Assembly (NCBI RefSeq): GCF_004345365.1
Contig: NZ_SLVF01000018.1
Coordinates: forward strand, 1 to 64,000
Length of the DNA: 64,000 bases
From: Kribbella sp. VKM Ac-2568
GTDB lineage: Bacteria; Actinomycetota; Actinomycetes; Propionibacteriales; Kribbellaceae
Reading direction: 5' to 3'
Shown: positions 1-64,000 of the stretch, one piece after another
How the letters are laid out: each line of letters opens with the position of its first letter
Numbering within the stretch: position 1 is the stretch's first letter
The notes under the pieces: model-generated
Seen by the model: the letters and a program-made list of their open reading frames with translations, nothing else
What the model was told of the DNA's origin: nothing
Databases searched by the model: none
Program-made: the position numbers and the translations under genes

Positions 1-64
1 CCAACGCCGCATCCTCGACCTACTCGCCATCGAACTCCCCTGGCCAGAACACGACGAGCAGTAG
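1..64 (+). CDS. C-terminal fragment of an unidentified gene
   Basis: The window opens inside a reading frame that ends at a TAG at 62-64. The visible tail is about 20 residues (QRRILDLLAIELPWPEHDEQ). The start lies outside the window. Short Arg/Leu-rich tails ending in LPWP occur at the ends of some actinobacterial transposases, but this fragment is too short to assign. It converges on the secreted-protein gene that ends at 90. Confidence 0.35.
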   Translation, partial: QRRILDLLAIELPWPEHDEQ

Positions 65-89
65 ACACATCAAACTGCGGAAAATGCGT

Positions 90-2093
90 CTAGATGATGA
101 CGGTGAAGCCGCCGGGCAAGACAGGAGCCTTGACGGTTGAAGCATGCGTCGTGGTGCGGGAGCGGAGCTTGCCATTGCGGTCGTAGGTGGAAACGACGTG
201 CCGGTTGGCGGTGCCCACCTCGACCTGGTGGGTTCGAGGATGGGAATCGACGCTGGCCAGCAGAGTTGCCGTGGCCAGACGCAGCGTGGAGATCAGCGGC
301 AGCAGAAGCACTGCATCGACACGGTTAGGCCCACCGCTCGACACAGCGTTGAGCTGAGTGGCACCGCTGGGGAGCGACCCCGACAGCGTGACGGGCAGCA
401 GAGCACCCGGAGCAGCCGAGATCCCTTGAGGACCACCGGCGCCGTGGTCGATCGAGCCCAAGGACCGGGCCGAGGACCACTGCGTGCGGCCAGCCTGACG
501 ATCAGCGACCAGATCGACGATCGGAGCGACCAACCGAGCCTGGTCGGACGCCGCAACCGTCAACGAGAGGCGACCGCCGGCCGGCAGAGCGACGTAAGAC
601 CCGTTGCTCCATTGGGATTCCCCAGTCCAGGCGGACGGCGGCGTGACCACCGCGGCTCCACCGGAGAGGGTGGCGGACTCGGCTTCGACCACCTGGAGGC
701 CAGACGTCGCCCGCGGGCCCGCGCCAAGAGCCCGGGCCAGTCGAGCCAGCTCCGGCGAACGGTCGAGGGCCAGCATCGAGAGAAGCCCGTGGATGGTGGA
801 CTCGGCGCCGGAGTTGCGGTTGATGACGCCGTCGCCGGAGATGCCGTCGAAAGTACGACCAGTCGCCGGATCGTAGGTGGCCTCCCCTGCGCGGTTGGCG
901 CCGAAGTACCAGGCTGCGACGAAGGCAGCCACCTGCCGCAGACCGGGACGTTCACCTGCAGCTGCGACGGCCAGGAGACCCTGCAGCCGGGCGTCCACGC
1001 CGTACGCGATCTGGGTGCGGTCGATCGGTGCCGGGAGCCAGCCGTTGTCGGGACCACCTGCAGTCATGAGCAGTGGGGTGAACCCGGCGGTGTCCCCGAT
1101 GGCAGGCTCCAGCAGCCGCGACGAGCGCAGTACGGAGGAAGCAGCGGCGAGGGCCGACGGCATCTGGGCGCCCCACGCGTGCCAGACCGAGATCGACTCG
1201 CCCCAAGGAAGCAGCGCACGGAACGGCCACGTATTGCTGTCCCCTGCGCCCATGGCAGCCACGCCCTCGGCGAACTGCGTCAAGGCCCGTCGAGCGCGGG
1301 CAGACCCACCTGCTCGCACGTAGGCCGCCAATCCCAGCACAGCTTCAGACGTGGCGTCTGCACCGTTCACGATGAGCCAAGCCGGCACGCGGCGACCGTC
1401 GACGATGTTCCAGTCGCCGTAGCGCACCAGAACCTGCCGCTCCAACGCAGCGATCGCCAACTCGAGCCGAGCACGCAGGAAGGCAGCAAACCCCGGATCA
1501 ACCGTCCGGAAGACCGCATAGCCCTCCCCGAGCGCCCAGACAGTCCGAGCCAGCCAGTACGCCGGTCCGGAGTCCGACGGGTCCGGGAGTTCGACCGGCT
1601 CGGCGCTGGGGTTCAACGTGCCGTCCGGCTGCATCCAGAGCACTACGTTGCCGGCGAACTGGCCTGTAGCCGTCTGCAGATACGTCAACCCACGCAGCAA
1701 CCCGTACGCCGTGTCCCGGCTGTGCCGGTCGCCACGGAGCTTGTAGTGCCGCAGATAGACCACAGCAGCCCGGGCGATGTCGTCCGCGTTGAACGCACCC
1801 TGACCCCAGGTGTTCGTGGCCGGGTCGTACGCACCACCACCGACCCGGGCGTAGGACCCGTCAGCCCGGCGGTCGGCGTACGTCCACAACACACCGATCG
1901 GACCCGACCCGTACGTCGAGTGCCCTGCCTGGGCAGGCGGTGAGACCTCGGCACCCAGAAAGTCGATGTGCGCCAGATTCGTCAAAGCCGAAGCAGCACC
2001 CGCAGAAGCCGAAGCTGAAGCAGGCAGCGTGACACCAGTCGAGGCGGCGACAGCCAGCGCGCCACCGAGGACCGTCCGGCGAGAGGCGATCAT
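90..2093 (-). CDS. Tat-exported protein, probably glycan-active, unknown family
   Basis: This is a 667-residue protein with a twin-arginine leader (SRRTVLGG followed by an Ala-rich hydrophobic stretch), so it is probably exported folded. Residues of about 35-460 are rich in Trp, Tyr and Ala/Leu helices and resemble an alpha/alpha-barrel; a conserved-looking block near residues 395-440 contains WYFGANRAGEATYDP and NSGAESTIHGLL. The last 200 residues are beta-rich, like a carbohydrate-binding module. It is the last gene of the sugar operon, and its ATG overlaps the GH130 stop codon by 4 bp, so it is translationally coupled. From context (a transporter and a GH130 enzyme) it may process the oligosaccharide that the operon imports. 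No catalytic residues can be named and I do not recognise the family. Confidence 0.8.
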   Translation of the reverse strand: MIASRRTVLGGALAVAASTGVTLPASASASAGAASALTNLAHIDFLGAEVSPPAQAGHSTYGSGPIGVLWTYADRRADGSYARVGGGAYDPATNTWGQGAFNADDIARAAVVYLRHYKLRGDRHSRDTAYGLLRGLTYLQTATGQFAGNVVLWMQPDGTLNPSAEPVELPDPSDSGPAYWLARTVWALGEGYAVFRTVDPGFAAFLRARLELAIAALERQVLVRYGDWNIVDGRRVPAWLIVNGADATSEAVLGLAAYVRAGGSARARRALTQFAEGVAAMGAGDSNTWPFRALLPWGESISVWHAWGAQMPSALAAASSVLRSSRLLEPAIGDTAGFTPLLMTAGGPDNGWLPAPIDRTQIAYGVDARLQGLLAVAAAGERPGLRQVAAFVAAWYFGANRAGEATYDPATGRTFDGISGDGVINRNSGAESTIHGLLSMLALDRSPELARLARALGAGPRATSGLQVVEAESATLSGGAAVVTPPSAWTGESQWSNGSYVALPAGGRLSLTVAASDQARLVAPIVDLVADRQAGRTQWSSARSLGSIDHGAGGPQGISAAPGALLPVTLSGSLPSGATQLNAVSSGGPNRVDAVLLLPLISTLRLATATLLASVDSHPRTHQVEVGTANRHVVSTYDRNGKLRSRTTTHASTVKAPVLPGGFTVII

Positions 2094-3148
2094 TGCAGCC
2101 GGTCCAAGCGAGCGACGCCGATCTTGGCGTCGGCCATTCCGTAGAAGACGTAGTGCACGCCGTCGACCTCCTCGATAGCTGTCGGGAACACGACGTTCCC
2201 GACGGTCCCGATTCGTTCTTCTTCGGTTTCCGGCACGAGGATCGGCTCAGCGGTCCGGTCCAGCACCTTGGTGACGTCCGTAGGGTCGAGCAGCAGCGCG
2301 CCGGCTGAGTAGCTGACCCTCTGGGTGGTGGGGTCGAAGCCCTTGGGCTGGTCCCCCGTCACCCCGTGGTGGATCACCAGCCAGCCCTCGGGCACCCGCA
2401 GCGGTGCCGGCCCGGCGCCGATCTTGAGTTCCTCGAACGGGTGCTCCGACATCGCCACCAGCCGGTGGTGGCGCAGGTGCACCAGGTTCTCGATGCCGCG
2501 TTCGACCTCGGACACGGGCACGAACGATACCCAGATCCCCGGGCGGTCGTCCTTGATCCCGGCCGGCAGGTGGATGCCTTCGCCCTCGCGGAACCAGCCC
2601 AGGTCCCACATCGGCCGGTGCAGCATCGCGTAGGCCGGTTCGCCGTCCGGCCCGGGGACCGGCTCGGGGAAGAACACGGTGTCCTTGTTCGGGAACAGGT
2701 TCAGATCGGTGTCCAGGTCCGGCTGGTACTCGAAGTGCAGCGGGCCCAGCCGGGTCCAGGTGCGCAGGTCGTCCGACACGGCGAGCGCGGGCTTCGGCCC
2801 GAGCGGCCCGTAGGCGACGTACGTCATCACGTGTTTGCCCAGCGACGGGATCCAGGTCACCCGGGGATCCTCGACGCCGGCGTTGTTCAGGCCGCGCTCC
2901 CAGCCCTCGTCGGGGGCGAGCACGATGCCCTCGCGGGTCACGCCGGTCGGTACGCCGTCGGTGAGCTCGACGGCGGCCAGGCCGACGCGGGATACGTTGC
3001 CAGGAGCAACGAGTCGCGGCAGCAGGTACAGGGCGCCGTCGGGGGTGTGGCCGGAGGCCGGGTTCAGCACGCCCTCGGACTCGAGGTCGTTGCCCGGCTC
3101 CGGCGTCATCACGACACCGAGGCGCGTCAGGGTATAGGGAACAGTCAC
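2090..3148 (-). CDS. GH130-family glycosidase/phosphorylase
   Basis: This 352-residue cytoplasmic protein has the five-bladed propeller signatures of glycoside hydrolase family 130: NPAS near residue 30, GVEDPRV near residue 91, and later NKD and HHGV segments. Members of this family act on beta-mannosides, mostly by phosphorolysis to mannose 1-phosphate and sometimes by hydrolysis; the linkage cannot be read from sequence. Translation probably starts at a GTG at 3148, preceded by GAAAGG 9 nt upstream. It sits 46 bp after the second permease gene and overlaps the following secreted-protein gene by 4 bp. Mannose phosphates it makes could feed the manA/manB products encoded in the same window, but that link is inference. 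Confidence 0.85.
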   Translation of the reverse strand: MTVPYTLTRLGVVMTPEPGNDLESEGVLNPASGHTPDGALYLLPRLVAPGNVSRVGLAAVELTDGVPTGVTREGIVLAPDEGWERGLNNAGVEDPRVTWIPSLGKHVMTYVAYGPLGPKPALAVSDDLRTWTRLGPLHFEYQPDLDTDLNLFPNKDTVFFPEPVPGPDGEPAYAMLHRPMWDLGWFREGEGIHLPAGIKDDRPGIWVSFVPVSEVERGIENLVHLRHHRLVAMSEHPFEELKIGAGPAPLRVPEGWLVIHHGVTGDQPKGFDPTTQRVSYSAGALLLDPTDVTKVLDRTAEPILVPETEEERIGTVGNVVFPTAIEEVDGVHYVFYGMADAKIGVARLDRLQ

Positions 3149-3194
3149 AGCGAAAGACCTTTCACAACAGAAAACGAAGGGGTTCTAGGCGGAA

Positions 3195-4019
3195 TCAGCC
3201 CTTGACCCCGGACTCGAGGCTGGAGGAGATGAATTGGCGCTGGAAGGCGATGAACAGAGCGACCGCGGGAGCGGCCAGCACACAGGCACCGGCCAGTACC
3301 GCACCGAACGGGTTCGCGGCTCGCGCCGACACGGTGGTGAGGTAGTTGGACAGGGACACAGCCAACGGCTGAAGGTCTTGTTGTTTGGTGATCAGGAACG
3401 GCCAGAGGAACTCGTTCCAGGGCCCGATGAAGGTCACCAGTACGCCGGTCAGCAGTGCGGGTCGCACCAACGGGATGGCGATCCGCCAGAGGGTGTTCAG
3501 CTCGCTGGCGCCGTCGATCCGGGCGGCGTCGAACAGTTCCTGCGGCAGTTGGAGGAAGTATTGGCGGAAGATGAACACCGCCACCGAGTTGATCGCGAAC
3601 GGCGCGATCATGCCGAGGTAGGAGTCGGCCAGGCCGTAGCTACGCACGATCATCACGTACAGCGGGATGGTCAGCAACTGGAACGGCACCACCTGGACCA
3701 GCAGCATCAGGCTGAACACCACACCCCGGCCGCGGAACTGCAACCGGGCCAGCGCGTAGCCGGCCAGCACCCCGAAGACCATCGTGCCGAGGATGACGCC
3801 GCCGGTGAAGATCCCGGAGTTCAGCAACGACTGCCCGAGGCTGATCGCCTTGTCGATCTCCACATAGTTTTCGCCGGTCAGGTTCCCCGGCTCGGGGAAG
3901 GCACCCCTGACCGTGGGGTCGGGTTCGGCCTGCAGGCTGCCGATCAGCATGTAGTAGAAGGGGAACAGGAAGACGAACGCCCCGAGCAGCAGGGTGATGA
4001 AGCGCCACGGAATCTTCAT
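3195..4019 (-). CDS. Sugar ABC transporter permease, MalG type
   Basis: This is a 274-residue inner-membrane protein of the carbohydrate ABC permease family CUT1. It has an N-terminal membrane segment (residues of about 8-28), further hydrophobic segments, and the cytoplasmic EAA loop (ELFDAARIDGAS...IPLVRPAL) that docks on the ATPase. The ATG at 4019 overlaps the stop of the preceding permease gene by 4 bp (ATGA), which fixes the start even though the frame is open further upstream. It pairs with the 316-residue permease and the lipoprotein encoded upstream. No ATPase gene is present, so a shared MsiK-type ATPase elsewhere in the genome probably powers it. Confidence 0.93.
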   Translation of the reverse strand: MKIPWRFITLLLGAFVFLFPFYYMLIGSLQAEPDPTVRGAFPEPGNLTGENYVEIDKAISLGQSLLNSGIFTGGVILGTMVFGVLAGYALARLQFRGRGVVFSLMLLVQVVPFQLLTIPLYVMIVRSYGLADSYLGMIAPFAINSVAVFIFRQYFLQLPQELFDAARIDGASELNTLWRIAIPLVRPALLTGVLVTFIGPWNEFLWPFLITKQQDLQPLAVSLSNYLTTVSARAANPFGAVLAGACVLAAPAVALFIAFQRQFISSSLESGVKG

Positions 4020-4966
4020 CGGTCCTCCTTCGAGACGAAGCGACGTTCGATCAGGGCGAGCAGCAGCACACCGATCACCAGCAGGACTCCGATCGCCGAC
4101 CCGATGTCGGGGTTGCCCTGCTCGATGCCCTTCTGGTACATCACCAGCACCGGCGAGGCCGAGGCCCCGTTGGGGCCACCGCCACCGGTGAGCAGGTAGG
4201 GCTCGGTGAACAGGTTGGCGCCGGTCACCGTGGCCAGCAGGACAACGAGCGTGGTGGCCGGCCGCACACCGGGCACGGTCACGTTCCAGAAGGACTTGAT
4301 CCGGCCGGCGCCGTCCATCGACGCGGCCTCGTAGAGGTCCTTGGACACGTTCTGCAGCGCGGCCAGGTAGAGCAGGATGAAGAAGCCGAGCTGCTTCCAG
4401 GTCACGTAGATCGCGATCGTCGGCATCGCCAGTTTCGAGTTCACCAGCCACGACGGGCTCGGCGCGAGTGGGCCGAGCACCGTGTTGACCAGCCCGTTCT
4501 CGTTGAACAGGAACAGCCAGACCCCGACCACCGCGACGCTCGCCGCGACGTAGGGCACGTAGTAGCTGACCCGGAAGAACGTCCGCCACCGGATCGCGCT
4601 GTTCAGCCCATAGGCCAGCACCAGGGACAGGATCACCGTCAGCGGCACGTTGATCACCAAGAAGATGCCGACGTTCAAGAACGACCGGCGCACCGCGGGG
4701 TCGGACAGCACCGTCACGTAGTTGTCGAACCCCACGAACGGCCGGTCCACGATCGCGCCGGGCGCGGTGAAGAAGTAGTCGTGGAAGGACATGTAGACCG
4801 CGAACGCCAGCGGGTAGGCGAAGATCGCGGCCAGGAACACCAGGTACGGGGCGACGAACGCCGAACCGATCGGCTGCTTACCCAACACCGTGCCCAGCAG
4901 CCCACGCCGCCCCGCCGGCCGGGCACTGCCGGTCGGCGAGGGGGCCGTGGCGAGCCGACTGCTCAT
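4016..4966 (-). CDS. Sugar ABC transporter permease, MalF type
   Basis: This 316-residue protein is the first of the two permease subunits. It has a short basic N-terminus, about six hydrophobic segments, and the EAA loop (DLYEAASMDGAGRIKSFWNVTVPGVRPAT) near residues 215-243. It overlaps the solute-binding protein gene upstream and the MalG-type gene downstream by 4 bp each, so the three transport subunits are translationally coupled. The substrate is probably an oligosaccharide handled by the GH130 enzyme of the same operon. Confidence 0.93.
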   Translation of the reverse strand: MSSRLATAPSPTGSARPAGRRGLLGTVLGKQPIGSAFVAPYLVFLAAIFAYPLAFAVYMSFHDYFFTAPGAIVDRPFVGFDNYVTVLSDPAVRRSFLNVGIFLVINVPLTVILSLVLAYGLNSAIRWRTFFRVSYYVPYVAASVAVVGVWLFLFNENGLVNTVLGPLAPSPSWLVNSKLAMPTIAIYVTWKQLGFFILLYLAALQNVSKDLYEAASMDGAGRIKSFWNVTVPGVRPATTLVVLLATVTGANLFTEPYLLTGGGGPNGASASPVLVMYQKGIEQGNPDIGSAIGVLLVIGVLLLALIERRFVSKEDR

Positions 4967-6264
4967 GACTGCGCAGCGAGCTGGTCGACCTTCTGGGCAG
5001 CGCCGTCGAGGGCCGCGCCCGGGTCCTGCTGACCGAAGATCACGGACTTGGAGTACGCGTCGCGGAAGGTCTGCCAGATCTCGATCGAGTTCGCCACGTT
5101 CGGCACCTCGACGGTCCGCGCGGCCTGGTCGGCGAACGACTTGTAGTCCGGGTTCTTCGCGAAGTACTCCGGGTAGGTGCCGGCCACGTCGTTGCGCAGC
5201 GGCATCTGACCGGTGCCCTCGAGCAGCATGCCGTCCTGCTCCTTGCTGGTCGCGAACTTCAGCACATCCCAGGCGGTGCCGCGGTTCTTGCAGGCCGAGT
5301 ACATCGCCACGTTCTTGGCGTCACTGAAGGTGAAGGTCTCGGACGCGGGCTTGCCGGCCGAGGTCGGCACCGGCACGGCGCCCCACTCCACCTTGCCCTT
5401 GTACGTCGCGATCGCCCACGGACCGACCACGGCCATCGCGGCGGTGCCGTCGACGAACGCGTCACCGGTGTACTTCTCCTGCGGGGCCAGCTTCTCCGCA
5501 TACATGGTGCGCCAGAAGTTCGCGACCTTCGTGCCCTCGTCGGAGGCGAACTGCGACTTACCGTCCTCGACCAACTGCTTGCCGCCGGTCTCGGCCGCGA
5601 ACAACGGGTAGAAGTCGAACCAGGACTGGTAGAACTCGTTGCTCGGCGCCGGGTAGATGGCCGCCTTGGCGGCCTTGGCGGCAACCAGCTTGCGCGAGGT
5701 GGCCAGGAACTCGTCGTAGGTCGCCAACGGCGGCTTGGCCGTGTCGATCCCCGCCTTGGCGAACGCCTTCTTGTTGTAGAAGATCATCACCGGGTTGTCC
5801 TTCCACGGCAGCTGATAGTACTTCCCGTCGGTCGACTTGTACTGCTCAGCGGTCTTGCCGGTACGGTCCTCGACGTACTGCTTGCCATCGCTGAAGCTGT
5901 CGAGCGCCACCAGGCCACCCTGCTTCTGGAACTGCGAAACCGACGCCGGAGACGTGTTGAAGATCAGACAAGGCGCGTTACCCGCGGTGATCGCCGCACC
6001 GATCACCTCCTCAGAGCTCTTACCGGTCGGGATCTCCTGGGCAGTCACCTTCTGGTCCGGGTGCGCGCTGTTCCACGCCGCGACCATCTGCTTGCCCCAG
6101 GCCACTTCTTCCTTGTTGTTCGAGAGCCAGACGGTGATCGCACCCCTGGCTTGCGTGGCAGCGTCCGCGTCACCCCCGCTGTCGCTGCCGCCGCAGGCGG
6201 CCGCGGTACCGGCCAGGCCGACGGCCAGCAGTGCCGCGATCAGGTTTCTCGAGCGAAACTTCAT
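4963..6264 (-). CDS. Sugar-binding lipoprotein of ABC transporter
   Basis: This 433-residue extracellular solute-binding protein (family 1) has a lipoprotein leader: basic start, hydrophobic core, then AGTAAAC with Cys near residue 24 followed by Gly/Ser/Asp. The mature part shows the usual two-lobe pattern (AITVWLSN...VAWGKQMVAAWN at the start; AMAVVGPWAIATY in the second lobe). It should capture the sugar outside the membrane and deliver it to the two permeases. Its ATG overlaps the lacI stop by 4 bp, so the regulator and the transporter are one transcription unit. Confidence 0.93.
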   Translation of the reverse strand: MKFRSRNLIAALLAVGLAGTAAACGGSDSGGDADAATQARGAITVWLSNNKEEVAWGKQMVAAWNSAHPDQKVTAQEIPTGKSSEEVIGAAITAGNAPCLIFNTSPASVSQFQKQGGLVALDSFSDGKQYVEDRTGKTAEQYKSTDGKYYQLPWKDNPVMIFYNKKAFAKAGIDTAKPPLATYDEFLATSRKLVAAKAAKAAIYPAPSNEFYQSWFDFYPLFAAETGGKQLVEDGKSQFASDEGTKVANFWRTMYAEKLAPQEKYTGDAFVDGTAAMAVVGPWAIATYKGKVEWGAVPVPTSAGKPASETFTFSDAKNVAMYSACKNRGTAWDVLKFATSKEQDGMLLEGTGQMPLRNDVAGTYPEYFAKNPDYKSFADQAARTVEVPNVANSIEIWQTFRDAYSKSVIFGQQDPGAALDGAAQKVDQLAAQS

Positions 6265-7307
6265 GACTCCTCCAACATTCCGTGCGAAGCAGGGGCGGCG
6301 GTGGACCGCCGGATGACAAGGCGAGCGGGCGGCAGCTCGACGTCGGGGACGTCGCCGTCGCCGTCGACCAGCTGGTTGAGGGTGCGCGCGGCGGCCTCGC
6401 CGAAGCCGAAGGGATCCGCACGCACGGTGGTCAGGCCGGGATGGACGAACTCGGCGAGCTCGCTGTCGTCGAAGCCCGCGATGCTCAGGTCGTCGGGCAC
6501 CCTGAGCCCGGCCCGTTGCGCGGCCCCGAGACCGGCGATCGCCATCCGGTCGTTGGCGTAGACGATCGCGGTCGGCGGCTCCGGCAGCGCGAGGAGGCGT
6601 CTGGTCGCCTCGATCCCGCCGGCGGCGGTGAAGTCGCTGCCCTCGATCCCGACCGGCTCCAGGCCGGCCTCGGCGAGCGCCGAGGTGAACGCCTCCGACC
6701 GCGCGGTCGCGTGGACGAAGGCGGGTGGGCCGGCCACGTGGGCGATCCGCCGGTGGCCGAGCTCGAGCAGGTGCTGCACTACCTCGACCGTGCCGGGGCG
6801 GTCGTCGAGCAGTACTGCGGGGAACGGCGAGGAACCCTCCGGCCGGTTCAGGGTGACGGCCGGCATGCCGAGCGAGGCGAGCAGCTCGATCCTGGGATCG
6901 TCGTGACGCAGGTCGGAGAGGAAGACCCCGTCCACCCGGCCGGCCTGGGCGAGCCGCTGGTACCCGGCCGCCTCGTCCTCGCCGGCCGTGACGACCTGCA
7001 GAACGAGCGCCTGACCGTTCGGTCCGAGAACGCTCTCGACCCCCGCGATGAACGCCGGGAAGAACGGGTCCGATGACAGCACACCCGGATCCCGGGTGAT
7101 CACGAGCCCGAGCGCGAAGGCTTTGGACACCGACAGCGAGCGGGCCCGGTTGCTGGGCCGCCAGCGGAGCTCGTCCGCGGCCGCGATGATCCGCTCGACG
7201 GTCGCCTGCGCCAGGCCGGGACGACCGTTCAGCGCGAGCGAGACGGCACCCTTCGACACCCCGGCCCGGGTGGCCACATCGGCGATCGTCGGCCGCGCTT
7301 TGCTCAT
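6261..7307 (-). CDS. LacI-family transcriptional regulator
   Basis: This is a 348-residue LacI/GalR repressor. The N-terminal helix-turn-helix (PTIADVATRAGVSKGAVSLALNG) and hinge helix (RPSNRARSLS) are clear, followed by a periplasmic-binding-like sensor domain. An upstream in-frame ATG at 7313 sits directly against AAGGA; the ATG at 7307 has AAGGA at a workable 5-6 nt, so I prefer 7307. It is the first gene of the operon and lies just downstream of a double operator at 7323-7369, so it very probably represses its own operon until an imported sugar or breakdown product binds. Confidence 0.93.
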   Translation of the reverse strand: MSKARPTIADVATRAGVSKGAVSLALNGRPGLAQATVERIIAAADELRWRPSNRARSLSVSKAFALGLVITRDPGVLSSDPFFPAFIAGVESVLGPNGQALVLQVVTAGEDEAAGYQRLAQAGRVDGVFLSDLRHDDPRIELLASLGMPAVTLNRPEGSSPFPAVLLDDRPGTVEVVQHLLELGHRRIAHVAGPPAFVHATARSEAFTSALAEAGLEPVGIEGSDFTAAGGIEATRRLLALPEPPTAIVYANDRMAIAGLGAAQRAGLRVPDDLSIAGFDDSELAEFVHPGLTTVRADPFGFGEAAARTLNQLVDGDGDVPDVELPPARLVIRRSTAAPASHGMLEES

Positions 7308-7322
7308 CGCCATCCTTGGTCT

Positions 7323-7369
7323 GAGTGTTTAAACCGGTTTAGATGGTCACTAAACCGGTCTAAACACTC
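7323..7369. promoter_or_regulatory. Double LacI-type operator
   Basis: Two 20-bp arms, GAGTGTTTAAACCGGTTTAG at 7323-7342 and its near-exact reverse complement at 7350-7369 (one mismatch), are separated by 7 bp. Each arm itself contains a CG-centred LacI-type palindrome (AAACCGGTTT and AAACCGGTCT); the two centres lie 21 bp apart, which is two helical turns. The element ends 16 bp before the preferred lacI start, so it should overlap the operon promoter. Confidence 0.85.
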
Positions 7370-7636
7370 CCCGTCAAGGCTTCACCGCGAAATGAGCAGT
7401 AACGCGCCCAGCCGGGATTTGTGCGCACTTGTTTGCAGTAGTCAATGACGACGGCGACGGCGGCTCGCTTTCCTGATCGCCAGTGCCGAGCCTCTCCGAG
7501 CTGGTGGGCGTCCCGTAAGACGAGGTGTCGTATCCGGCGGCCGGGCTGAACCACCAGGCGTGGGTCCTCCGTTCGTAGCCCATAGCAACTATTTGGCCCG
7601 CCCTCCGGTCCGAGCTGTAGGCCCGGACACGGCGAA
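7370..7636. other. Intergenic stretch with no supported gene
   Basis: This stretch lies between the sugar-operon promoter and the secA terminator. A 69-codon frame is open on the minus strand (7374-7583), but it has no ribosome binding site, no recognisable domain and no clear neighbour. It may be decayed sequence. Confidence 0.5.
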
Positions 7637-7664
7637 GGCCGCCCCGGGATCACCCGGGGCGGCC
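7637..7664 (-). terminator. secA transcription terminator hairpin
   Basis: A perfect 12-bp stem (GGCCGCCCCGGG, 7637-7648, pairing with 7653-7664) with a 4-nt loop lies 15 bp past the secA stop. There is no long U tract, as is usual in high-GC actinobacteria. Confidence 0.8.
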
Positions 7665-7678
7665 TCTGTTCGCGGTAC

Positions 7679-10597
<2,919 letters not shown>

Positions 10598-10740
10598 CGT
10601 GGGGGGTCCACTCCTTGACTGTGCAGCCTTCAATGCGGCGGGTGCCTGACCGTGCATACCCGGTGACGGACGCAGCACGGCCTGCCCGCCTGGCGGGCGC
10701 CACCCATGGTACTGGGCCGAGCGCGTCAACCCACCGCCCG

Positions 10741-10761
10741 GAGCAAGTCGCACCCTTGCTC
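10741..10761. terminator. Short inverted repeat after the ycaQ-like gene
   Basis: GAGCAAG (10741-10747) and CTTGCTC (10755-10761) form a 7-bp stem with a 7-nt loop. It lies about 30 bp past the stop of the DNA glycosylase gene and about 145 bp before secA. It could end the upstream transcript or be a protein-binding site in the secA leader. The rest of 10598-10791 must hold the secA promoter, but no clear -35/-10 pair could be chosen. Confidence 0.4.
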
Positions 10762-10791
10762 GCACCACGAGTGAGCGGCCCGGAAAGTTCC

Positions 10792-12027
10792 TCAGAATCC
10801 GCGCAGGGCGTCACTCAAAGCAGGCGAGAGGTCACCGCCGCCGGCCACCCGGACCTGATCCAGGCCCAGCCAGCCAGCCAGTTGGACCAGCTCGGCCGCC
10901 AATTCCTCCACCGTCTCCGGCGGCGCACCAGGCTCGGAGTGCGCGGCCTGGACCAGCAGGACACCCCCCGTCCGGTCCGCCTTGAGGTCCACCCGTCCCA
11001 CCAGGCGGTCCCCGAGCAGGAACGGGAGCACGTAGTACCCGTGGATGCGCTTCTCGGCGGGAACGTAGATCTCGATCCGGTAGTGGAAGTCGAACAGCAC
11101 CTCGGTCCGGGTCCGCTCGAACACCAGCGAGTCGAACGGGCTGACCAGGGCGCGGGCATTCACCCGGCGCGGCAGCCTGGCGTCCCGGTGCAGGTAGGCC
11201 TGCCGCTTCCAGCCCTTGATCGTGACCGGGAGCAGCTCCCCCTCCTCGACCAGTTCGCGGATCGCCTGCGCCGTCGGAGCGGGCGCGGTACGGAAGTAGT
11301 CCTTCAGGCACTGCGCGGTGGCGACCCCGTGCGCCCTGGCCGCGATCGAGACGAGGCCGCGGTGCGCCTCTTCGAGAGTCGGCGTCGGCGTCGCCAGTAC
11401 TGCGCTGGGCAGCACTCGCTCCGGGATGTCGTACAAGCGCTCGAACTGCTGGTTGCGCCGGGCGACGGTGATCTCGCCGGCGAAGAACAGGAACTCCAGC
11501 GCCTGCTTCACATCGGACCAGTTCCAGCCCCAGTTGTTCCGCTCGCGCTCGACGTCGTCGTCGATCTGCCGGGCGGTCAGCGGACCGTGGTCGCGGACGT
11601 CGCCGAGCACCTGCTTGACCAGGTCGGGGCGCTGGGCCGCGATCGAGCGCGGGCCACCCCAGGCCTCGCTGGTCGCCCGGGCCATCCGCCACCGCATCAG
11701 CGGATGCGTCTCCACCGGGATGAGCGAGGCCTCGTGCGCCCAGTACTCCACCAGGCGGCGCGGCGCCTTCCCGGCCGCGCGATCCAGCAGATCGCGCGGA
11801 TACGGCCCGAGGCGGGAGTAGAGGGGCAGGTACTGCGTGCGGCTCAGCACGTTCACCGAGTCGATCTGGATCAGCCCGATCCGGCCGAGCACCCGGCTGA
11901 GCGCGCGCATGTCCGGCACACCCTTCGGCCGCGGATCGCTGAACCCCTGAGCGGCCAGTCCGATCCGCCGGGCCTGGGCCACCGACAACACCTGAGAATC
12001 CACGAAGCCGATTCTGCCGTCGGCCAC
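10792..12027 (-). CDS. YcaQ/AlkX-like DNA glycosylase (HTH_42 family)
   Basis: This 411-residue protein belongs to the winged-helix family (DUF1006/HTH_42) that includes E. coli YcaQ (AlkX) and Streptomyces AlkZ, glycosylases that remove bulky alkylated bases and unhook interstrand crosslinks. The segment [20 protein letters not shown] carries a Q-I-D triplet at residues 54-56, matching the Q-hydrophobic-D catalytic motif of the AlkX branch rather than the QxQ of AlkZ. Later segments ([39 protein letters not shown]) are typical of the family. The start is uncertain: GTG at 12027 or GTG at 12003. It probably protects against DNA alkylation; no toxin cluster is adjacent. Confidence 0.85.
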
Positions 12028-12059
12028 CGACAGAAAATCGCGGCCTCGATTCCCTCCGC

Positions 12060-13619
12060 TCAGCGGCGGTCGTCGTCGACGGTGTCCTGGACCCGGATGA
12101 TCAGCAGCACGTCGGCCACCTCGGGCGGGATCGGCGACGGGAACAGGCCGCGCGCGGAGAGATCCTCGCAGGAGCGGAACGGGCCCCGGTGAGTCCGGTC
12201 GGCGACGATCAGCGCGGCCTGTTCGGCGGAGACGCCAGGCAGTGTCCGCAGTACCGGCTCGGGGGCGTCGTTGATGTCGATCAGCCCGCCGTCCTCGAAC
12301 TGGTTCGGCAGGTCGGGGCGGCCGATGCCGAGCTTCCGGGCGATCTGCGGGTGCTCCGCGGCCAGCTGACGCGCGTACTGCCGGCGCGGGTCGAGCCCGG
12401 GAGTCCGCTTCCGCCGGGGCACGATCACGGCCACATGGACCGCGCAGACCAGCGCCGAGGCGATCACGAGGAACACCCCGAGCCCGTCGGCGTCACTGGT
12501 GATCTCGTCGCTGGAGGTATCGATCAGGAGCGCACCGCCGAACGTGACGGCCAGGTAGCCCACCGCCGCAGCGCCCAGCCGGACACTCCGCCGCCGGATC
12601 GCGAGGATGCCCACCAGCGGACCCGACAGCATTCCGACGGAGATGATCGGGACCGCGGCCGCAGCGAACTTCACCGCCCAGTCCTGCCACCTCAACGACT
12701 CCGGCTCACCAGTCTGTACGAGGGTCTCCGGCGGCCGGTACTGCGGCACCGGCTGGGGTGGCGGCGGCGCGGCCCACCCGAACGCGGCAGGTGCGGCCTC
12801 TGCGGCAGAGGCGGGGGCTGAGCTGCTTTGTGGGGTGGTGAGGGTGGGGTCGTTCTGAAGGATCTGCTGGTGGAGGTGTCGGAGGGCATTGCCGGGTTCA
12901 ACGCCATGGGCGTTCACTAGGAGCGTGCGGGCCTCGCGGTAGGTGGCCAGAGCTTCGGCTTGGCGACCGGCGCGGTACAGGGCGAGCATCTGTACGCCGC
13001 GCAGCCGTTCGCGCAGGGGGAACTCCGCGACCAGGCGCGACAACTCGGGCAAGAGGTTCTGCTGGTGGCCTTGCTCGAGTTCCAGCTCTGCCCAGTCCTC
13101 CACGGCCGCGGCGCGGTCATCGGTGAGGCGGGCGCGGGTGGCCTCGAAGTACGAGCCGGTCAGGCCGGCCAGCGGCTCGGCACGCCAGAGCGACAGGGCT
13201 GTCTGGAGCTCGGCGGCGGCTTCCGCCAGTCGACCCGCACCGCGCAGTTGGCGTGCCTCACGGACGTGGCTGGTGAACAGGTCCAGGTCGGTGTTGCCGG
13301 GGGCAACGGAGAGCCGGTACCCAGCTTCGGTCAGGGTCAGCAGGAGGCCGGCGGCTCTGGGGGCTCGCTCCGGCTCCAGCACCCGGCGCAGACCCGCGAC
13401 GTACTTCTGGACGACGTTGGTGCCGTTCTCAGGCGGTTCGTCGCCCCAGACCGCTTCGATGATCCGGCTGGTCGGGACCGGCCGGTTGGCGGCCAGCAGC
13501 AGGATCGCCAGGACCGCACGCTGCTTGGCCGGGCCGAGGTCCAGCTCGCGCTGCCCGCGAAAGGCTCGCAGCGGTCCGAGCAGGTCGAACCGGACAGAGT
13601 CGTCAACCGCCCCCTGCAC
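12060..13619 (-). CDS. SARP regulator fused to membrane segments and HhH domain
   Basis: This 519-residue protein combines parts rarely seen together. Residues 8-103 form an OmpR-like winged helix ([15 protein letters not shown]...[12 protein letters not shown]...[14 protein letters not shown]). Residues 108-255 form the bacterial transcriptional activation domain ([15 protein letters not shown] to [14 protein letters not shown]), as in AfsR/DnrI SARPs. A Pro/Ala linker follows (265-300), then three probable membrane segments (about 315-341, 347-366, 380-400). A cytoplasmic end carries a ComEA/T2SK-like helix-hairpin-helix ([20 protein letters not shown], 447-466, then GPFRSCEDL). It reads away from a divergent lipoprotein gene, across an intergenic region that carries SARP-type heptamer repeats, so it probably regulates itself and that gene. 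What it senses is unknown. Confidence 0.85.
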
Positions 13620-13667
13620 TGGTCAGCACCCTCCCGATCCGCACCAGCCGAGCTTCCCCTCGGCCGA

Positions 13668-13741
13668 CGGCAGTGAGGCGGCAGTCTATCCGCCGAGCAG
13701 GGCGCAGTGAGGCGGCAGTGGGACCGCAGCGCGGTGGCAGT
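13668..13741. promoter_or_regulatory. Heptamer direct repeats, candidate SARP binding sites
   Basis: Six heptamers resembling CGGCAGT start at 13668, 13679, 13702, 13713, 13724 and 13735 (CGGCAGT, CGGCAGT, GCGCAGT, CGGCAGT, CCGCAGC, TGGCAGT). The last four are spaced exactly 11 bp apart, as are the first two; the gap between the sets is 23 bp. SARP regulators are known to bind heptameric direct repeats at 11- or 22-bp spacing. The array lies between the SARP gene and the divergent lipoprotein gene. A 16-bp perfect direct repeat (GCAGTGAGGCGGCAGT at 13670 and 13704) falls within it. Confidence 0.7.
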
Positions 13742-13821
13742 GCGGGGCTTCAGGGTCGGTGGGGTCAGGTTCGAGTCGTCGCCGGCCAGAGCGCCGGCGT
13801 ACCGGAAAGTGAGTCCGAGCA

Positions 13822-14604
13822 ATGTCCTTCCCCTGGATCCGTACCGCCGCGGCCGCCGCCCTGGTGGCACTCATCGCGACCGGCTGCGACAGCAGCGCCG
13901 ACACCGCGGTCGAGAACACAGCACCCACCACCTCCGCGAAGGTCCCCGCCCGCACTCCCGTCAAACCCGCGGCGGGCCTCGAGAGCCAGCCGGTCCGGAC
14001 CATCATGAAGAAGACCCGGCTGGCCTCGCTGGCCGCGAGCAATCTGCGGATGCGCGGCACCATCGACGACCCCGGCGGCCCGATGACCTTCGACATCACC
14101 TGGGCCAAGGGCGGCGGCCAGGGCGATTTCACCGTCGCCGGAGCGTCGTACTCCGTCCGCGCGATCGGCAGGACCGTGTACTTCCAGCTGTCCGAGGCCG
14201 CGATCCGGGCCCAGGCGAAGACCGAGAAGAGCAGCGCGGCCGAGACCGCGCAGATGCTCAGGCTGCTGAAGAACAAGTGGATCAAGCTGTCCAAGGTCGA
14301 CAAGGACACCCAGGAGATGGTGGACCTGGTCACCCCCGGGCTGTTCTTCAAGACGGTCTTCGGTAAGGACGACACCGACACCGCCGCCGCTCCCCGCAAG
14401 GCCGCCCCGCGGATGGTCGACGGCGTCCGCTGCGTCGGCCTGACCGAGGACGGCGCGTCGCTGTGGATCGACGCCACCACCGCCCGGCTGGTCCGGATGA
14501 CCGACGGCAAGAACCAGTTCCGCTTCAGCGACTACGGCAAGGTTCCCGCCCCGAAGGCGCCCGCCAAGAGCCAGATCCTCGACGGCAGGACGATGGGCCT
14601 CTGA
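13822..14604 (+). CDS. Secreted lipoprotein, LppX/LprG-like fold possible
   Basis: This 260-residue protein has a lipoprotein leader ending LVALIATGC (Cys 22), then a disordered Ser/Thr/Pro-rich linker and a beta-rich domain of about 190 residues (GTIDDPGGPMTFDITWAKGG..., SLWIDATTARLVRMTDGKNQ). The pattern resembles the LolA/LppX half-barrel lipoproteins of actinobacteria, but the identity is uncertain. It is divergent from the SARP gene and lies just downstream of the heptamer array, so it is the likely SARP target. It is followed by a hairpin terminator and appears to be a single-gene unit. Confidence 0.8.
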   Translation: MSFPWIRTAAAAALVALIATGCDSSADTAVENTAPTTSAKVPARTPVKPAAGLESQPVRTIMKKTRLASLAASNLRMRGTIDDPGGPMTFDITWAKGGGQGDFTVAGASYSVRAIGRTVYFQLSEAAIRAQAKTEKSSAAETAQMLRLLKNKWIKLSKVDKDTQEMVDLVTPGLFFKTVFGKDDTDTAAAPRKAAPRMVDGVRCVGLTEDGASLWIDATTARLVRMTDGKNQFRFSDYGKVPAPKAPAKSQILDGRTMGL

Positions 14605-14610
14605 TGCAGG

Positions 14611-14644
14611 CCGCCCGGCCGGGCCAGGGGACCGGGCCGGGCGG
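14611..14644 (+). terminator. Terminator hairpin after lipoprotein gene
   Basis: CCGCCCGGCC (14611-14620) pairs with GGCCGGGCGG (14635-14644) around a 14-nt loop, starting 7 bp after the stop codon. Confidence 0.65.
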
Positions 14645-14755
14645 TCATAACTCCAGTGTTACCGCAAGTGAGAGGTGCGCTACAGAGCGTGGTCGGGAGA
14701 GTCTCCGAGGTAGGCCGCGACGCCCCGCGGCCCCTATCACCCTGGAGTGTGAGGC

Positions 14756-15561
14756 ATGACCGGAAGACTTCAGCTCGTCCGCGCGGTGCTCGCGGCCGGC
14801 GCACTGACCGTGGCGTCCCTCGGCGCGGTGTCCGCCACCGCGTCGGCCGCTCCGATGCCGGGAGGTCCGCACACCCGGATCGTCGGCGGCGACGTCGCGC
14901 ACACCGCGGACACCCCCTGGGCCATCCAGCTGTCCAACAGCGGTTCCCCCGACCCGACCGGCGAGTGGTGCGGCGGGACGCTGGTGGCGGCGAACAAGAT
15001 CGTCACCGCCGCGCACTGCTCCCAGGAGACGGCCGGCACCTACACGGCGATCCAGGGCCGCGACGTGCTGAGCGACACCTCGACCGGCCAGGAGTCGGCG
15101 ATCAGCAGCATCTGGGTCGACCCGGCGTACGGCTCGCAGCCGGGCCATGACGTCGCGGTGATGACGCTGGCCACCCCGTTCACCGGCGTACCGACGCTGG
15201 CCCTGGAGACCAGTACCGCGGCCGACGCGGCCGGGGCCGACTCGGTCGTGTACGGCTGGGGAGCCACCGAGGGCACCGGTCCGGCCAACACCTTCCAGAA
15301 GGTGACCGTGCCCGTGCTGGGCGACGCGTACTGCGGCGACGTGTACGCGAGCCAGGGGTACGTCGCGAACGGCGAGATCTGCGCCGGGTACCAGGACGGC
15401 GGCAAGGACTCCTGCCAGGGTGACTCAGTGGCCCGCTGGTCCTGAACGGCCGGCTCTTCGGCGTCGTCTCGTGGGGCATCGGCTGCGCGGACGCCGGCAA
15501 CCCGGGCGTCTACGCCGAGGTCGCCACCTATGCCTCGGAACTCCAGGCACAGATCGGCTAG
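14756..15561 (+). pseudogene. Trypsin-like serine protease, frameshifted at GDSGG
   Basis: The gene encodes a secreted S1 protease like Streptomyces trypsin: a signal peptide of about 32 residues, a short propeptide ending R-IVGG (activation site, residues 41-45), catalytic His 87 (TAAHC), Asp 132 (HDVAVM) and Ser 224 (CQGDS). One G is missing at about 15428 in the bases coding GDSGGP: the sequence reads GACTCAGTGGCC where GACTCAGGTGGCC is expected. The frame therefore stops after ARWS at 15443-15445 (229 residues). In the +1-corrected frame the protein continues [20 protein letters not shown] to a TAG at 15559-15561, giving 268 residues, the normal family length. The break removes the S1 pocket and last strands, so the product as read should be inactive. 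A sequencing error in a G run cannot be excluded. Confidence 0.88.
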
Positions 15562-15571
15562 CAGCGACAGG

Positions 15572-15608
15572 AGGAAGGGGCCCGGGCGGATCGCCCGGGC
15601 CCCTTCCT
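15572..15608. terminator. Bidirectional terminator, 17-bp perfect stem
   Basis: AGGAAGGGGCCCGGGCG (15572-15588) pairs perfectly with 15592-15608 around a 3-nt loop. It lies between the convergent protease gene and hpf, and reads as G/C-rich stem with AGGAA/TTCCT ends on both strands. Confidence 0.85.
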
Positions 15609-15639
15609 GTGCTCCTCCCGAAACTCGGGTCCGCCGTGC

Positions 15640-16278
15640 CTAGACGGCCAGCCGGATCACGCCGTAGTCGTAGCCACGCCGGCGGTAGACCACGCTCGGC
15701 TGGTTCTCGTCGGCGTCGACGAACAGGTAGAAGTCGTGCCCGACCAGTTCCAGCTCGTAGAGCGCCTGGTCCAGGGACATCGGCTTGGCGGTGTGGGTCT
15801 TCTCGCGCATCACCAGCGGACCGTCACCGGTCACCGTCACCGAGCCGAAAGTGCGGGTCGTCACCTCTTCCTCGGCGGTTGTCTCCTCCACCACCGGTGC
15901 ATTGCCATTGGTCGACTGCTTGGCGGCGACATGCCGCAGGCCTTCCAGTGCCTCGCCACCCTTGTGAACCCGGCGCCTGTCGGCCGCCTTGCGGACCTGG
16001 GCCCGCAACCGGTCGAGACTCACGTCGAACGCGGCCTGCTTCGTCTCACCACAGGCTTCGGCCCGGACCACCGGACCCTTGGTGTACATGGTGAGTTCGA
16101 CGCGCATCGCCCGATCGTGCTGTCGCGGGTTCTTCTCCTGGCTGACTTCTACCTCGCATCGCAGTACCCGGTGATCGACCTTCTCGATCCGCTCGAGTTT
16201 TTCCTCGACGTACTGCCGGAAGCGGTCACTGACCTCGCAGTGATGACCCTTGACAACGACGTCCACGGAAACCTCCAT
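15640..16278 (-). CDS. hpf: Long-form ribosome hibernation promoting factor
   Basis: This 212-residue protein has the N-terminal S30AE domain (MEVSVDVVVKGHHCEVSDRF..., residues 1-110) that binds the 30S decoding region, and the C-terminal domain (QALYELELVGHDFYLFVDAD... to the end) that dimerises ribosomes into 100S particles. An acidic linker joins them. Length matches the long HPF of actinobacteria. It lies next to comF, as expected for the block. The 203-bp gap at 16279-16481 must contain its promoter; no sigma-specific motif stood out. Confidence 0.95.
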   Translation of the reverse strand: MEVSVDVVVKGHHCEVSDRFRQYVEEKLERIEKVDHRVLRCEVEVSQEKNPRQHDRAMRVELTMYTKGPVVRAEACGETKQAAFDVSLDRLRAQVRKAADRRRVHKGGEALEGLRHVAAKQSTNGNAPVVEETTAEEEVTTRTFGSVTVTGDGPLVMREKTHTAKPMSLDQALYELELVGHDFYLFVDADENQPSVVYRRRGYDYGVIRLAV

Positions 16279-16481
16279 CGATCGGCGACTCTGTTACGTC
16301 TTCGGACCCCCGTACCACTCGGCCGGATGCCCGAAACGACAACACCCGCTGTCCGGCCCGCCGGACTCCGTGGTGAGGATTCCGGCTGATCCGGTCCTCG
16401 CCCACATCCCTGTCCGACAAGCCCAAGCGGGTGTCATAGGCCAACGCTAGTCGGCTTCGGCGAAAACCGGTAGGGAAGTTC

Positions 16482-17180
16482 TCATGAACCGGATGGCGCC
16501 CGCAGCCGGGTCGCGGCGACCACCGCAGACCCCAGCACCGGAATTCCGCGGGCGGACAGCGCACGGCCCGCCTCGGCGAGCGTGGAACCGGTCGTCAGCA
16601 CGTCGTCGACGACGATGACCGGCTGATTCGTCAGCCTTTCAGCCCAGCGCGAACGCGCCGCGAAAGCCCCGGCCAGGTTGGCCGCACGCCGCTGAGCGGA
16701 CAGTCCGGACTGGTCCTCGGGCCGCCGTACGACGGCCAGCGCGTCCGCCGGGCGGACGTCGAATCCCTGCCGTCGCAGGTGCTTCGCGGCCGCCGTGGTG
16801 ACCCGGCGGAGCGGATCGTGGCCGCGCTCCCGGACGGTGGACGGCGAGGACGGCACCGGGCAGAGCCACGCGGCCCGGCGGGGGCCGAGAGTCGCCCGCA
16901 CGGCCAGGGCCAGCGCCTCCCCGAGCGGCCCGGCCAGGGAGTACCGGGCGTGCTCCTTGTGAGCCAGGATCAGCCCGCGCACCGCCCCGCCGTACTCCGC
17001 TGTCGCCATCGGTGGCGGGAGTCCGGCCGGGACCGGGTCGGGCCACGCGCGGTACGGAGTCGCGGTGGTCAACAGGTTCCGGCAGGTGGCGCAAAGGGAC
17101 AGGCCGGGATGCTCGCACCCCGCACAGGTGCCACCGAGCACGAGATCCACGAACGCGCCCCGGAGTGACACCGGAACCAC
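16482..17180 (-). CDS. comF: ComF-family phosphoribosyltransferase-like protein
   Basis: This 232-residue protein has an N-terminal zinc-ribbon-like Cys cluster (CAGC and CATC, residues of about 19-34), the AYGGAVRGLILAHKEHARY-type ComF segment, and a PRPP-binding loop VIVVDDVLTTGST near residues 189-201. ComF proteins are linked to DNA uptake and processing in competent bacteria; in actinobacteria the role is unclear. The probable start is a GTG at 17180. It lies between lpqB and hpf, as in related genomes. Confidence 0.9.
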   Translation of the reverse strand: MVPVSLRGAFVDLVLGGTCAGCEHPGLSLCATCRNLLTTATPYRAWPDPVPAGLPPPMATAEYGGAVRGLILAHKEHARYSLAGPLGEALALAVRATLGPRRAAWLCPVPSSPSTVRERGHDPLRRVTTAAAKHLRRQGFDVRPADALAVVRRPEDQSGLSAQRRAANLAGAFAARSRWAERLTNQPVIVVDDVLTTGSTLAEAGRALSARGIPVLGSAVVAATRLRAPSGS

Positions 17181-17243
17181 GATGCGCGATACCGGCCGGC
17201 CGGGGCAACCAGGTCCGCGCCGCCTGTGGAAAACCTCGAGGGG

Positions 17244-19009
17244 TCAGCCGGGGTAGACGGGGTCGATCGGGGTGCCCTTGTCGCCGTCGTTCATGTTGAT
17301 CCAGTTGAGGTCCTTGCCCTGCCAGTGCAGTTCGCCCGTGCTGTCCTGGACCACCGGGAGGGTGTCGACACTCGGGTTGGAGGCGAGCTTGACCGCGTCG
17401 AACTGGGTGCTGACGCCGGGGATCAGCCGGGGCTGGGAACCGTCGACATTGACCTGCCAGGGCCGCCCGGGCTGACCCTTGGCGGACTTGCCGGCCACCA
17501 GGATGCCCAGCTGGTTCCAGGACGCGTCGGTGATGTCGGTGAGCGGGAGCTCGAGCGACCGGAACTGACCCAGCACGAGCTGCTTCGCCTCGTTCGTCCC
17601 GACCGTCGCCGTCTGCACGAAGGTGGCGCCGGCCTTGGTCCGCATCACCAGCAGCGCTCGCACCCCGTCCGGCGCCATCCGCAGCGTGAGCGGGCGGGCA
17701 CCACCGAAGTTCGCTCGTACGTCGGTCACCTTGTTGTCCGGGGTGCGCATCCGCAGCCTCGGCGCGGCGCCGTCCGCGCGATCGATGTACCAGAGGTTGT
17801 TCTCGTTGTCGTAGCTCGGCCGGAGCACCTTGCCCTCGGTCCGGGTGCTCTGCACGTCGGCAGGCTTCTTCTCCGAGTCCAGGGAGCCGGACGAGACCAC
17901 GGACCTGCCGTCCTTGGCGGTGGTCACGATCGCACCGGTGTCACCCCGCAGGTTCACCGCGAAGGACTGCGCGTAGGAGCCGTACAGCACGCTGTTGTCC
18001 AGCGGAGTGGTCCCGACGTCCTCCGCGCCGTCCTGCCCCCGGATCCGCTGGATCTTGCCCTTCTGGACGCCGTACAGGTCCTTCAGCCGGCCGCCCTGGC
18101 CGGACGGGTCGTACGAGCCGAAGTCGGAGAACGACAACACGTCCGAGTCGGGCAGCAGCGACGCGCCGGAGACGGTGATCCGGACCCGGTTCGTGATCAG
18201 CCGCAGGGTCCAGACGATCTGTGCCGCCAGCAACCGGCGGTCCGACTCGCTGAGGACGGCGGCCGCGTCGCTGAGGGCGACCGTCGCCACGCCCGAGTCC
18301 ACCGGCACCGAGACGGCCAGGGTCGTCCCGTCCGGCGCGATGGGGATCGCGCCGTTGCGGAGCCGGCTGGTCGGGCCCTTCAGCAGTTCCTGGATGAGCT
18401 GGGTGGCCGACTGACCGGCCGGCAGGCTGTTCGGCACGTAGATCGGGTCCGGCACGAGCATCGTCTTGGCCGGATTGAAGAAGTACAGGGCACGGGGTGC
18501 GAGCCGTGGCTCCAGCTGGTTGCTGCCGAGGAAGACGCCCGCGGGGACGTTCGCGACCCGGAACTGACCAGAGGTCTTGGCCAGCACGAAAGTGAAGTTC
18601 ACCTGCTGGCCCGGCTTGGCCGGCGTCCACGAACCCCGCTCGTCGATGGTGCCGATCAGCGGCGCGCTCAGCTGGACCTTGCCGTCGGTGCGCTGCGACA
18701 CCGCCTGGGACGAGGACTGGTCGTACACCGAGATCTTCGACTCGGGCTTCCAGGCGGCCGCCGCGTCGGGCGTCATGTACTCGCGGGCGACGTCGAAGGC
18801 CCGCGAGTCCGACATCGCCTCGAGGAAGCCGTTCACCAGTGGCAGCGGCTTGGCATCGACCTTCGGGTGCTGGGCCTCGATCCCGAGGCCGCCCCGGACG
18901 GGCGTCAGACCCTCCTGGCTACCACTCCTGATCGGCCCCTGGGTGGGCACCGTCGCACAGCCGGTCAGCAGCACGGCACAGGCCAGCGCGGCCGCGAGCA
19001 GCTTGGTCC

Positions 19010-19013
<4 letters not shown>
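17244..19013 (-). CDS. lpqB: Lipoprotein LpqB, MtrAB accessory protein
   Basis: This 589-residue lipoprotein has a leader ending VLLTGC (Cys 19), a GerMN-like domain in the first half and a beta-propeller-like second half (ending GELHWQGKDLNWINMNDGD). LpqB works with the MtrA-MtrB two-component system in cell wall and division control. Its GTG start overlaps the mtrB stop by 4 bp (GTGA), which supports coupled expression of mtrA-mtrB-lpqB. Confidence 0.95.
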
Positions 19014-20641
<1,628 letters not shown>

Positions 20642-20733
20642 CCCGGCGGCGGTGAGCTCGATCTCTGTTCCGCGGGGTTCCGGCTCGGCGTCCGGCTTGT
20701 CCGCCTGCGACTCGCGGTCGCGTCCGTACTCGA

Positions 20734-21411
20734 TCAGTCCGCACCAGCCTTGTAGCCGACACCGCGGACCGTCACGACGATCTCGGGGTGCTCGGGGTCC
20801 TTCTCGATCTTGGACCGCAGCCGCTGCACGTGCACGTTGACCAGCCGGGTGTCGGCCGCGTGCCGGTAGCCCCAGACCTGCTCCAGCAGCACCTCACGGG
20901 TGAACACCTGCCAGGGCTTGGAGGCCAGGCAGACGAGCAGGTCGAACTCCAGCGGGGTGAGCTGGATGGTCTCGCCGCTGCGCTTCACCGAGTGACCGGC
21001 CACGTCGATGGTCAGGTCGCCGATGGTCAGCGACTCCGGTCCGGGCTCGTCCATCCGGCGCAGCCGGGCCCTGATCCGGGCCACCAGCTCCTTGGGCTTG
21101 AACGGCTTCACCACGTAGTCGTCGGCGCCGGACTCCAGGCCCAGCACCACGTCCACGGTGTCGCTCTTCGCGGTCAGCATCACGATCGGCACGCCGGACT
21201 CGGCCCGGATCGCCCGGCAGACGTCGATGCCGTCCATCCCGGGCAGCATCAGGTCGAGCAGCAGCAGGTCGGGTTTGAACTCGCGGAAGGCCGGCACCGC
21301 CTTGTCGCCGGTCGCGACCAGATACGTGTCGTAGCCCTCGTTGCGCAGCACAATGCTGAGCATCTCGGACAACGCAGTGTCGTCATCGACGATGAGGACT
21401 CGACCCCGCAT
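20734..21411 (-). CDS. mtrA: Response regulator MtrA
   Basis: This 225-residue OmpR-family regulator has a receiver domain with acidic pocket VDDD (residues 9-11 region) and phosphoacceptor Asp 53 (LLLLDLMLPGMDG), and a C-terminal winged helix (LTPLEFDLLVCLASKPWQVFTREVLLEQVWGYR). MtrA is usually essential and controls replication, division and wall genes in actinobacteria. ATG 21411 is preceded by AGAAGG at a 10-nt spacing; the frame is open further upstream but the extension is not family-like. Confidence 0.97.
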   Translation of the reverse strand: MRGRVLIVDDDTALSEMLSIVLRNEGYDTYLVATGDKAVPAFREFKPDLLLLDLMLPGMDGIDVCRAIRAESGVPIVMLTAKSDTVDVVLGLESGADDYVVKPFKPKELVARIRARLRRMDEPGPESLTIGDLTIDVAGHSVKRSGETIQLTPLEFDLLVCLASKPWQVFTREVLLEQVWGYRHAADTRLVNVHVQRLRSKIEKDPEHPEIVVTVRGVGYKAGAD

Positions 21412-21642
21412 CGTCCGGTTACCTTCTGCCACGCCTGCTCCTCGCCGGTCCGGTCTCAGCGCGCCCAGCGGCCGCTGGTCGTACGCACTACGGATAGTGT
21501 CCCATTCCCCAGGTAGCGCACACGCCGGATCGCCGTGCGGGGGTCTGGTAATGACGGTATGGACCGTCCGGGCTGTGATCATGGTGCACGGCCCGGGCCG
21601 GGGACAAGCCCGGTGGGGTGGTCACAGAGGGGAGGCAAGGGG

Positions 21643-22770
21643 ATGCGGGACGACATCGGCGTTCGGGAGAGCGCGGCGTACTCCGAGCCGCTACGCCCCT
21701 GGCTGCCCGCCGACCTGCTGGACAACGCCGCCCGGACCATCTCCGAGAACAAGACGATCATGCTGGGCCTGCCCGTGCTCGCCGGGATCGCCCTGGCCGC
21801 CATCCAGGCAGGGCTGACCCAGCTGACCGTGCCCGGCGGGATCAGCGGCTTCTTCGGCGCGGACGACCCGTTCGAGCAGGCGGGCGCCGCGGTCCTGCTG
21901 ATGTACGGCGTGCAGCTGATCCTGTTCACGGTGGTGTCGAGCCTGCTCGCCGGGATCATCGCGCTGGCCGCGGTGCGGAGCCAGCTCGCCCACCGGGTGG
22001 GGCCGCGGGAGTTGCTCCGGCTGGTCCGCCCGTCCCTGCCCGCGCTGGCGGCCGTCGGCATCGTCCAGTCGCTGTCCTTCGTGCTGGTGATCGTCGGGTG
22101 GGCGCTGGCCGTGTTCGGCGCCGGGGCCGGTTCGGACGCGGCGATCTCCCCGGAGGTGGCCGGCGCGGTCGCCCTGGTGATGATCCTGGGCGGCGGCGTC
22201 CTCGTACTGATCTTCGGGATCCGCCTCGTCCTGGCCGGGACCGTTGTCCTGATGGAGGGGAAGCACGCGCCCGACATCGGGCTGTACATCCCCGCCAGGG
22301 TCGGGATCTGGGGCTCGCTGAAGAGGTCGTGGCAGCTGGTCCGGGGCAAGTTCTGGCGGGTGTTCGGGATCCTGCTGTTCGCCGGGGTCGTGGTGAACAT
22401 CGTCAGCTACGCACTCCAGTTCGGGATCAGCACGCTGGTGATCACCCTCGGCGCGTGGGCCAGTGACAGCGACAGCAGCGGAGCCACCATGGTCGCGATC
22501 GCGGTGGGTGTTTCGGCCGGGATCGCCACTGTGCTGACGCTGATCGCCAGTCTGGCGTTCATGTCCGCCGTCCAGGCCCTGCTGTACCTCGATCTCCGGG
22601 TCCGGCGAGAGGGACTCGATCTCTGGTTGCGTCCGGTGCTCCGGCCGGCCGTCGCGCAGCCGCCGCACCTTGCCCAGCAACCGCCGCTCCAGCAAGCGCA
22701 GCAACCTCACCAGCCGCAGCAGTCCCAGCAACCTCAGCAACCTCAGTACCCGACGGGACCGGCCTGGTGA
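21643..22770 (+). CDS. Multi-pass membrane protein with Gln/Pro-rich tail
   Basis: This 375-residue protein has about six long hydrophobic segments and resembles the glycerophosphodiester-phosphodiesterase-like membrane domain proteins found beside mtrA in actinobacteria. The last 45 residues are a Gln/Pro-rich tail with repeated QQP units (AQQPPLQQAQQPHQPQQSQQ). ATG 21643 follows GGGGAGG. It starts a five-gene operon (overlap of 4 bp with the DUF4129 gene) and is divergent from mtrA. Function is unknown. Confidence 0.85.
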   Translation: MRDDIGVRESAAYSEPLRPWLPADLLDNAARTISENKTIMLGLPVLAGIALAAIQAGLTQLTVPGGISGFFGADDPFEQAGAAVLLMYGVQLILFTVVSSLLAGIIALAAVRSQLAHRVGPRELLRLVRPSLPALAAVGIVQSLSFVLVIVGWALAVFGAGAGSDAAISPEVAGAVALVMILGGGVLVLIFGIRLVLAGTVVLMEGKHAPDIGLYIPARVGIWGSLKRSWQLVRGKFWRVFGILLFAGVVVNIVSYALQFGISTLVITLGAWASDSDSSGATMVAIAVGVSAGIATVLTLIASLAFMSAVQALLYLDLRVRREGLDLWLRPVLRPAVAQPPHLAQQPPLQQAQQPHQPQQSQQPQQPQYPTGPAW

Positions 22771-23414
22771 GGCCCCTCATGCAACTGGAACCGCCGGTCG
22801 ACATCAGCCGTGACGACGCCGCGAGGGAAGCCGCCAAGGAGTTGTCCAAGCCGGTCTACGGCCAGGCAGGGGACTCCGTGGTGACCCGGGCGATCAACAA
22901 GGTGCTGGACTGGATCGGCGAGCTGCTGGGCGACCTGACCGGCCAGTCCCCCGACGGCCACCTCGGGCTGATCATGCTGGTCGGCCTGCTCGCCCTGGTC
23001 GTGATCGTGGTGCTCTGGCGAGCCGGCGTACTGCGGACCACCCGCGGCACCAAGTCCGCCGCGGTCTTCGACAGCGCCAAATCCCGTACTGCGGCCGAGT
23101 ACCGCGAGCAGGCGGAAGCCGAGGCCTCCAGTGGCGACTATGCGGCCGCTGTGCGGAGCCGCTTCCGCGCCTGCGTCGCCGAGCTCACCGAACGCACCGT
23201 CCTGGACGAACGCGCCGGGCGAACGGCGTACGAGGCGGTGGCGGACGCGGGACGCGTGGTACCGGCTCTGCGGGATCCGTTGCAGCCGGCGGCGCTCGTC
23301 TTCACGGAGGTTGTCTACGGCAACCGTCCCGGTACTGCGGAGCGTTACAACGTCGTGGTGGCTGCCGACCAGGCGGCTCGCCACGTGTCGACCCGGGCGC
23401 TGGTGCAGGGATGA
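22767..23414 (+). CDS. DUF4129-domain membrane protein
   Basis: This 215-residue protein has one membrane segment (about residues 66-88) and a cytoplasmic C-terminal DUF4129 domain (RSRFRACVAELTERTVLDERAGRTAYE...). Such proteins accompany MoxR/DUF58/DUF4350 genes and are related to the C-terminal part of transglutaminase-like membrane proteins. Its GTG start overlaps the previous stop by 4 bp, and its stop overlaps the DUF4350 start by 4 bp. Confidence 0.88.
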   Translation: MRPLMQLEPPVDISRDDAAREAAKELSKPVYGQAGDSVVTRAINKVLDWIGELLGDLTGQSPDGHLGLIMLVGLLALVVIVVLWRAGVLRTTRGTKSAAVFDSAKSRTAAEYREQAEAEASSGDYAAAVRSRFRACVAELTERTVLDERAGRTAYEAVADAGRVVPALRDPLQPAALVFTEVVYGNRPGTAERYNVVVAADQAARHVSTRALVQG

Positions 23415-24559
23415 GCACGACTACTGCCGTCGGGCGGACCGGCGCCGAGAGCTGGCGCGCGCTGCGAACTCCCTTGCTGGTCACGGGTCTCGTCGTCCTC
23501 GGCGCCATCGTCATCCTCATCGCCGGCACCGCCCGGACGTCCGGACCGTTCAGCCCGGACTCCGCCAAGCCGACCGGGGCGATGGCGCTCGCGCGGCTGC
23601 TGGAGGACCACGGCGTCGATGTCACCGGCACGGACTTCCTGGGTGATGCCACCGAGTCAGGAGCCGGCAAGACTCTGCTGGTCGCGCCCACCGGCTCGCT
23701 GAGCAGGAGTGACTGGCAGCGGATCTCGGAAGCCCAGTGGAGCCACGTAGTACTGATCCGACCGAGCCTCCGCGCGCTGGAGACGCTGGCACCCGGCGTA
23801 CTGGACGCCACCGAGACCCTGCCCGAGGACAGCCGCGACCCCGGCTGCGAGCTGCCCGCCGCGGTGAAGGCCGGTACTGCGACCGTCGGCGGCACGTCGT
23901 ACTCCGCACCCGACGCGGCGCACGCCTGTTACGGCGACGGCATCAACAACACGCTCGTCCGGACCGAGGTGGACGGCCGGATAGTCGACGTGGTGGGGAC
24001 CAGCCGCTCCTTCACCAACGCCGAACTCGCCCTGGACGGCAACGCGGCGCTCGCGCTCAACCTGCTCGGCACGCACTCCGAGCTGGTCTGGTACCTGCCG
24101 CAGTACGAGTCGTCCGGCTACGACGACGATGAGAACGACGGCCCACCGCTGGTTCCCCCGGAGGTCCGGTACATCGCCTGGGCGCTGGCCTTCGCCGCCT
24201 TCGTCGTGGCGCTGTGGCGTGGCCGCCGCCTCGGCCCGGTGGTCCCCGAGCCGCTGCCGGTCATCGTGCACGCGGCCGAGACCACGGAAGGCCGTGCGCG
24301 GCTCTACCGTCGCTCCCGCGCTCGGGACCGCGCCGCGGCCGCACTGCGGGAGTCCGCGCTCGGCAAGCTCCACAAGGCCCACGGGATCCCCCGCCGGGCC
24401 GAGCCGGCCGCCGTGGTGTCGACGGTGGCGGCCCGCACCGGCCGGGATCCGGCCATGCTGTACGAACTGCTCTACGGTCAACCACCGGTCGACGACGCAG
24501 CCCTGATGTTCCTGTCCCATGAGCTAGACGTACTGACGCTGGAGGTACGACACCCGTGA
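23411..24559 (+). CDS. DUF4350-domain membrane protein
   Basis: This 382-residue protein has an N-terminal membrane segment (about 21-44), an extracytoplasmic DUF4350 domain (DSAKPTGAMALARLLEDHGVDV, then a GATase-like core), a second membrane segment near 257-275 (VRYIAWALAFAAFVVALWRG) and a cytoplasmic tail. It is coupled by 4-bp overlaps to the DUF4129 and MoxR genes. The set is thought to form a MoxR-dependent membrane complex, but its substrate is not known. Confidence 0.88.
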   Translation: MSTTTAVGRTGAESWRALRTPLLVTGLVVLGAIVILIAGTARTSGPFSPDSAKPTGAMALARLLEDHGVDVTGTDFLGDATESGAGKTLLVAPTGSLSRSDWQRISEAQWSHVVLIRPSLRALETLAPGVLDATETLPEDSRDPGCELPAAVKAGTATVGGTSYSAPDAAHACYGDGINNTLVRTEVDGRIVDVVGTSRSFTNAELALDGNAALALNLLGTHSELVWYLPQYESSGYDDDENDGPPLVPPEVRYIAWALAFAAFVVALWRGRRLGPVVPEPLPVIVHAAETTEGRARLYRRSRARDRAAAALRESALGKLHKAHGIPRRAEPAAVVSTVAARTGRDPAMLYELLYGQPPVDDAALMFLSHELDVLTLEVRHP

Positions 24560-25530
24560 CGACCGCTATCGAGGTCACTCCCGAGCGCGCCCGGCAGGCC
24601 CTGGTCGAGCTGCGGAACGAGATCGGCAAGGCGGTGGTCGGCCAGGAGACCGCTGTCACCGCGCTGGTCCTCGCTCTGCTCTGCCGCGGCCACGTGCTGC
24701 TGGAGGGCGTCCCCGGTACGGCGAAGACGCTGATGGTGCGGGCGCTGTCGATGGCGATGCGGCTGGAGACCAAGCGGGTCCAGTTCACCCCGGACCTGAT
24801 GCCCGGCGACGTCACCGGGTCGCTGGTGTACGACGCGAAGACCAGCGAGTTCGAGTTCCGCCCGGGTCCGGTGTTCACCAACATCCTGCTCGCGGACGAG
24901 ATCAACCGGACGCCCCCGAAGACCCAGGCCGCGCTGCTCGAGGCGATGGAGGAACGCCAGGTCACCGTCGACGGCCAGCCCCGCAAGCTGCCGGTGCCGT
25001 TCGTGGTGGCCGCGACGCAGAACCCGATCGAGTACGAGGGCACCTACCCGCTGCCCGAGGCACAGCTGGACCGGTTCCTGCTCAAGGTGACCTTGGACAT
25101 GCCGCCGCGCGACGCGGAGATCGCCGTACTCACCAGGCATGCGCAGGGGTTCGACCCACGCGACCTGGAGGCGGCCGGCCTGCGCCCGGTGGCCGGCCCG
25201 GAAGACCTGCTGGCCGGACAGGCCGCCGTACGCCGGGTCGCAGTACGGGAAGACGTTCTGGCGTATGTGGTGGACCTGTGCAGGGCGACTCGGCAGTCTC
25301 CGTCGCTGCAGCTCGGGGTGTCGCCGCGTGGCGCGACCGCCTTGCTCGCGGTAGCACGTGCGTGGGCCTGGTTGTCCGGGCGGGACTACGTGATCCCCGA
25401 CGACGTGAAGGCGATGGCACGTCCTTGCCTTCGGCACCGGGTCCAGATCCGCCCGGAGGCCGAGCTGGAAGGCGTCACCGCGGACGCCGTGCTGGAGAGC
25501 GTGCTGGCCACGGTGCCGGTACCGCGCTGA
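24556..25530 (+). CDS. MoxR-family AAA+ ATPase
   Basis: This 324-residue protein has Walker A GVPGTAKT (residues 51-58), Walker B ILLADEINR, sensor 1 (VVAATQNPIEYEGTYPLPEA) and the C-terminal AAA lid (ALLAVARAWAWLSGRDYVIPDD). MoxR ATPases act as chaperones for VWA or DUF58 partners. GTG 24556 overlaps the DUF4350 stop; the stop TGA shares one base with the next ATG (TGATG). Confidence 0.95.
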   Translation: MTTAIEVTPERARQALVELRNEIGKAVVGQETAVTALVLALLCRGHVLLEGVPGTAKTLMVRALSMAMRLETKRVQFTPDLMPGDVTGSLVYDAKTSEFEFRPGPVFTNILLADEINRTPPKTQAALLEAMEERQVTVDGQPRKLPVPFVVAATQNPIEYEGTYPLPEAQLDRFLLKVTLDMPPRDAEIAVLTRHAQGFDPRDLEAAGLRPVAGPEDLLAGQAAVRRVAVREDVLAYVVDLCRATRQSPSLQLGVSPRGATALLAVARAWAWLSGRDYVIPDDVKAMARPCLRHRVQIRPEAELEGVTADAVLESVLATVPVPR

Positions 25531-26822
25531 TGGTCGTCACCGGCCGGGCGGCCCTCCTTGCCGCGCTCGGCGTCGTCTTCGTCGCGATGCTGACGCCGAG
25601 CTGGGGTGGCGTCGGCCTGGTCGTCGCCGCTGTGCTGCTCGTCTGTGTGGTCGACCTGTTGCTGGCGGGCTCGCCGCGACGGTTGCAGCTCAGCCGGGAG
25701 GGCGACACCGCCGTACGGCTTGGTGAACGGGCTGTGGTGACGATGCTAGTGGCCAACCCGAGCCGGAGGGTCAAGGGGTTGCTCCGGGACGCCTGGCCGC
25801 CTTCTGCCGGAGTACAGGACCCGCCGCACAAGATCGACCTGCCCAACGGCGACCGGCGGCGATTCGTGACTCACCTGATCCCCACTCGCCGTGGAGATCG
25901 GCATGCCTATCGGGTCACCATCCGGTCGATCGGACCGCTCGGCTTCGCCGGCCGGCAGGGATCGCACCGGGTGCCGTGGACCGTGCGAGCGCTGCCGCCC
26001 TTCAACAGCCGCAAGCACCTGCCCTCGCGGCTGGCGCGACTCCGCGAGCTCGATGGCCGGACCGCCCTGCTGGTAAGGGGCCAGGGCACCGAGTTCGACT
26101 CGCTGCGGGACTACGTGCCGGGCGACGACGTCCGCAGCATCGACTGGCGAGCCACCGCCCGCCGCGGGAACGTCGTACTGCGGACCTGGCGACCGGAGCG
26201 GGACCGGCAGGTCGCCATCGTGATCGACTCGGGCCGGATGTCCGCGGGCCGGGTCGGCGACGCGCCACGGCTGGACCACGCGATGGATGCCGCCCTCCTG
26301 CTTGCCGCCCTGGCCACTCGTGCCGGAGACCGGGTTTCCTTGCTGGCTTGCGATTCCGAGGTCCGCGCAGACGTCCGGCGACCGGCGCCCGAGGACGTGC
26401 TGCCGTCGTTCGTGAACGCGCTGGCGAACGTGGATGCCGAGCTGGTCCAGACGGACTTCCGGGTCGTGGTGTCCCAGGTGCTCGAACGCCTCGGCCAGCG
26501 GTCGCTCGTAGTACTGCTGACCGGGTTGGACCCTGCAGTGATCGAGGAATCCCTGCTGCCGGTGATCGGCCCGCTCCTACGGCGCCACGTCGTCGTACTG
26601 GCGTCCGTGGCCGACCCGAGACTCGCCGAGATGGAACTGGAGCGCTCGGACCTGATCGAGGTCTACGGCGCCGCCTCAGCCGCCCGTACCCGGCTGGACC
26701 GGGAGCGAGTGACAGCAGTGCTCACGCGAGCCGGCGTGACGGTAGTTGACGAAGCCCCAGACCAGATCGCGCCAGCACTGGCCGACACCTACCTGGCACT
26801 CAAGAAGGCCGGCCGGCTCTAG
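25530..26822 (+). CDS. DUF58-domain protein, MoxR partner
   Basis: This 430-residue protein has two N-terminal membrane segments (about 5-45) and the DUF58 block GTEFDSLRDYVPGDDVRSID followed by a VWA-like fold with a DSGRMS metal-binding-type motif. It is the expected partner of the MoxR ATPase before it. The ATG at 25530 overlaps the moxR stop by one base. In other actinobacteria SpoIIM and RDD genes usually follow; here a 20-kb accessory segment intervenes. Confidence 0.93.
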   Translation: MVVTGRAALLAALGVVFVAMLTPSWGGVGLVVAAVLLVCVVDLLLAGSPRRLQLSREGDTAVRLGERAVVTMLVANPSRRVKGLLRDAWPPSAGVQDPPHKIDLPNGDRRRFVTHLIPTRRGDRHAYRVTIRSIGPLGFAGRQGSHRVPWTVRALPPFNSRKHLPSRLARLRELDGRTALLVRGQGTEFDSLRDYVPGDDVRSIDWRATARRGNVVLRTWRPERDRQVAIVIDSGRMSAGRVGDAPRLDHAMDAALLLAALATRAGDRVSLLACDSEVRADVRRPAPEDVLPSFVNALANVDAELVQTDFRVVVSQVLERLGQRSLVVLLTGLDPAVIEESLLPVIGPLLRRHVVVLASVADPRLAEMELERSDLIEVYGAASAARTRLDRERVTAVLTRAGVTVVDEAPDQIAPALADTYLALKKAGRL

Positions 26823-26834
26823 TGCACCGGCCGG
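26809..26834. terminator. Hairpin between convergent genes
   Basis: CCGGCCGG at 26809-26816 and again at 26827-26834 can pair around a 10-nt loop that contains the DUF58 stop codon. It lies between convergent genes and could end both transcripts. Confidence 0.55.
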
Positions 26835-26844
26835 TCCAGGTGCG

Positions 26845-27666
26845 TCAGGTCATCGTCGGCCGGGCCTGGGCGAAGGTCCAGCGGTGGCCTTCGAGGTCCT
26901 CGGCCTCATACAGGCGATACCCGTGCTGACGGATCTCGGAGACGATCTTGGCGCCGTTCTGCGAACTGCGGGCGAAGTGCGCGTCGAGATCGTCGACGTA
27001 CACCCAGACGGCGTGGTCGACCGGCTTCACACCGGAGACTCGCTCCTTCAGCTCGAAGAGCAGGATCGCCGAAGCGCCGACATGGAGCTCGAGCCAGGTG
27101 GGCCGCTCGCCGTCTGCCGGAATCCGATCCCGCGACTCCAGGCCGAACACCGTGTGCAGCCAACGGGCCGCCGCGGCCGGATCCTCGTAGTACAAGGCGA
27201 TATTCAGTCGGTCGAGCTCCGGGGAGGACACCACGGAGTCTCGCCGGGAAGCCCAGGAAGCGAGCCACGGGATCACGTTCGGCCAGAAGTAGAACGCCTT
27301 CTCGCCGCCCGGCACCAAGGCCTGCTCGACGCTGACCCGGGTTCCACCGTCGATGGAGTCGAAGCGGACCTCTGTCGTGGTGTCGTCCACCGAACTGCGG
27401 TAGGCCAGCCGTGATCCCGGCTCCCAGGCGGTGATCCGGCCCAGCTCGAGCACATCCTCGCCGGACGTTTCGCTCGCCGGCCGGTAGACCTCCAGGATCC
27501 GGCCGCCCACTCCTGGCTCGATCTGCATCCCCACCGCCCGAGCGGCGTCGAAGAAGTTGATCGGTCCCCGCACCCACCACAGGTCGATCTCGTCGGTGAA
27601 GATCCGGAACGCGGTCGCGGGGTCTGCGGCGACCTCGACGGTCGCCGACGCGGACTGCTCGGTCAC
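26845..27666 (-). CDS. SRPBCC (AHSA1) and VOC domain fusion protein
   Basis: This 273-residue protein joins an AHSA1-like SRPBCC ligand-binding domain (residues of about 5-150: VEVAADPATAFRIFTDEIDLWW...) to a glyoxalase/bleomycin-resistance (VOC) domain (about 158-270: LNIALYYEDPAAAARWLHTV..., GYRLYEAEDLEGHRWTFAQ). GTG 27666 overlaps the arsR stop by 4 bp, so the two genes are coupled. The GHRW motif near the C-terminus is a usual VOC end. The function is unknown; ArsR-SRPBCC pairs are common in actinobacteria and often concern small-molecule stress. Confidence 0.9.
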   Translation of the reverse strand: MTEQSASATVEVAADPATAFRIFTDEIDLWWVRGPINFFDAARAVGMQIEPGVGGRILEVYRPASETSGEDVLELGRITAWEPGSRLAYRSSVDDTTTEVRFDSIDGGTRVSVEQALVPGGEKAFYFWPNVIPWLASWASRRDSVVSSPELDRLNIALYYEDPAAAARWLHTVFGLESRDRIPADGERPTWLELHVGASAILLFELKERVSGVKPVDHAVWVYVDDLDAHFARSSQNGAKIVSEIRQHGYRLYEAEDLEGHRWTFAQARPTMT

Positions 27667-27998
27667 GATGACTCCCTCTGCTCGACGTGCTCCTTGAACG
27701 CGCCCAACTGTTCCTGCCAGTGCGCCTGGACCTGGTCGAGCCAGGCCTGGACGGCGACAACGGGCTCCGGGCGCAAGCGGAAGATCCGAACCCTGGCGTC
27801 GTCCGGCACTCGCTCGTCGGTGATCAGGCCGGCGCCCAACAGGATCCGCAGGTGGCGACTCATGGCCGGCGACGACGAACCCGTCGCCTCGGCGAGGTGG
27901 CCGGCCCGGCGCGGCCCCTCGCCCAGCAACTGCACCACCTGCCGACGAGTCGGATCCGCCAGCACCTCGAAGAACCGGTCGACCTGGTCGTTCACCAT
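27663..27998 (-). CDS. ArsR-family transcriptional regulator
   Basis: This 111-residue winged-helix protein has the ArsR core VLADPTRRQVVQLLGEGPRRAGHLAEAT and the recognition helix region SSSPAMSRHLRILLGAGLI. No metal-binding Cys pair (ELCVCDL type) is present, so it is probably not a metal sensor. It is coupled to the SRPBCC-VOC gene and lies 6 bp downstream of an inverted repeat that is its likely operator. Confidence 0.93.
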   Translation of the reverse strand: MVNDQVDRFFEVLADPTRRQVVQLLGEGPRRAGHLAEATGSSSPAMSRHLRILLGAGLITDERVPDDARVRIFRLRPEPVVAVQAWLDQVQAHWQEQLGAFKEHVEQRESS

Positions 27999-28004
27999 GT
28001 CCGC

Positions 28005-28030
28005 AATAGTTGCACCATTCGTTAACTATT
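28005..28030. promoter_or_regulatory. Inverted repeat, candidate ArsR operator
   Basis: AATAGTT (28005-28011) and AACTATT (28024-28030) flank a 12-bp centre directly upstream of the arsR start at 27998. The region is AT-rich against its surroundings, as expected for a promoter-operator overlap. Confidence 0.6.
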
Positions 28031-28048
28031 ATCAAGCCCTCGAACGCT

Positions 28049-30262
28049 CTAGCGGACCACCAAGGTCGCCGTGGCCTGGTGGCCGAGCGATGTGTTGGTA
28101 CCGGTCACCTTGAGGGTGAAGGTGCCGCGGGCCGTGGCCGAGGTCGTCTTGACCTTCAGCGTCGCCCATCCTGGAGCGACGACGGGATTGCCGGTCCAGG
28201 TCGCCGACGAGTTGACCGGCAGGCCCGTGATCTTCAGCGAGACCGAGCCGTTGAAGCCACCGATCGACGACACCGCGACTGTGTACGTCGCAGTTTGCGT
28301 CCGCGTGACGCTGATCGAGGCCGGGCTGATCGTGACCGCGAAGTCGCGCGGATTCACGACCAGAGTCACAGTGACCGCATGACCGAGCGCTCCGCTGCTC
28401 GCGGTCACGGTGACCGGATAGCTGCCGCTCGCGGCCGCAGCCTGCGTTGTGATGCTGAGCTGCGCCGTCCCCTCACCATGAACGACCGCAGGACTGAAGG
28501 TCGCAGTGCCTACGGCCGTTGGCAGGCCGCCGGCCGTCAAGGTGACGTCACCGGTGAACCCGTTGAGAGCAGACACGCCGATGGTGTACGTCGCCACGGC
28601 ACCGGCGGAGACGGTCCGGCTGGACGGCGTGGCCGCCACGGTGTAGTCCGGCGGTGGCACAACGGTGAGTGAGGCCAGGACCGAGCGAGTGGTGGTGCCG
28701 CTGGTTCCGGTGATGGTCAGCGCACTGGAACCTGTCGTGGCCGGGGCCACCACAGTCAGGCTGGAGGTTCCGCTGCCGCCGGTGACGACCGGCGGATCGA
28801 AGGTCGCGGTTCCACCGGCCGGCAGCCCGGTCAGCGAGAGCCCGACATCATCCGAGAATCCGCCGCTCCCACTGACTGTCACCGTGTACTGCGCGCTGCC
28901 GCCGGGCTGCGTGGTCGCAGACGAAGGTGCAACTGCCACGGCGAAGTCCGGTGTGCTCCGCAGCCAGTTGTACGACGCCAGTACGTCGAGTCGTCCGGAA
29001 CCGTAACTGTTGTCGGCGCCGGCGGGTCCGAGGTCGACCGCACCCTGCTGCAGGGCAGAGACCTGCCGGTCGGCGGTCAACCCGGGCATTGTCTGCAGCA
29101 GCAGGGCAAGCGCTCCCGCGACGTGGGGTGCGGCCAACGAGGTTCCCGACGCGTCGAGGTAGCCGCCGTACAGGTCCGTAGTGCGGATATCGGTGCCAGG
29201 GGCCACCAGTTGCGGGTAGCCCGCCTGACCGCAGGCGGACGGTCCACGGCTGCTGAACGGGGCGATCGTGTCGGTGTCGTCGACCGAGCCGACCGCGAGC
29301 GCCTCCGGGTTGTTGGCGGGACTGGCCGACGTACCGGCGGTCGGACCATAGTTGCCCGCGGCAAAGACCGGCACGATGCCGGCCGCCCGGAGGTTGCGCA
29401 GATCGGGCTGGAAGTCGAGGCTGCAGCTTCCCGCCGCCATGGTCCAGGAGTTGTTCACCACGTTCGGGGCGTCGGCGGTGGCCGGGTTGCCGTCGGGATC
29501 CAGCAGCCACTGGTAGCCGAGATGGATCCCCGTCGAGGTCGCCTGGCCGCGGTCGTTGAAGATCTTGACCGCGATCCACCGGGCGTCCGGCGCGACGCCG
29601 ACCGACGTGCCGCCGCCGTCACCGCCGACCATCACGCCCATCGTCTGGGTTCCGTGACCGAACACGTCGGTCGGCGTTGACGGGTGCTGCCCGTTCGGGT
29701 CGTACCAACTGTTCGCACCACCACGCCAGCGAACGGCCAACTCCGGATGGCTGAGATCGACACCGGTGTCCATCGAGGCGACCACCATCCCCTGGCCGCG
29801 GTAGCCCAGGTCCCACAGCGCCGGCGCGTTCACCTGGGCGACGTTCGGCTCGGCGGCCGAGGCGGTGGTGACCGCCGGCGCCTGGATCGTCGAGTCCGGA
29901 CGGACCGCACCGACCTCCGGCCGGCGGGCGAGTTCCGCCGCCACGCTCGCGCGGACCCGGGCCCCGATCGCGTTGGTGATCCACAGCGGTACGACGGAGG
30001 TCACCCGCCCCTGACCCCGGCGTACGGCGAGCAGGTCCCGCGCGCCACGCTGAGTCCTGGTCGCGTGGTCCCGCAACGTCTTCTCCAGCGACCGGAGTCG
30101 CTCGCGGCGATCCGGCGAGACCACCGGGCCAGGCACGACCTGGGACTTCATCACCACGATGACGTCGACGAAGGGGTCGGGCTGGGGAGCGGCCCAAGCG
30201 GTTCCCGAGAGGCCGAGAGCGGTGACCATCGCGATCACCAGCGGCCGGCAGCGCACCATCAT
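28049..30262 (-). CDS. Secreted subtilisin-like protease with three Ig-like repeats
   Basis: This 737-residue S8 peptidase has a signal peptide (cleavage likely after AWA, about residue 25), a propeptide-like region, and a catalytic domain with Asp 165 (SMDTGVDLSHPEL), His 203 (GHGTQTMG), the oxyanion Asn 304 (AAGNYG) and Ser 375 (GTSLAAPHVAG). The C-terminal part from about residue 445 is three repeats of about 95 residues, each starting xDFAV/DYTV and ending in a TLVV-type strand, probably Ig-like surface-binding modules. ATG 30262 follows AGGAGG by 6 nt and overlaps the copCD stop by 4 bp; an upstream GTG in frame is less likely. Coupling to copCD ties it to the copper locus, possibly as a maturation or processing protease. 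Confidence 0.9.
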   Translation of the reverse strand: MMVRCRPLVIAMVTALGLSGTAWAAPQPDPFVDVIVVMKSQVVPGPVVSPDRRERLRSLEKTLRDHATRTQRGARDLLAVRRGQGRVTSVVPLWITNAIGARVRASVAAELARRPEVGAVRPDSTIQAPAVTTASAAEPNVAQVNAPALWDLGYRGQGMVVASMDTGVDLSHPELAVRWRGGANSWYDPNGQHPSTPTDVFGHGTQTMGVMVGGDGGGTSVGVAPDARWIAVKIFNDRGQATSTGIHLGYQWLLDPDGNPATADAPNVVNNSWTMAAGSCSLDFQPDLRNLRAAGIVPVFAAGNYGPTAGTSASPANNPEALAVGSVDDTDTIAPFSSRGPSACGQAGYPQLVAPGTDIRTTDLYGGYLDASGTSLAAPHVAGALALLLQTMPGLTADRQVSALQQGAVDLGPAGADNSYGSGRLDVLASYNWLRSTPDFAVAVAPSSATTQPGGSAQYTVTVSGSGGFSDDVGLSLTGLPAGGTATFDPPVVTGGSGTSSLTVVAPATTGSSALTITGTSGTTTRSVLASLTVVPPPDYTVAATPSSRTVSAGAVATYTIGVSALNGFTGDVTLTAGGLPTAVGTATFSPAVVHGEGTAQLSITTQAAAASGSYPVTVTASSGALGHAVTVTLVVNPRDFAVTISPASISVTRTQTATYTVAVSSIGGFNGSVSLKITGLPVNSSATWTGNPVVAPGWATLKVKTTSATARGTFTLKVTGTNTSLGHQATATLVVR

Positions 30263-32022
30263 CCTGAACCTCCTCTGGACCTGCGAAGGAACCACCAGGT
30301 GAAGGCCACCAGCGCCCCTTCGAGCAACAACAGAGCTGCGACATCGACATACGGCGCCAGGGGGCGGCCCGACGCGACTGGCGACTCAACCGGCGCCACC
30401 TGCCAGTCGAGTGGTACTGCGTACTCGTGGCCGGCACGGTGCACGACTGCGACCAGTCGCAGAGCTCCGGCAGCCTCGGCCTGATAGGTGGCGAAGTAAC
30501 GAGTGCCGGTCAGCCGCTCGAGGGCCACGGTCCGACCACTCGGTGCCACGCCGAACAGCAGATCGACCTGGTCGATCGGCGCCGGTGAAGGTCGCCGACT
30601 GCTCTCCGCGATGACCGTGAACCAGTTCGCTCCCGGCTGGTTCGGCGTCGCCGAGACCGTCACCACGAGGTCGGCGACGGATCCACTGCGGGTCAGGGCG
30701 GTCCGGTCGGCCGGCCCGTCGGCGCTGGAGAAGCCGGGCGAAGCATCGGAGACGCTTGCCGCGGCGCCGAGCGGCGGTGGCTGGTTGACGAGCGCGGCGA
30801 CGGCGACCAGCAGCACCAGACCTACACCGGTCTCCACCGCGATCGTGCGAGCCGGCCGCGGCCGCTGCCGCAGCCGTCGGGCGTTGATCAGTCCGAGGAC
30901 ACCCATCGCCGCCAGCAGGCCGGTCTTGAGCAACAGCAGACGTCCGTACGACGAGGCGACCAGGCTGCTCGTGGTGGCGACCTGGAGGCCGGCACTGTAG
31001 AGACCCGTCACCAGCAGGAGCAGAACGCTGCCCCCGGCCAGAACCGAGAACGGTCCGCGACAGCTCCTGACGAGCAAGGCGAGGTCTGATCGGGATCGGC
31101 CTCGTGGCCAGAGAACAACCAGCAGTGCGGGCACTGCGCCGAGCCAGAGCAACCCTGTGAAGGCATGAACCGCGCCGGCGACCAGGGCCGCAAAGCGCCC
31201 CGACGGCAGAGCCGCTGCATGACTGCCGAGAGCTTCGACCCACATAAGCAGGCCGAGCAGCGCGACGACGGCGAAAGCGAGCTGCCACCGCCGGCGACCC
31301 TGCCGGCCCAGCAGCACCACCAGGACGCACAGCAACGCCAGCGCGACCGTATGAACGATCCAGAGCCGTCCCCAGTCCCCACCGAGTACGTCGGTGAACT
31401 CGGACGCTCTGACCAGCAGATCCGCGATGCTGATGAGCAATGCCATCAGACCGGCCGCCAACGCGGTGGTCAGGAGCCGTCGGCGAGCAGTTGCGAAGAC
31501 GGAGGCCGGATCCTCCCGTCGGCCGAGGACCAGCAGGTAGACCGCCAGCGGGCCGACCAGACCGGCCAACGAGGCCAAGGCGGCCCACCGTCGTAGCAGT
31601 TCGGTGGACGATCCGCCGGCGGACTGCAGGAAGGCACTGGCCGCGCCGATGGCGAACAGCACCGTTCCGTTCGTCGCGTGGCCGTCCTCGGCCGACACGG
31701 CTTCCCAGACAAGTCCATAAGAACCAGGCGCCAGCCGTGGCAGCACGACTGCGATCACCCGCGGATCACCGGACCCCACGACAAGCCGGGTGCCTGAGAC
31801 GTTGGCACCCCGCTGGTCGATCAAGCGCGCCGTACTCCGGCTCGGCGCCATCTCGTCGCTGAACCAGAGCCTGGCCAGGCCAGGAGACTCGGCGAGCACA
31901 GCTCCGCTGGCCGGATCCGCCCGGACCAGCACGGTGTGCGCCGCGGCCGTGGACGGCGACAGAACGATGATGATGGCAACGGCAACAGCAAGGGCCAGCA
32001 TCACCAAGCAGCGATGCCGCAC
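30259..32022 (-). CDS. CopC-CopD copper-binding/transport fusion
   Basis: This 587-residue protein has a signal segment, then a CopC domain whose mature end begins at AAA-HTVLVRADPASG; the N-terminal His after cleavage is the Cu(II) histidine-brace ligand of CopC proteins, and EDGHATNG later supplies the matching Asp-x-His. About eight membrane helices of the CopD type follow (residues of about 140-395), then an extracytoplasmic YtkA/FixH-like beta domain (about 430-545) and a last membrane helix. The start GTG 32022 is preceded by GGAGGGG. It probably handles copper at or across the membrane. It is the first gene of the leftward unit and is divergent from the surface-protein/cupredoxin operon. 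Confidence 0.9.
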   Translation of the reverse strand: MRHRCLVMLALAVAVAIIIVLSPSTAAAHTVLVRADPASGAVLAESPGLARLWFSDEMAPSRSTARLIDQRGANVSGTRLVVGSGDPRVIAVVLPRLAPGSYGLVWEAVSAEDGHATNGTVLFAIGAASAFLQSAGGSSTELLRRWAALASLAGLVGPLAVYLLVLGRREDPASVFATARRRLLTTALAAGLMALLISIADLLVRASEFTDVLGGDWGRLWIVHTVALALLCVLVVLLGRQGRRRWQLAFAVVALLGLLMWVEALGSHAAALPSGRFAALVAGAVHAFTGLLWLGAVPALLVVLWPRGRSRSDLALLVRSCRGPFSVLAGGSVLLLLVTGLYSAGLQVATTSSLVASSYGRLLLLKTGLLAAMGVLGLINARRLRQRPRPARTIAVETGVGLVLLVAVAALVNQPPPLGAAASVSDASPGFSSADGPADRTALTRSGSVADLVVTVSATPNQPGANWFTVIAESSRRPSPAPIDQVDLLFGVAPSGRTVALERLTGTRYFATYQAEAAGALRLVAVVHRAGHEYAVPLDWQVAPVESPVASGRPLAPYVDVAALLLLEGALVAFTWWFLRRSRGGSG

Positions 32023-32101
32023 GGCTCCCCCCTCCCGCCGGCACCGAAGCAATCACGCCGACAGCCCGACGATAGGAACCACCGTCGTGGTTCGGCCCGT
32101 T

Positions 32102-32191
32102 CATGACCGGACCGTCACCTCATGACGGGTTCGTCATCCACCGCCCGCCTCCCTGACCGCTCGATGACCCGCGGATGACGGAGCGGTCATG
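32102..32191. promoter_or_regulatory. Cluster of ATGAC/GTCAT boxes in divergent copper promoter
   Basis: The 266-bp gap between copCD and the giant surface-protein gene holds six copies of ATGAC or its complement in 90 bp: forward at 32103, 32122, 32164 and 32175, reverse at 32133 and 32186. The 32164 and 32175 copies are 11 bp apart. The longer word CATGACCG occurs forward at 32102-32109 and reversed at 32184-32191, and again in front of the response-regulator gene at 44190-44197. This suggests the binding site of the locus's own OmpR-type regulator. Confidence 0.6.
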
Positions 32192-32288
32192 CAGCACCCG
32201 GGGTAGCACCGCCGGCCGGATGATCGGGGCCAGATGTCAGCACCAGGCGGGTGTCACCCTGACTCCTGCCACCGGGAGGGTGGATCCG

Positions 32289-35200
32289 ATGTCTGCAGCT
32301 TCGTGGAAACGAACAACCTCTGCGCGTCCTGGCCGCCGCGACCGGAAGCGGTCGTCGATCGCCCGGCTGGTGATCTTCGCGATGGTGTTCGCCTTCCTGC
32401 CCGGAATCGCGTCCCTGCGCTCGTCGGGACCGCTGGCCGCTCCGAAGGCGCAGGCAGCCGCCGCCTGTCCGTCCGGCGGCTGTCAGGTCACCATCGACGC
32501 CCGGGACTTCCCCACCGGTACGCCGCTGGCGCACTTCAACTATGTGGTCAACCTCGACAACACGAAGCTGCCGAACGATCCCAAGGCGCTGAGCACCGAG
32601 AGCAACAGCCCGATCGTGCGAGAGGGCAACGAGGTCCGCGACACCGTCTCGCTGCCGGCCGGCCGGTACCTGATCTCGGTCCGCGCGGTGGACCACAAGC
32701 TGTGGGGCAAGCACATCACCCTGCCCGCGGACGCGGATGTCACCGGCAACCTGACCGCGCGCATCGACCTGACGGTGCAGAGCGAGGCGCATCCCCTGCC
32801 ACTGGGCAAGATCCGGGTCTTCGTCTTCGAGGACAACGCCTGGGCCAACGGCGCCCCCGACACGGAGGAGGGCGGCCTGACCGGCTTCCAGGTCGGGCTC
32901 GAGGAGCAGACCCACAGCGCCGTCACGGTCGACTACAACAACCAGCCGTTGTGTGGTGGCCTGTGTCTGACCAACGGCGACGGCTTCGCCCAGCTGAACG
33001 ACCTCGGTCCCGCGACCTACTTCATCGACGTGCACCCACCGGACAAGCCCTGCAACAGCAACCCGGACAGCCGCTGGTACCAGACCACCACGATCGACGG
33101 TGGACTCCAGTTGCTCGCCCCCGTCGAGGAAGGCAGCGACGGCACCGGCGCACCCGGCGAGCAGCTCTGGGAGCCGCCGACGGCCCGGACCGCCTACTGG
33201 TTCGGCTTCGTCTGCTCACCGCAGCCGTTCGCGGACCCCGGCACGGGTGAGATCACCGGTACGGCGCGCAACTGGCAGGGCTGGCCGCCGTTCGACCAGC
33301 TCACCCTCGGCGAGCCGGTGGAGCAGCCGTTCGTGGCGCTGAGCGACTCGAGCACGGACCGCACCGTGTTCATCGACCAGGGCGATGCCCAGGGCAACTT
33401 CGACATCCAGAACGTGCCGCCGGGCAGTTACAACCTCGCGGTCTGGGACGAACAGTTGTCCTACATCATGCGAATCGTCCCGGTGACAGTGGGAGCCGGT
33501 GAGACAGTCACTGTCGGCGATCCCGATCCGGTCCGCCCGGACGAACAAGGACTCGGGGTGTCCCGCTGGTTCGGCTGGCTGGACGGCCATGTCTACAAGG
33601 ACCTGAACGGCAACGGGGTCCGCGACTCCGGTGAACCCAGTATCGCCAACACCGATATGGACCAGCGGTGGCGGGACGGCTCGATCAAGGAGGCCACTGT
33701 CACCAACCCGTCCGGCTATTACCAGTACCCGACGGCGGAGGGCGGACCACTCGGCCGCTGGATCGTCAACGAGCAGGGCTTCGCCCGGTTCGGCGTCAGC
33801 GGCGCGGCCGTGCACGACGAGTACGACCCGAGCATCGTGACGCACATCCCGACCGACCTCGGTGGCGCGCTGCTCACCAACCAGTTGCTCACCGAGGGAC
33901 ACCGCGCGACGGTCGACTGGGGCAAGACCGACTATCCCGCCGGTACGCCGGGACAGATCGTCGGCATCACCTACTTCTCGACCACCCGCAACGAGTTCGA
34001 CGCGCGGATGCAGGCTCACGAGGACTACGAGCCCGCGATCCCCGACGTCACGGTCTACCTCGAGGCGCTCGGCCCGGACGGTGAGCCCAACACCGCCGAC
34101 GACGTCATCGTGAACAAGTACGTGACCGATCACTGGACCCAGCCGAGCGGCACCCCACCGTCCGACCCCGCCACCTATGCCCCCGGCTGCGCCGTCCGCG
34201 ACGCCACCGGCGCTGATATCAGCAGCACCCTGAACCCGGCCATCGGGCCGAACTGTCTCGAGGTCCCGATCACCGGTGAGCAGACCAAGGACGGCGCGTT
34301 CGACGGCGGTTACGCCTTCGCCGACTTCTGCCCGAGTGGCTACGACCTGGCAGCCGACGACGGCACCTGTACAGGTGGCGGCGACCCAACCCCCCTGGTC
34401 GCCGGCACGTACATCACGCACGTGGTGATGCCGAAGGACGGTACCGACACGCGCAGCTGCAACCCGGCCGGCTCCCAGCAGGTCACGCATGCCAAGGGTG
34501 CCGTCCCCGGCGACGGCACCGGCTGTCTCTACCGGCCGGTCCGCGAGGAGGACGTGAACGTTGACCTCGGCAACCACTTCACCCCGGCCATCCCGCCACC
34601 GCCCTGTACCGGTGACGACCACGTCATCGACCAGTCGACCCTGGTGACCCGCAGCAACTACTTCGGCGTCGCCGGCGCGCACGCACCGCTGTGCGACAAG
34701 CGCCTGGTCGTGCTGCAGAACAGCCAGAACGCCAACGCCGACTTCAACCTGATGACCAACTTCCTCACCGACCCGAACGGCGAGAACGCGGACGACACCC
34801 GGATCGGCGACGTGGCCGAACCGGGCCGCCTGGTCGGCCAGGTGTTCAACGACATCTACTTCGAGCGCAACCCGCAGTCGCCGTGGTACGGCGAGCCGCG
34901 GCCGATCGGCGGCATCCCGGTCGGCATCTACGCCCGGGTCGACACCGCCGGCCCCGGCGGCAACGTCAACCTGCCGTACGACGCCAACAACTGGCGGCTG
35001 CTCACCACCGTGACGACCAGCCCGGACGGCTCCTTCGAGGCGCTCGTGCCGTCCACCGAAACGCTCAACTGCCCGATCCCGCAAGGCCCCTGCCCTGGCA
35101 TGTACCTGGTCAAGGTGGACGATCCCGGCAGCAAGGCCGCCCCGAACGCGGGCTACAACCCGAACCTGCTGACCGCCACGACACCGGCCGAGGCCTGGCC

Positions 35201-37538
35201 GGGTCTGACCACACAGCTCGACCTGCCGCTCGACCCGATCTCGGGCACCGGCTGCGAGGATCCGGCCGTTCCCGCCCGGCCCGAGCTGCTCCAGGTCTCC
35301 ACACCGGTCGTTCCGGCCACCGGAAGTCGCCAGATCACCATCCAGGGTGACTTCATCGGGACCACAGGGACGGCCACCGGCGGCGCCGGCGTGCGGGCGA
35401 CGCTGACCGACGCGCGCAACGGCCAGGTGCAGACCCTGACCAGAGCCAACGGCGGCATCGTCAGCTGGACGCCCGGGACGTCCGGCACCACCGGTACGCC
35501 CGACACCATCGTCATCAACGTGCCCGCGCTCGCCTCCAACATAGCGGCAAACCTCTTGCCCAATGCAACCTTCCGGCCGGGGCCGAAGCAGCTGACCCTG
35601 ACCACTGCCGACGTCAACGGCGGGGTGTCCACCGCGAACGGCATCACCGTGCACGTGATGGGCTCGAACGGCACCGGCACCAACACCGTCACCTACAACC
35701 CGAATGTGGTGAACGTCGCGGCGCCGACCCTGACCGGCCACCAGCTGCAGACCGCCATCGACGCGGCGCCGGCGAAGAGCCTGCTGGTGCTGCAGCCCGG
35801 CACCTACAACGAGAACGTGCTGGTGTGGAAGCCGCTGAAGATCCAGGGCAAGGGCCCGGGCGGCATCATCGGCGCGCACGAGTTCCAGGCGCGTGACCCG
35901 GAGGACCCGCGGTTCCACGTCCTCGGCTCGGTGATCGACGGCCGCTACTTCCAGCAGAACGCGACGGCTTACGACGCCCTGGTCACCGCGCACGGCCCGT
36001 ATGCCGACCCTTCCCACCCCGTACTGCGAGGCGCCGACGTGACCGTGGTCGCCCAGACCACCGCGGCGTACAACCTGACGCCGGTGACGGCCACGCTGAA
36101 CCAGCCGGCCTTCAACCAGTCCCGGGTCGACGGTGTCGCCCTGATGACCGGGTCGGGTGAGGGCGCCGGCGGCATCCAGCTGCAGGCCTCGATCAACAAC
36201 GAGCAGCTCACGAACAACGTGCTCGAGAACAACTCCGGTGTCGTTGCCGGCGGCATCGGGGTCGGTCAGCCCTACGCACACGACGGCCACAACTACGGCG
36301 TCCGGATCGCCAACAACCGGGTGCTCGGCAACGGTGGCCTGACCCAGGCCGGCGGCGTGGGCATCTTCTACGGCTCGAACGACTACGAGGTGGCGAGAAA
36401 CATCGTCTGCTCGAACTTCAGCGTCAACTACGGCGCGGGCGTCTCCCACATCGGGCTCAGCCCGAACGGGAACATCCACGACAACCAGATCTACTACAAC
36501 GACTCCGTCGACTCCGGCGCGGGCGTGGCGATCGAGTCGGAGCTCCCGGTCGGCGGCGGCACCCTCGGCGACGGCACCGGCGCGGTGTCCCTGGACAAGA
36601 ACCTGATCCAGAGCAACTACTCCGCCGACGACGGCGGCGGGTTGTTCGTGCTCGACGCGCTGAACGCCGCGATCAACCTCCGCGACAACATGATCGTCGA
36701 CAACGGCTCGGCCGACATCGGTGGCGCCATGCTGCTCGATGACTCGTCGAACGTGCGGATCATCAACAACACCGTGGCCAACAACGTGTCCACCGCCTCG
36801 TCGGAGAACTCGGCGATCGGGATCCCGCACTCGGCCGGACTCGCGTCCGAGGGCAACGACCCGCTCTGGCAGAACGACGCCCGCTACGTCGCGCAGTACC
36901 CGAATGCCGCGACCAGGCCGGACTTCTCCAGGCCGACGGCTCAGTTCAACGACATCTTCTGGAACAACAACGCCTTCACCCTGACCGGCTTCGGGCCGGG
37001 CGCGACCCTGGTGAACGAAGGTTTCATCGACTTCGAGGTGCACGGCACGACGAACAACGCCGACACCTTCGTACCCCGCTACTCCGACCTGACCAACGGG
37101 CAGATCCTCGGTCCGGACGGGATCCAGCACGCGCTGCCGGCCGGCCAGGGCAACATCGTCGGCACCAACCCGCTGTTCGTCACACCGTTCACGCTCGAGC
37201 TGACCGTGTCCGGCTCCCGGCTCGACCCCCAGACCGCGGCCGTCACCATCACCGGCGCCGATCCGCCGGTCGGCCTGACCGGGAACTACCACCTGCAGGG
37301 AGGCACTCCCCTGGTGGACCGGGGGGTCCGGTGCTCCAACACGGCTGTGCCCGCACCCGCCACCGCTCTCAACGCCTGTACAGGCGGCGGGATCCAGGCA
37401 CCGAGTTCGCTGCCGGCACTCGGTGGGCTGGGCGACTTCGACAGTCAGTTCCGGCCGCAGCTGCGAACACTCCGGATCCGGACTCCTTGGGACCTCGGTG
37501 CGGACGAACTGCCCGGCGTACCCGTTCCGTTGCCGTGA
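32289..37538 (+). CDS. Giant secreted protein: SdrB-like repeats and beta-helix
   Basis: This 1,749-residue protein begins with a basic region and a hydrophobic signal (about residues 25-58, ending KAQAAAA). At least three SdrD-B-like beta modules with Asp/Asn-rich calcium-type loops follow, near residue 175 (VFEDNAWANGAPDTEEGGL), 429 (GHVYKDLNGNGVRDSGEP) and 847 (GQVFNDIYFERNPQSPWYGE). An IPT/TIG-like segment lies near 1007, and a right-handed parallel beta-helix spans about 1150-1570 (many NNxxxxN rungs). No sortase motif or C-terminal anchor helix is seen, so it is probably released or held non-covalently. ATG 32289 follows GGGAGG. It heads the operon with three cupredoxin proteins and may scaffold them on the cell or spore surface. 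Base use matches its neighbours. Confidence 0.88.
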   Translation: MSAASWKRTTSARPGRRDRKRSSIARLVIFAMVFAFLPGIASLRSSGPLAAPKAQAAAACPSGGCQVTIDARDFPTGTPLAHFNYVVNLDNTKLPNDPKALSTESNSPIVREGNEVRDTVSLPAGRYLISVRAVDHKLWGKHITLPADADVTGNLTARIDLTVQSEAHPLPLGKIRVFVFEDNAWANGAPDTEEGGLTGFQVGLEEQTHSAVTVDYNNQPLCGGLCLTNGDGFAQLNDLGPATYFIDVHPPDKPCNSNPDSRWYQTTTIDGGLQLLAPVEEGSDGTGAPGEQLWEPPTARTAYWFGFVCSPQPFADPGTGEITGTARNWQGWPPFDQLTLGEPVEQPFVALSDSSTDRTVFIDQGDAQGNFDIQNVPPGSYNLAVWDEQLSYIMRIVPVTVGAGETVTVGDPDPVRPDEQGLGVSRWFGWLDGHVYKDLNGNGVRDSGEPSIANTDMDQRWRDGSIKEATVTNPSGYYQYPTAEGGPLGRWIVNEQGFARFGVSGAAVHDEYDPSIVTHIPTDLGGALLTNQLLTEGHRATVDWGKTDYPAGTPGQIVGITYFSTTRNEFDARMQAHEDYEPAIPDVTVYLEALGPDGEPNTADDVIVNKYVTDHWTQPSGTPPSDPATYAPGCAVRDATGADISSTLNPAIGPNCLEVPITGEQTKDGAFDGGYAFADFCPSGYDLAADDGTCTGGGDPTPLVAGTYITHVVMPKDGTDTRSCNPAGSQQVTHAKGAVPGDGTGCLYRPVREEDVNVDLGNHFTPAIPPPPCTGDDHVIDQSTLVTRSNYFGVAGAHAPLCDKRLVVLQNSQNANADFNLMTNFLTDPNGENADDTRIGDVAEPGRLVGQVFNDIYFERNPQSPWYGEPRPIGGIPVGIYARVDTAGPGGNVNLPYDANNWRLLTTVTTSPDGSFEALVPSTETLNCPIPQGPCPGMYLVKVDDPGSKAAPNAGYNPNLLTATTPAEAWPGLTTQLDLPLDPISGTGCEDPAVPARPELLQVSTPVVPATGSRQITIQGDFIGTTGTATGGAGVRATLTDARNGQVQTLTRANGGIVSWTPGTSGTTGTPDTIVINVPALASNIAANLLPNATFRPGPKQLTLTTADVNGGVSTANGITVHVMGSNGTGTNTVTYNPNVVNVAAPTLTGHQLQTAIDAAPAKSLLVLQPGTYNENVLVWKPLKIQGKGPGGIIGAHEFQARDPEDPRFHVLGSVIDGRYFQQNATAYDALVTAHGPYADPSHPVLRGADVTVVAQTTAAYNLTPVTATLNQPAFNQSRVDGVALMTGSGEGAGGIQLQASINNEQLTNNVLENNSGVVAGGIGVGQPYAHDGHNYGVRIANNRVLGNGGLTQAGGVGIFYGSNDYEVARNIVCSNFSVNYGAGVSHIGLSPNGNIHDNQIYYNDSVDSGAGVAIESELPVGGGTLGDGTGAVSLDKNLIQSNYSADDGGGLFVLDALNAAINLRDNMIVDNGSADIGGAMLLDDSSNVRIINNTVANNVSTASSENSAIGIPHSAGLASEGNDPLWQNDARYVAQYPNAATRPDFSRPTAQFNDIFWNNNAFTLTGFGPGATLVNEGFIDFEVHGTTNNADTFVPRYSDLTNGQILGPDGIQHALPAGQGNIVGTNPLFVTPFTLELTVSGSRLDPQTAAVTITGADPPVGLTGNYHLQGGTPLVDRGVRCSNTAVPAPATALNACTGGGIQAPSSLPALGGLGDFDSQFRPQLRTLRIRTPWDLGADELPGVPVPLP

Positions 37539-37595
37539 AGCGAGCGTGAAGTTGCCATGAGCAAACAGCGAGCAGGCGCTCCGAGGGAGGACGCG

Positions 37596-38867
37596 ATGGC
37601 ACCGCAGAAGGCCGGCCTGGGACGCCGGGGTTTCCTGAAGGCCACCGGGCTCGGTGCCCTGGGCACCCTGGCCGCCGGCGGGGTGATCCAGGCCGTCGGG
37701 ACCGCCTCCGCGGCCACCACCACGCTGGCCCTGGCCGCGACCGACGGGTATGTCGTGGTGCCTGGCCGGGAGAACGACCCGCTGTACATCTTCGGGTTCA
37801 TCCCGGTCAGTCCGACGGCCACCGTCGACGCGCTGGTCCAGCAGTACAAGGGACATGCGCAGACCAGCGCACCGACGCTGGACTTCCGGCAGAACGACGA
37901 CATCAAGATCACCCTGACCAACCTCGGCCTGGTGCAACGCCCTGACCTGACCGACTCGCACACGATCCACTGGCACGGCTTCGACACCCCGTCACCGCTG
38001 AACGACGGCGTCCCCGAGGTGTCCGTCGCGGTACCGATCAGCCGGCAATTGACGTACTTCTACCGGCCGCACCGCGAGGGCACGTACATGTACCACTGCC
38101 ACTTCGAGGACGTCGAGCATGTGCAGATGGGCATGACCGGCATCGTGTTCGTGCGCCCGCTCCAGGACGGTACGTCGATCGGGGGTTTCTCCCACTTCGC
38201 CTACAACGACGGTGACGGGTCGACCGGCTACGACCGGCACTTCGCGATTCTGCTGAACGAGTACTGGAGCACCTTCCACGATGGCGACCGCGACATCCAA
38301 GAGTCGATCGCCACGGACTACGAGCCGCAGTGGTTCACTCTGAACGGCCGCTGCTATCCGCAGACACTGTTGCCGAACGACGACCCCGCGCTGCCCGCGT
38401 CGCTGCGGATCGCCACTCCGAACGCGAACTACGATGACGCGCCCGACTACAGCCTGCCGAACTCGGCGCTGGTCCAGGTGAACCCAGGTGACCGGGTCCT
38501 GCTCCGGCTGGCGAACCTGGGCTACCAGCAGCATGCGATGCAACTGCCCGGCCTGCCGATGCACGTGATCGGGCAGGACGCCTCGCTGCTGCGCAACGGC
38601 ACCGTCGACACGTCGTACTGGACCAACACGCTGTACATCGGGCCCGGCGAGGCCAGGGACGTGCTGTTCGACGCTCCTGCCTATGCGGCAACGCGGCCGT
38701 CCGGCTCCGACAGCCGGGGCAGCTACAACGTCTACTACTTCAAGAACCGGGACTGGCGCAGGTTGTCCAGCCTCGGCGCGCCCGGCCCCAGCGGGATGAT
38801 GACCGAGGTTCGGGTGTACCAGAACCCGTTGCCCCCGCAGACCGCCGTGAGCCAGACCTATGTCTGA
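37596..38867 (+). CDS. Two-domain multicopper-oxidase-like protein 1 (domain-1 ligands)
   Basis: This 423-residue protein has a Tat signal (RRGFLKATG, residues 10-18) and two cupredoxin domains. Domain 1 keeps a full set: HTIHWH (residues 122-127, HxxHxH) and HCH with Cys 168, then His 175 and Met 180 (pattern C-x6-H-x4-M), so it can bind a type-1 copper plus half of a type-2/3 cluster. Domain 2 has lost the usual HPxHxH (it reads QHAMQLPG) and the last HCH (it reads YYFKNRDW, though GMM remains). Alone it cannot form a trinuclear site. The start ATG 37596 follows GGGAGG by 5 nt. It lies between the surface-protein gene and cupredoxin protein 2. Confidence 0.9.
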   Translation: MAPQKAGLGRRGFLKATGLGALGTLAAGGVIQAVGTASAATTTLALAATDGYVVVPGRENDPLYIFGFIPVSPTATVDALVQQYKGHAQTSAPTLDFRQNDDIKITLTNLGLVQRPDLTDSHTIHWHGFDTPSPLNDGVPEVSVAVPISRQLTYFYRPHREGTYMYHCHFEDVEHVQMGMTGIVFVRPLQDGTSIGGFSHFAYNDGDGSTGYDRHFAILLNEYWSTFHDGDRDIQESIATDYEPQWFTLNGRCYPQTLLPNDDPALPASLRIATPNANYDDAPDYSLPNSALVQVNPGDRVLLRLANLGYQQHAMQLPGLPMHVIGQDASLLRNGTVDTSYWTNTLYIGPGEARDVLFDAPAYAATRPSGSDSRGSYNVYYFKNRDWRRLSSLGAPGPSGMMTEVRVYQNPLPPQTAVSQTYV

Positions 38868-38880
38868 CCAGGAGGCGACG

Positions 38881-40881
38881 ATGACACGCAGGACGATGCC
38901 ACGCTTCCGCCGGGTGATGGTCGCGCTGGCCCTGGCCGGCGGCGTCGCAGTACCGGCCTCGCTGCACGCGAGCGCGCTGCCGCCGGACGCCCCACCGATC
39001 GGCATGATCTGTACGCCGGGCACCGTGGCGGGCTCGACCCACACGTTCAACCTGGTCGCCAAGTCGGGCACCATCGACACCCCGGACGGCAACAGCGTCT
39101 TCATGTGGAGCTACGCCAACGCCGACGCCCCGGACAACGGGCACTTCCAGAGCCCGGGTCCGGTGCTGTGCGCGACGCAAGGTCAGACGGTGGTCGTGCA
39201 CCTCAGCAACACCTTGCCCGAGGCAACCTCCATCGTGTTTCCCGGCCAGGACGCCACCGTCACGGCCACTGGTGGAACCCCGGGACTGCTCACGACCGAG
39301 GTCGCTACGAGCGGCACGGTCACCTACACCTTCGTAGCGGGTCAGCCGGGCACCTATCTGTACGAGAGCGGCTCGGACGTCGTCAAGCAGGTCGAGATGG
39401 GATTGACCGGCGCACTGGTGATCCGGCCGGCGCTCGGAGCCGACTACGCCTACGACACCGGAACCCGTTTCGACCCGGCGCGGGAGTACCTGCTGCTGCT
39501 GAGTGACATCGATCCCGATCTCCACCACGCCGTCGAGGTAGGCGCGACGTACGACGTGAACACATTGCGGAACAGGTACTTCGCCATCAACGGCCGGGAG
39601 TTCCCGGACACCATCCAGGACAACGGCTCGGCCCTGCTGCCGAACCAGCCCTATGGTTCGCTCGTCCGGATCCAGCCCAACACGGCGACGAACGCCCGGC
39701 CGGCGCTGGTCCGGATGATCAACGTCGGGGCTGTGAATCACCCCTTCCACCCGCACGGTAATCACACCCGCCAGATCGCGCAGGACGGCCGGCTGATCGC
39801 ATCCACCGAGCACTTCGGCGAGACGATCGGTTCCGGACAGACCGAGGACTACCTGCTCCGCTGGGACGACCAGGACAACTGGGACCCGGCCACGAACCCG
39901 CTGCCGGTGGCTCAGCCGAACTACCGCAACCTGTTCTTCAAGGACGGCAACACCTGGTACAGCGGCAGCCCGTATCTGGGCAGCAAGGGCACGCTGCCGG
40001 TCGGCACCACCTCGCAGAACCTCTGCGGTGAGTGGTACTTCCCGCTGCACAGCCACGCGTTGAACGAGTTCACCAACTTCGACCAGGGGTTCGGCGGGAT
40101 GGGCACACTGCTCAGGGTCGACCCGCCTGGCGGCTGCTTCGGTTCGCCGACCTCGACAGGGCTGATCGGCGCCACCCTCAAGTCGGGAGCTGTCACCGCA
40201 CTCGGACTGGCGGACGGCACCTACTACCAGGTCAACCCGAAGACGACGACACGACCGACAGCGACCACTGCTGCCCAGACCAGCATCACGGTCGCCTCCG
40301 CGGCAGGCTTCCCGACCAGCGGACCGTACTTCGTCCGCGTCGACAACGAGATCCTGCAGGTGACCGCCGGGCAGGGAACCACCACCTGGACCGTTGCTCG
40401 CGGCCAACTGGGGACGACAGCCGCGGGCCACGTCACCGGCTCCACGCTGACCGCACTGGCCACGGACTGGTACGGCGCGTTCGGCGGTGTCCCGGCCGGT
40501 AGCCAGAACCTCAAGGTGCTCTACAAGGGCCGCAACTGCGGTGTCACCACCACCGCCACCTGCCCGGTGCTGCCCTCCAACTTCCCCCAGCAGACAGTCA
40601 AGGTCTGCAACTGGACGATCGCAGGCGCCGGGGGCTGCAGTAACGCGACTTCCACGGGCTGGACGACGTTGCCGGCACCGCCTGCGCAGCCGCAAGCAGT
40701 CGGGTCGACGGATCTGAGCTCGACCTGGACGCTGCCCGGACCGGCCGACGCCTACATCGGCACCGGTTCGTACAAGGGGCAGATCCGGGTGCTGGTCCAC
40801 ACCCAGCGCTTCACCCCCACCGCACCGGTCGCGTTCTCCACCTGGGGCGACCTGATGAAGATCGTGTACGACGCGCCATGA
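38881..40881 (+). CDS. Two-domain multicopper-oxidase-like protein 2 (domain-2 ligands)
   Basis: This 666-residue secreted protein has an N-terminal signal and two cupredoxin domains. Domain 1 has lost its copper ligands (VFPGQD in place of HWHG, YESGSDVVKQVEMG in place of YHCH...H..MG). Domain 2 keeps NHPFHPHG (His 287, 290, 292) and LHSHALNE (His 390 and 392) but has Ser 391 where the type-1 Cys would be. It therefore offers exactly the half of a trinuclear site that protein 1 lacks. About 245 further residues follow, including a tail-fibre-like strip (TSITVASAAGFPTSGPYFVR) and a Cys-containing end. ATG 38881 follows GGAGG by 5 nt; the frame is open 7 codons upstream into the previous gene. 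Confidence 0.88.
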   Translation: MTRRTMPRFRRVMVALALAGGVAVPASLHASALPPDAPPIGMICTPGTVAGSTHTFNLVAKSGTIDTPDGNSVFMWSYANADAPDNGHFQSPGPVLCATQGQTVVVHLSNTLPEATSIVFPGQDATVTATGGTPGLLTTEVATSGTVTYTFVAGQPGTYLYESGSDVVKQVEMGLTGALVIRPALGADYAYDTGTRFDPAREYLLLLSDIDPDLHHAVEVGATYDVNTLRNRYFAINGREFPDTIQDNGSALLPNQPYGSLVRIQPNTATNARPALVRMINVGAVNHPFHPHGNHTRQIAQDGRLIASTEHFGETIGSGQTEDYLLRWDDQDNWDPATNPLPVAQPNYRNLFFKDGNTWYSGSPYLGSKGTLPVGTTSQNLCGEWYFPLHSHALNEFTNFDQGFGGMGTLLRVDPPGGCFGSPTSTGLIGATLKSGAVTALGLADGTYYQVNPKTTTRPTATTAAQTSITVASAAGFPTSGPYFVRVDNEILQVTAGQGTTTWTVARGQLGTTAAGHVTGSTLTALATDWYGAFGGVPAGSQNLKVLYKGRNCGVTTTATCPVLPSNFPQQTVKVCNWTIAGAGGCSNATSTGWTTLPAPPAQPQAVGSTDLSSTWTLPGPADAYIGTGSYKGQIRVLVHTQRFTPTAPVAFSTWGDLMKIVYDAP

Positions 40882-40910
40882 CCAGGCACGAGCGGCAAAG
40901 GAGATGGGCG

Positions 40911-41885
40911 ATGCGTACATCCGTCCACCGCAGGACCCGGGTCCTGGTGGTGCTCTTGCTGGCTACCTTCGGCCTGAGCTGCGTGGGCAGTTCGGCCTCG
41001 GCCGCGACGATCTCGATCGAGCTGTGCGCCGTCACGGGAACGGCCCCGCTACCCGGTGGCGGAACGGTCCCGATCTGGGGGTTCGGCATCCCGGCTGCCA
41101 CGGGTGACTGCAGCTCCGCGACCGCGAGCCTGCCCGGACCGCAACTCGCGGTCGACCAGGGCGACCTGGTCACGATCACGGTCCGGAACGCGCTGCCGCC
41201 CGGACACGCGGTGTCCTTCGAGATCCCCGGCGTGACCTTCGATCCCGGGCCGGCCGACGCGGCCCCAGGCGCGGCTGTCAGCCGCTCCTTCACGGCCGGC
41301 CGGCCCGGCACCTACCTCTACCAGAGCGGCGGCAACGCGGGCCGGCAGGAGGCCATGGGCTTGTCCGGCGCGCTCCTGGTCCGCTCGTCGGTTCCCGGTC
41401 AGGCCTACGGCACCCCCGGCACGGCGTACGACGTCGAGGCGGTCCTCGTGCTGATGGCGATCGATCCGGCCTTCAACGCGGCGCCGGACACGTTCGACCT
41501 GCAGAACTACCGGGCGACGTACTGGCTGATCAACGGGAAGGGCTACCCGAACACCACGCCGATCAGCGCGGCCGCTGGGCAGCGGGTGCTGCTGCGGTAC
41601 CTCAACGCCGGCTACGACAACACGTCGATGACACTGCTCGGTACGCATCAGCAGGTCGTCGCCCGTGATGCCCGATTGCTGACGAACGCCTTCCCTGCCG
41701 GCACGGAGACGATCCCGGCCGGTGCCACTGAGGACACCGTGGTGACCGTGCCCGCCGGCAGTCCGCCGAGTAGTCATGGATTCCCGCTGTACAACCGGCA
41801 ACTGCACCTGACCAACGGACCTCAGACCGGTACTTCGCCGACGCCGGCGACCGGTGGCGGCATGCTGACCTTCATCCAGCCATGA
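40911..41885 (+). CDS. Two-domain cupredoxin protein 3, copper ligands lost
   Basis: This 324-residue secreted protein has a signal peptide (ending SSASA) and the same two-domain layout as proteins 1 and 2. Domain 1 reads AVSFEIPG and YLYQSGGNAGRQEAMGLSG; domain 2 reads NTSMTLLGTHQQVVARDA and LYNRQLHL. No HxH or HCH remains, so it should not bind the usual coppers and may be a structural subunit. ATG 40911 follows AAGGAG by 7 nt; an upstream ATG overlapping the previous stop has no binding site. Its stop overlaps the next gene by 4 bp. Confidence 0.85.
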   Translation: MRTSVHRRTRVLVVLLLATFGLSCVGSSASAATISIELCAVTGTAPLPGGGTVPIWGFGIPAATGDCSSATASLPGPQLAVDQGDLVTITVRNALPPGHAVSFEIPGVTFDPGPADAAPGAAVSRSFTAGRPGTYLYQSGGNAGRQEAMGLSGALLVRSSVPGQAYGTPGTAYDVEAVLVLMAIDPAFNAAPDTFDLQNYRATYWLINGKGYPNTTPISAAAGQRVLLRYLNAGYDNTSMTLLGTHQQVVARDARLLTNAFPAGTETIPAGATEDTVVTVPAGSPPSSHGFPLYNRQLHLTNGPQTGTSPTPATGGGMLTFIQP

Positions 41886-42367
41886 CTCGCGCGCCGCGGC
41901 TGGTTCTGGGGGCCGTGGTCGGCAGCATGCTGGCTGCGGGTGCATTGGCCGTCTGGCTGACGTACGGGCCAGGGAAGGCCTCCTCCACACCACCGGCCGC
42001 AACCGCCGTCGAGGTGGCCTGGGGACGGACCGCGGTGGATGCCGACGGGCTGGCTCGGCGCAGCGGAGTACGGATCACCCAAGTCGCTGTGACGGGCGGC
42101 GGTGGATTGCTGGATCTCCGGTTCCAGGTGCTCGACCCGAACCTGGCGAACAGTGTGCACGACGCCGCGACGCCGCCGGCCGTCGTGGAGGAGCGAACCG
42201 GCCTGGTCGTCCGCGACCTGCTGATGAACCACGCCCACACCGGCAAATACACGGCGGGCGAGACCTACTACCTGGTCTTCGAGAATCCCGGGAACTGGGT
42301 CCGCCGGGGTTCGAGTGTCACCGTGCTGCTCGGCGGTGCCCAGGTCGAGCACGTCACCGTCCGCTGA
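41882..42367 (+). CDS. Small membrane-anchored protein with MxHxH, cupredoxin operon
   Basis: This 161-residue protein has one N-terminal membrane segment (about 8-27) and an extracytoplasmic beta-rich domain. MNHAH (Met 115, His 117, His 119) is a possible copper site. I do not recognise the family. It overlaps cupredoxin gene 3 by 4 bp (ATGA), so it is made with that protein. It could be a copper donor or a membrane anchor for the complex; this rests on context only. Confidence 0.8.
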   Translation: MTRAPRLVLGAVVGSMLAAGALAVWLTYGPGKASSTPPAATAVEVAWGRTAVDADGLARRSGVRITQVAVTGGGGLLDLRFQVLDPNLANSVHDAATPPAVVEERTGLVVRDLLMNHAHTGKYTAGETYYLVFENPGNWVRRGSSVTVLLGGAQVEHVTVR

Positions 42368-42373
42368 CGAGTG

Positions 42374-42401
42374 CGGCGGCCGGTTGCCCCGACGGCCGCC
42401 G
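42374..42401. terminator. Hairpin between cupredoxin operon and sensor kinase gene
   Basis: CGGCGGCCG (42374-42382) pairs with CGGCCGCCG (42393-42401) around a 10-nt loop. It starts 7 bp after the cupredoxin operon ends and 30 bp past the convergent kinase gene, so it may serve both. Confidence 0.65.
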
Positions 42402-42430
42402 TACGCGATCGCCCTGTTTAGTGGGCCGCG

Positions 42431-43531
42431 TCACCGTCCGGTCGGCACGGTCAGCTCGAACCTGGCGCCACCGTCCAGACTGGTCATCGCCCGGAGTACT
42501 CCCCCGTGGGCCTCCGCCACCGCCTTCGCCATCGGCAGGCCCAGACCGCTACCCATCGGGCCGTCGGGCGGCCGGCGATGCCAGAAACGCTCGAACACGT
42601 GCGGGAGCTGCTCGGCCGGGATGCCCGGCCCTGAGTCGTCGACCGTGATCATGTACCGGTCCGGCATCGCAATACAGCCGAGTCTGATGGTGTCGCTCGG
42701 TCCGGTGTAGTGCACCGCGTTCTCGATCAACGCGTCCAACGCGAGCTCCATCCACTCCGGATCGCAGTCCACTACGCGCGTCGGCAGGCAGCTCACCACC
42801 CAGTGCCGATCGGTACCGGCACTCCAGTTCCGGCCGATCTGACTGACCAGCGCACCGATGTCCGTACGCCTCATCTCGAGTTCTTCGCCGGCGTCCAGCC
42901 GGGCGAGTGCCAGTAACCGGTCGGACAACGCGGACATCCGCTCGAGCTGGTGGACGGCGATTCCGATGCGCTGGCTCTCGACCGCCGGGACCGGACCGGT
43001 GGCGGCGAGTTCGAGCTGACCGCGAGCGATCGTCAGCGGCGTACGGAGGGCGTGCGAGGTGTCCCGGAAGAAGCCGCGCTCGCGCTCCAGACTGGCCCGG
43101 CGCTGGTCGGCCATCAGCTCGACCTGCCGCAGGGCGGCGACCCGGCGGCGAGCGTGCCAGACCATCGCCACGAAGAGCGCCGGCATCAGGGGCACCTCCG
43201 CCAGCTCCGCCCGGTCGATGATCCCGCTGAAGGCGTGCGAGCCGAGGATCCAGCCGGTCGCTCCCGTCACCGCGAGCGTCACCAGGACGGTCGGCCACAG
43301 CGGCCAGACCCTGAAGCCGTAAACGATGGTGAGCGACAGGAAGAGGATGTGGTAAGGAATCGTCTCCTGACCGGGCATCCTCACCATCAGCACCAGCATC
43401 GCGATGATGATGGCCGCCAGCGCGCCGTCCACCAACTGCTCCCCGCGCGTGGTCAGACGCCAAGGGTTGGTCTGCTGCGCCGCCGGGGTTCCGGCGCTCT
43501 GGTCACGCTGTTTGTAGCTGATAACCGACAT
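42431..43531 (-). CDS. Sensor histidine kinase of copper locus
   Basis: This 366-residue kinase has about four membrane segments in residues 35-127 with only short loops between them, so it probably senses within or at the membrane. The H-box is RDTSHALRTPLT (His 160). The ATPase part has N (LIENAVHY), G1 (DDSGPGIP) and G2 (GSGLGLPMAKAV) boxes. A Met-containing segment (MLVLMVRMPG) lies in the first membrane region. The start overlaps the response-regulator gene by 29 bp, so the pair is co-translated. Copper or redox sensing is inferred from its neighbours. Confidence 0.9.
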   Translation of the reverse strand: MSVISYKQRDQSAGTPAAQQTNPWRLTTRGEQLVDGALAAIIIAMLVLMVRMPGQETIPYHILFLSLTIVYGFRVWPLWPTVLVTLAVTGATGWILGSHAFSGIIDRAELAEVPLMPALFVAMVWHARRRVAALRQVELMADQRRASLERERGFFRDTSHALRTPLTIARGQLELAATGPVPAVESQRIGIAVHQLERMSALSDRLLALARLDAGEELEMRRTDIGALVSQIGRNWSAGTDRHWVVSCLPTRVVDCDPEWMELALDALIENAVHYTGPSDTIRLGCIAMPDRYMITVDDSGPGIPAEQLPHVFERFWHRRPPDGPMGSGLGLPMAKAVAEAHGGVLRAMTSLDGGARFELTVPTGR

Positions 43532-44168
43532 TGCGCACCGTCCGGATGACGTCGTCGCGCAGCTTGGCCCGGAGCCGGCCGACGCAGACGTCGACGAGGT
43601 TCGTCGACGGGTCGAAGTCGTAGCCCCAGACCTCCGAGAGCAACTCCTGGCGCGAACACACGATGTCCGGGTTTCGCATCAGGTGCTGCAACAGCAGGAA
43701 CTCGCGCTGCGACAGCTCAGCCGTCCGCCCGCCGACCTGCAACAGACGGGTGCGCGTGTTGAGGACGATGGCCCCGACCCGCAGCACGTCGGACGGCCGG
43801 GCCACCGGCTCGGCAAGCAGCCGCGACCGTACCCGCGCGATCAGCTCGCGGAGCAGGAACGGCTTGGCCAGGAAGTCGACCGCGCCCTCCTCGAGGCAGG
43901 CGACCCGGGCCTGCTTGTCCTCCGTCGCGGACAGGACCAGGATCCGCGTGGTCGGGTCGTGCGCCATCAAGGCCGTGAGCACCGCCTGACCGTCGAGCCC
44001 CGGCATCAGCAGATCGAGGACCACCAGGTCGACCTTGGTCGTCAGCGCCACCCGGAGCCCTTCGGTGCTGTCGATCGCGGTCAGCACGTGATAGCCCTCG
44101 GCCTCCAGCGCGTGGCCGACAAAACCCAGCAGATCCGGCTCGTCGTCAATGACGAGAATCCTGGTCAT
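43503..44168 (-). CDS. OmpR-family response regulator of copper locus
   Basis: This 221-residue regulator has a receiver domain with VIDDE (residues 6-10), phosphoacceptor Asp 52 (VVLDLLMPGLDG) and Lys in FLAKPF, followed by a winged helix (LSQREFLLLQHLMRNPDIVCSRQELLSEVWGYDFD). ATG 44168 follows GAGGGGG. It partners the kinase that follows. A CATGACCG word 22 bp upstream is shared with the divergent copper promoter, so it may control itself and both copper transcripts. Confidence 0.93.
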   Translation of the reverse strand: MTRILVIDDEPDLLGFVGHALEAEGYHVLTAIDSTEGLRVALTTKVDLVVLDLLMPGLDGQAVLTALMAHDPTTRILVLSATEDKQARVACLEEGAVDFLAKPFLLRELIARVRSRLLAEPVARPSDVLRVGAIVLNTRTRLLQVGGRTAELSQREFLLLQHLMRNPDIVCSRQELLSEVWGYDFDPSTNLVDVCVGRLRAKLRDDVIRTVRNVGYQLQTA

Positions 44169-44189
44169 CGAACCCCCTCGGCCGTGATG

Positions 44190-44197
44190 CATGACCG
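44190..44197. promoter_or_regulatory. CATGACCG box upstream of response-regulator gene
   Basis: The word GCATGACCG at 44189-44197 matches the reversed copy at 32184-32192 exactly, and CATGACCGG at 44190-44198 matches the forward copy at 32102-32110. It lies 22-29 bp upstream of the response-regulator start. Confidence 0.45.
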
Positions 44198-44315
44198 GGC
44201 ACACAGCATGCCAGGCACCGTCGTCCGAACAGCGCCAGGCCGGGGCCCCCACCGATCTGCCTACCCAGAGTCATTCTGTTCTGCCTGAGCGTCCAGCGGA
44301 AGAGTCTGACCGGTC

Positions 44316-44423
44316 CTAGACGAGCCCGAGCGGCTCGTGGAGCTCTGGCCGCAGTACGACGGTCAGCGGATCCCCGGGACGGACCACGCCGGCTGTGGAG
44401 ACGACGGCCATGATTCCCACGCC
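44316..44423 (-). pseudogene. MOSC-domain protein, C-terminal remnant
   Basis: The frame ends with about 35 residues including GVGIMAVVSTAGVVRPGDPL, which resembles the end of MOSC (molybdenum cofactor sulfurase C-terminal) proteins. Nothing family-like precedes it, so the 5' part is missing. It is the first of five truncated genes between 44316 and 45470. Confidence 0.5.
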
Positions 44424-44517
44424 CGGAAACTGCCTTCTTGCCGAGATCACGCACCACCGACAGGCTGGCCAGGTCATTCCAAGTTCTACCAAACCCGTTG
44501 AAATGCGAGAGTCCGCG

Positions 44518-44800
44518 ATGAGCTTCCCCTGGTCCGATCTGCCGCACGACGACCCCGCCTGGTTCAAGCGCGGCGCGCTGTACGTGCCGTCCGGCGAAGG
44601 GCCGACGGTGTGGGCGGCCGGTGACGTCTACACGATCAAGGCCCGCGCCTCCCAGACGAACGGCGCCTTCGGCTTCATCGAGGCGACCGTACCGGCCGGT
44701 GGCGGACCGCCGCCGCACGCGCATCCCGACGAGGAGTCCCAGATCTTCTGCTGCACCTCCGGGAAATGGCAGGCGACCTGCGGCTCGGCGCCGGCGGGAG
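44518..44800 (+). pseudogene. Cupin protein, N-terminal remnant
   Basis: From ATG 44518 the product reads MSFPWSDLPHDDPAWF and continues with GFIEATVPAGGGPPPHAHPD, a cupin metal-site half (HAHPDEE). After about 90 residues (SGKWQATCG) similarity ends and the frame runs into unrelated sequence to 45021. The second cupin half is absent. Confidence 0.6.
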
Positions 44801-45099
44801 GATCTCAAGCCCGACCAGGGAAGGAACGCAGCTATCCCGGAGCCGCTCAGAGGTGCGGCGACAGGCCCGGGAAGCTCCTCTGCCCAAGGGTGCCGGTGGC
44901 CCCCATGCCGACACTTTGTGCACCAGCTGAGCACGCCCGGGCGGCTCGAACGCTCAGCTGGTGCATACACAAGGGTCGCCGAAGCCGCTCGATCCGCCTC
45001 CCGGATCGCGGTACGGCCTGAAGCGCGCCCCATCGGCTCCCGGCCCGCGACCGGCCTCCCCGATGACGGCTTGTTCGCCCGCTGCCGCCTTACAAGCCG
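44801..45099. other. Unassigned sequence between gene remnants
   Basis: About 300 bp with no recognisable coding signal on either strand, apart from a 13-bp inverted repeat (44920-44964). Frames are open only because GC is high. It lies within a run of truncated genes. Confidence 0.5.
44920..44964. repeat. 13-bp inverted repeat in the remnant region
   Basis: GCACCAGCTGAGC (44920-44932) is repeated in reverse complement at 44952-44964, with a 19-bp loop. It could be an old terminator or a recombination scar; no target duplication was found. Confidence 0.55.
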
Positions 45100-45276
45100 T
45101 CAGCCGCCGTGGAACCCGCCAGCCGCGACCTCCGGGCGAGTGGTCTTGCCGCAGCCGGATTCTCCTTCCAGTGCGACGATCTCGCCCGAGCCGACGGACA
45201 GGGTCACTCCGTCCGCGGCCCGGGCGCGCCGGCCGCGAGAGGCGAACTCCACCGAGAGATCATTTGCTTCCAGCAA
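45100..45276 (-). pseudogene. Oligopeptide ABC ATPase (DppF/OppF type), N-terminal remnant
   Basis: Reading from a TTG at 45276, the product begins LLEANDLSVEF and continues with DGVTLSVGSGEIVALEGESG then CGKTT, which is the start of an oligopeptide-type ABC ATPase with its Walker A motif GESGCGKT. The similarity ends right after the Walker A and a stop follows 14 codons later, so more than 200 residues are missing. It lies 3 bp after the OppD-like remnant, in the gene order of intact opp/dpp operons. Confidence 0.7.
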
Positions 45277-45279
45277 CTG

Positions 45280-45417
45280 TCAGCTCTCCCCTACCAGCAC
45301 ACAGGCAGCCGTACGTCGGTCGCCCGCCGGCCGCAGGTCGATCTCCACGGTCGAGCAGATGTCGAGCGCTACCGGGGAGCCCGGGTGGAACACACAGCCT
45401 GAAGGGACTTGCTGCGA
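45280..45417 (-). pseudogene. Oligopeptide ABC ATPase (DppD/OppD type), C-terminal remnant
   Basis: About 45 residues before the stop at 45280-45282 read QQVPSGCVFHPGSPVALDIC and end TAACVLVGES. This is the PSGCxFHPRCP...ACxL signature at the C-terminus of oligopeptide/dipeptide ABC ATPases. The rest of the gene is absent. One of the usual Cys/Arg positions is changed (HPGSP for HPRCP), which suggests decay. Confidence 0.7.
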
Positions 45418-45469
45418 TCAGGCGGATCGCCCCCGAGTCCCTCAGAGCACTTTCGACTGAAGGGGGTTC

Positions 45470-46819
45470 GTGCCGGTGATGGTCGGGCTGATCAGCCTGC
45501 TCACAGTCATCCGCCATACCCGGGTCGAGGAGGAGACTGGTCGTCGCGAACTGCTCGGGTCGACCGTGGTCGGGCGGCATGCCCCTCTGGCCGCCGCCCT
45601 GGCCACGGTGTTCGCCGCCAATCTGCTCCTGGCCGTCCTGCTGGTCCTGGGGATGTCCAGCCAGGACCTGCCCCTCGCCGGATCAGTTGCCCTCGGCATC
45701 CAGTTCGCCATCAGCGGTTGGTTCTTCGCGGCCGTGGGAGCCGTCGCCGCCCAGCTCACGGCTGCCGCCAGTACTGCGCGCGGCATCGCGATCGCAGTAC
45801 TCGGTGCCGCGTTCGCGTTCCGCGCGACGGGTGACACCAGTGCGCACGCCGACGGCGGTCTGGCCTGGCTGTCCTGGTTGTCGCCGATCGGCTGGCTGCA
45901 ACGGATCCGCCCGTACGGCGGCGACCACTGGGGAGTCGCCGTTCTCGTCATCGCCGTCACCGGAGTACTCGTGGCGGTCGCGGTCTCCTTGTCCGCAAGG
46001 CGTGACGTCGGCTCGGGGCTACTGCCGGCGCGACTCGGTCCGGCGGCCGGAGCGCCGTCCTTGCGTACTCCGCTCGCGTTGGCATGGCGGTTGCACCGAG
46101 GGCTGCTGGCTGCCTGGGTCTCCGCCTTCGCCTTGCTGGGCGTGTTGTTCGGCGGTGTCGCCGAGGGGGTCGGCGACCTGATGCGCGACGACCAGGCGGC
46201 CAGGGACTTCTTCGCCCGGATCGGCGGGAAGGCCGGACTGATCGACTCGTACTTCGTCGGCGTGATGTCGATCGTCGGGTTGATCTCGGCCGCCTACGCG
46301 GTCCAGGCCACGCTGCGATTGCGGGCCGAGGAGACCAGCGGACGGGCCGAGCCGGTGCTCGCCACCGCGATCGGAAGGTTGCGCTGGGCAACGAGCCATC
46401 TGGTGTTCGCCCTGCTCGGACCGGCCGCTGCGCTGCTGGCGGCAGGACTCACCGCGGGTCTTGCCTACGGGGCCGCGGCGGGCGATGTCGGTCACCAGGT
46501 GCCCCGGCTGATCGAGGCCGCGCTGGTCCAACTGCCTGCGGTCTGGGTTCTGGCGGCGGTGGCGATCGCTCTGGTCGGACTGGCTCCCCGGCTGTCGCCC
46601 GCGGCCTGGGTGGCGCCGGCGATCTGCCTGCTGCTCGGCATCGCCGGTGCGGCGGTCCAGCTCGACGACTGGGTGATGGACATCTCGCCGTTCGCCCATC
46701 TCCCCGCCCTGCCGGGCGGCGGCATGGCCGCGACGCCGGTGATCGCCTTGCTGGCCATCGCCGCAGCGCTGGCGGAGGCCGGCCTGGCCGGCCTCCGCCA
46801 CCGCGACCTACCGGCCTGA
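45470..46819 (+). CDS. ABC-2 type exporter permease, N-terminally truncated
   Basis: This 449-residue polytopic protein resembles the large permeases annotated as exporters of polyketide antibiotics. The product begins at GLISLLTVIRHTRVEEETGR, a segment that normally lies about 90 residues into the family, so the first membrane helices are missing. An in-frame TGA lies just upstream, and no ATPase partner gene is adjacent. It retains around ten hydrophobic segments and the second-half repeat (RHTR...E and RLRAEETSGRAEPVLA). It is probably non-functional or a remnant. The GTG at 45470 is only the first available start. Confidence 0.7.
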   Translation: MPVMVGLISLLTVIRHTRVEEETGRRELLGSTVVGRHAPLAAALATVFAANLLLAVLLVLGMSSQDLPLAGSVALGIQFAISGWFFAAVGAVAAQLTAAASTARGIAIAVLGAAFAFRATGDTSAHADGGLAWLSWLSPIGWLQRIRPYGGDHWGVAVLVIAVTGVLVAVAVSLSARRDVGSGLLPARLGPAAGAPSLRTPLALAWRLHRGLLAAWVSAFALLGVLFGGVAEGVGDLMRDDQAARDFFARIGGKAGLIDSYFVGVMSIVGLISAAYAVQATLRLRAEETSGRAEPVLATAIGRLRWATSHLVFALLGPAAALLAAGLTAGLAYGAAAGDVGHQVPRLIEAALVQLPAVWVLAAVAIALVGLAPRLSPAAWVAPAICLLLGIAGAAVQLDDWVMDISPFAHLPALPGGGMAATPVIALLAIAAALAEAGLAGLRHRDLPA

Positions 46820-46842
46820 ACCCCGCGCCGGCGCAGTACGGA

Positions 46843-47610
46843 CTAGCGCTTGTGGTTGCGGGACCAGACGAAGCAGTAGACGCCGAAGCACGCGAGGCCG
46901 AGAGCCACCAGGGTGAGCAGCACCGTGCCGAAGGGCTGGTCCTTCAACGTACGCAGGGCCGTGTCGAGGCCGCCCGCCTTCTTCGGGTCGTAGCTGATCG
47001 CGGCCCAGGCGAAGAGTACGCCCATCGTGATGAACGCGACCCCCTTGGCGGCATAGCCGGCCCGGCCGAGCATCACGGTCGACCGCGAGACGCCACCGGT
47101 CAGGTCCTCGAGGAACTTCTTCGTCACCGACTTGTAGATCTGCCGGACGCCGACGCCGAGGAGGACCAGGCCGCCGATCACCACGAGCACCCGGCCGGCG
47201 TCGTTCTCCATCAGCTTGGCGGTCATACCGCTCGACTGGCTGGTGCCGGACTGGCTCGAGCCCATCGCGACCTTGACCGCGCTGACGCCCAGCGCGAGGT
47301 AGACGACGCCGCGCCCTATCGAGGACACCTTCTTCTCGGTGTCCAGGTGGCCGTAGGCGAGTTCGAGCACCTTCCAGATCACCAGGACGAACAGGCCGAT
47401 GGCGACGATCCAGAGCAGCACTTCACCGAACGGCTTGCTGGCCAGCTCCTTGAGAGCCCCCTGTTGCGAGGCTTCCTCCGACGAGTTGCCCCAGGCGACC
47501 TGCAGGGCGATCCAGGCGATCAGCAGGTACACCACACCGTAGGCGATCAGGCCGACGGTGATGGCGTAGTCGTACACGCGGCTTTGCCGGGCTTGCTGGG
47601 CGGTTCTCAT
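46843..47610 (-). CDS. DUF1206 membrane protein
   Basis: This 255-residue protein has six hydrophobic segments in three similar pairs (YAITVGLIAYGVVYLLIAWI, then SSIGRGVVYLALGVSAVKVA, then GRAGYAAKGVAFITMGVLF), each with the GRxxYxxxGVxxxxxG pattern of the DUF1206 repeat. The function is unknown. ATG 47610 lies 31 bp after the SpoIIM-like gene, so the two may be one transcript. Confidence 0.88.
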   Translation of the reverse strand: MRTAQQARQSRVYDYAITVGLIAYGVVYLLIAWIALQVAWGNSSEEASQQGALKELASKPFGEVLLWIVAIGLFVLVIWKVLELAYGHLDTEKKVSSIGRGVVYLALGVSAVKVAMGSSQSGTSQSSGMTAKLMENDAGRVLVVIGGLVLLGVGVRQIYKSVTKKFLEDLTGGVSRSTVMLGRAGYAAKGVAFITMGVLFAWAAISYDPKKAGGLDTALRTLKDQPFGTVLLTLVALGLACFGVYCFVWSRNHKR

Positions 47611-47641
47611 TGCTTTCTCGTACCCACCGGCAAACGGTAGG

Positions 47642-48640
47642 TCAGGCTGAGACGGGAGCACTCGCCTCGCGGTCGCCTGCCTCGACATCGCCATAGTCAC
47701 CCGCAAGAACCGCGCGACGACCGAGAGTCCACACGTAGACGAAGAACGCCGCCTCCGCGAGCACCCCGATTCCCACCCGTACTGCGGTCGGCAGCGGCGC
47801 GGGAGTCACGAACGCCTCGATCAGTCCGGTGATCAGCAGCACCACGGCCAGGCCGATCGCCATTCCGACGGTGGCCCGCCCGGTCTGGGCGAGCGCCTGC
47901 ATCCGGGTCCGCGGACCGGGTGCGATCCAGGCCCAGCCGAGCCGGAGCCCGGCCGCGGAGGCGACGAACACGGCGGTCAACTCGAGCAGCCCGTGCGGTG
48001 TGATCAGGCCGAAGAACACGTTCGCCCGGTCGTTCCCGATCATCAGGCCCGCGGTGACGCCCAGGTTCTCCGCGTTGCTCCAGAGCACGAAGAAGGTCGG
48101 GATCAGCAGCACCCCGATCGCCAGGACCGCTGCGCTGATGGTGGCGTTGTTGATCCAGATCCGGAGGGCGAAGTCCTGGGCCGGGTTCTCCGAGTAGTAG
48201 GCGGCGAAGTCCTTGTCGACCAGTTCCTGGATCTGCGCGGGTGTCGCGATCGACTCGATCACCTCCGGGTGGGCGATGATCCGCCAGGCCATCCACGCCG
48301 CGACCAGGTAGAACAGCAGGCCGATGGTGAGCCACCAGCGGCGCGACGCGTACAGCGCGGCGGGGAAGCTCACCAGGAAGTACCGCGAGATGTCCCGCCA
48401 AACAGGTGCTTGAGCGCCTGTCACCGCTCCGCGGGCGTCCGCGATGAGGCCGGACAACCGGCCGACGGTCACCGGGTCCGCACCGGCGGCTCTGAGCGCC
48501 GACAGGTGCGTGCCGACGCGCTGGTAGAGCAGTACGAGCTCATCAGCCTCCGCGCCGTTCAGCCTTCGCTGGCGGCGGGTCAGCAGGGCCAGCCGATCCC
48601 ACTGGGGTTGATGCACGGACACGAACGCCTCGACGTCCAT
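47642..48640 (-). CDS. SpoIIM-family membrane protein
   Basis: This 332-residue protein belongs to the stage II sporulation protein M family: a cytoplasmic N-terminal helix region (MDVEAFVSVHQPQWDRLALL) and about six membrane helices with the core NNATISAAVLAIGVL...GLITPHGLLELTAVF. In actinobacteria it normally sits beside RDD and DUF58/MoxR genes and is thought to work with them. ATG 48640 has a strong GGAGG site. It is divergent from the RDD gene (81-bp gap). Confidence 0.92.
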   Translation of the reverse strand: MDVEAFVSVHQPQWDRLALLTRRQRRLNGAEADELVLLYQRVGTHLSALRAAGADPVTVGRLSGLIADARGAVTGAQAPVWRDISRYFLVSFPAALYASRRWWLTIGLLFYLVAAWMAWRIIAHPEVIESIATPAQIQELVDKDFAAYYSENPAQDFALRIWINNATISAAVLAIGVLLIPTFFVLWSNAENLGVTAGLMIGNDRANVFFGLITPHGLLELTAVFVASAAGLRLGWAWIAPGPRTRMQALAQTGRATVGMAIGLAVVLLITGLIEAFVTPAPLPTAVRVGIGVLAEAAFFVYVWTLGRRAVLAGDYGDVEAGDREASAPVSA

Positions 48641-48721
48641 CACCCCTCCTGTCGCTCGCTCTGGCTCCCTGCGCTGGCAGACTAGCCGGACGAAGTGTCT
48701 TCGGCAGAGGGGGGCGGAACG

Positions 48722-49684
48722 GTGTCTCAGCTGGTCACGGGGGAAGCGGTCGTCCTCCAGGTGCGCATCGCCAGGATGCCGACCCGGGCGCTGGCCTGTG
48801 CGATCGACTTCACCATCCAGTGCATCGTGATCGTCGTGCTGCTCACGTCGCTGTTCGGCTTCCTGATCGGCGGCGCCAGCGAGGCGCTCGGGGTCGCGCT
48901 CGTCTTCATCGTGCTGCTGCTGGTGCTGATCGGCTACCGGGTGCTGATGGAGACGCTGACCCGCGGCCGGACGCTCGGCAAGATGATGCTCGGTCTGAAG
49001 GTGGTCCGCGACGACGGCAGTTCGATCCGGTTCCGGCAAGCGCTGGTGCGGAACCTGCTGTGGTTGTTCGTGGACTTCGCGCCGTGGTTCGCCGCCTGCC
49101 CGGGGATCGTGGCGAGCCTGATGAACAAGCAGGGCAAGCGGATCGGCGACATGGTGTCGGGCACGGTGGTGATCCGCGAACGGCACCAGCCGATGGCATC
49201 ACCGCCGCTGTTCGTGCCGGGACACCTGGTGCAGTGGGCCCAGTCTCTGGAGTTGTCGCGGCTGTCCGATGAGCTGGCGAACACCTCGCGGGAGTATCTG
49301 GCCCGCTACACCGAACTGGAACCGGCTGCGCAGGTCGCGCTCGGGGATGCGCTCGCATTCCGCGTCGGCGGAGTCACGGCGCCCTCGCCCCCGGTGGCGA
49401 TCTCCTCGCCCGCGTTCCTGTCCGCAGTACTGGCCGAGCGCCGCCGCCGCGAGCTCGCCCGCCTGGCCACCCAGCGCCCCACCTACGGCACCAACACCGG
49501 CCCCTTCGGCCCAGCCACCCCCTACGCACCCCCCAGCCCGTACGGCGCCCCGCAGCCCTACCCCACACCGCCGCAAGGGCCGTACTCGCCGCCACCGCCA
49601 GTTGCGCCTCGGCCGCAGGACACGGTGGTCAACCCCGGCGGCTGGCACGCACCCGGCAGCAACGAGCCCGGCCAGAGCTACTGA
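48722..49684 (+). CDS. RDD-family membrane protein
   Basis: This 320-residue protein has an N-terminal RDD domain with three membrane segments (MPTRALACAIDFTIQ... and TRGRTLGKMMLGLKVVRDDG) and a cytoplasmic tail that ends in a long Pro/Tyr/Gly-rich stretch (about residues 240-320). The GTG at 48722 follows AGGGGGG. The role is unknown; the gene neighbours SpoIIM as in other actinobacteria. Confidence 0.92.
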   Translation: MSQLVTGEAVVLQVRIARMPTRALACAIDFTIQCIVIVVLLTSLFGFLIGGASEALGVALVFIVLLLVLIGYRVLMETLTRGRTLGKMMLGLKVVRDDGSSIRFRQALVRNLLWLFVDFAPWFAACPGIVASLMNKQGKRIGDMVSGTVVIRERHQPMASPPLFVPGHLVQWAQSLELSRLSDELANTSREYLARYTELEPAAQVALGDALAFRVGGVTAPSPPVAISSPAFLSAVLAERRRRELARLATQRPTYGTNTGPFGPATPYAPPSPYGAPQPYPTPPQGPYSPPPPVAPRPQDTVVNPGGWHAPGSNEPGQSY

Positions 49685-49714
49685 CCGCCAGGGAACAGCC
49701 CTCCGGACAAGGCG

Positions 49715-49745
49715 AAGGCGCCCCGCTCGGAGAACGGGGCGCCTT
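49715..49745. terminator. Bidirectional terminator between RDD gene and ahcY
   Basis: AAGGCGCCCCG (49715-49725) pairs with CGGGGCGCCTT (49735-49745) around a 9-nt loop, between two convergent genes. Confidence 0.85.
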
Positions 49746-49772
49746 GGCGTGCGTACGCGGTACTGCGGGAAC

Positions 49773-51209
<1,437 letters not shown>

Positions 51210-51300
51210 GCGTTCCGCTCCCCTGAAGACTGTGATTGCTTCCTGCCTGCCAGAGCCTAGAGGGCGCAAGCAGGGTATTTGATCGCCTGGGCGGCGTTTC

Positions 51301-51316
51301 TGACACTGAAATGTCA
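51301..51316. promoter_or_regulatory. Dyad upstream of MerR-like gene
   Basis: TGACA (51301-51305) and TGTCA (51312-51316) form a short dyad with a 6-bp centre, directly in front of the MerR-like gene start and in the 109-bp gap to ahcY. It fits an autoregulatory site. Confidence 0.4.
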
Positions 51317-51318
51317 AG

Positions 51319-51696
51319 ATGAGTGGCATGCGCATCACTGAAGCGGCCAAACAGCTGGGCACCACCCCCCGCATGCTGCGCTACCGGGAGGCGCTCGGCC
51401 TGCTGCCGCGCTCCCGGGCAGGCCGCAACTCCCAGCGCCAGTACGACGACCGCGACCTCGCCGCGGTCAAGCTCGCCCTCGAGCTGGAACACCGCTACGA
51501 GGTGACGCCCGCCGCCCTGGCCTTCGCTCTGAAAGCCCTGGCAGAACCCTCGGTAGCCGCCGACATCCGCAACCTCGGCTACCGCACCGGCCGCCTCTCC
51601 GCACCCCCCAGCCCTGCCGAGATCGACCGGGAACGAGCCCTCCGCTGGCTGGGCCGCTCCGGCGTCCTCCCACCCCCACCTCACCGACCCCGCTGA
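51319..51696 (+). CDS. MerR-family DNA-binding protein
   Basis: This 125-residue protein has a MerR winged helix ([20 protein letters not shown], then [20 protein letters not shown]) but only a short dimerisation helix and a Pro-rich tail, with no effector domain or metal-binding Cys. ATG 51319 and ATG 51328 are both possible and neither has a clear binding site, so the mRNA may be nearly leaderless. Its target is unknown; ahcY is divergent from it. Confidence 0.85.
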
Positions 51697-51711
51697 CCCT
51701 CGCACGACGAG

Positions 51712-52671
51712 TCAGTGGCCGGGAGCTTCGGGGACCGCGGGGCGCGGGGCCGGCTGGTGGCCCTCCACGTAGATGTCGGGCTCGATGTAGATGTGGACCG
51801 ACATCGGCTCGGCTTCGCGGACGGCGACCTCGGCGGTGTTGATGGTCTCGGCGATGGAGGCGGCGTCGGCGTCCGGCTCGACGGCGACCTTGGCGGCGAC
51901 CAGGACCTCCTCGGGGCCGAGGTGCAGGGTCTTGATGTGGATCAGGCGCTGGACGCCCGGCACGCTCTCGATCGCGGTGACGATCTTCTGCTGCGCCTCG
52001 CGGGTCGCGGACTCGCCCAGCAGCAGCGACTTCATCTCGATCGCCAGGAAGATCGCGACGCAGACCAGCAGCGCGCCGATCGCCATCGAGCCCAGGCCGT
52101 CGAAGACTCCGTTGCCGGTGACAAGGGTCAGCACGACGCCGATCAGCGCCAGCACCAGACCGGTGAGGGCGGCGAAGTCCTCCAGCAGGATGACCGGCAG
52201 CTCAGGTGCCCGGGCGTTGCGGATGAAGCGGGCCCACCGGACCGGGCCGCGGACCTTGTTCGCCTCGACGATCGCGGTCCGGAACGAGAACGACTCCATG
52301 ATGATCGCGGCCACCAGCACCGCGACCGGGACCCACTTCCAGTCGTCGATCCCGTGCGGGTCGTGCACCTTGTGGTAGCCCTCGTACAGCGCGAAGAGAC
52401 CACCGACGCTGAACAGCACGATCGCGACGATGAACGAGTAGACGTAGCGCTCGCGCCCGAAGCCGAACTGGTGCAGCTCGTCGGCCTCCCGCTTGGCCCG
52501 CTTCGCCCCGATCAGCAGCAGCACCTGGTTCCCGGCGTCGGCCAGCGAGTGGATCGACTCGGCCAGCATCGACGCCGACTGGGTCAGGGCCCAGGCGCCG
52601 AACTTCGTGATCGCGATACCGGTGTTCGCCAGCAGTGCCGCGACGACGGCTTTGTTACCGCCACCAGCCAT
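51712..52671 (-). CDS. Cation diffusion facilitator (CDF) transporter
   Basis: This 319-residue CDF protein has six membrane helices and a cytoplasmic C-terminal domain (about 215-300). The metal site in helix 2 reads HSLADAGNQ (HxxxD), and in helix 5 LLEDFAALTG (ED in place of HxxxD), a pattern seen in the ZnT9-like branch. It probably exports Zn2+ or another divalent metal. It lies 32 bp past manA in the same direction. Confidence 0.92.
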   Translation of the reverse strand: MAGGGNKAVVAALLANTGIAITKFGAWALTQSASMLAESIHSLADAGNQVLLLIGAKRAKREADELHQFGFGRERYVYSFIVAIVLFSVGGLFALYEGYHKVHDPHGIDDWKWVPVAVLVAAIIMESFSFRTAIVEANKVRGPVRWARFIRNARAPELPVILLEDFAALTGLVLALIGVVLTLVTGNGVFDGLGSMAIGALLVCVAIFLAIEMKSLLLGESATREAQQKIVTAIESVPGVQRLIHIKTLHLGPEEVLVAAKVAVEPDADAASIAETINTAEVAVREAEPMSVHIYIEPDIYVEGHQPAPRPAVPEAPGH

Positions 52672-52703
52672 TTTGCCCGTTCCTCCGTGCTTTTCAGGGG
52701 GTT

Positions 52704-53876
52704 TCAGCGAGCGGACACGACGAACGCCGTGCCGGAACCACGCAGGGTACAGGGTCCTTCGGGTCCTTCGAGGAACGCCGATTGCCCGGCAGACAAGGCC
52801 ACGGCGTCTTCGGTGCCCTCGGCACCTACCACGGCGGATCCGTCGACGCAGGCGACGATCCGCGGCCCGGCTGCCGGCACCTCCAGCCCGTCCTCGGTCA
52901 GCTCGATCCGGCGGACGGCGAAGTACTCACAGCCCGTCTCGTACGCCGTGATGCCCGGCGCGACGGGGGTTCCCTCCAGCACCGGCGAGGCGAGCGGCTC
53001 GAAGTCCACCACGGACCCCAGCTCCGCGACGTCGACGTGCTTGCGGGTCAGGCCACCCCGCAGCACGTTGTCCGAGTTCGCCATCACCTCGAACCCGGTG
53101 CCGTGCAGGTACGCGTGCACGTTCCCGGCCGGCAGGTAGACGGCCTGGAACCGCTCGAGCCGGACCCGGTTCAGCAGCAGCGCGGCCAGTACTCCGGGGT
53201 CGTCCGGGAACTCCTCGCACAACCTCTCCAGGCTGTCGGCCTCCAGCGCGAAGGTGTCGCCCCGATAGGCGCGGCAGGCCTCCCCGAGAGCGGCGACCAG
53301 CGGGCGGATCGCGTCGCGGTCGGTGCCCATGAACTCGGTGAACGCGTCCTGCAGTTTCCCGTTCCGCAGCAGGTCCGTGAGGTCGTCGAGTCCCTTGGCG
53401 TCGAGGGCCTCCAGCAGCGCCATGGTCTGCTCGAGCGGCCGGAACCCGACCAGCGCGTCGAACGGGCCGAGCGCGATCAGGATCTCCGGCTTCGGCCAGG
53501 CGTCCTTGTAGTTGCGGTCGGCCGCGTCGCGCGGGATCCCCGCCGCCTCGTCCCGCGCGTACCCGTCGATCGCCTGCTCGCGGGACGGGTGCGCCTGGAT
53601 CGAGAGCGGCTGCTCCGCGGCCAGGATCTTGGCCAGGAACGGGAACCTGCCGTCGAACTGCTCGGCGACCTCGGCGCCGAGCACCTCCGACGGCCGCGAG
53701 GAGACCAGGTCGTAGAGCGATTCGCCCGAGGGGAGCACGGAGGGCGCCGACTCGTGCGCGCCCATCCAGAGCTCGGCCTGCGGGGAGCCGTCCGGTTCCA
53801 CCCCGGTGAGCTCGGGGATCGCGGTCCGCGAGCCCCAGGCGTAGTCCCGGATGGTGTTCTGGAGCCGAGCTACCAC
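52704..53876 (-). CDS. manA: Mannose-6-phosphate isomerase, class I
   Basis: This 390-residue cupin enzyme interconverts fructose 6-phosphate and mannose 6-phosphate. Zinc-site motifs are visible: QAHPSREQA, NYKDAWPKPEI and GNVHAYLHGTGFEVMANSDN. The GTG at 53876 overlaps the SIS gene stop by 7 bp. With ManB it supplies GDP-mannose precursors for glycans, and it may take up mannose units released by the GH130 operon. Confidence 0.95.
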   Translation of the reverse strand: MVARLQNTIRDYAWGSRTAIPELTGVEPDGSPQAELWMGAHESAPSVLPSGESLYDLVSSRPSEVLGAEVAEQFDGRFPFLAKILAAEQPLSIQAHPSREQAIDGYARDEAAGIPRDAADRNYKDAWPKPEILIALGPFDALVGFRPLEQTMALLEALDAKGLDDLTDLLRNGKLQDAFTEFMGTDRDAIRPLVAALGEACRAYRGDTFALEADSLERLCEEFPDDPGVLAALLLNRVRLERFQAVYLPAGNVHAYLHGTGFEVMANSDNVLRGGLTRKHVDVAELGSVVDFEPLASPVLEGTPVAPGITAYETGCEYFAVRRIELTEDGLEVPAAGPRIVACVDGSAVVGAEGTEDAVALSAGQSAFLEGPEGPCTLRGSGTAFVVSAR

Positions 53877-54949
53877 GCCGGATCCTCCGCGGGATTCCCC
53901 GAGCCGGCAGCTGAGTCCTCGACGGCCGTGCCGTAGCGCCCGAGGCCGAGACCCAGGTAGGCGGCGGCGTACCGGCCGTGCTGCATGAGGGCGGCGTACC
54001 TGGCGACGTCCGTGCCGTTCGCCTGCGTCACCACGTGCACCCGGACGTCGTGCCGCTCGGCCTTGTCCTCGAGCTGGCGACGGGTCTCCGTCACGCTCGG
54101 GTCGTCGATGCCGTCGTCCAGGATGACCAGACCGGGCCGGAGGTCCTCGGGCTGGTCGAAGGGGTCCGCGAACACGTCCCGCGGCGGCTGGTTCGCGAGG
54201 ACCGGCAGCAGGTGACCCGCGTCGGCCGCGAGCGCCGGACGGCCACTGGCGAGCCGGATGGCCTCCACGACGCGGCGAGCCGCCCGGGCGGCCAGCACGG
54301 AACCGCCCCAGACCAGCGGGAGGGCGTCGGCCAGCATCAGGGCCAGGTCCTTGCCCGGGTTCGACGCGACCTCGTTGTTGGGTGAGCACTCGATTGCGAC
54401 GTCGTCGAGCATCGCCGCGACCGCCTTGGCGTCCACGGCAGGCCCGAGGTCCAGCTGGTGCAGCCCCTGCAGTACTGCGACCGCAGCCGCCAGCTGGTCG
54501 TCGGACTGGGACGGCAGGCGGATCGCGTGGCGCGACCCCGCCGAGGCCTTGTCCACGGGTGAGTCCTCCGGCGAGGCCACCATGAGCCCGCAGCCCCGAC
54601 GTACCGCTTCGGCGGCGGCGGAGATGGCCGCGGAATCGCCGGTGGTGCCGTCGAGCACGATCACCAGGTCCAGCGGACCGGCCCAGCCGGGCAGCCCCGG
54701 ACCGGGCCAGGCCACGAACGGGACCGGGCAGACCGGCTCCAGCACCGCACGGACCAGCCGGGCGTCCCGGCCGGCGGCGACGATCGCCCGCGGGCGGAAG
54801 CCGTCGGAACCCAGCTGGGACAGCGCGTCCTCGGACGCGTCGATCTCGGCCCGGACCCGCGCCCCGGCCCCTGCCAGGCGGCGCAACAGGTGGTCGGTGG
54901 CCTGCAGAGCGGCTGGATCGTCCAGCCGCGAGTCGTCGAAGGAGCTCAT
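53870..54949 (-). CDS. SIS-domain protein, phosphosugar isomerase-like
   Basis: This 359-residue protein resembles the bifunctional phosphoglucose/phosphomannose isomerase C-terminal family found between manA and the Trm112 gene in actinobacteria. Two sugar-isomerase-like halves are visible (IVAAGRDARLVRAVLE and LPLVWGGSVLAARAAR). A glutamate in the context IECSPNNEVASNPGKD is conserved in the family. The ATG overlaps the Trm112-like stop by 4 bp. The actual activity is not established. Confidence 0.85.
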   Translation of the reverse strand: MSSFDDSRLDDPAALQATDHLLRRLAGAGARVRAEIDASEDALSQLGSDGFRPRAIVAAGRDARLVRAVLEPVCPVPFVAWPGPGLPGWAGPLDLVIVLDGTTGDSAAISAAAEAVRRGCGLMVASPEDSPVDKASAGSRHAIRLPSQSDDQLAAAVAVLQGLHQLDLGPAVDAKAVAAMLDDVAIECSPNNEVASNPGKDLALMLADALPLVWGGSVLAARAARRVVEAIRLASGRPALAADAGHLLPVLANQPPRDVFADPFDQPEDLRPGLVILDDGIDDPSVTETRRQLEDKAERHDVRVHVVTQANGTDVARYAALMQHGRYAAAYLGLGLGRYGTAVEDSAAGSGNPAEDPAW

Positions 54950-55158
54950 GCGTTCTCGGGAGCCTCGTTCTTGGTCTCGCGGGCCTCGTCGATCAGCAGT
55001 ACCGGGATGTCGTCGCGGACCGGGTAGGCCAGCGCGCAGGTCGCGTTGGTGCAGACCAGCTCGCTCGCCTCGTCGTCGACCCGGAACTCCGACCGGCACT
55101 TCGGACAGACCAGGATGCTCAGCAGGTCGGGGTCCAGGTTCATGTTAGGAGGAGTCAT
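54946..55158 (-). CDS. Trm112-family zinc-binding protein
   Basis: This 70-residue protein has the Trm112 pattern LLSILVCPKCRSEFRVDDE, then VCTNATCALAYPVRDDIPVL, with four Cys in CPxC and CxxxxC. It may activate a methyltransferase or assist a sugar enzyme. ATG 55158 follows AAAGGAA, 10 bp after manB; ATG 55143 is an alternative. Confidence 0.9.
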   Translation of the reverse strand: MTPPNMNLDPDLLSILVCPKCRSEFRVDDEASELVCTNATCALAYPVRDDIPVLLIDEARETKNEAPENA

Positions 55159-55168
55159 CACTTTCCTT

Positions 55169-56545
55169 TTACTTCGATGCACCGGTGATCAGGGCCAGGA
55201 CTTCGTCGCGGACACGCTCCATAGTGGCGGCGTCTGCGGCCTCGACGTTGAGCCGCAGCAGCGGCTCGGTGTTGGACGCGCGGACGTTGAACCACCACTG
55301 TCCTGCGTCGACGGTCAGACCGTCCAGGTGGTCAACGGTAATGCCGTCGCGGTCGCCGTAGGTGTCTTCGATCGCCGCGACCGTCGCGGCCGCGTCGTCC
55401 ACCCGGCTGTTGATCTCACCCGAGGCCACGTAGCGCTCGTAGACGGCGAACAGCTCGCTGGCGGGCTTGTCCTGCTCGCCCAGCGCGGCGAGCACGTGCA
55501 GCGCCGCGAGCATGCCCGTGTCGGCCCGCCAGAAGTCGCGGAAGTAGTAGTGCGCCGAGTGCTCGCCGCCGAACACCGCGTCGGTCTCGGCCATCTTCTG
55601 CTTGATGAAGGAGTGCCCGACCCGGGTGCGGACCGGCGTACCGCCGTGCTCGGTGATGAGCTCGGGGACCGCCTTGGAGGTGATCAGGTTGTGGATCACC
55701 ACCGAGCCGGGATGCTTGGCAAGCTCGCGGACGGCGACCGCGCCGGTGACTGCGCTCGGCGAGATCGGGGCGCCCTTCTCGTCCACCACGAAGCAGCGGT
55801 CGGCGTCCCCGTCGAAGGCCAGGCCCAGGTCGGCGCCGGTCTCGCGGACCTTCGCCTGCAGGTCGACCAGGTTCTTCGGGTTCAGCGGGTTGGCCTCGTG
55901 GTTCGGGAAGTTGCCGTCCAGCTCGAAGTACAGCGGCACGATCTGGACCGGGCCGGTGGCGAACACGGCCGGCACGGTGTGGCCGCCCATCCCGTTGCCG
56001 GCGTCGACGACCACTTTCAGCGGCCGGATGCCGGACAGGTCGACCAGCTCGTGCATGTAGTCCGCGTACGCCGTCAGCAGGTCCTTGTGGGTGACCTTGC
56101 CCGGCGCCGCGACCGTGCCGAGCCCGTCGACCAGGGACTTGGCCACCAGGTCCTCGATGTCGCGCAGGCCGGACTCCGCACCGACCGGCGAGGCCCCCGC
56201 GCGGCACATCTTGATCCCGTTGTACCTCGCCGGGTTGTGGCTCGCGGTGAACATCGCGCCGGGCAGCTGGAGCCGGCCGGAGGCGAAGTACAGCAGGTCC
56301 GTGGAGGCCAGGCCGATGTCGATCACGTCGGCACCGGCGCTGGTCACTCCTTCGGCAAAGGCAGCCGCCAGCCCGGGGCTGGACGGCCGCATGTCGTAAC
56401 CGATCACGACCGCGCCGGGACCGCTCAGGACGTCCAGCACCTCGACGAGGGCGGCACCGGTCGCCCGGGCCACCGACTCGTCCAGCTCGTCCGGAACGAC
56501 CCCACGCACGTCGTACGCCTTGAAGATCGCCGCAACGTTTACCAT
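55169..56545 (-). CDS. manB: Phosphomannomutase/phosphoglucomutase
   Basis: This 458-residue enzyme interconverts mannose 6-phosphate and mannose 1-phosphate. It has the phosphoserine loop TASHNPARYNG, the metal loop DGDADRCFVVDE, the sugar loop GGEHSAHYYF and the phosphate loop RASNTEPLLRLN. It heads a tight operon with Trm112, SIS, manA and the CDF gene. Confidence 0.96.
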   Translation of the reverse strand: MVNVAAIFKAYDVRGVVPDELDESVARATGAALVEVLDVLSGPGAVVIGYDMRPSSPGLAAAFAEGVTSAGADVIDIGLASTDLLYFASGRLQLPGAMFTASHNPARYNGIKMCRAGASPVGAESGLRDIEDLVAKSLVDGLGTVAAPGKVTHKDLLTAYADYMHELVDLSGIRPLKVVVDAGNGMGGHTVPAVFATGPVQIVPLYFELDGNFPNHEANPLNPKNLVDLQAKVRETGADLGLAFDGDADRCFVVDEKGAPISPSAVTGAVAVRELAKHPGSVVIHNLITSKAVPELITEHGGTPVRTRVGHSFIKQKMAETDAVFGGEHSAHYYFRDFWRADTGMLAALHVLAALGEQDKPASELFAVYERYVASGEINSRVDDAAATVAAIEDTYGDRDGITVDHLDGLTVDAGQWWFNVRASNTEPLLRLNVEAADAATMERVRDEVLALITGASK

Positions 56546-56582
56546 GCGTGGACCCTATCTGGCCCAGGCAGGGAAGCGGTGG

Positions 56583-57326
56583 TCAGGACGCCTGGAACCA
56601 GCCCGGGTTCTTGCGGTGGTGCACCTGCGGGAGCTGACGGGGGCTGGCCGGAGCGGCCCAGCGGACCGCGTTGCCGATGATCTGCTGGATCTCCGGCTGG
56701 TGGTAGGTCGGGAAGTCCTGGTCGCCCGGGCGGAAGTAGAACACCCGGCCCTGGCCGCGGCGGTAGCAGCAGCCGGAGCGGAACACCTCGCCACCGGAGA
56801 ACGAGCTGATGAAGACCAGTTCGTCCGGCTGCGGGATGTCGAACAGCTCGCCGTACATCTCCTCCTTCTCGATCACCAGCGGGTGCGGGACTCCTTGAGC
56901 GATCGGGTGCCCGGCAGCCACCGTCCAGAGCAGCTCCCGGTCGTTCTCGCTGCGCCAGTCCAGCGAACAGGTGGTGCCCATCAGCTTGATGAAGATCTTG
57001 GAGAAGTGCGCGGAGTGCAGCGCGATCAGGCCCATCCCGGACAGCACCGCCTGCTGGACTCGGTCGACCACCGCGTCGTCCACGTCGCCGTGCGCGCGGT
57101 GCCCCCACCAGGTGAGCACGTCGGTGTCGGCGAGGACCTCCTCGGTCAGCCCGTGCTCGGGCTGCTGCAGCCACGCGGTCCGGACCACCACGTCCTGGCC
57201 GAGCTTGGCCCGCAGGCCGGCGGCGATCGTCTCGTGCATCGAGTCGGGGTAGACCTTCTGCACCTGGGCGTCGTCCTGCTCGTGGACGTTCTCGCCCCAG
57301 ACGGTGACGCGGATCGGGTCAGTCAT
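56583..57326 (-). CDS. ThuA-domain protein
   Basis: This 247-residue protein is a ThuA-type class I glutamine-amidotransferase-like fold protein (VTVWGENVHEQDD..., DVLTWWGHRAHGDVDDAVVDRV, GMGLIALHSAHFSKIF). ThuA proteins act in disaccharide breakdown, often beside Gfo/Idh/MocA dehydrogenases, as here. Its start overlaps the dehydrogenase stop by 8 bp. The C-terminus ends NPGWFQAS, seen in this subfamily. Confidence 0.93.
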   Translation of the reverse strand: MTDPIRVTVWGENVHEQDDAQVQKVYPDSMHETIAAGLRAKLGQDVVVRTAWLQQPEHGLTEEVLADTDVLTWWGHRAHGDVDDAVVDRVQQAVLSGMGLIALHSAHFSKIFIKLMGTTCSLDWRSENDRELLWTVAAGHPIAQGVPHPLVIEKEEMYGELFDIPQPDELVFISSFSGGEVFRSGCCYRRGQGRVFYFRPGDQDFPTYHQPEIQQIIGNAVRWAAPASPRQLPQVHHRKNPGWFQAS

Positions 57327-58407
57327 TCAGCACTACCTCTCGTCCGGCCTGCGCCGAGGCGTAGGCGGCATCGATGACCTGGGTCCGGACGAGTGCCTCG
57401 GACCCGTTGTGCGCGGACCAGTCGCCGCTCAGCACGATCGCGACGAACTCGCTCACCACCGCGCGGTGGCCGAGCCCGGCCCCGGTCGCGGGCTTGACCT
57501 CGGCCGGCACGCCGCCGACGTCGGTGAAAATCTTCAGGGTGTCGGTGTTGGTGTAGTTCTGTACGTCGATCTTGGCGCCGCCCTCGGTACCGAACAGCTC
57601 GATGCCGAAGTTGTCACCCGGTGCCCGGTAGGTCGCCCAGCTGGTCTCCAGCTGCAATGCGCCGCCGCCCTCGAGCCGCAGGTACGCCGTGGCCAGGTCC
57701 TCCACCTCGAACTTGGAGCCGAGCGTGTCGACGGTCGGCCGGATCACGCTGCTGGCGCTGCCCCGGCCGCGCGGGCCGAGCTCGGCGAAGGTGTTCGCCG
57801 TGATCGTTGTCACCTTCGGCTCGCCGAGCAGGTGCAGGGCCATATCGAGGATGTGCACGCCGAGGTCGATCAGCGGGCCGCCGCCGGACAGCTCGCGGTT
57901 GGTGAACCAGCCGCCCATGCCGGGAATGCCGTTACGGCGCATCCAGTGCGCCTTGGCGTAGTAGATCCGGCCGAGCAGGCCCTCTTCGATCTGGTGCTTG
58001 AGGACGGCGACATCGCCGCGCTCCCGGTGGTTGAACACCACCTTCAGCACCTTGCCGGACTTCTTCGCCGCCTCGACCATCGCGACGCCCTCGGCCACGG
58101 TCCTGGCCAGCGGCTTCTCGCAGAGCACGTGCAGGCCCTTGTCGAGCGCGGCGAGGGTGATCGGCGCGTGCAGCTGGGTGGGGGTGCCGATGCTGACGGC
58201 GTCCAGACCGTCGACGGCGAGCAGGTCCTCCCACTTCTCGAAGAGGTTCGGCACCTGATGGGTGGCGCCGAGGCTCTTCAGGGTGTCCGTCTCGAGCCCT
58301 GCCAGCGCCACCACTTCGACGTCGGGCAGCTCCGAGAACGCTTCCAGCGCGGTCCGGCCGGCAAAGCCGAGACCGACGACTCCGACCCGTAGTTTTTGAT
58401 CGTTCAC
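57319..58407 (-). CDS. Gfo/Idh/MocA-family oxidoreductase
   Basis: This 362-residue NAD(P)-dependent sugar dehydrogenase has the Rossmann motif GVVGLGFAGRTALEAF (near residue 9) and the catalytic-lysine segment LCEKPLA. It is the first gene of a two-gene unit with ThuA. GTG 58407 is the start. A 17-bp perfect inverted repeat 12 bp upstream is a likely operator. The pair is inserted between the manB and DUF3499 genes and may be for oxidising a disaccharide. Confidence 0.93.
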   Translation of the reverse strand: MNDQKLRVGVVGLGFAGRTALEAFSELPDVEVVALAGLETDTLKSLGATHQVPNLFEKWEDLLAVDGLDAVSIGTPTQLHAPITLAALDKGLHVLCEKPLARTVAEGVAMVEAAKKSGKVLKVVFNHRERGDVAVLKHQIEEGLLGRIYYAKAHWMRRNGIPGMGGWFTNRELSGGGPLIDLGVHILDMALHLLGEPKVTTITANTFAELGPRGRGSASSVIRPTVDTLGSKFEVEDLATAYLRLEGGGALQLETSWATYRAPGDNFGIELFGTEGGAKIDVQNYTNTDTLKIFTDVGGVPAEVKPATGAGLGHRAVVSEFVAIVLSGDWSAHNGSEALVRTQVIDAAYASAQAGREVVLND

Positions 58408-58419
58408 AGGTCGGGAGTC

Positions 58420-58436
58420 TTGTCAGTACCTGACAA
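58420..58436. promoter_or_regulatory. Perfect palindrome, operator of dehydrogenase-ThuA pair
   Basis: TTGTCAGTACCTGACAA is a 7+3+7 perfect inverted repeat 12 bp upstream of the dehydrogenase start. It resembles a GntR/LacI-type operator, but no regulator gene is adjacent, so the binding protein must be encoded elsewhere. Confidence 0.65.
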
Positions 58437-58499
58437 CGTGGTCAACCTCATCCCACGCTGTGAAACCGGTCCACGCTGGGAAGGTGGTCGTGGTGACCG

Positions 58500-59177
58500 T
58501 CAGCCGGGCAGCTTGGCCGCGGCCGCGACGGCCAGCTTCCGGAAGTTGGCCGGCTTCACTCCCTGGCCGTAGCCCCAGAACGCCAGCACCGACACCGTCG
58601 TGCCCTTGACGGTCACGGCGTACGGGAAGGTGCCCGCCTCGCTGCCCGGGTCGTTCGGCAGCGGGTAGTCGTACCAGCGCAGGATGGTGGTGGCGTCACC
58701 GGCCTTCACGTTCGAGGTCACGGTGAGCTTGCGGCCGTGGGTGGGGCTCTTGGGCTTCGCCCCCTTGCAGGCCTTCACGGTGGCGACGATCGAGGCGTAG
58801 GCCTTCTTGGCGTCCGCCGTGGTGTTGTACCGGCTCAGGTACTGCGCGCCGGTCTTGGACATGTCGTCCGTGTAGCCCCGGGCCAGTCGCTGCGCGACCC
58901 GCAGGCCTTCCTGCGAGGTCGGCCCGCACCAGGTCCGCGGGAGGATCCCTCTGTCTCGCTGGACCGACCATCCCTGGCCCGGGTCGGCCTTGGCCACCTG
59001 GCCGACCGTCAGCATCATCGCCCGGGTCATGTACACCCCACGAGTCGCCGATGTGTCCGCGGCCTGCGTCCCACCGGTCGGTGCCCCCATCGCAACGGAC
59101 GCGCTCGCCACCAGGCCGATCGCCGAGATCCCGGCGGCCACCGCCCAGCGCTTGCCGGTGTTCTGTAGTGCCCTCAT
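58500..59177 (-). CDS. Secreted protein of unknown function
   Basis: This 225-residue protein has a signal peptide of about 30 residues (ending SVAMGA) and a domain of about 180 residues with two Cys (WCGPTSQEG, KACKGAK) that may pair. It vaguely resembles PknH-type sensor domains, without certainty. ATG 59177 follows GGGGGAG by 6 nt; TTG 59183 is in frame but lies inside the spacing region. Confidence 0.75.
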   Translation of the reverse strand: MRALQNTGKRWAVAAGISAIGLVASASVAMGAPTGGTQAADTSATRGVYMTRAMMLTVGQVAKADPGQGWSVQRDRGILPRTWCGPTSQEGLRVAQRLARGYTDDMSKTGAQYLSRYNTTADAKKAYASIVATVKACKGAKPKSPTHGRKLTVTSNVKAGDATTILRWYDYPLPNDPGSEAGTFPYAVTVKGTTVSVLAFWGYGQGVKPANFRKLAVAAAAKLPG

Positions 59178-59288
59178 ATCCAACTCCCCCTTCAGCGAAT
59201 GTCTGCTGGTGAGACATCGCTCGAGGGCGGGCGGTTCGGGTCCGGCGGCCGGAGAAATGACTCCGTTACCCGGGCGGGTGATCCGCGG

Positions 59289-59684
59289 TCAGCCGTGTTC
59301 GGTGTTGCCCGAGGGGGTGTCGTCGGGGTCGCGGAGCATCCGGAGGTGGCCGCGGCGGGCCACCTCGACCGGGGCACCCGGGGCCGGCTGACCGGGACGC
59401 GTCGGCGGCAACGGCCGCGCTGCCTCCCGTACTGCGTTCGCCAGCGCCTCGAGGTCGTCGTCCGAGGGTCCGGCCGCGGCGGGATCCGGAGCGAGCCGGA
59501 TCACCTCCCAGCCGTTCGGGGCGGTCAGCCGGTCGGCGTGGTCGGCGCAGAGGTCGTAGCAGTGCGGTTCGGCGTACGTCGCGAGCGGGCCGAGCACACA
59601 GGTGGAGTCCGCGTAGACGTAGGTGAGCGTCGACACGGCCGGCCGATGGCAGGCGGCGCGCGAACAGATCCTGGCGATGCTCAC
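59289..59684 (-). CDS. DUF3499 protein
   Basis: This 131-residue protein carries the DUF3499 Cys/His pattern CSRAAC, then AEPHCYDLCADHADRLTAP, probably a zinc site. It is conserved beside manB and a zincin-fold gene in actinobacteria. The function is unknown. It is divergent from the next gene with only 31 bp between starts. Confidence 0.9.
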   Translation of the reverse strand: MSIARICSRAACHRPAVSTLTYVYADSTCVLGPLATYAEPHCYDLCADHADRLTAPNGWEVIRLAPDPAAAGPSDDDLEALANAVREAARPLPPTRPGQPAPGAPVEVARRGHLRMLRDPDDTPSGNTEHG

Positions 59685-59715
59685 GACCAGACGCTACCCC
59701 CACTAGGCTGATCGC

Positions 59716-60162
59716 GTGACCGAGGCTCGCCGTCATCGCAGGCACATCGACCGCCATGGGCGCGGCATGCTCGGCCCGATCAGCCGGCCGAGCAGCTTCG
59801 CGCCGCGGGGATTGCCGTTGCAGCGGTCCGCCGCGGCCCAGTTCGACGAGGTGGTCGCGATCGAGGTGACCCGGCTGGAGAAACGGCTCCCGCAGGTCGT
59901 CGCGCGGGTCGAGTTCGCGATCGAGGACGTGCCGAACCTCGACGTCCACGCCGGCGAGATCCCGCTGACGCACTCCACCGGCGGCACCTCGCACGAGCCC
60001 TACCGGATCGTCGTGTTCCGCCGGCCGATCGAACTGCGCGCCGAACGATCCGGCACCAGCCTGACCTGGCTGGTCCGGTCCGCCCTGGTGCTCGAGCTGG
60101 CCGACGTGCTGGCGCTGTCGCCGGAGCAGATCGACCCCGACTTCGACACCGACGACGACTGA
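59716..60162 (+). CDS. Zincin-fold (DUF1025-like) protein without HExxH
   Basis: This 148-residue protein matches the small metallopeptidase-like family found next to DUF3499 (RRHIDRHGRGMLGP start, IVVFRRPIELRA, ending LALSPEQIDPDFD). Where family members outside actinobacteria have HExxH, this protein reads LVLELADVL (residues 125-133), so the zinc ligands are missing and it is probably not a peptidase. GTG 59716 is the start. Its stop lies 1 bp from the convergent DUF5719 gene stop. Confidence 0.85.
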   Translation: MTEARRHRRHIDRHGRGMLGPISRPSSFAPRGLPLQRSAAAQFDEVVAIEVTRLEKRLPQVVARVEFAIEDVPNLDVHAGEIPLTHSTGGTSHEPYRIVVFRRPIELRAERSGTSLTWLVRSALVLELADVLALSPEQIDPDFDTDDD

Positions 60163-60163
60163 G

Positions 60164-61642
60164 CTACTTCAGCGCGGCACGGACGTCCGGTTGGGCACCC
60201 AGCTGGGCGCGGAACACCAGCGAGGTGGTCAGCGGCCAGGAGGCCGCCAGCGGCACCTCGTCCTCGCCCAGCTTGGCCGGCGGCATCAGCGTGACACCGG
60301 CGACCATCGAACCGCGGGTCTGCTCGACCATCAGGTAGGTCGGTCCGGCCTGCGCCTTGAAGCTGATCGTGCTGGTCGCGCCGTTGACCACGTCGAGAGT
60401 GCGGGTGCTGAGCACCTTGCCGGTCGCGTCCCGCAGTTCGTAACGCATACTTGCCGGCCTGCTCGGCGCGGTCACCTGCAACTGCGCGGGCTGCGCGTGC
60501 GGCGGCAGCACCAGGTACGCCGGACCGCTCAGGGCCTCGGCCGAGCCCATCGAGGAGAACTCGGTGCCACTGGCGTCGACGTTGCGCACCGAGCCGGCCA
60601 GCGGCTGGTCCGAGCTGATAGTGATCGCGCTCGCGTCGCCGTTCAGCACCTTGTCCATCCGCACCGACTTCACCGCACCGGCCGGGATCTGCACGGTCGA
60701 GAGCCCGGCCGGCTTGAACGGCCCGTTCGGCCCGTTCACCGTCAGGGTCGCGGTCGCCTGCAGATCGCCGGGGTTGGCCAGCGTCAGCGACCGCTCGCCG
60801 GCACCCGGCGCGATACCCGGCACAACCAGTGACTTCGCCGGCGGAGCCGAAGCGTGCAGCCAGTCCACACCGGCCGGACCGTCAGCGTTCGTGGCGTTGT
60901 CCCGCAGCGCCGGCGCCACCCGGCCACCGTTGGAGACGACGTGCAGCGCCAGGTCGCGCATCTTGGGCGCCACCAGGCTCAGGTAGAGCTCCGCGCTCCC
61001 GCGGGCCGGTACGACGATGCCGCGGGCGTTCGGGAGGTCCAGCGCGCCACCCGGCGCATAGACCGAGACGTTCACCTCGGCGTTGATGCTGTCGAGGTTC
61101 GTCAGCACCAGGACATCGCGGCGCCCCGCGGCGGCGCTGGCTCCGACGAACCAGAAGTCGGAGCCCGGCGTCTGGCACGGCACACTCGCCATGCCCCGGT
61201 TCACGCCTTCGGTGGAGATCGACGTACTGGTGCCGACCGTGCCGGCCGCGAGTGGGCCGGTGCCCTGGATCGACAGCGGCACCGGCTTCGCGGCGCGGGC
61301 GGTGGACGTGAGCCGGCCCCGGACCAGCAGCGAGCCGACCGGGTCCGAAGTCTTCGGCAACGGCGCGATCGACAGTGGCGTGGCCGAACCCTCGGCGATC
61401 GGCGTGTCCTTGGGCAGCACCGGCGCCACCGCGTTGACGAAGCTCTGCAGCTTGCCACCCACGCTCGGCACCGGGCAGGCCTGCGCCGTCCGGTTCACCA
61501 CCGTAGGAGTCGGCTCGCTGACCGCCTCGGGCCGCGTCACCGGCTCCTTGGGATGGGTCACCACGGCGAGCCCGGCGACAGCCGCCATCGCCAGCACACA
61601 GGCGGCGACGCGGACCCGCACGTCGGACAGCAGTCTGGTCAC
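60164..61642 (-). CDS. DUF5719 secreted or membrane-anchored protein
   Basis: This 492-residue protein has an N-terminal membrane anchor (about residues 10-28), then a long beta-rich extracytoplasmic part (LVLTNLDSINAEVNVSVYAP..., TLANPGDLQATATLTVNGPN). The GTG at 61642 overlaps the glycosyltransferase stop by 4 bp and follows AGGAGG. It is conserved downstream of this glycosyltransferase in actinobacteria; the function is unknown. Confidence 0.9.
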   Translation of the reverse strand: MTRLLSDVRVRVAACVLAMAAVAGLAVVTHPKEPVTRPEAVSEPTPTVVNRTAQACPVPSVGGKLQSFVNAVAPVLPKDTPIAEGSATPLSIAPLPKTSDPVGSLLVRGRLTSTARAAKPVPLSIQGTGPLAAGTVGTSTSISTEGVNRGMASVPCQTPGSDFWFVGASAAAGRRDVLVLTNLDSINAEVNVSVYAPGGALDLPNARGIVVPARGSAELYLSLVAPKMRDLALHVVSNGGRVAPALRDNATNADGPAGVDWLHASAPPAKSLVVPGIAPGAGERSLTLANPGDLQATATLTVNGPNGPFKPAGLSTVQIPAGAVKSVRMDKVLNGDASAITISSDQPLAGSVRNVDASGTEFSSMGSAEALSGPAYLVLPPHAQPAQLQVTAPSRPASMRYELRDATGKVLSTRTLDVVNGATSTISFKAQAGPTYLMVEQTRGSMVAGVTLMPPAKLGEDEVPLAASWPLTTSLVFRAQLGAQPDVRAALK

Positions 61643-64000
61643 GAAACCCTCCTGGCATGGGCCCCGTGCGGTACGGCGACCGTGCGGCGAGCGGTCGGCA
61701 GGCAGGACACCAGCGCGATCAGCCAGGCGATGATGCCGAGCACCCGCCACAGACTGCGCACGTCGTCCTGCAACGGCACCTTGCCTTCGATCGACGTCCG
61801 GTCGACCAGCCAGGAAGCGTCATCCGCTTCGGCGCTGGCGCGGGTCAGGCCGGGCAGCGAGTCCAGCGTCGACATCAGCGTCGGGTCGACCGGTGCCGGC
61901 AGGTAGACGTAGTCGATCGCGAGCGCGGCGAGCTGACGTCCTTCCTCACCGGTGCCACCGCCGCCGAGCGTCGACAGGATGTCGGTGATCGGCTGTGTCT
62001 GTTCCGCCGTCGGCGCCGCTTCGAGCGATCCCATCCGCGGCCCGCCGTTCCGCACCAGCGAGAACCGCATCGGGTTGTCGAGCTCCTTGCGCACCACCAG
62101 GATCGACGCGTTCTCCGGTGGACCCTGCGCGGACATCAGGTACGCCGGGAGGTCCTGCTCCGGGCCACGCCGCAGCGGATCGTCGGCACCCCGCACGAGC
62201 CAGAACCCGGCCGTCACGATGGTGGCGACGAGGACGACCGCGAGCACACCCTGGACGAGGATCTCCCTGGACTTCCCGACCGAGTCCCAGGCGACTGTGA
62301 CCGCGATGATCCAGCCGGCCGTCATCAGGAACATCAGCGGGCCACTGCCACCACCAAGGCGGCTGGCCAGCAGCGTGCCGACCATCCCGGACAGCGCCGC
62401 GAACCACCCGAGCACCTCGTACCGCTGGCGGGACCGCCGCGTGAGTGCGAGCAGAGCCACCACGATCAGCGGTACTGCGAACCACCACGGAGTCGGTGCA
62501 CCCACCGGAGTTCCGGTGAGGAGGTGGGCGATGCTGTCGCCCGGGCCGACCGCGGCTGTGGGCGGTCCGCCCGCTTCCTGGCCGAGGCGCGACGGGTGCA
62601 GGATCAACTCGATGGTCCAGGGCAGCACGAGCAGCATGCCGAGGACGACGGAGAACACCAACTGCCGTCCCTGTCGCCGCCAGCCGAGGCCGAGCAGAGC
62701 GCCCGCCACCAAGGTGATGCCGACCAGCAGGCCGAGCGCCGGCGTGAAAGCGAACAGGACGGCCTGGCAGATGCCGGCGAACCACGCGGCCCGCCAACTG
62801 CCCTGGATGACCACCCGCCGCCGCCGCGCCACCGTGTGCACGGCAGCACCGAGCAACGGCAGCACGATCGCCGCCACACACGTCCCCAGCCGGCCCTGCG
62901 AGATCGCGCCGTTGGTGAACACCGCCAACCCGTACGCCGATGCGCCCCAGGCGCGGGCGACTCGATCGACCACGAAGGCGCGCAACAACACCCAGGCGGA
63001 CAAGGCGGCGAGTGGAATCGCACCGAGCAGGACGACGTTGGTCGCACCGGTCGGGCCGAAGGTGACCGTCGAGAGCGCCCAGAACTGACCGAGCCAGGCA
63101 GGCGGGGTGACGCCGGGGGGTGCGGCCGCCGCGGCGTGCCACAACGAACCGAGGGTCTCGTGCGCGGGCAGCAGCAGGTTGGACCGCAGCACGCCGCCAC
63201 CGATCAGGCTGCGGGCGGCCACGAAAGCGCCGAGGAAAAGGAAGACCCACGCCACCAGGAACGGCCGGCGGATGATCTGACGACGCCAGCGCGGCTGGTC
63301 CTGCGCGACCCGGGCCGTGCTCTTCGCCCGGCGGGCGGACGTGACGACCTGCTCCTCGGGTTCGTCGGCCCAGGCTTCGCGCAGGCGCTCGGAGATCGTG
63401 CTTCCGGTCTCCTCGAGGTTGTGCCGGAGCGCGTGCACCGAGCGCGAGAAGAGCGGCTTGATCGACTCGTACGACACCTTGTCGAGGCGTCGGCGGTCCT
63501 TGCGGGCCTGCGTCCAGCCACCGGCGAGCAGCGTCCCCATCAGCGCGGTCCACTCGTCGACCGCACCCGAGGGCGTCTTGCCGAGCAGGAACCAGACCGA
63601 TCGGATGAAGGTGCCGAGCAGGAACCTCAGCACCAGCAGGGGAAGCAGCTTGCGCGGAGCGTTCGCCAGGACGGTGTAGTAGGCGTGCGCGCGGTCGAGT
63701 TGGTACGCGTGCCGCCGGGTCCCCGCGAGGGCACGCTCGCCGGTCGCCGCGGCCTGCGCGTGGTAGACCACCGCGTCCGGAGCGACGGCGACCTTGAACC
63801 CGGCGCGGCTCGCGCGCCAGCCGAAGTCGATGTCGTCGCGGAACATCGGCAGCTTCGGGTCGAAACCGTGCAGCGACTCCCAGACGTCGCGACGGACCAG
63901 CATGCCGGCCGAGCTGACCGCGAGCACGTTGCGCGGCTGGTCGTGCTGGCCCTGGTCAAGCTCGCCGTTCTCGATACCGGTGTCGCGGCGGCCGCCGAGC
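61639..64000 (-). CDS. Family 2 glycosyltransferase with large membrane region, 5' cut by window end
   Basis: The gene runs off the window end; at least 787 residues are visible. The visible N-terminal part is the acceptor side of a GT-A domain (GMLVRRDVWESLHGFDPKLP, then MFRDDIDFGWRASRAGFKV with the DDxDxxWR motif). About a dozen membrane helices follow, with extracytoplasmic loops and a late soluble segment (ALAIDYVYLPAPVDPTLMST). This resembles the large cell-wall or exopolysaccharide glycosyltransferases encoded beside DUF5719. The donor and acceptor cannot be assigned. Confidence 0.9.
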   Translation of the reverse strand, partial: LGGRRDTGIENGELDQGQHDQPRNVLAVSSAGMLVRRDVWESLHGFDPKLPMFRDDIDFGWRASRAGFKVAVAPDAVVYHAQAAATGERALAGTRRHAYQLDRAHAYYTVLANAPRKLLPLLVLRFLLGTFIRSVWFLLGKTPSGAVDEWTALMGTLLAGGWTQARKDRRRLDKVSYESIKPLFSRSVHALRHNLEETGSTISERLREAWADEPEEQVVTSARRAKSTARVAQDQPRWRRQIIRRPFLVAWVFLFLGAFVAARSLIGGGVLRSNLLLPAHETLGSLWHAAAAAPPGVTPPAWLGQFWALSTVTFGPTGATNVVLLGAIPLAALSAWVLLRAFVVDRVARAWGASAYGLAVFTNGAISQGRLGTCVAAIVLPLLGAAVHTVARRRRVVIQGSWRAAWFAGICQAVLFAFTPALGLLVGITLVAGALLGLGWRRQGRQLVFSVVLGMLLVLPWTIELILHPSRLGQEAGGPPTAAVGPGDSIAHLLTGTPVGAPTPWWFAVPLIVVALLALTRRSRQRYEVLGWFAALSGMVGTLLASRLGGGSGPLMFLMTAGWIIAVTVAWDSVGKSREILVQGVLAVVLVATIVTAGFWLVRGADDPLRRGPEQDLPAYLMSAQGPPENASILVVRKELDNPMRFSLVRNGGPRMGSLEAAPTAEQTQPITDILSTLGGGGTGEEGRQLAALAIDYVYLPAPVDPTLMSTLDSLPGLTRASAEADDASWLVDRTSIEGKVPLQDDVRSLWRVLGIIAWLIALVSCLPTARRTVAVPHGAHARRVS

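Follow-up and report, generated by a model that had tools for sequence, protein, structure and literature searches.

Copper ligands of the multicopper oxidase type are divided between adjacent two-domain cupredoxins in Kribbella and in homologous loci of four phyla

Genes at the locus

The window analysed here is a stretch of 64,000 nucleotides from Kribbella sp. VKM Ac-2568, which forms part of contig 18 of an 8.9-Mb genome. The list of open reading frames shows five genes on the forward strand, P0 to P4, arranged head-to-tail with their ends overlapping or close together (Table 1). The P1 and P2 frames overlap by 8 bases and the P2 and P3 frames by 4 bases. P1, P2 and P3 alike matched multicopper oxidase families in Pfam. 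The start of P1 is ambiguous: it lies either at 37557 or at the in-frame ATG at 37596, which was used in a first-pass annotation made from sequence alone. The three cupredoxin frames lie at the places given in that annotation.

P0 carries SdrD_B and fn3_3/carboxypeptidase-regulatory-like domains and a C-terminal right-handed beta-helix/NosD-like region (Pfam, NCBIfam). Only the window's nearest loci, among them those of Kribbella and Actinoplanes, have the C-terminal extension of P2. Genes for a histidine kinase and a response regulator lie on the other side of P4.

Table 1. Positions of the cupredoxin trio, its neighbours and its copper-ligand motifs in the window
Feature	Position	Strand	Description	Basis
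S8 subtilase	28055..30295	-	conserved neighbour	
CopC-CopD fusion	30265..32052	-	conserved neighbour, about 50 loci	
P0	32175..37538	+	1787 aa, surface/scaffold-like	Pfam, NCBIfam, gene order in relatives
P1	37557..38867	+	two-domain cupredoxin with Tat signal; T1 and half of the trinuclear set in domain 1	
P1 H135-T-I-H138-W-H140-G	37959..37979	+	T1 His and two trinuclear His; invariant in 101 P1 homologues	
P1 H180-C181-H182...H188...M193	38094..38135	+	two trinuclear His and T1 Cys, His and Met	
P2	38860..40881	+	two-domain cupredoxin with Sec-type signal and C-terminal extension; other half of the trinuclear set in domain 2, no T1	
P2 H294-P-F-H297-P-H299-G	39739..39759	+	trinuclear His are H297 and H299	
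P2 H397-S-H399	40048..40056	+	two trinuclear His; Ser at the T1 Cys position	
P2 C-terminal extension	40132-40881			
P3	40878..41885	+	ligand-free two-domain cupredoxin paralogue	
P4	41882..42367	+	small protein with N-terminal hydrophobic segment; matches no known family	
Histidine kinase and response regulator genes	42434-44252	-	convergent with P4	

Distribution of the ligands over P1, P2 and P3

On inspection of the sequences, neither HxH motif was present in domain 2 of P1 or in domain 1 of P2, and P3 had no copper-ligand motif in either of its domains. The H397 motif of P2 aligns with the HDH motif of 3g5w, and its H294 motif aligns with the HxHTHG of the same protein. The position of H294 itself is occupied by His or Tyr among the relatives, as expected since P2 has no type-1 (T1) copper site. 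Added up over P1, P2 and P3, the ligands amount to eight trinuclear His and one T1 set.

The first-pass annotation had claimed that P1 keeps its domain-1 motifs and lost both domain-2 motifs, and that P2 lost its domain-1 motifs and keeps HPFHPH and HSH in domain 2. Both claims held exactly. Its count of eight His and one T1 site spread over P1 and P2 held as well, and proved to be nearly invariant among the homologous loci.

Conservation of the division across phyla

Motif words taken from P1 served as probes for a search of 84,980 species genomes, which yielded 79 loci. Those nearest to the window are also from Kribbella, with P1 identities of 86 and 85%. The gene order P0-P1-P2-P3-P4 was kept wherever the contig was long enough, with the Bacillota loci being without P4. 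P3 adjoins P2 in nearly all loci. In many of them it is longer by several hundred residues, or even by more than 2000, while the Bacillota P3 has no extension.

Probes made of P1 motif words favour loci with an intact P1. To counter this bias, we ran a P2 profile over whole genomes in samples of three phyla. A P2 orthologue or a divergent relative was found in 8 of 301 Chloroflexota genomes, 18 of 348 Bacillota genomes and 2 of 349 Pseudomonadota genomes. The loci retrieved in this way had P1 and P3 alongside and an identical ligand split, except for L167, where the contig starts within P2. Probe bias is thus ruled out as the source of the apparent split, since the P2-profile search gives the same result.

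In the merged alignment, the four domain-1 trinuclear His of P1 were present in 101/101, 101/101, 100/101 and 101/101 sequences, and the T1 residues H/C/H/M in 101/101. The domain-2 trinuclear His of P2 were present in 100/100, 100/100, 99/100 and 99/100 sequences. The opposite positions (domain 2 of P1 and domain 1 of P2) are essentially never His, and both domains of P3 have lost their ligands. Since the ligand columns are conserved across homologues, a chance origin of the split is excluded.

Exact complementarity was observed in 97 of the 99 loci that have both P1 and P2, and these come from Actinomycetota, Chloroflexota, Bacillota and Pseudomonadota. The two remaining loci are L017, which is a truncated contig, and L047, in which Leu replaces one trinuclear His. 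About 100 loci keep the ligand set, at an identity of about 45%. The first-pass annotation had proposed a genome search for the trio and its complementary loss, and would have been refuted by homologous loci in which P1 or P2 alone carries all four motifs. The loss turned out to be conserved, and no orthologous locus was of the refuting kind.

A very divergent trio together with P4, with the same split, is found on the megaplasmid of Cupriavidus metallidurans CH34 (L223) and in Paraburkholderia (L224). P3 is 2698-2723 aa long in these two loci, and the Paraburkholderia record labels the trio members as hypothetical proteins.

Phylogeny, single-chain relatives and loss of P2

In the phylogenetic tree, P1, P2 and P3 form one clade each, with support of 0.986, 0.977 and 0.994. 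This means that P1, P2 and P3 arose by a single divergence and have stayed together since.

Beyond the orthologous group there are related single chains that bear all four motifs. These are the two-domain proteins of L180 and L181 and, in Bacillota, a family with lengths of about 510-560 aa, and they likely resemble the ancestral homo-oligomeric type. One member of the Bacillota family (L187, 9833-11236) lost two domain-1 trinuclear His (TNC2 and TNC4).

Another relative (L182, 575-2866, reverse strand) is a 764-aa chain of four domains with a plastocyanin-like C-terminus. It has T1 and four His in the first domain and four His in the fourth, which is the P1/P2 pattern in one polypeptide. We rejected a direct fusion of P1 and P2 as its source, since its two halves group together outside P1, P2 and P3 in the tree. 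An independent second origin of the complementary pattern is possible.

In one locus (L185, G745:C37, 6617-8689) the P2 gene is missing between intact P1 and P3 genes, and a genome search did not find P2 elsewhere in that genome. The P1 of this locus carries H138Y, H140E and H182Y, so that three of its four trinuclear His are lost, and retains the T1 residues H135, C181, H188 and M193. Seven other invariant residues are gone too, and general decay may contribute to the ligand loss. A further locus (L186, G870:C81, 4582-6040) is decayed, with a broken P1 that kept its domain-1 ligands, a missing P2 and only the second half of P3.

Structure models

Several genomes have P1 and P2 (and P3) in one frame, so that reading through the stop joins them by a linker of 59 residues, and we used such fusions for modelling. 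The P1-P2 read-through fusion of L066 was predicted by AlphaFold2 with pLDDT 90.4 and pTM 0.89 (68-row alignment), and the P1-P2-P3 fusion of the same locus with pTM 0.84 (35 rows). The three-unit alignment used (A5) contained only read-through rows and P1 rows. Since an unknown relative placement would give a far lower pTM, the placement of the units is confident, and the model predicts that P1 and P2 are placed confidently against each other. His-His distances were not measured. The idea of the first-pass annotation that the P1 and P2 half-sites come together is supported by the confident joint placement, and the meeting of the His is unproven without the distances.

When the fusions were compared with ceruloplasmin in collinear order by Foldseek, the local similarity was highly significant, yet the TM was 0.27 and 0.20. 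Such low values indicate that the units do not follow the gene order round a ring. Only two orders are possible for a ring of three units, and with the collinear one excluded, domain 2 of P2 would face domain 1 of P1. The three-unit model superposes on the three-domain Thermus laccase with a target TM of about 0.7. By our inference, made without aligned ranges, this match would require that domains belonging to different units are arranged as in an oxidase.

The nearest solved folds are the type-C two-domain oxidases 2zwn and 3g5w, with Z of about 30. The VIA-align lists were filled by single two-domain chains and are therefore uninformative on the arrangement between units or on the absence of ceruloplasmin.

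Covariation between domain 1 of P1 and domain 2 of P2 was threefold enriched. We rejected it as independent evidence, since shuffling the partners within clades gives the same ratio (2.8-3.2). No enrichment was seen in the 20 Bacillota loci alone. The covariation reflects divergence at the level of clades.

Export signals and conserved neighbours

In almost all loci outside Bacillota, P1 has a twin-arginine signal, and P2 and P3 have hydrophobic Sec-type signals. P4 is co-conserved in these loci. In the Bacillota loci (L153-L169, L077, L081, L083-L087), P1, P2 and P3 have no signal peptides, and P4 is absent. This pattern by lineage means that the trio members share one compartment in every lineage. 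The Bacillota trio could be made of spore-coat or exosporium proteins, which is a guess. Several of the Bacillota carriers look anaerobic.

Where the sequence of a homologous locus reaches far enough, P0 nearly always lies directly upstream of P1, and we infer that it is likely a scaffold. The genes for the CopC-CopD fusion and the S8 subtilase adjoin P0 in the window and recur beside the trio, on either side, in Actinomycetota and Chloroflexota. It is likely that CopC-CopD supplies copper and possible that the subtilase takes part in surface processing. The copper route is inferred, and the neighbours are merely consistent with it.

Proposed enzyme

With the ligand distribution, its conservation, the gene linkage, the fold assignment and the signal-peptide pattern shown, we consider it most likely that P1, P2 and P3 together make up a single, obligately heteromeric multicopper oxidase, derived from a homotrimeric type-C two-domain oxidase. 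The contact between the subunits, the reduction of O2 and the stoichiometry are inferred. Two-domain oxidases form their trinuclear centre at a subunit interface, where domain 1 of one chain meets domain 2 of its neighbour (PMC13151041). By inference, domain 1 of P1 would face domain 2 of P2 and the 4 + 4 His would hold the trinuclear cluster. We infer this contact because of the homology, the pTM values and the exclusion of the collinear order. The suggestion of the first-pass annotation that a heteromeric enzyme is structurally reasonable is supported in this respect, while a 1:1:1 stoichiometry and enzyme activity are unproven.

In the proposed enzyme, electrons of the substrate would enter at the T1 copper of P1 and would go via Cys181 to the flanking His180 and His182 of the trinuclear centre, where the cluster is inferred to reduce O2 to water. 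P3, having lost all ligands, would complete a pseudo-threefold 1:1:1 ring with the units arranged as P2-P1-P3. Export in most lineages would use Tat for P1 and Sec for P2 and P3. Since the subunits leave by these different routes, the active site would be assembled only beyond the membrane, and the neighbouring CopC-CopD would deliver the copper. As a first guess at the substrate, the enzyme might be a surface metal oxidase (for Cu, Mn or Fe) anchored by P0.

A bolder reading is that the trio forms an obligate 1:1:1 heterotrimer, a "ceruloplasmin in three chains" built of type-C units, whose sole trinuclear centre is common to two gene products, of which one leaves the cell folded through Tat and the other through Sec. 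We lean slightly towards this reading. Since the ligands are split over P1 and P2, a functional homotrimer would be impossible if all eight His are needed.

Some observations speak against the oxidase reading. The anaerobe-looking Bacillota carriers make an O2-reducing enzyme less expected, L047 has Leu at a trinuclear His, and the P1 of L185 may simply be decaying.

Alternative explanations

The first alternative is that P1 and P2 share the centre as a heterodimer or a larger P1/P2 oligomer, and that P3 is an accessory or anchor outside the ring. This would fit with the lack of ligands in P3 and its long extra residues in many loci, and the P1-P2 model is confident by itself. However, P3 keeps the two-domain core and adjoins P2 nearly everywhere, including the extension-free P3 of Bacillota, the three-unit model is also confident, and the relatives are trimers. 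We therefore regard this alternative as unlikely.

Less likely still, in our opinion, is that the centre is shared and serves something other than O2 reduction with substrate oxidation, for example nitrogen oxides or copper storage. The carriers that look anaerobic would speak for such a role, and nitrite reductases have the same fold. However, P1 has the oxidase-type H-x-H and HCH and not the Asp/His and HCA of nitrite reductase, and all eight oxidase His are kept.

It is very unlikely that we are looking at separate copper proteins, each in its own homotrimer, with P1 as a blue-copper carrier with a vestigial half-site and P2 as a type-2 or dinuclear protein. Each half-site could bind copper alone, and P1 has the full T1 set. 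However, the four trinuclear His of each protein are, but for the exceptions given above, invariant in four phyla. A four-His half-site which points to the interface is meaningful only with its complement. Moreover, the P1 of L185 lost trinuclear His along with the P2 gene and kept T1.

Finally, degenerate or non-functional oxidase duplicates, in which motif loss is common and to which the partly decayed L185 and L186 could point, are all but excluded by the retention of the exact ligand set at the identity and over the loci and phyla given above.

Comparison with known multicopper proteins

To our knowledge, every multicopper oxidase described so far, whether monomer or homotrimer, has all copper ligands on one chain. 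We found no description of a heterotrimeric or split-ligand multicopper oxidase in the open-access literature searched, which does not cover subscription papers, and within that literature nothing contradicted the first-pass annotation, which knew of no described oxidase that splits its ligands in this way. If the proposed reading is true, the trio would be the first case in its superfamily of a catalytic centre that is heteromeric, and this centre would be conserved in four phyla or more. It would also mean that paralogues can divide up the interfacial site of a two-domain oxidase. Surveys that demand all four copper motifs in one protein would then have passed over an enzyme that is widespread. 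The versions from Bacillota, which have no signals, suit co-expression in E. coli, and Cupriavidus metallidurans CH34 is available as a laboratory strain in culture.

The closest known systems are the type-C oxidases 2zwn (mgLAC) and 3g5w (Nitrosomonas europaea blue copper oxidase), which are the best matches of the trio in both fold and sequence. Like the trio members, they have two cupredoxin domains per chain, and like P1 they have T1 in domain 1. Their homotrimers consist of chains that each bear the full set of motifs, whereas the trio divides the motifs between P1 and P2 and leaves P3 without any. NirK resembles the proposed ring in being a trimer of two-domain units with T1 in domain 1 and an interfacial copper. 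However, it is a homotrimer with a single type-2 copper, Asp at HxxD, and HCA, while P1 has an invariant HxxHxH and HCH.

Oxidase chains are also known to associate with different subunits. In the heterodimeric fungal laccase-like POXA3 (PMC10741624), an oxidase chain is joined by a different subunit, as in the trio. The small subunit is described there as a stabilising protein of unknown function. It is not known to contribute copper ligands. The Mnx complex MnxE3F3G (PMC5622069) is, like the trio, a multi-protein multicopper oxidase complex, but MnxG alone is the multicopper oxidase chain in it.

Ceruloplasmin and MnxG of Bacillus (Mnx structure 9bxa) have six cupredoxin domains and a single trinuclear centre, most sites having been lost in the duplicates, and the trio would be alike if its units assemble 1:1:1. 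The difference is that ceruloplasmin and MnxG are each one polypeptide, whereas the trio is encoded by three open reading frames, both in the window and in almost every relative. The place of T1 also differs: it is in domain 2 of MnxG and in domains 2, 4 and 6 of ceruloplasmin, and in domain 1 of P1 in the trio. In bacterial MnxG-type proteins, a single chain holds T1 in its domain 2 and has the trinuclear centre between domains 2 and 3 (PMC3600357). We therefore rejected the trio as a split MnxG/MofA on the basis of the T1 position and the single-chain design given in that paper, without an alignment to MnxG itself. The step that lies between homotrimers and six-domain chains like those of ceruloplasmin and MnxG has so far been drawn only as a hypothetical scheme (PMC3600357), and if our reading is true, the trio would be the separate-chain counterpart of that step.
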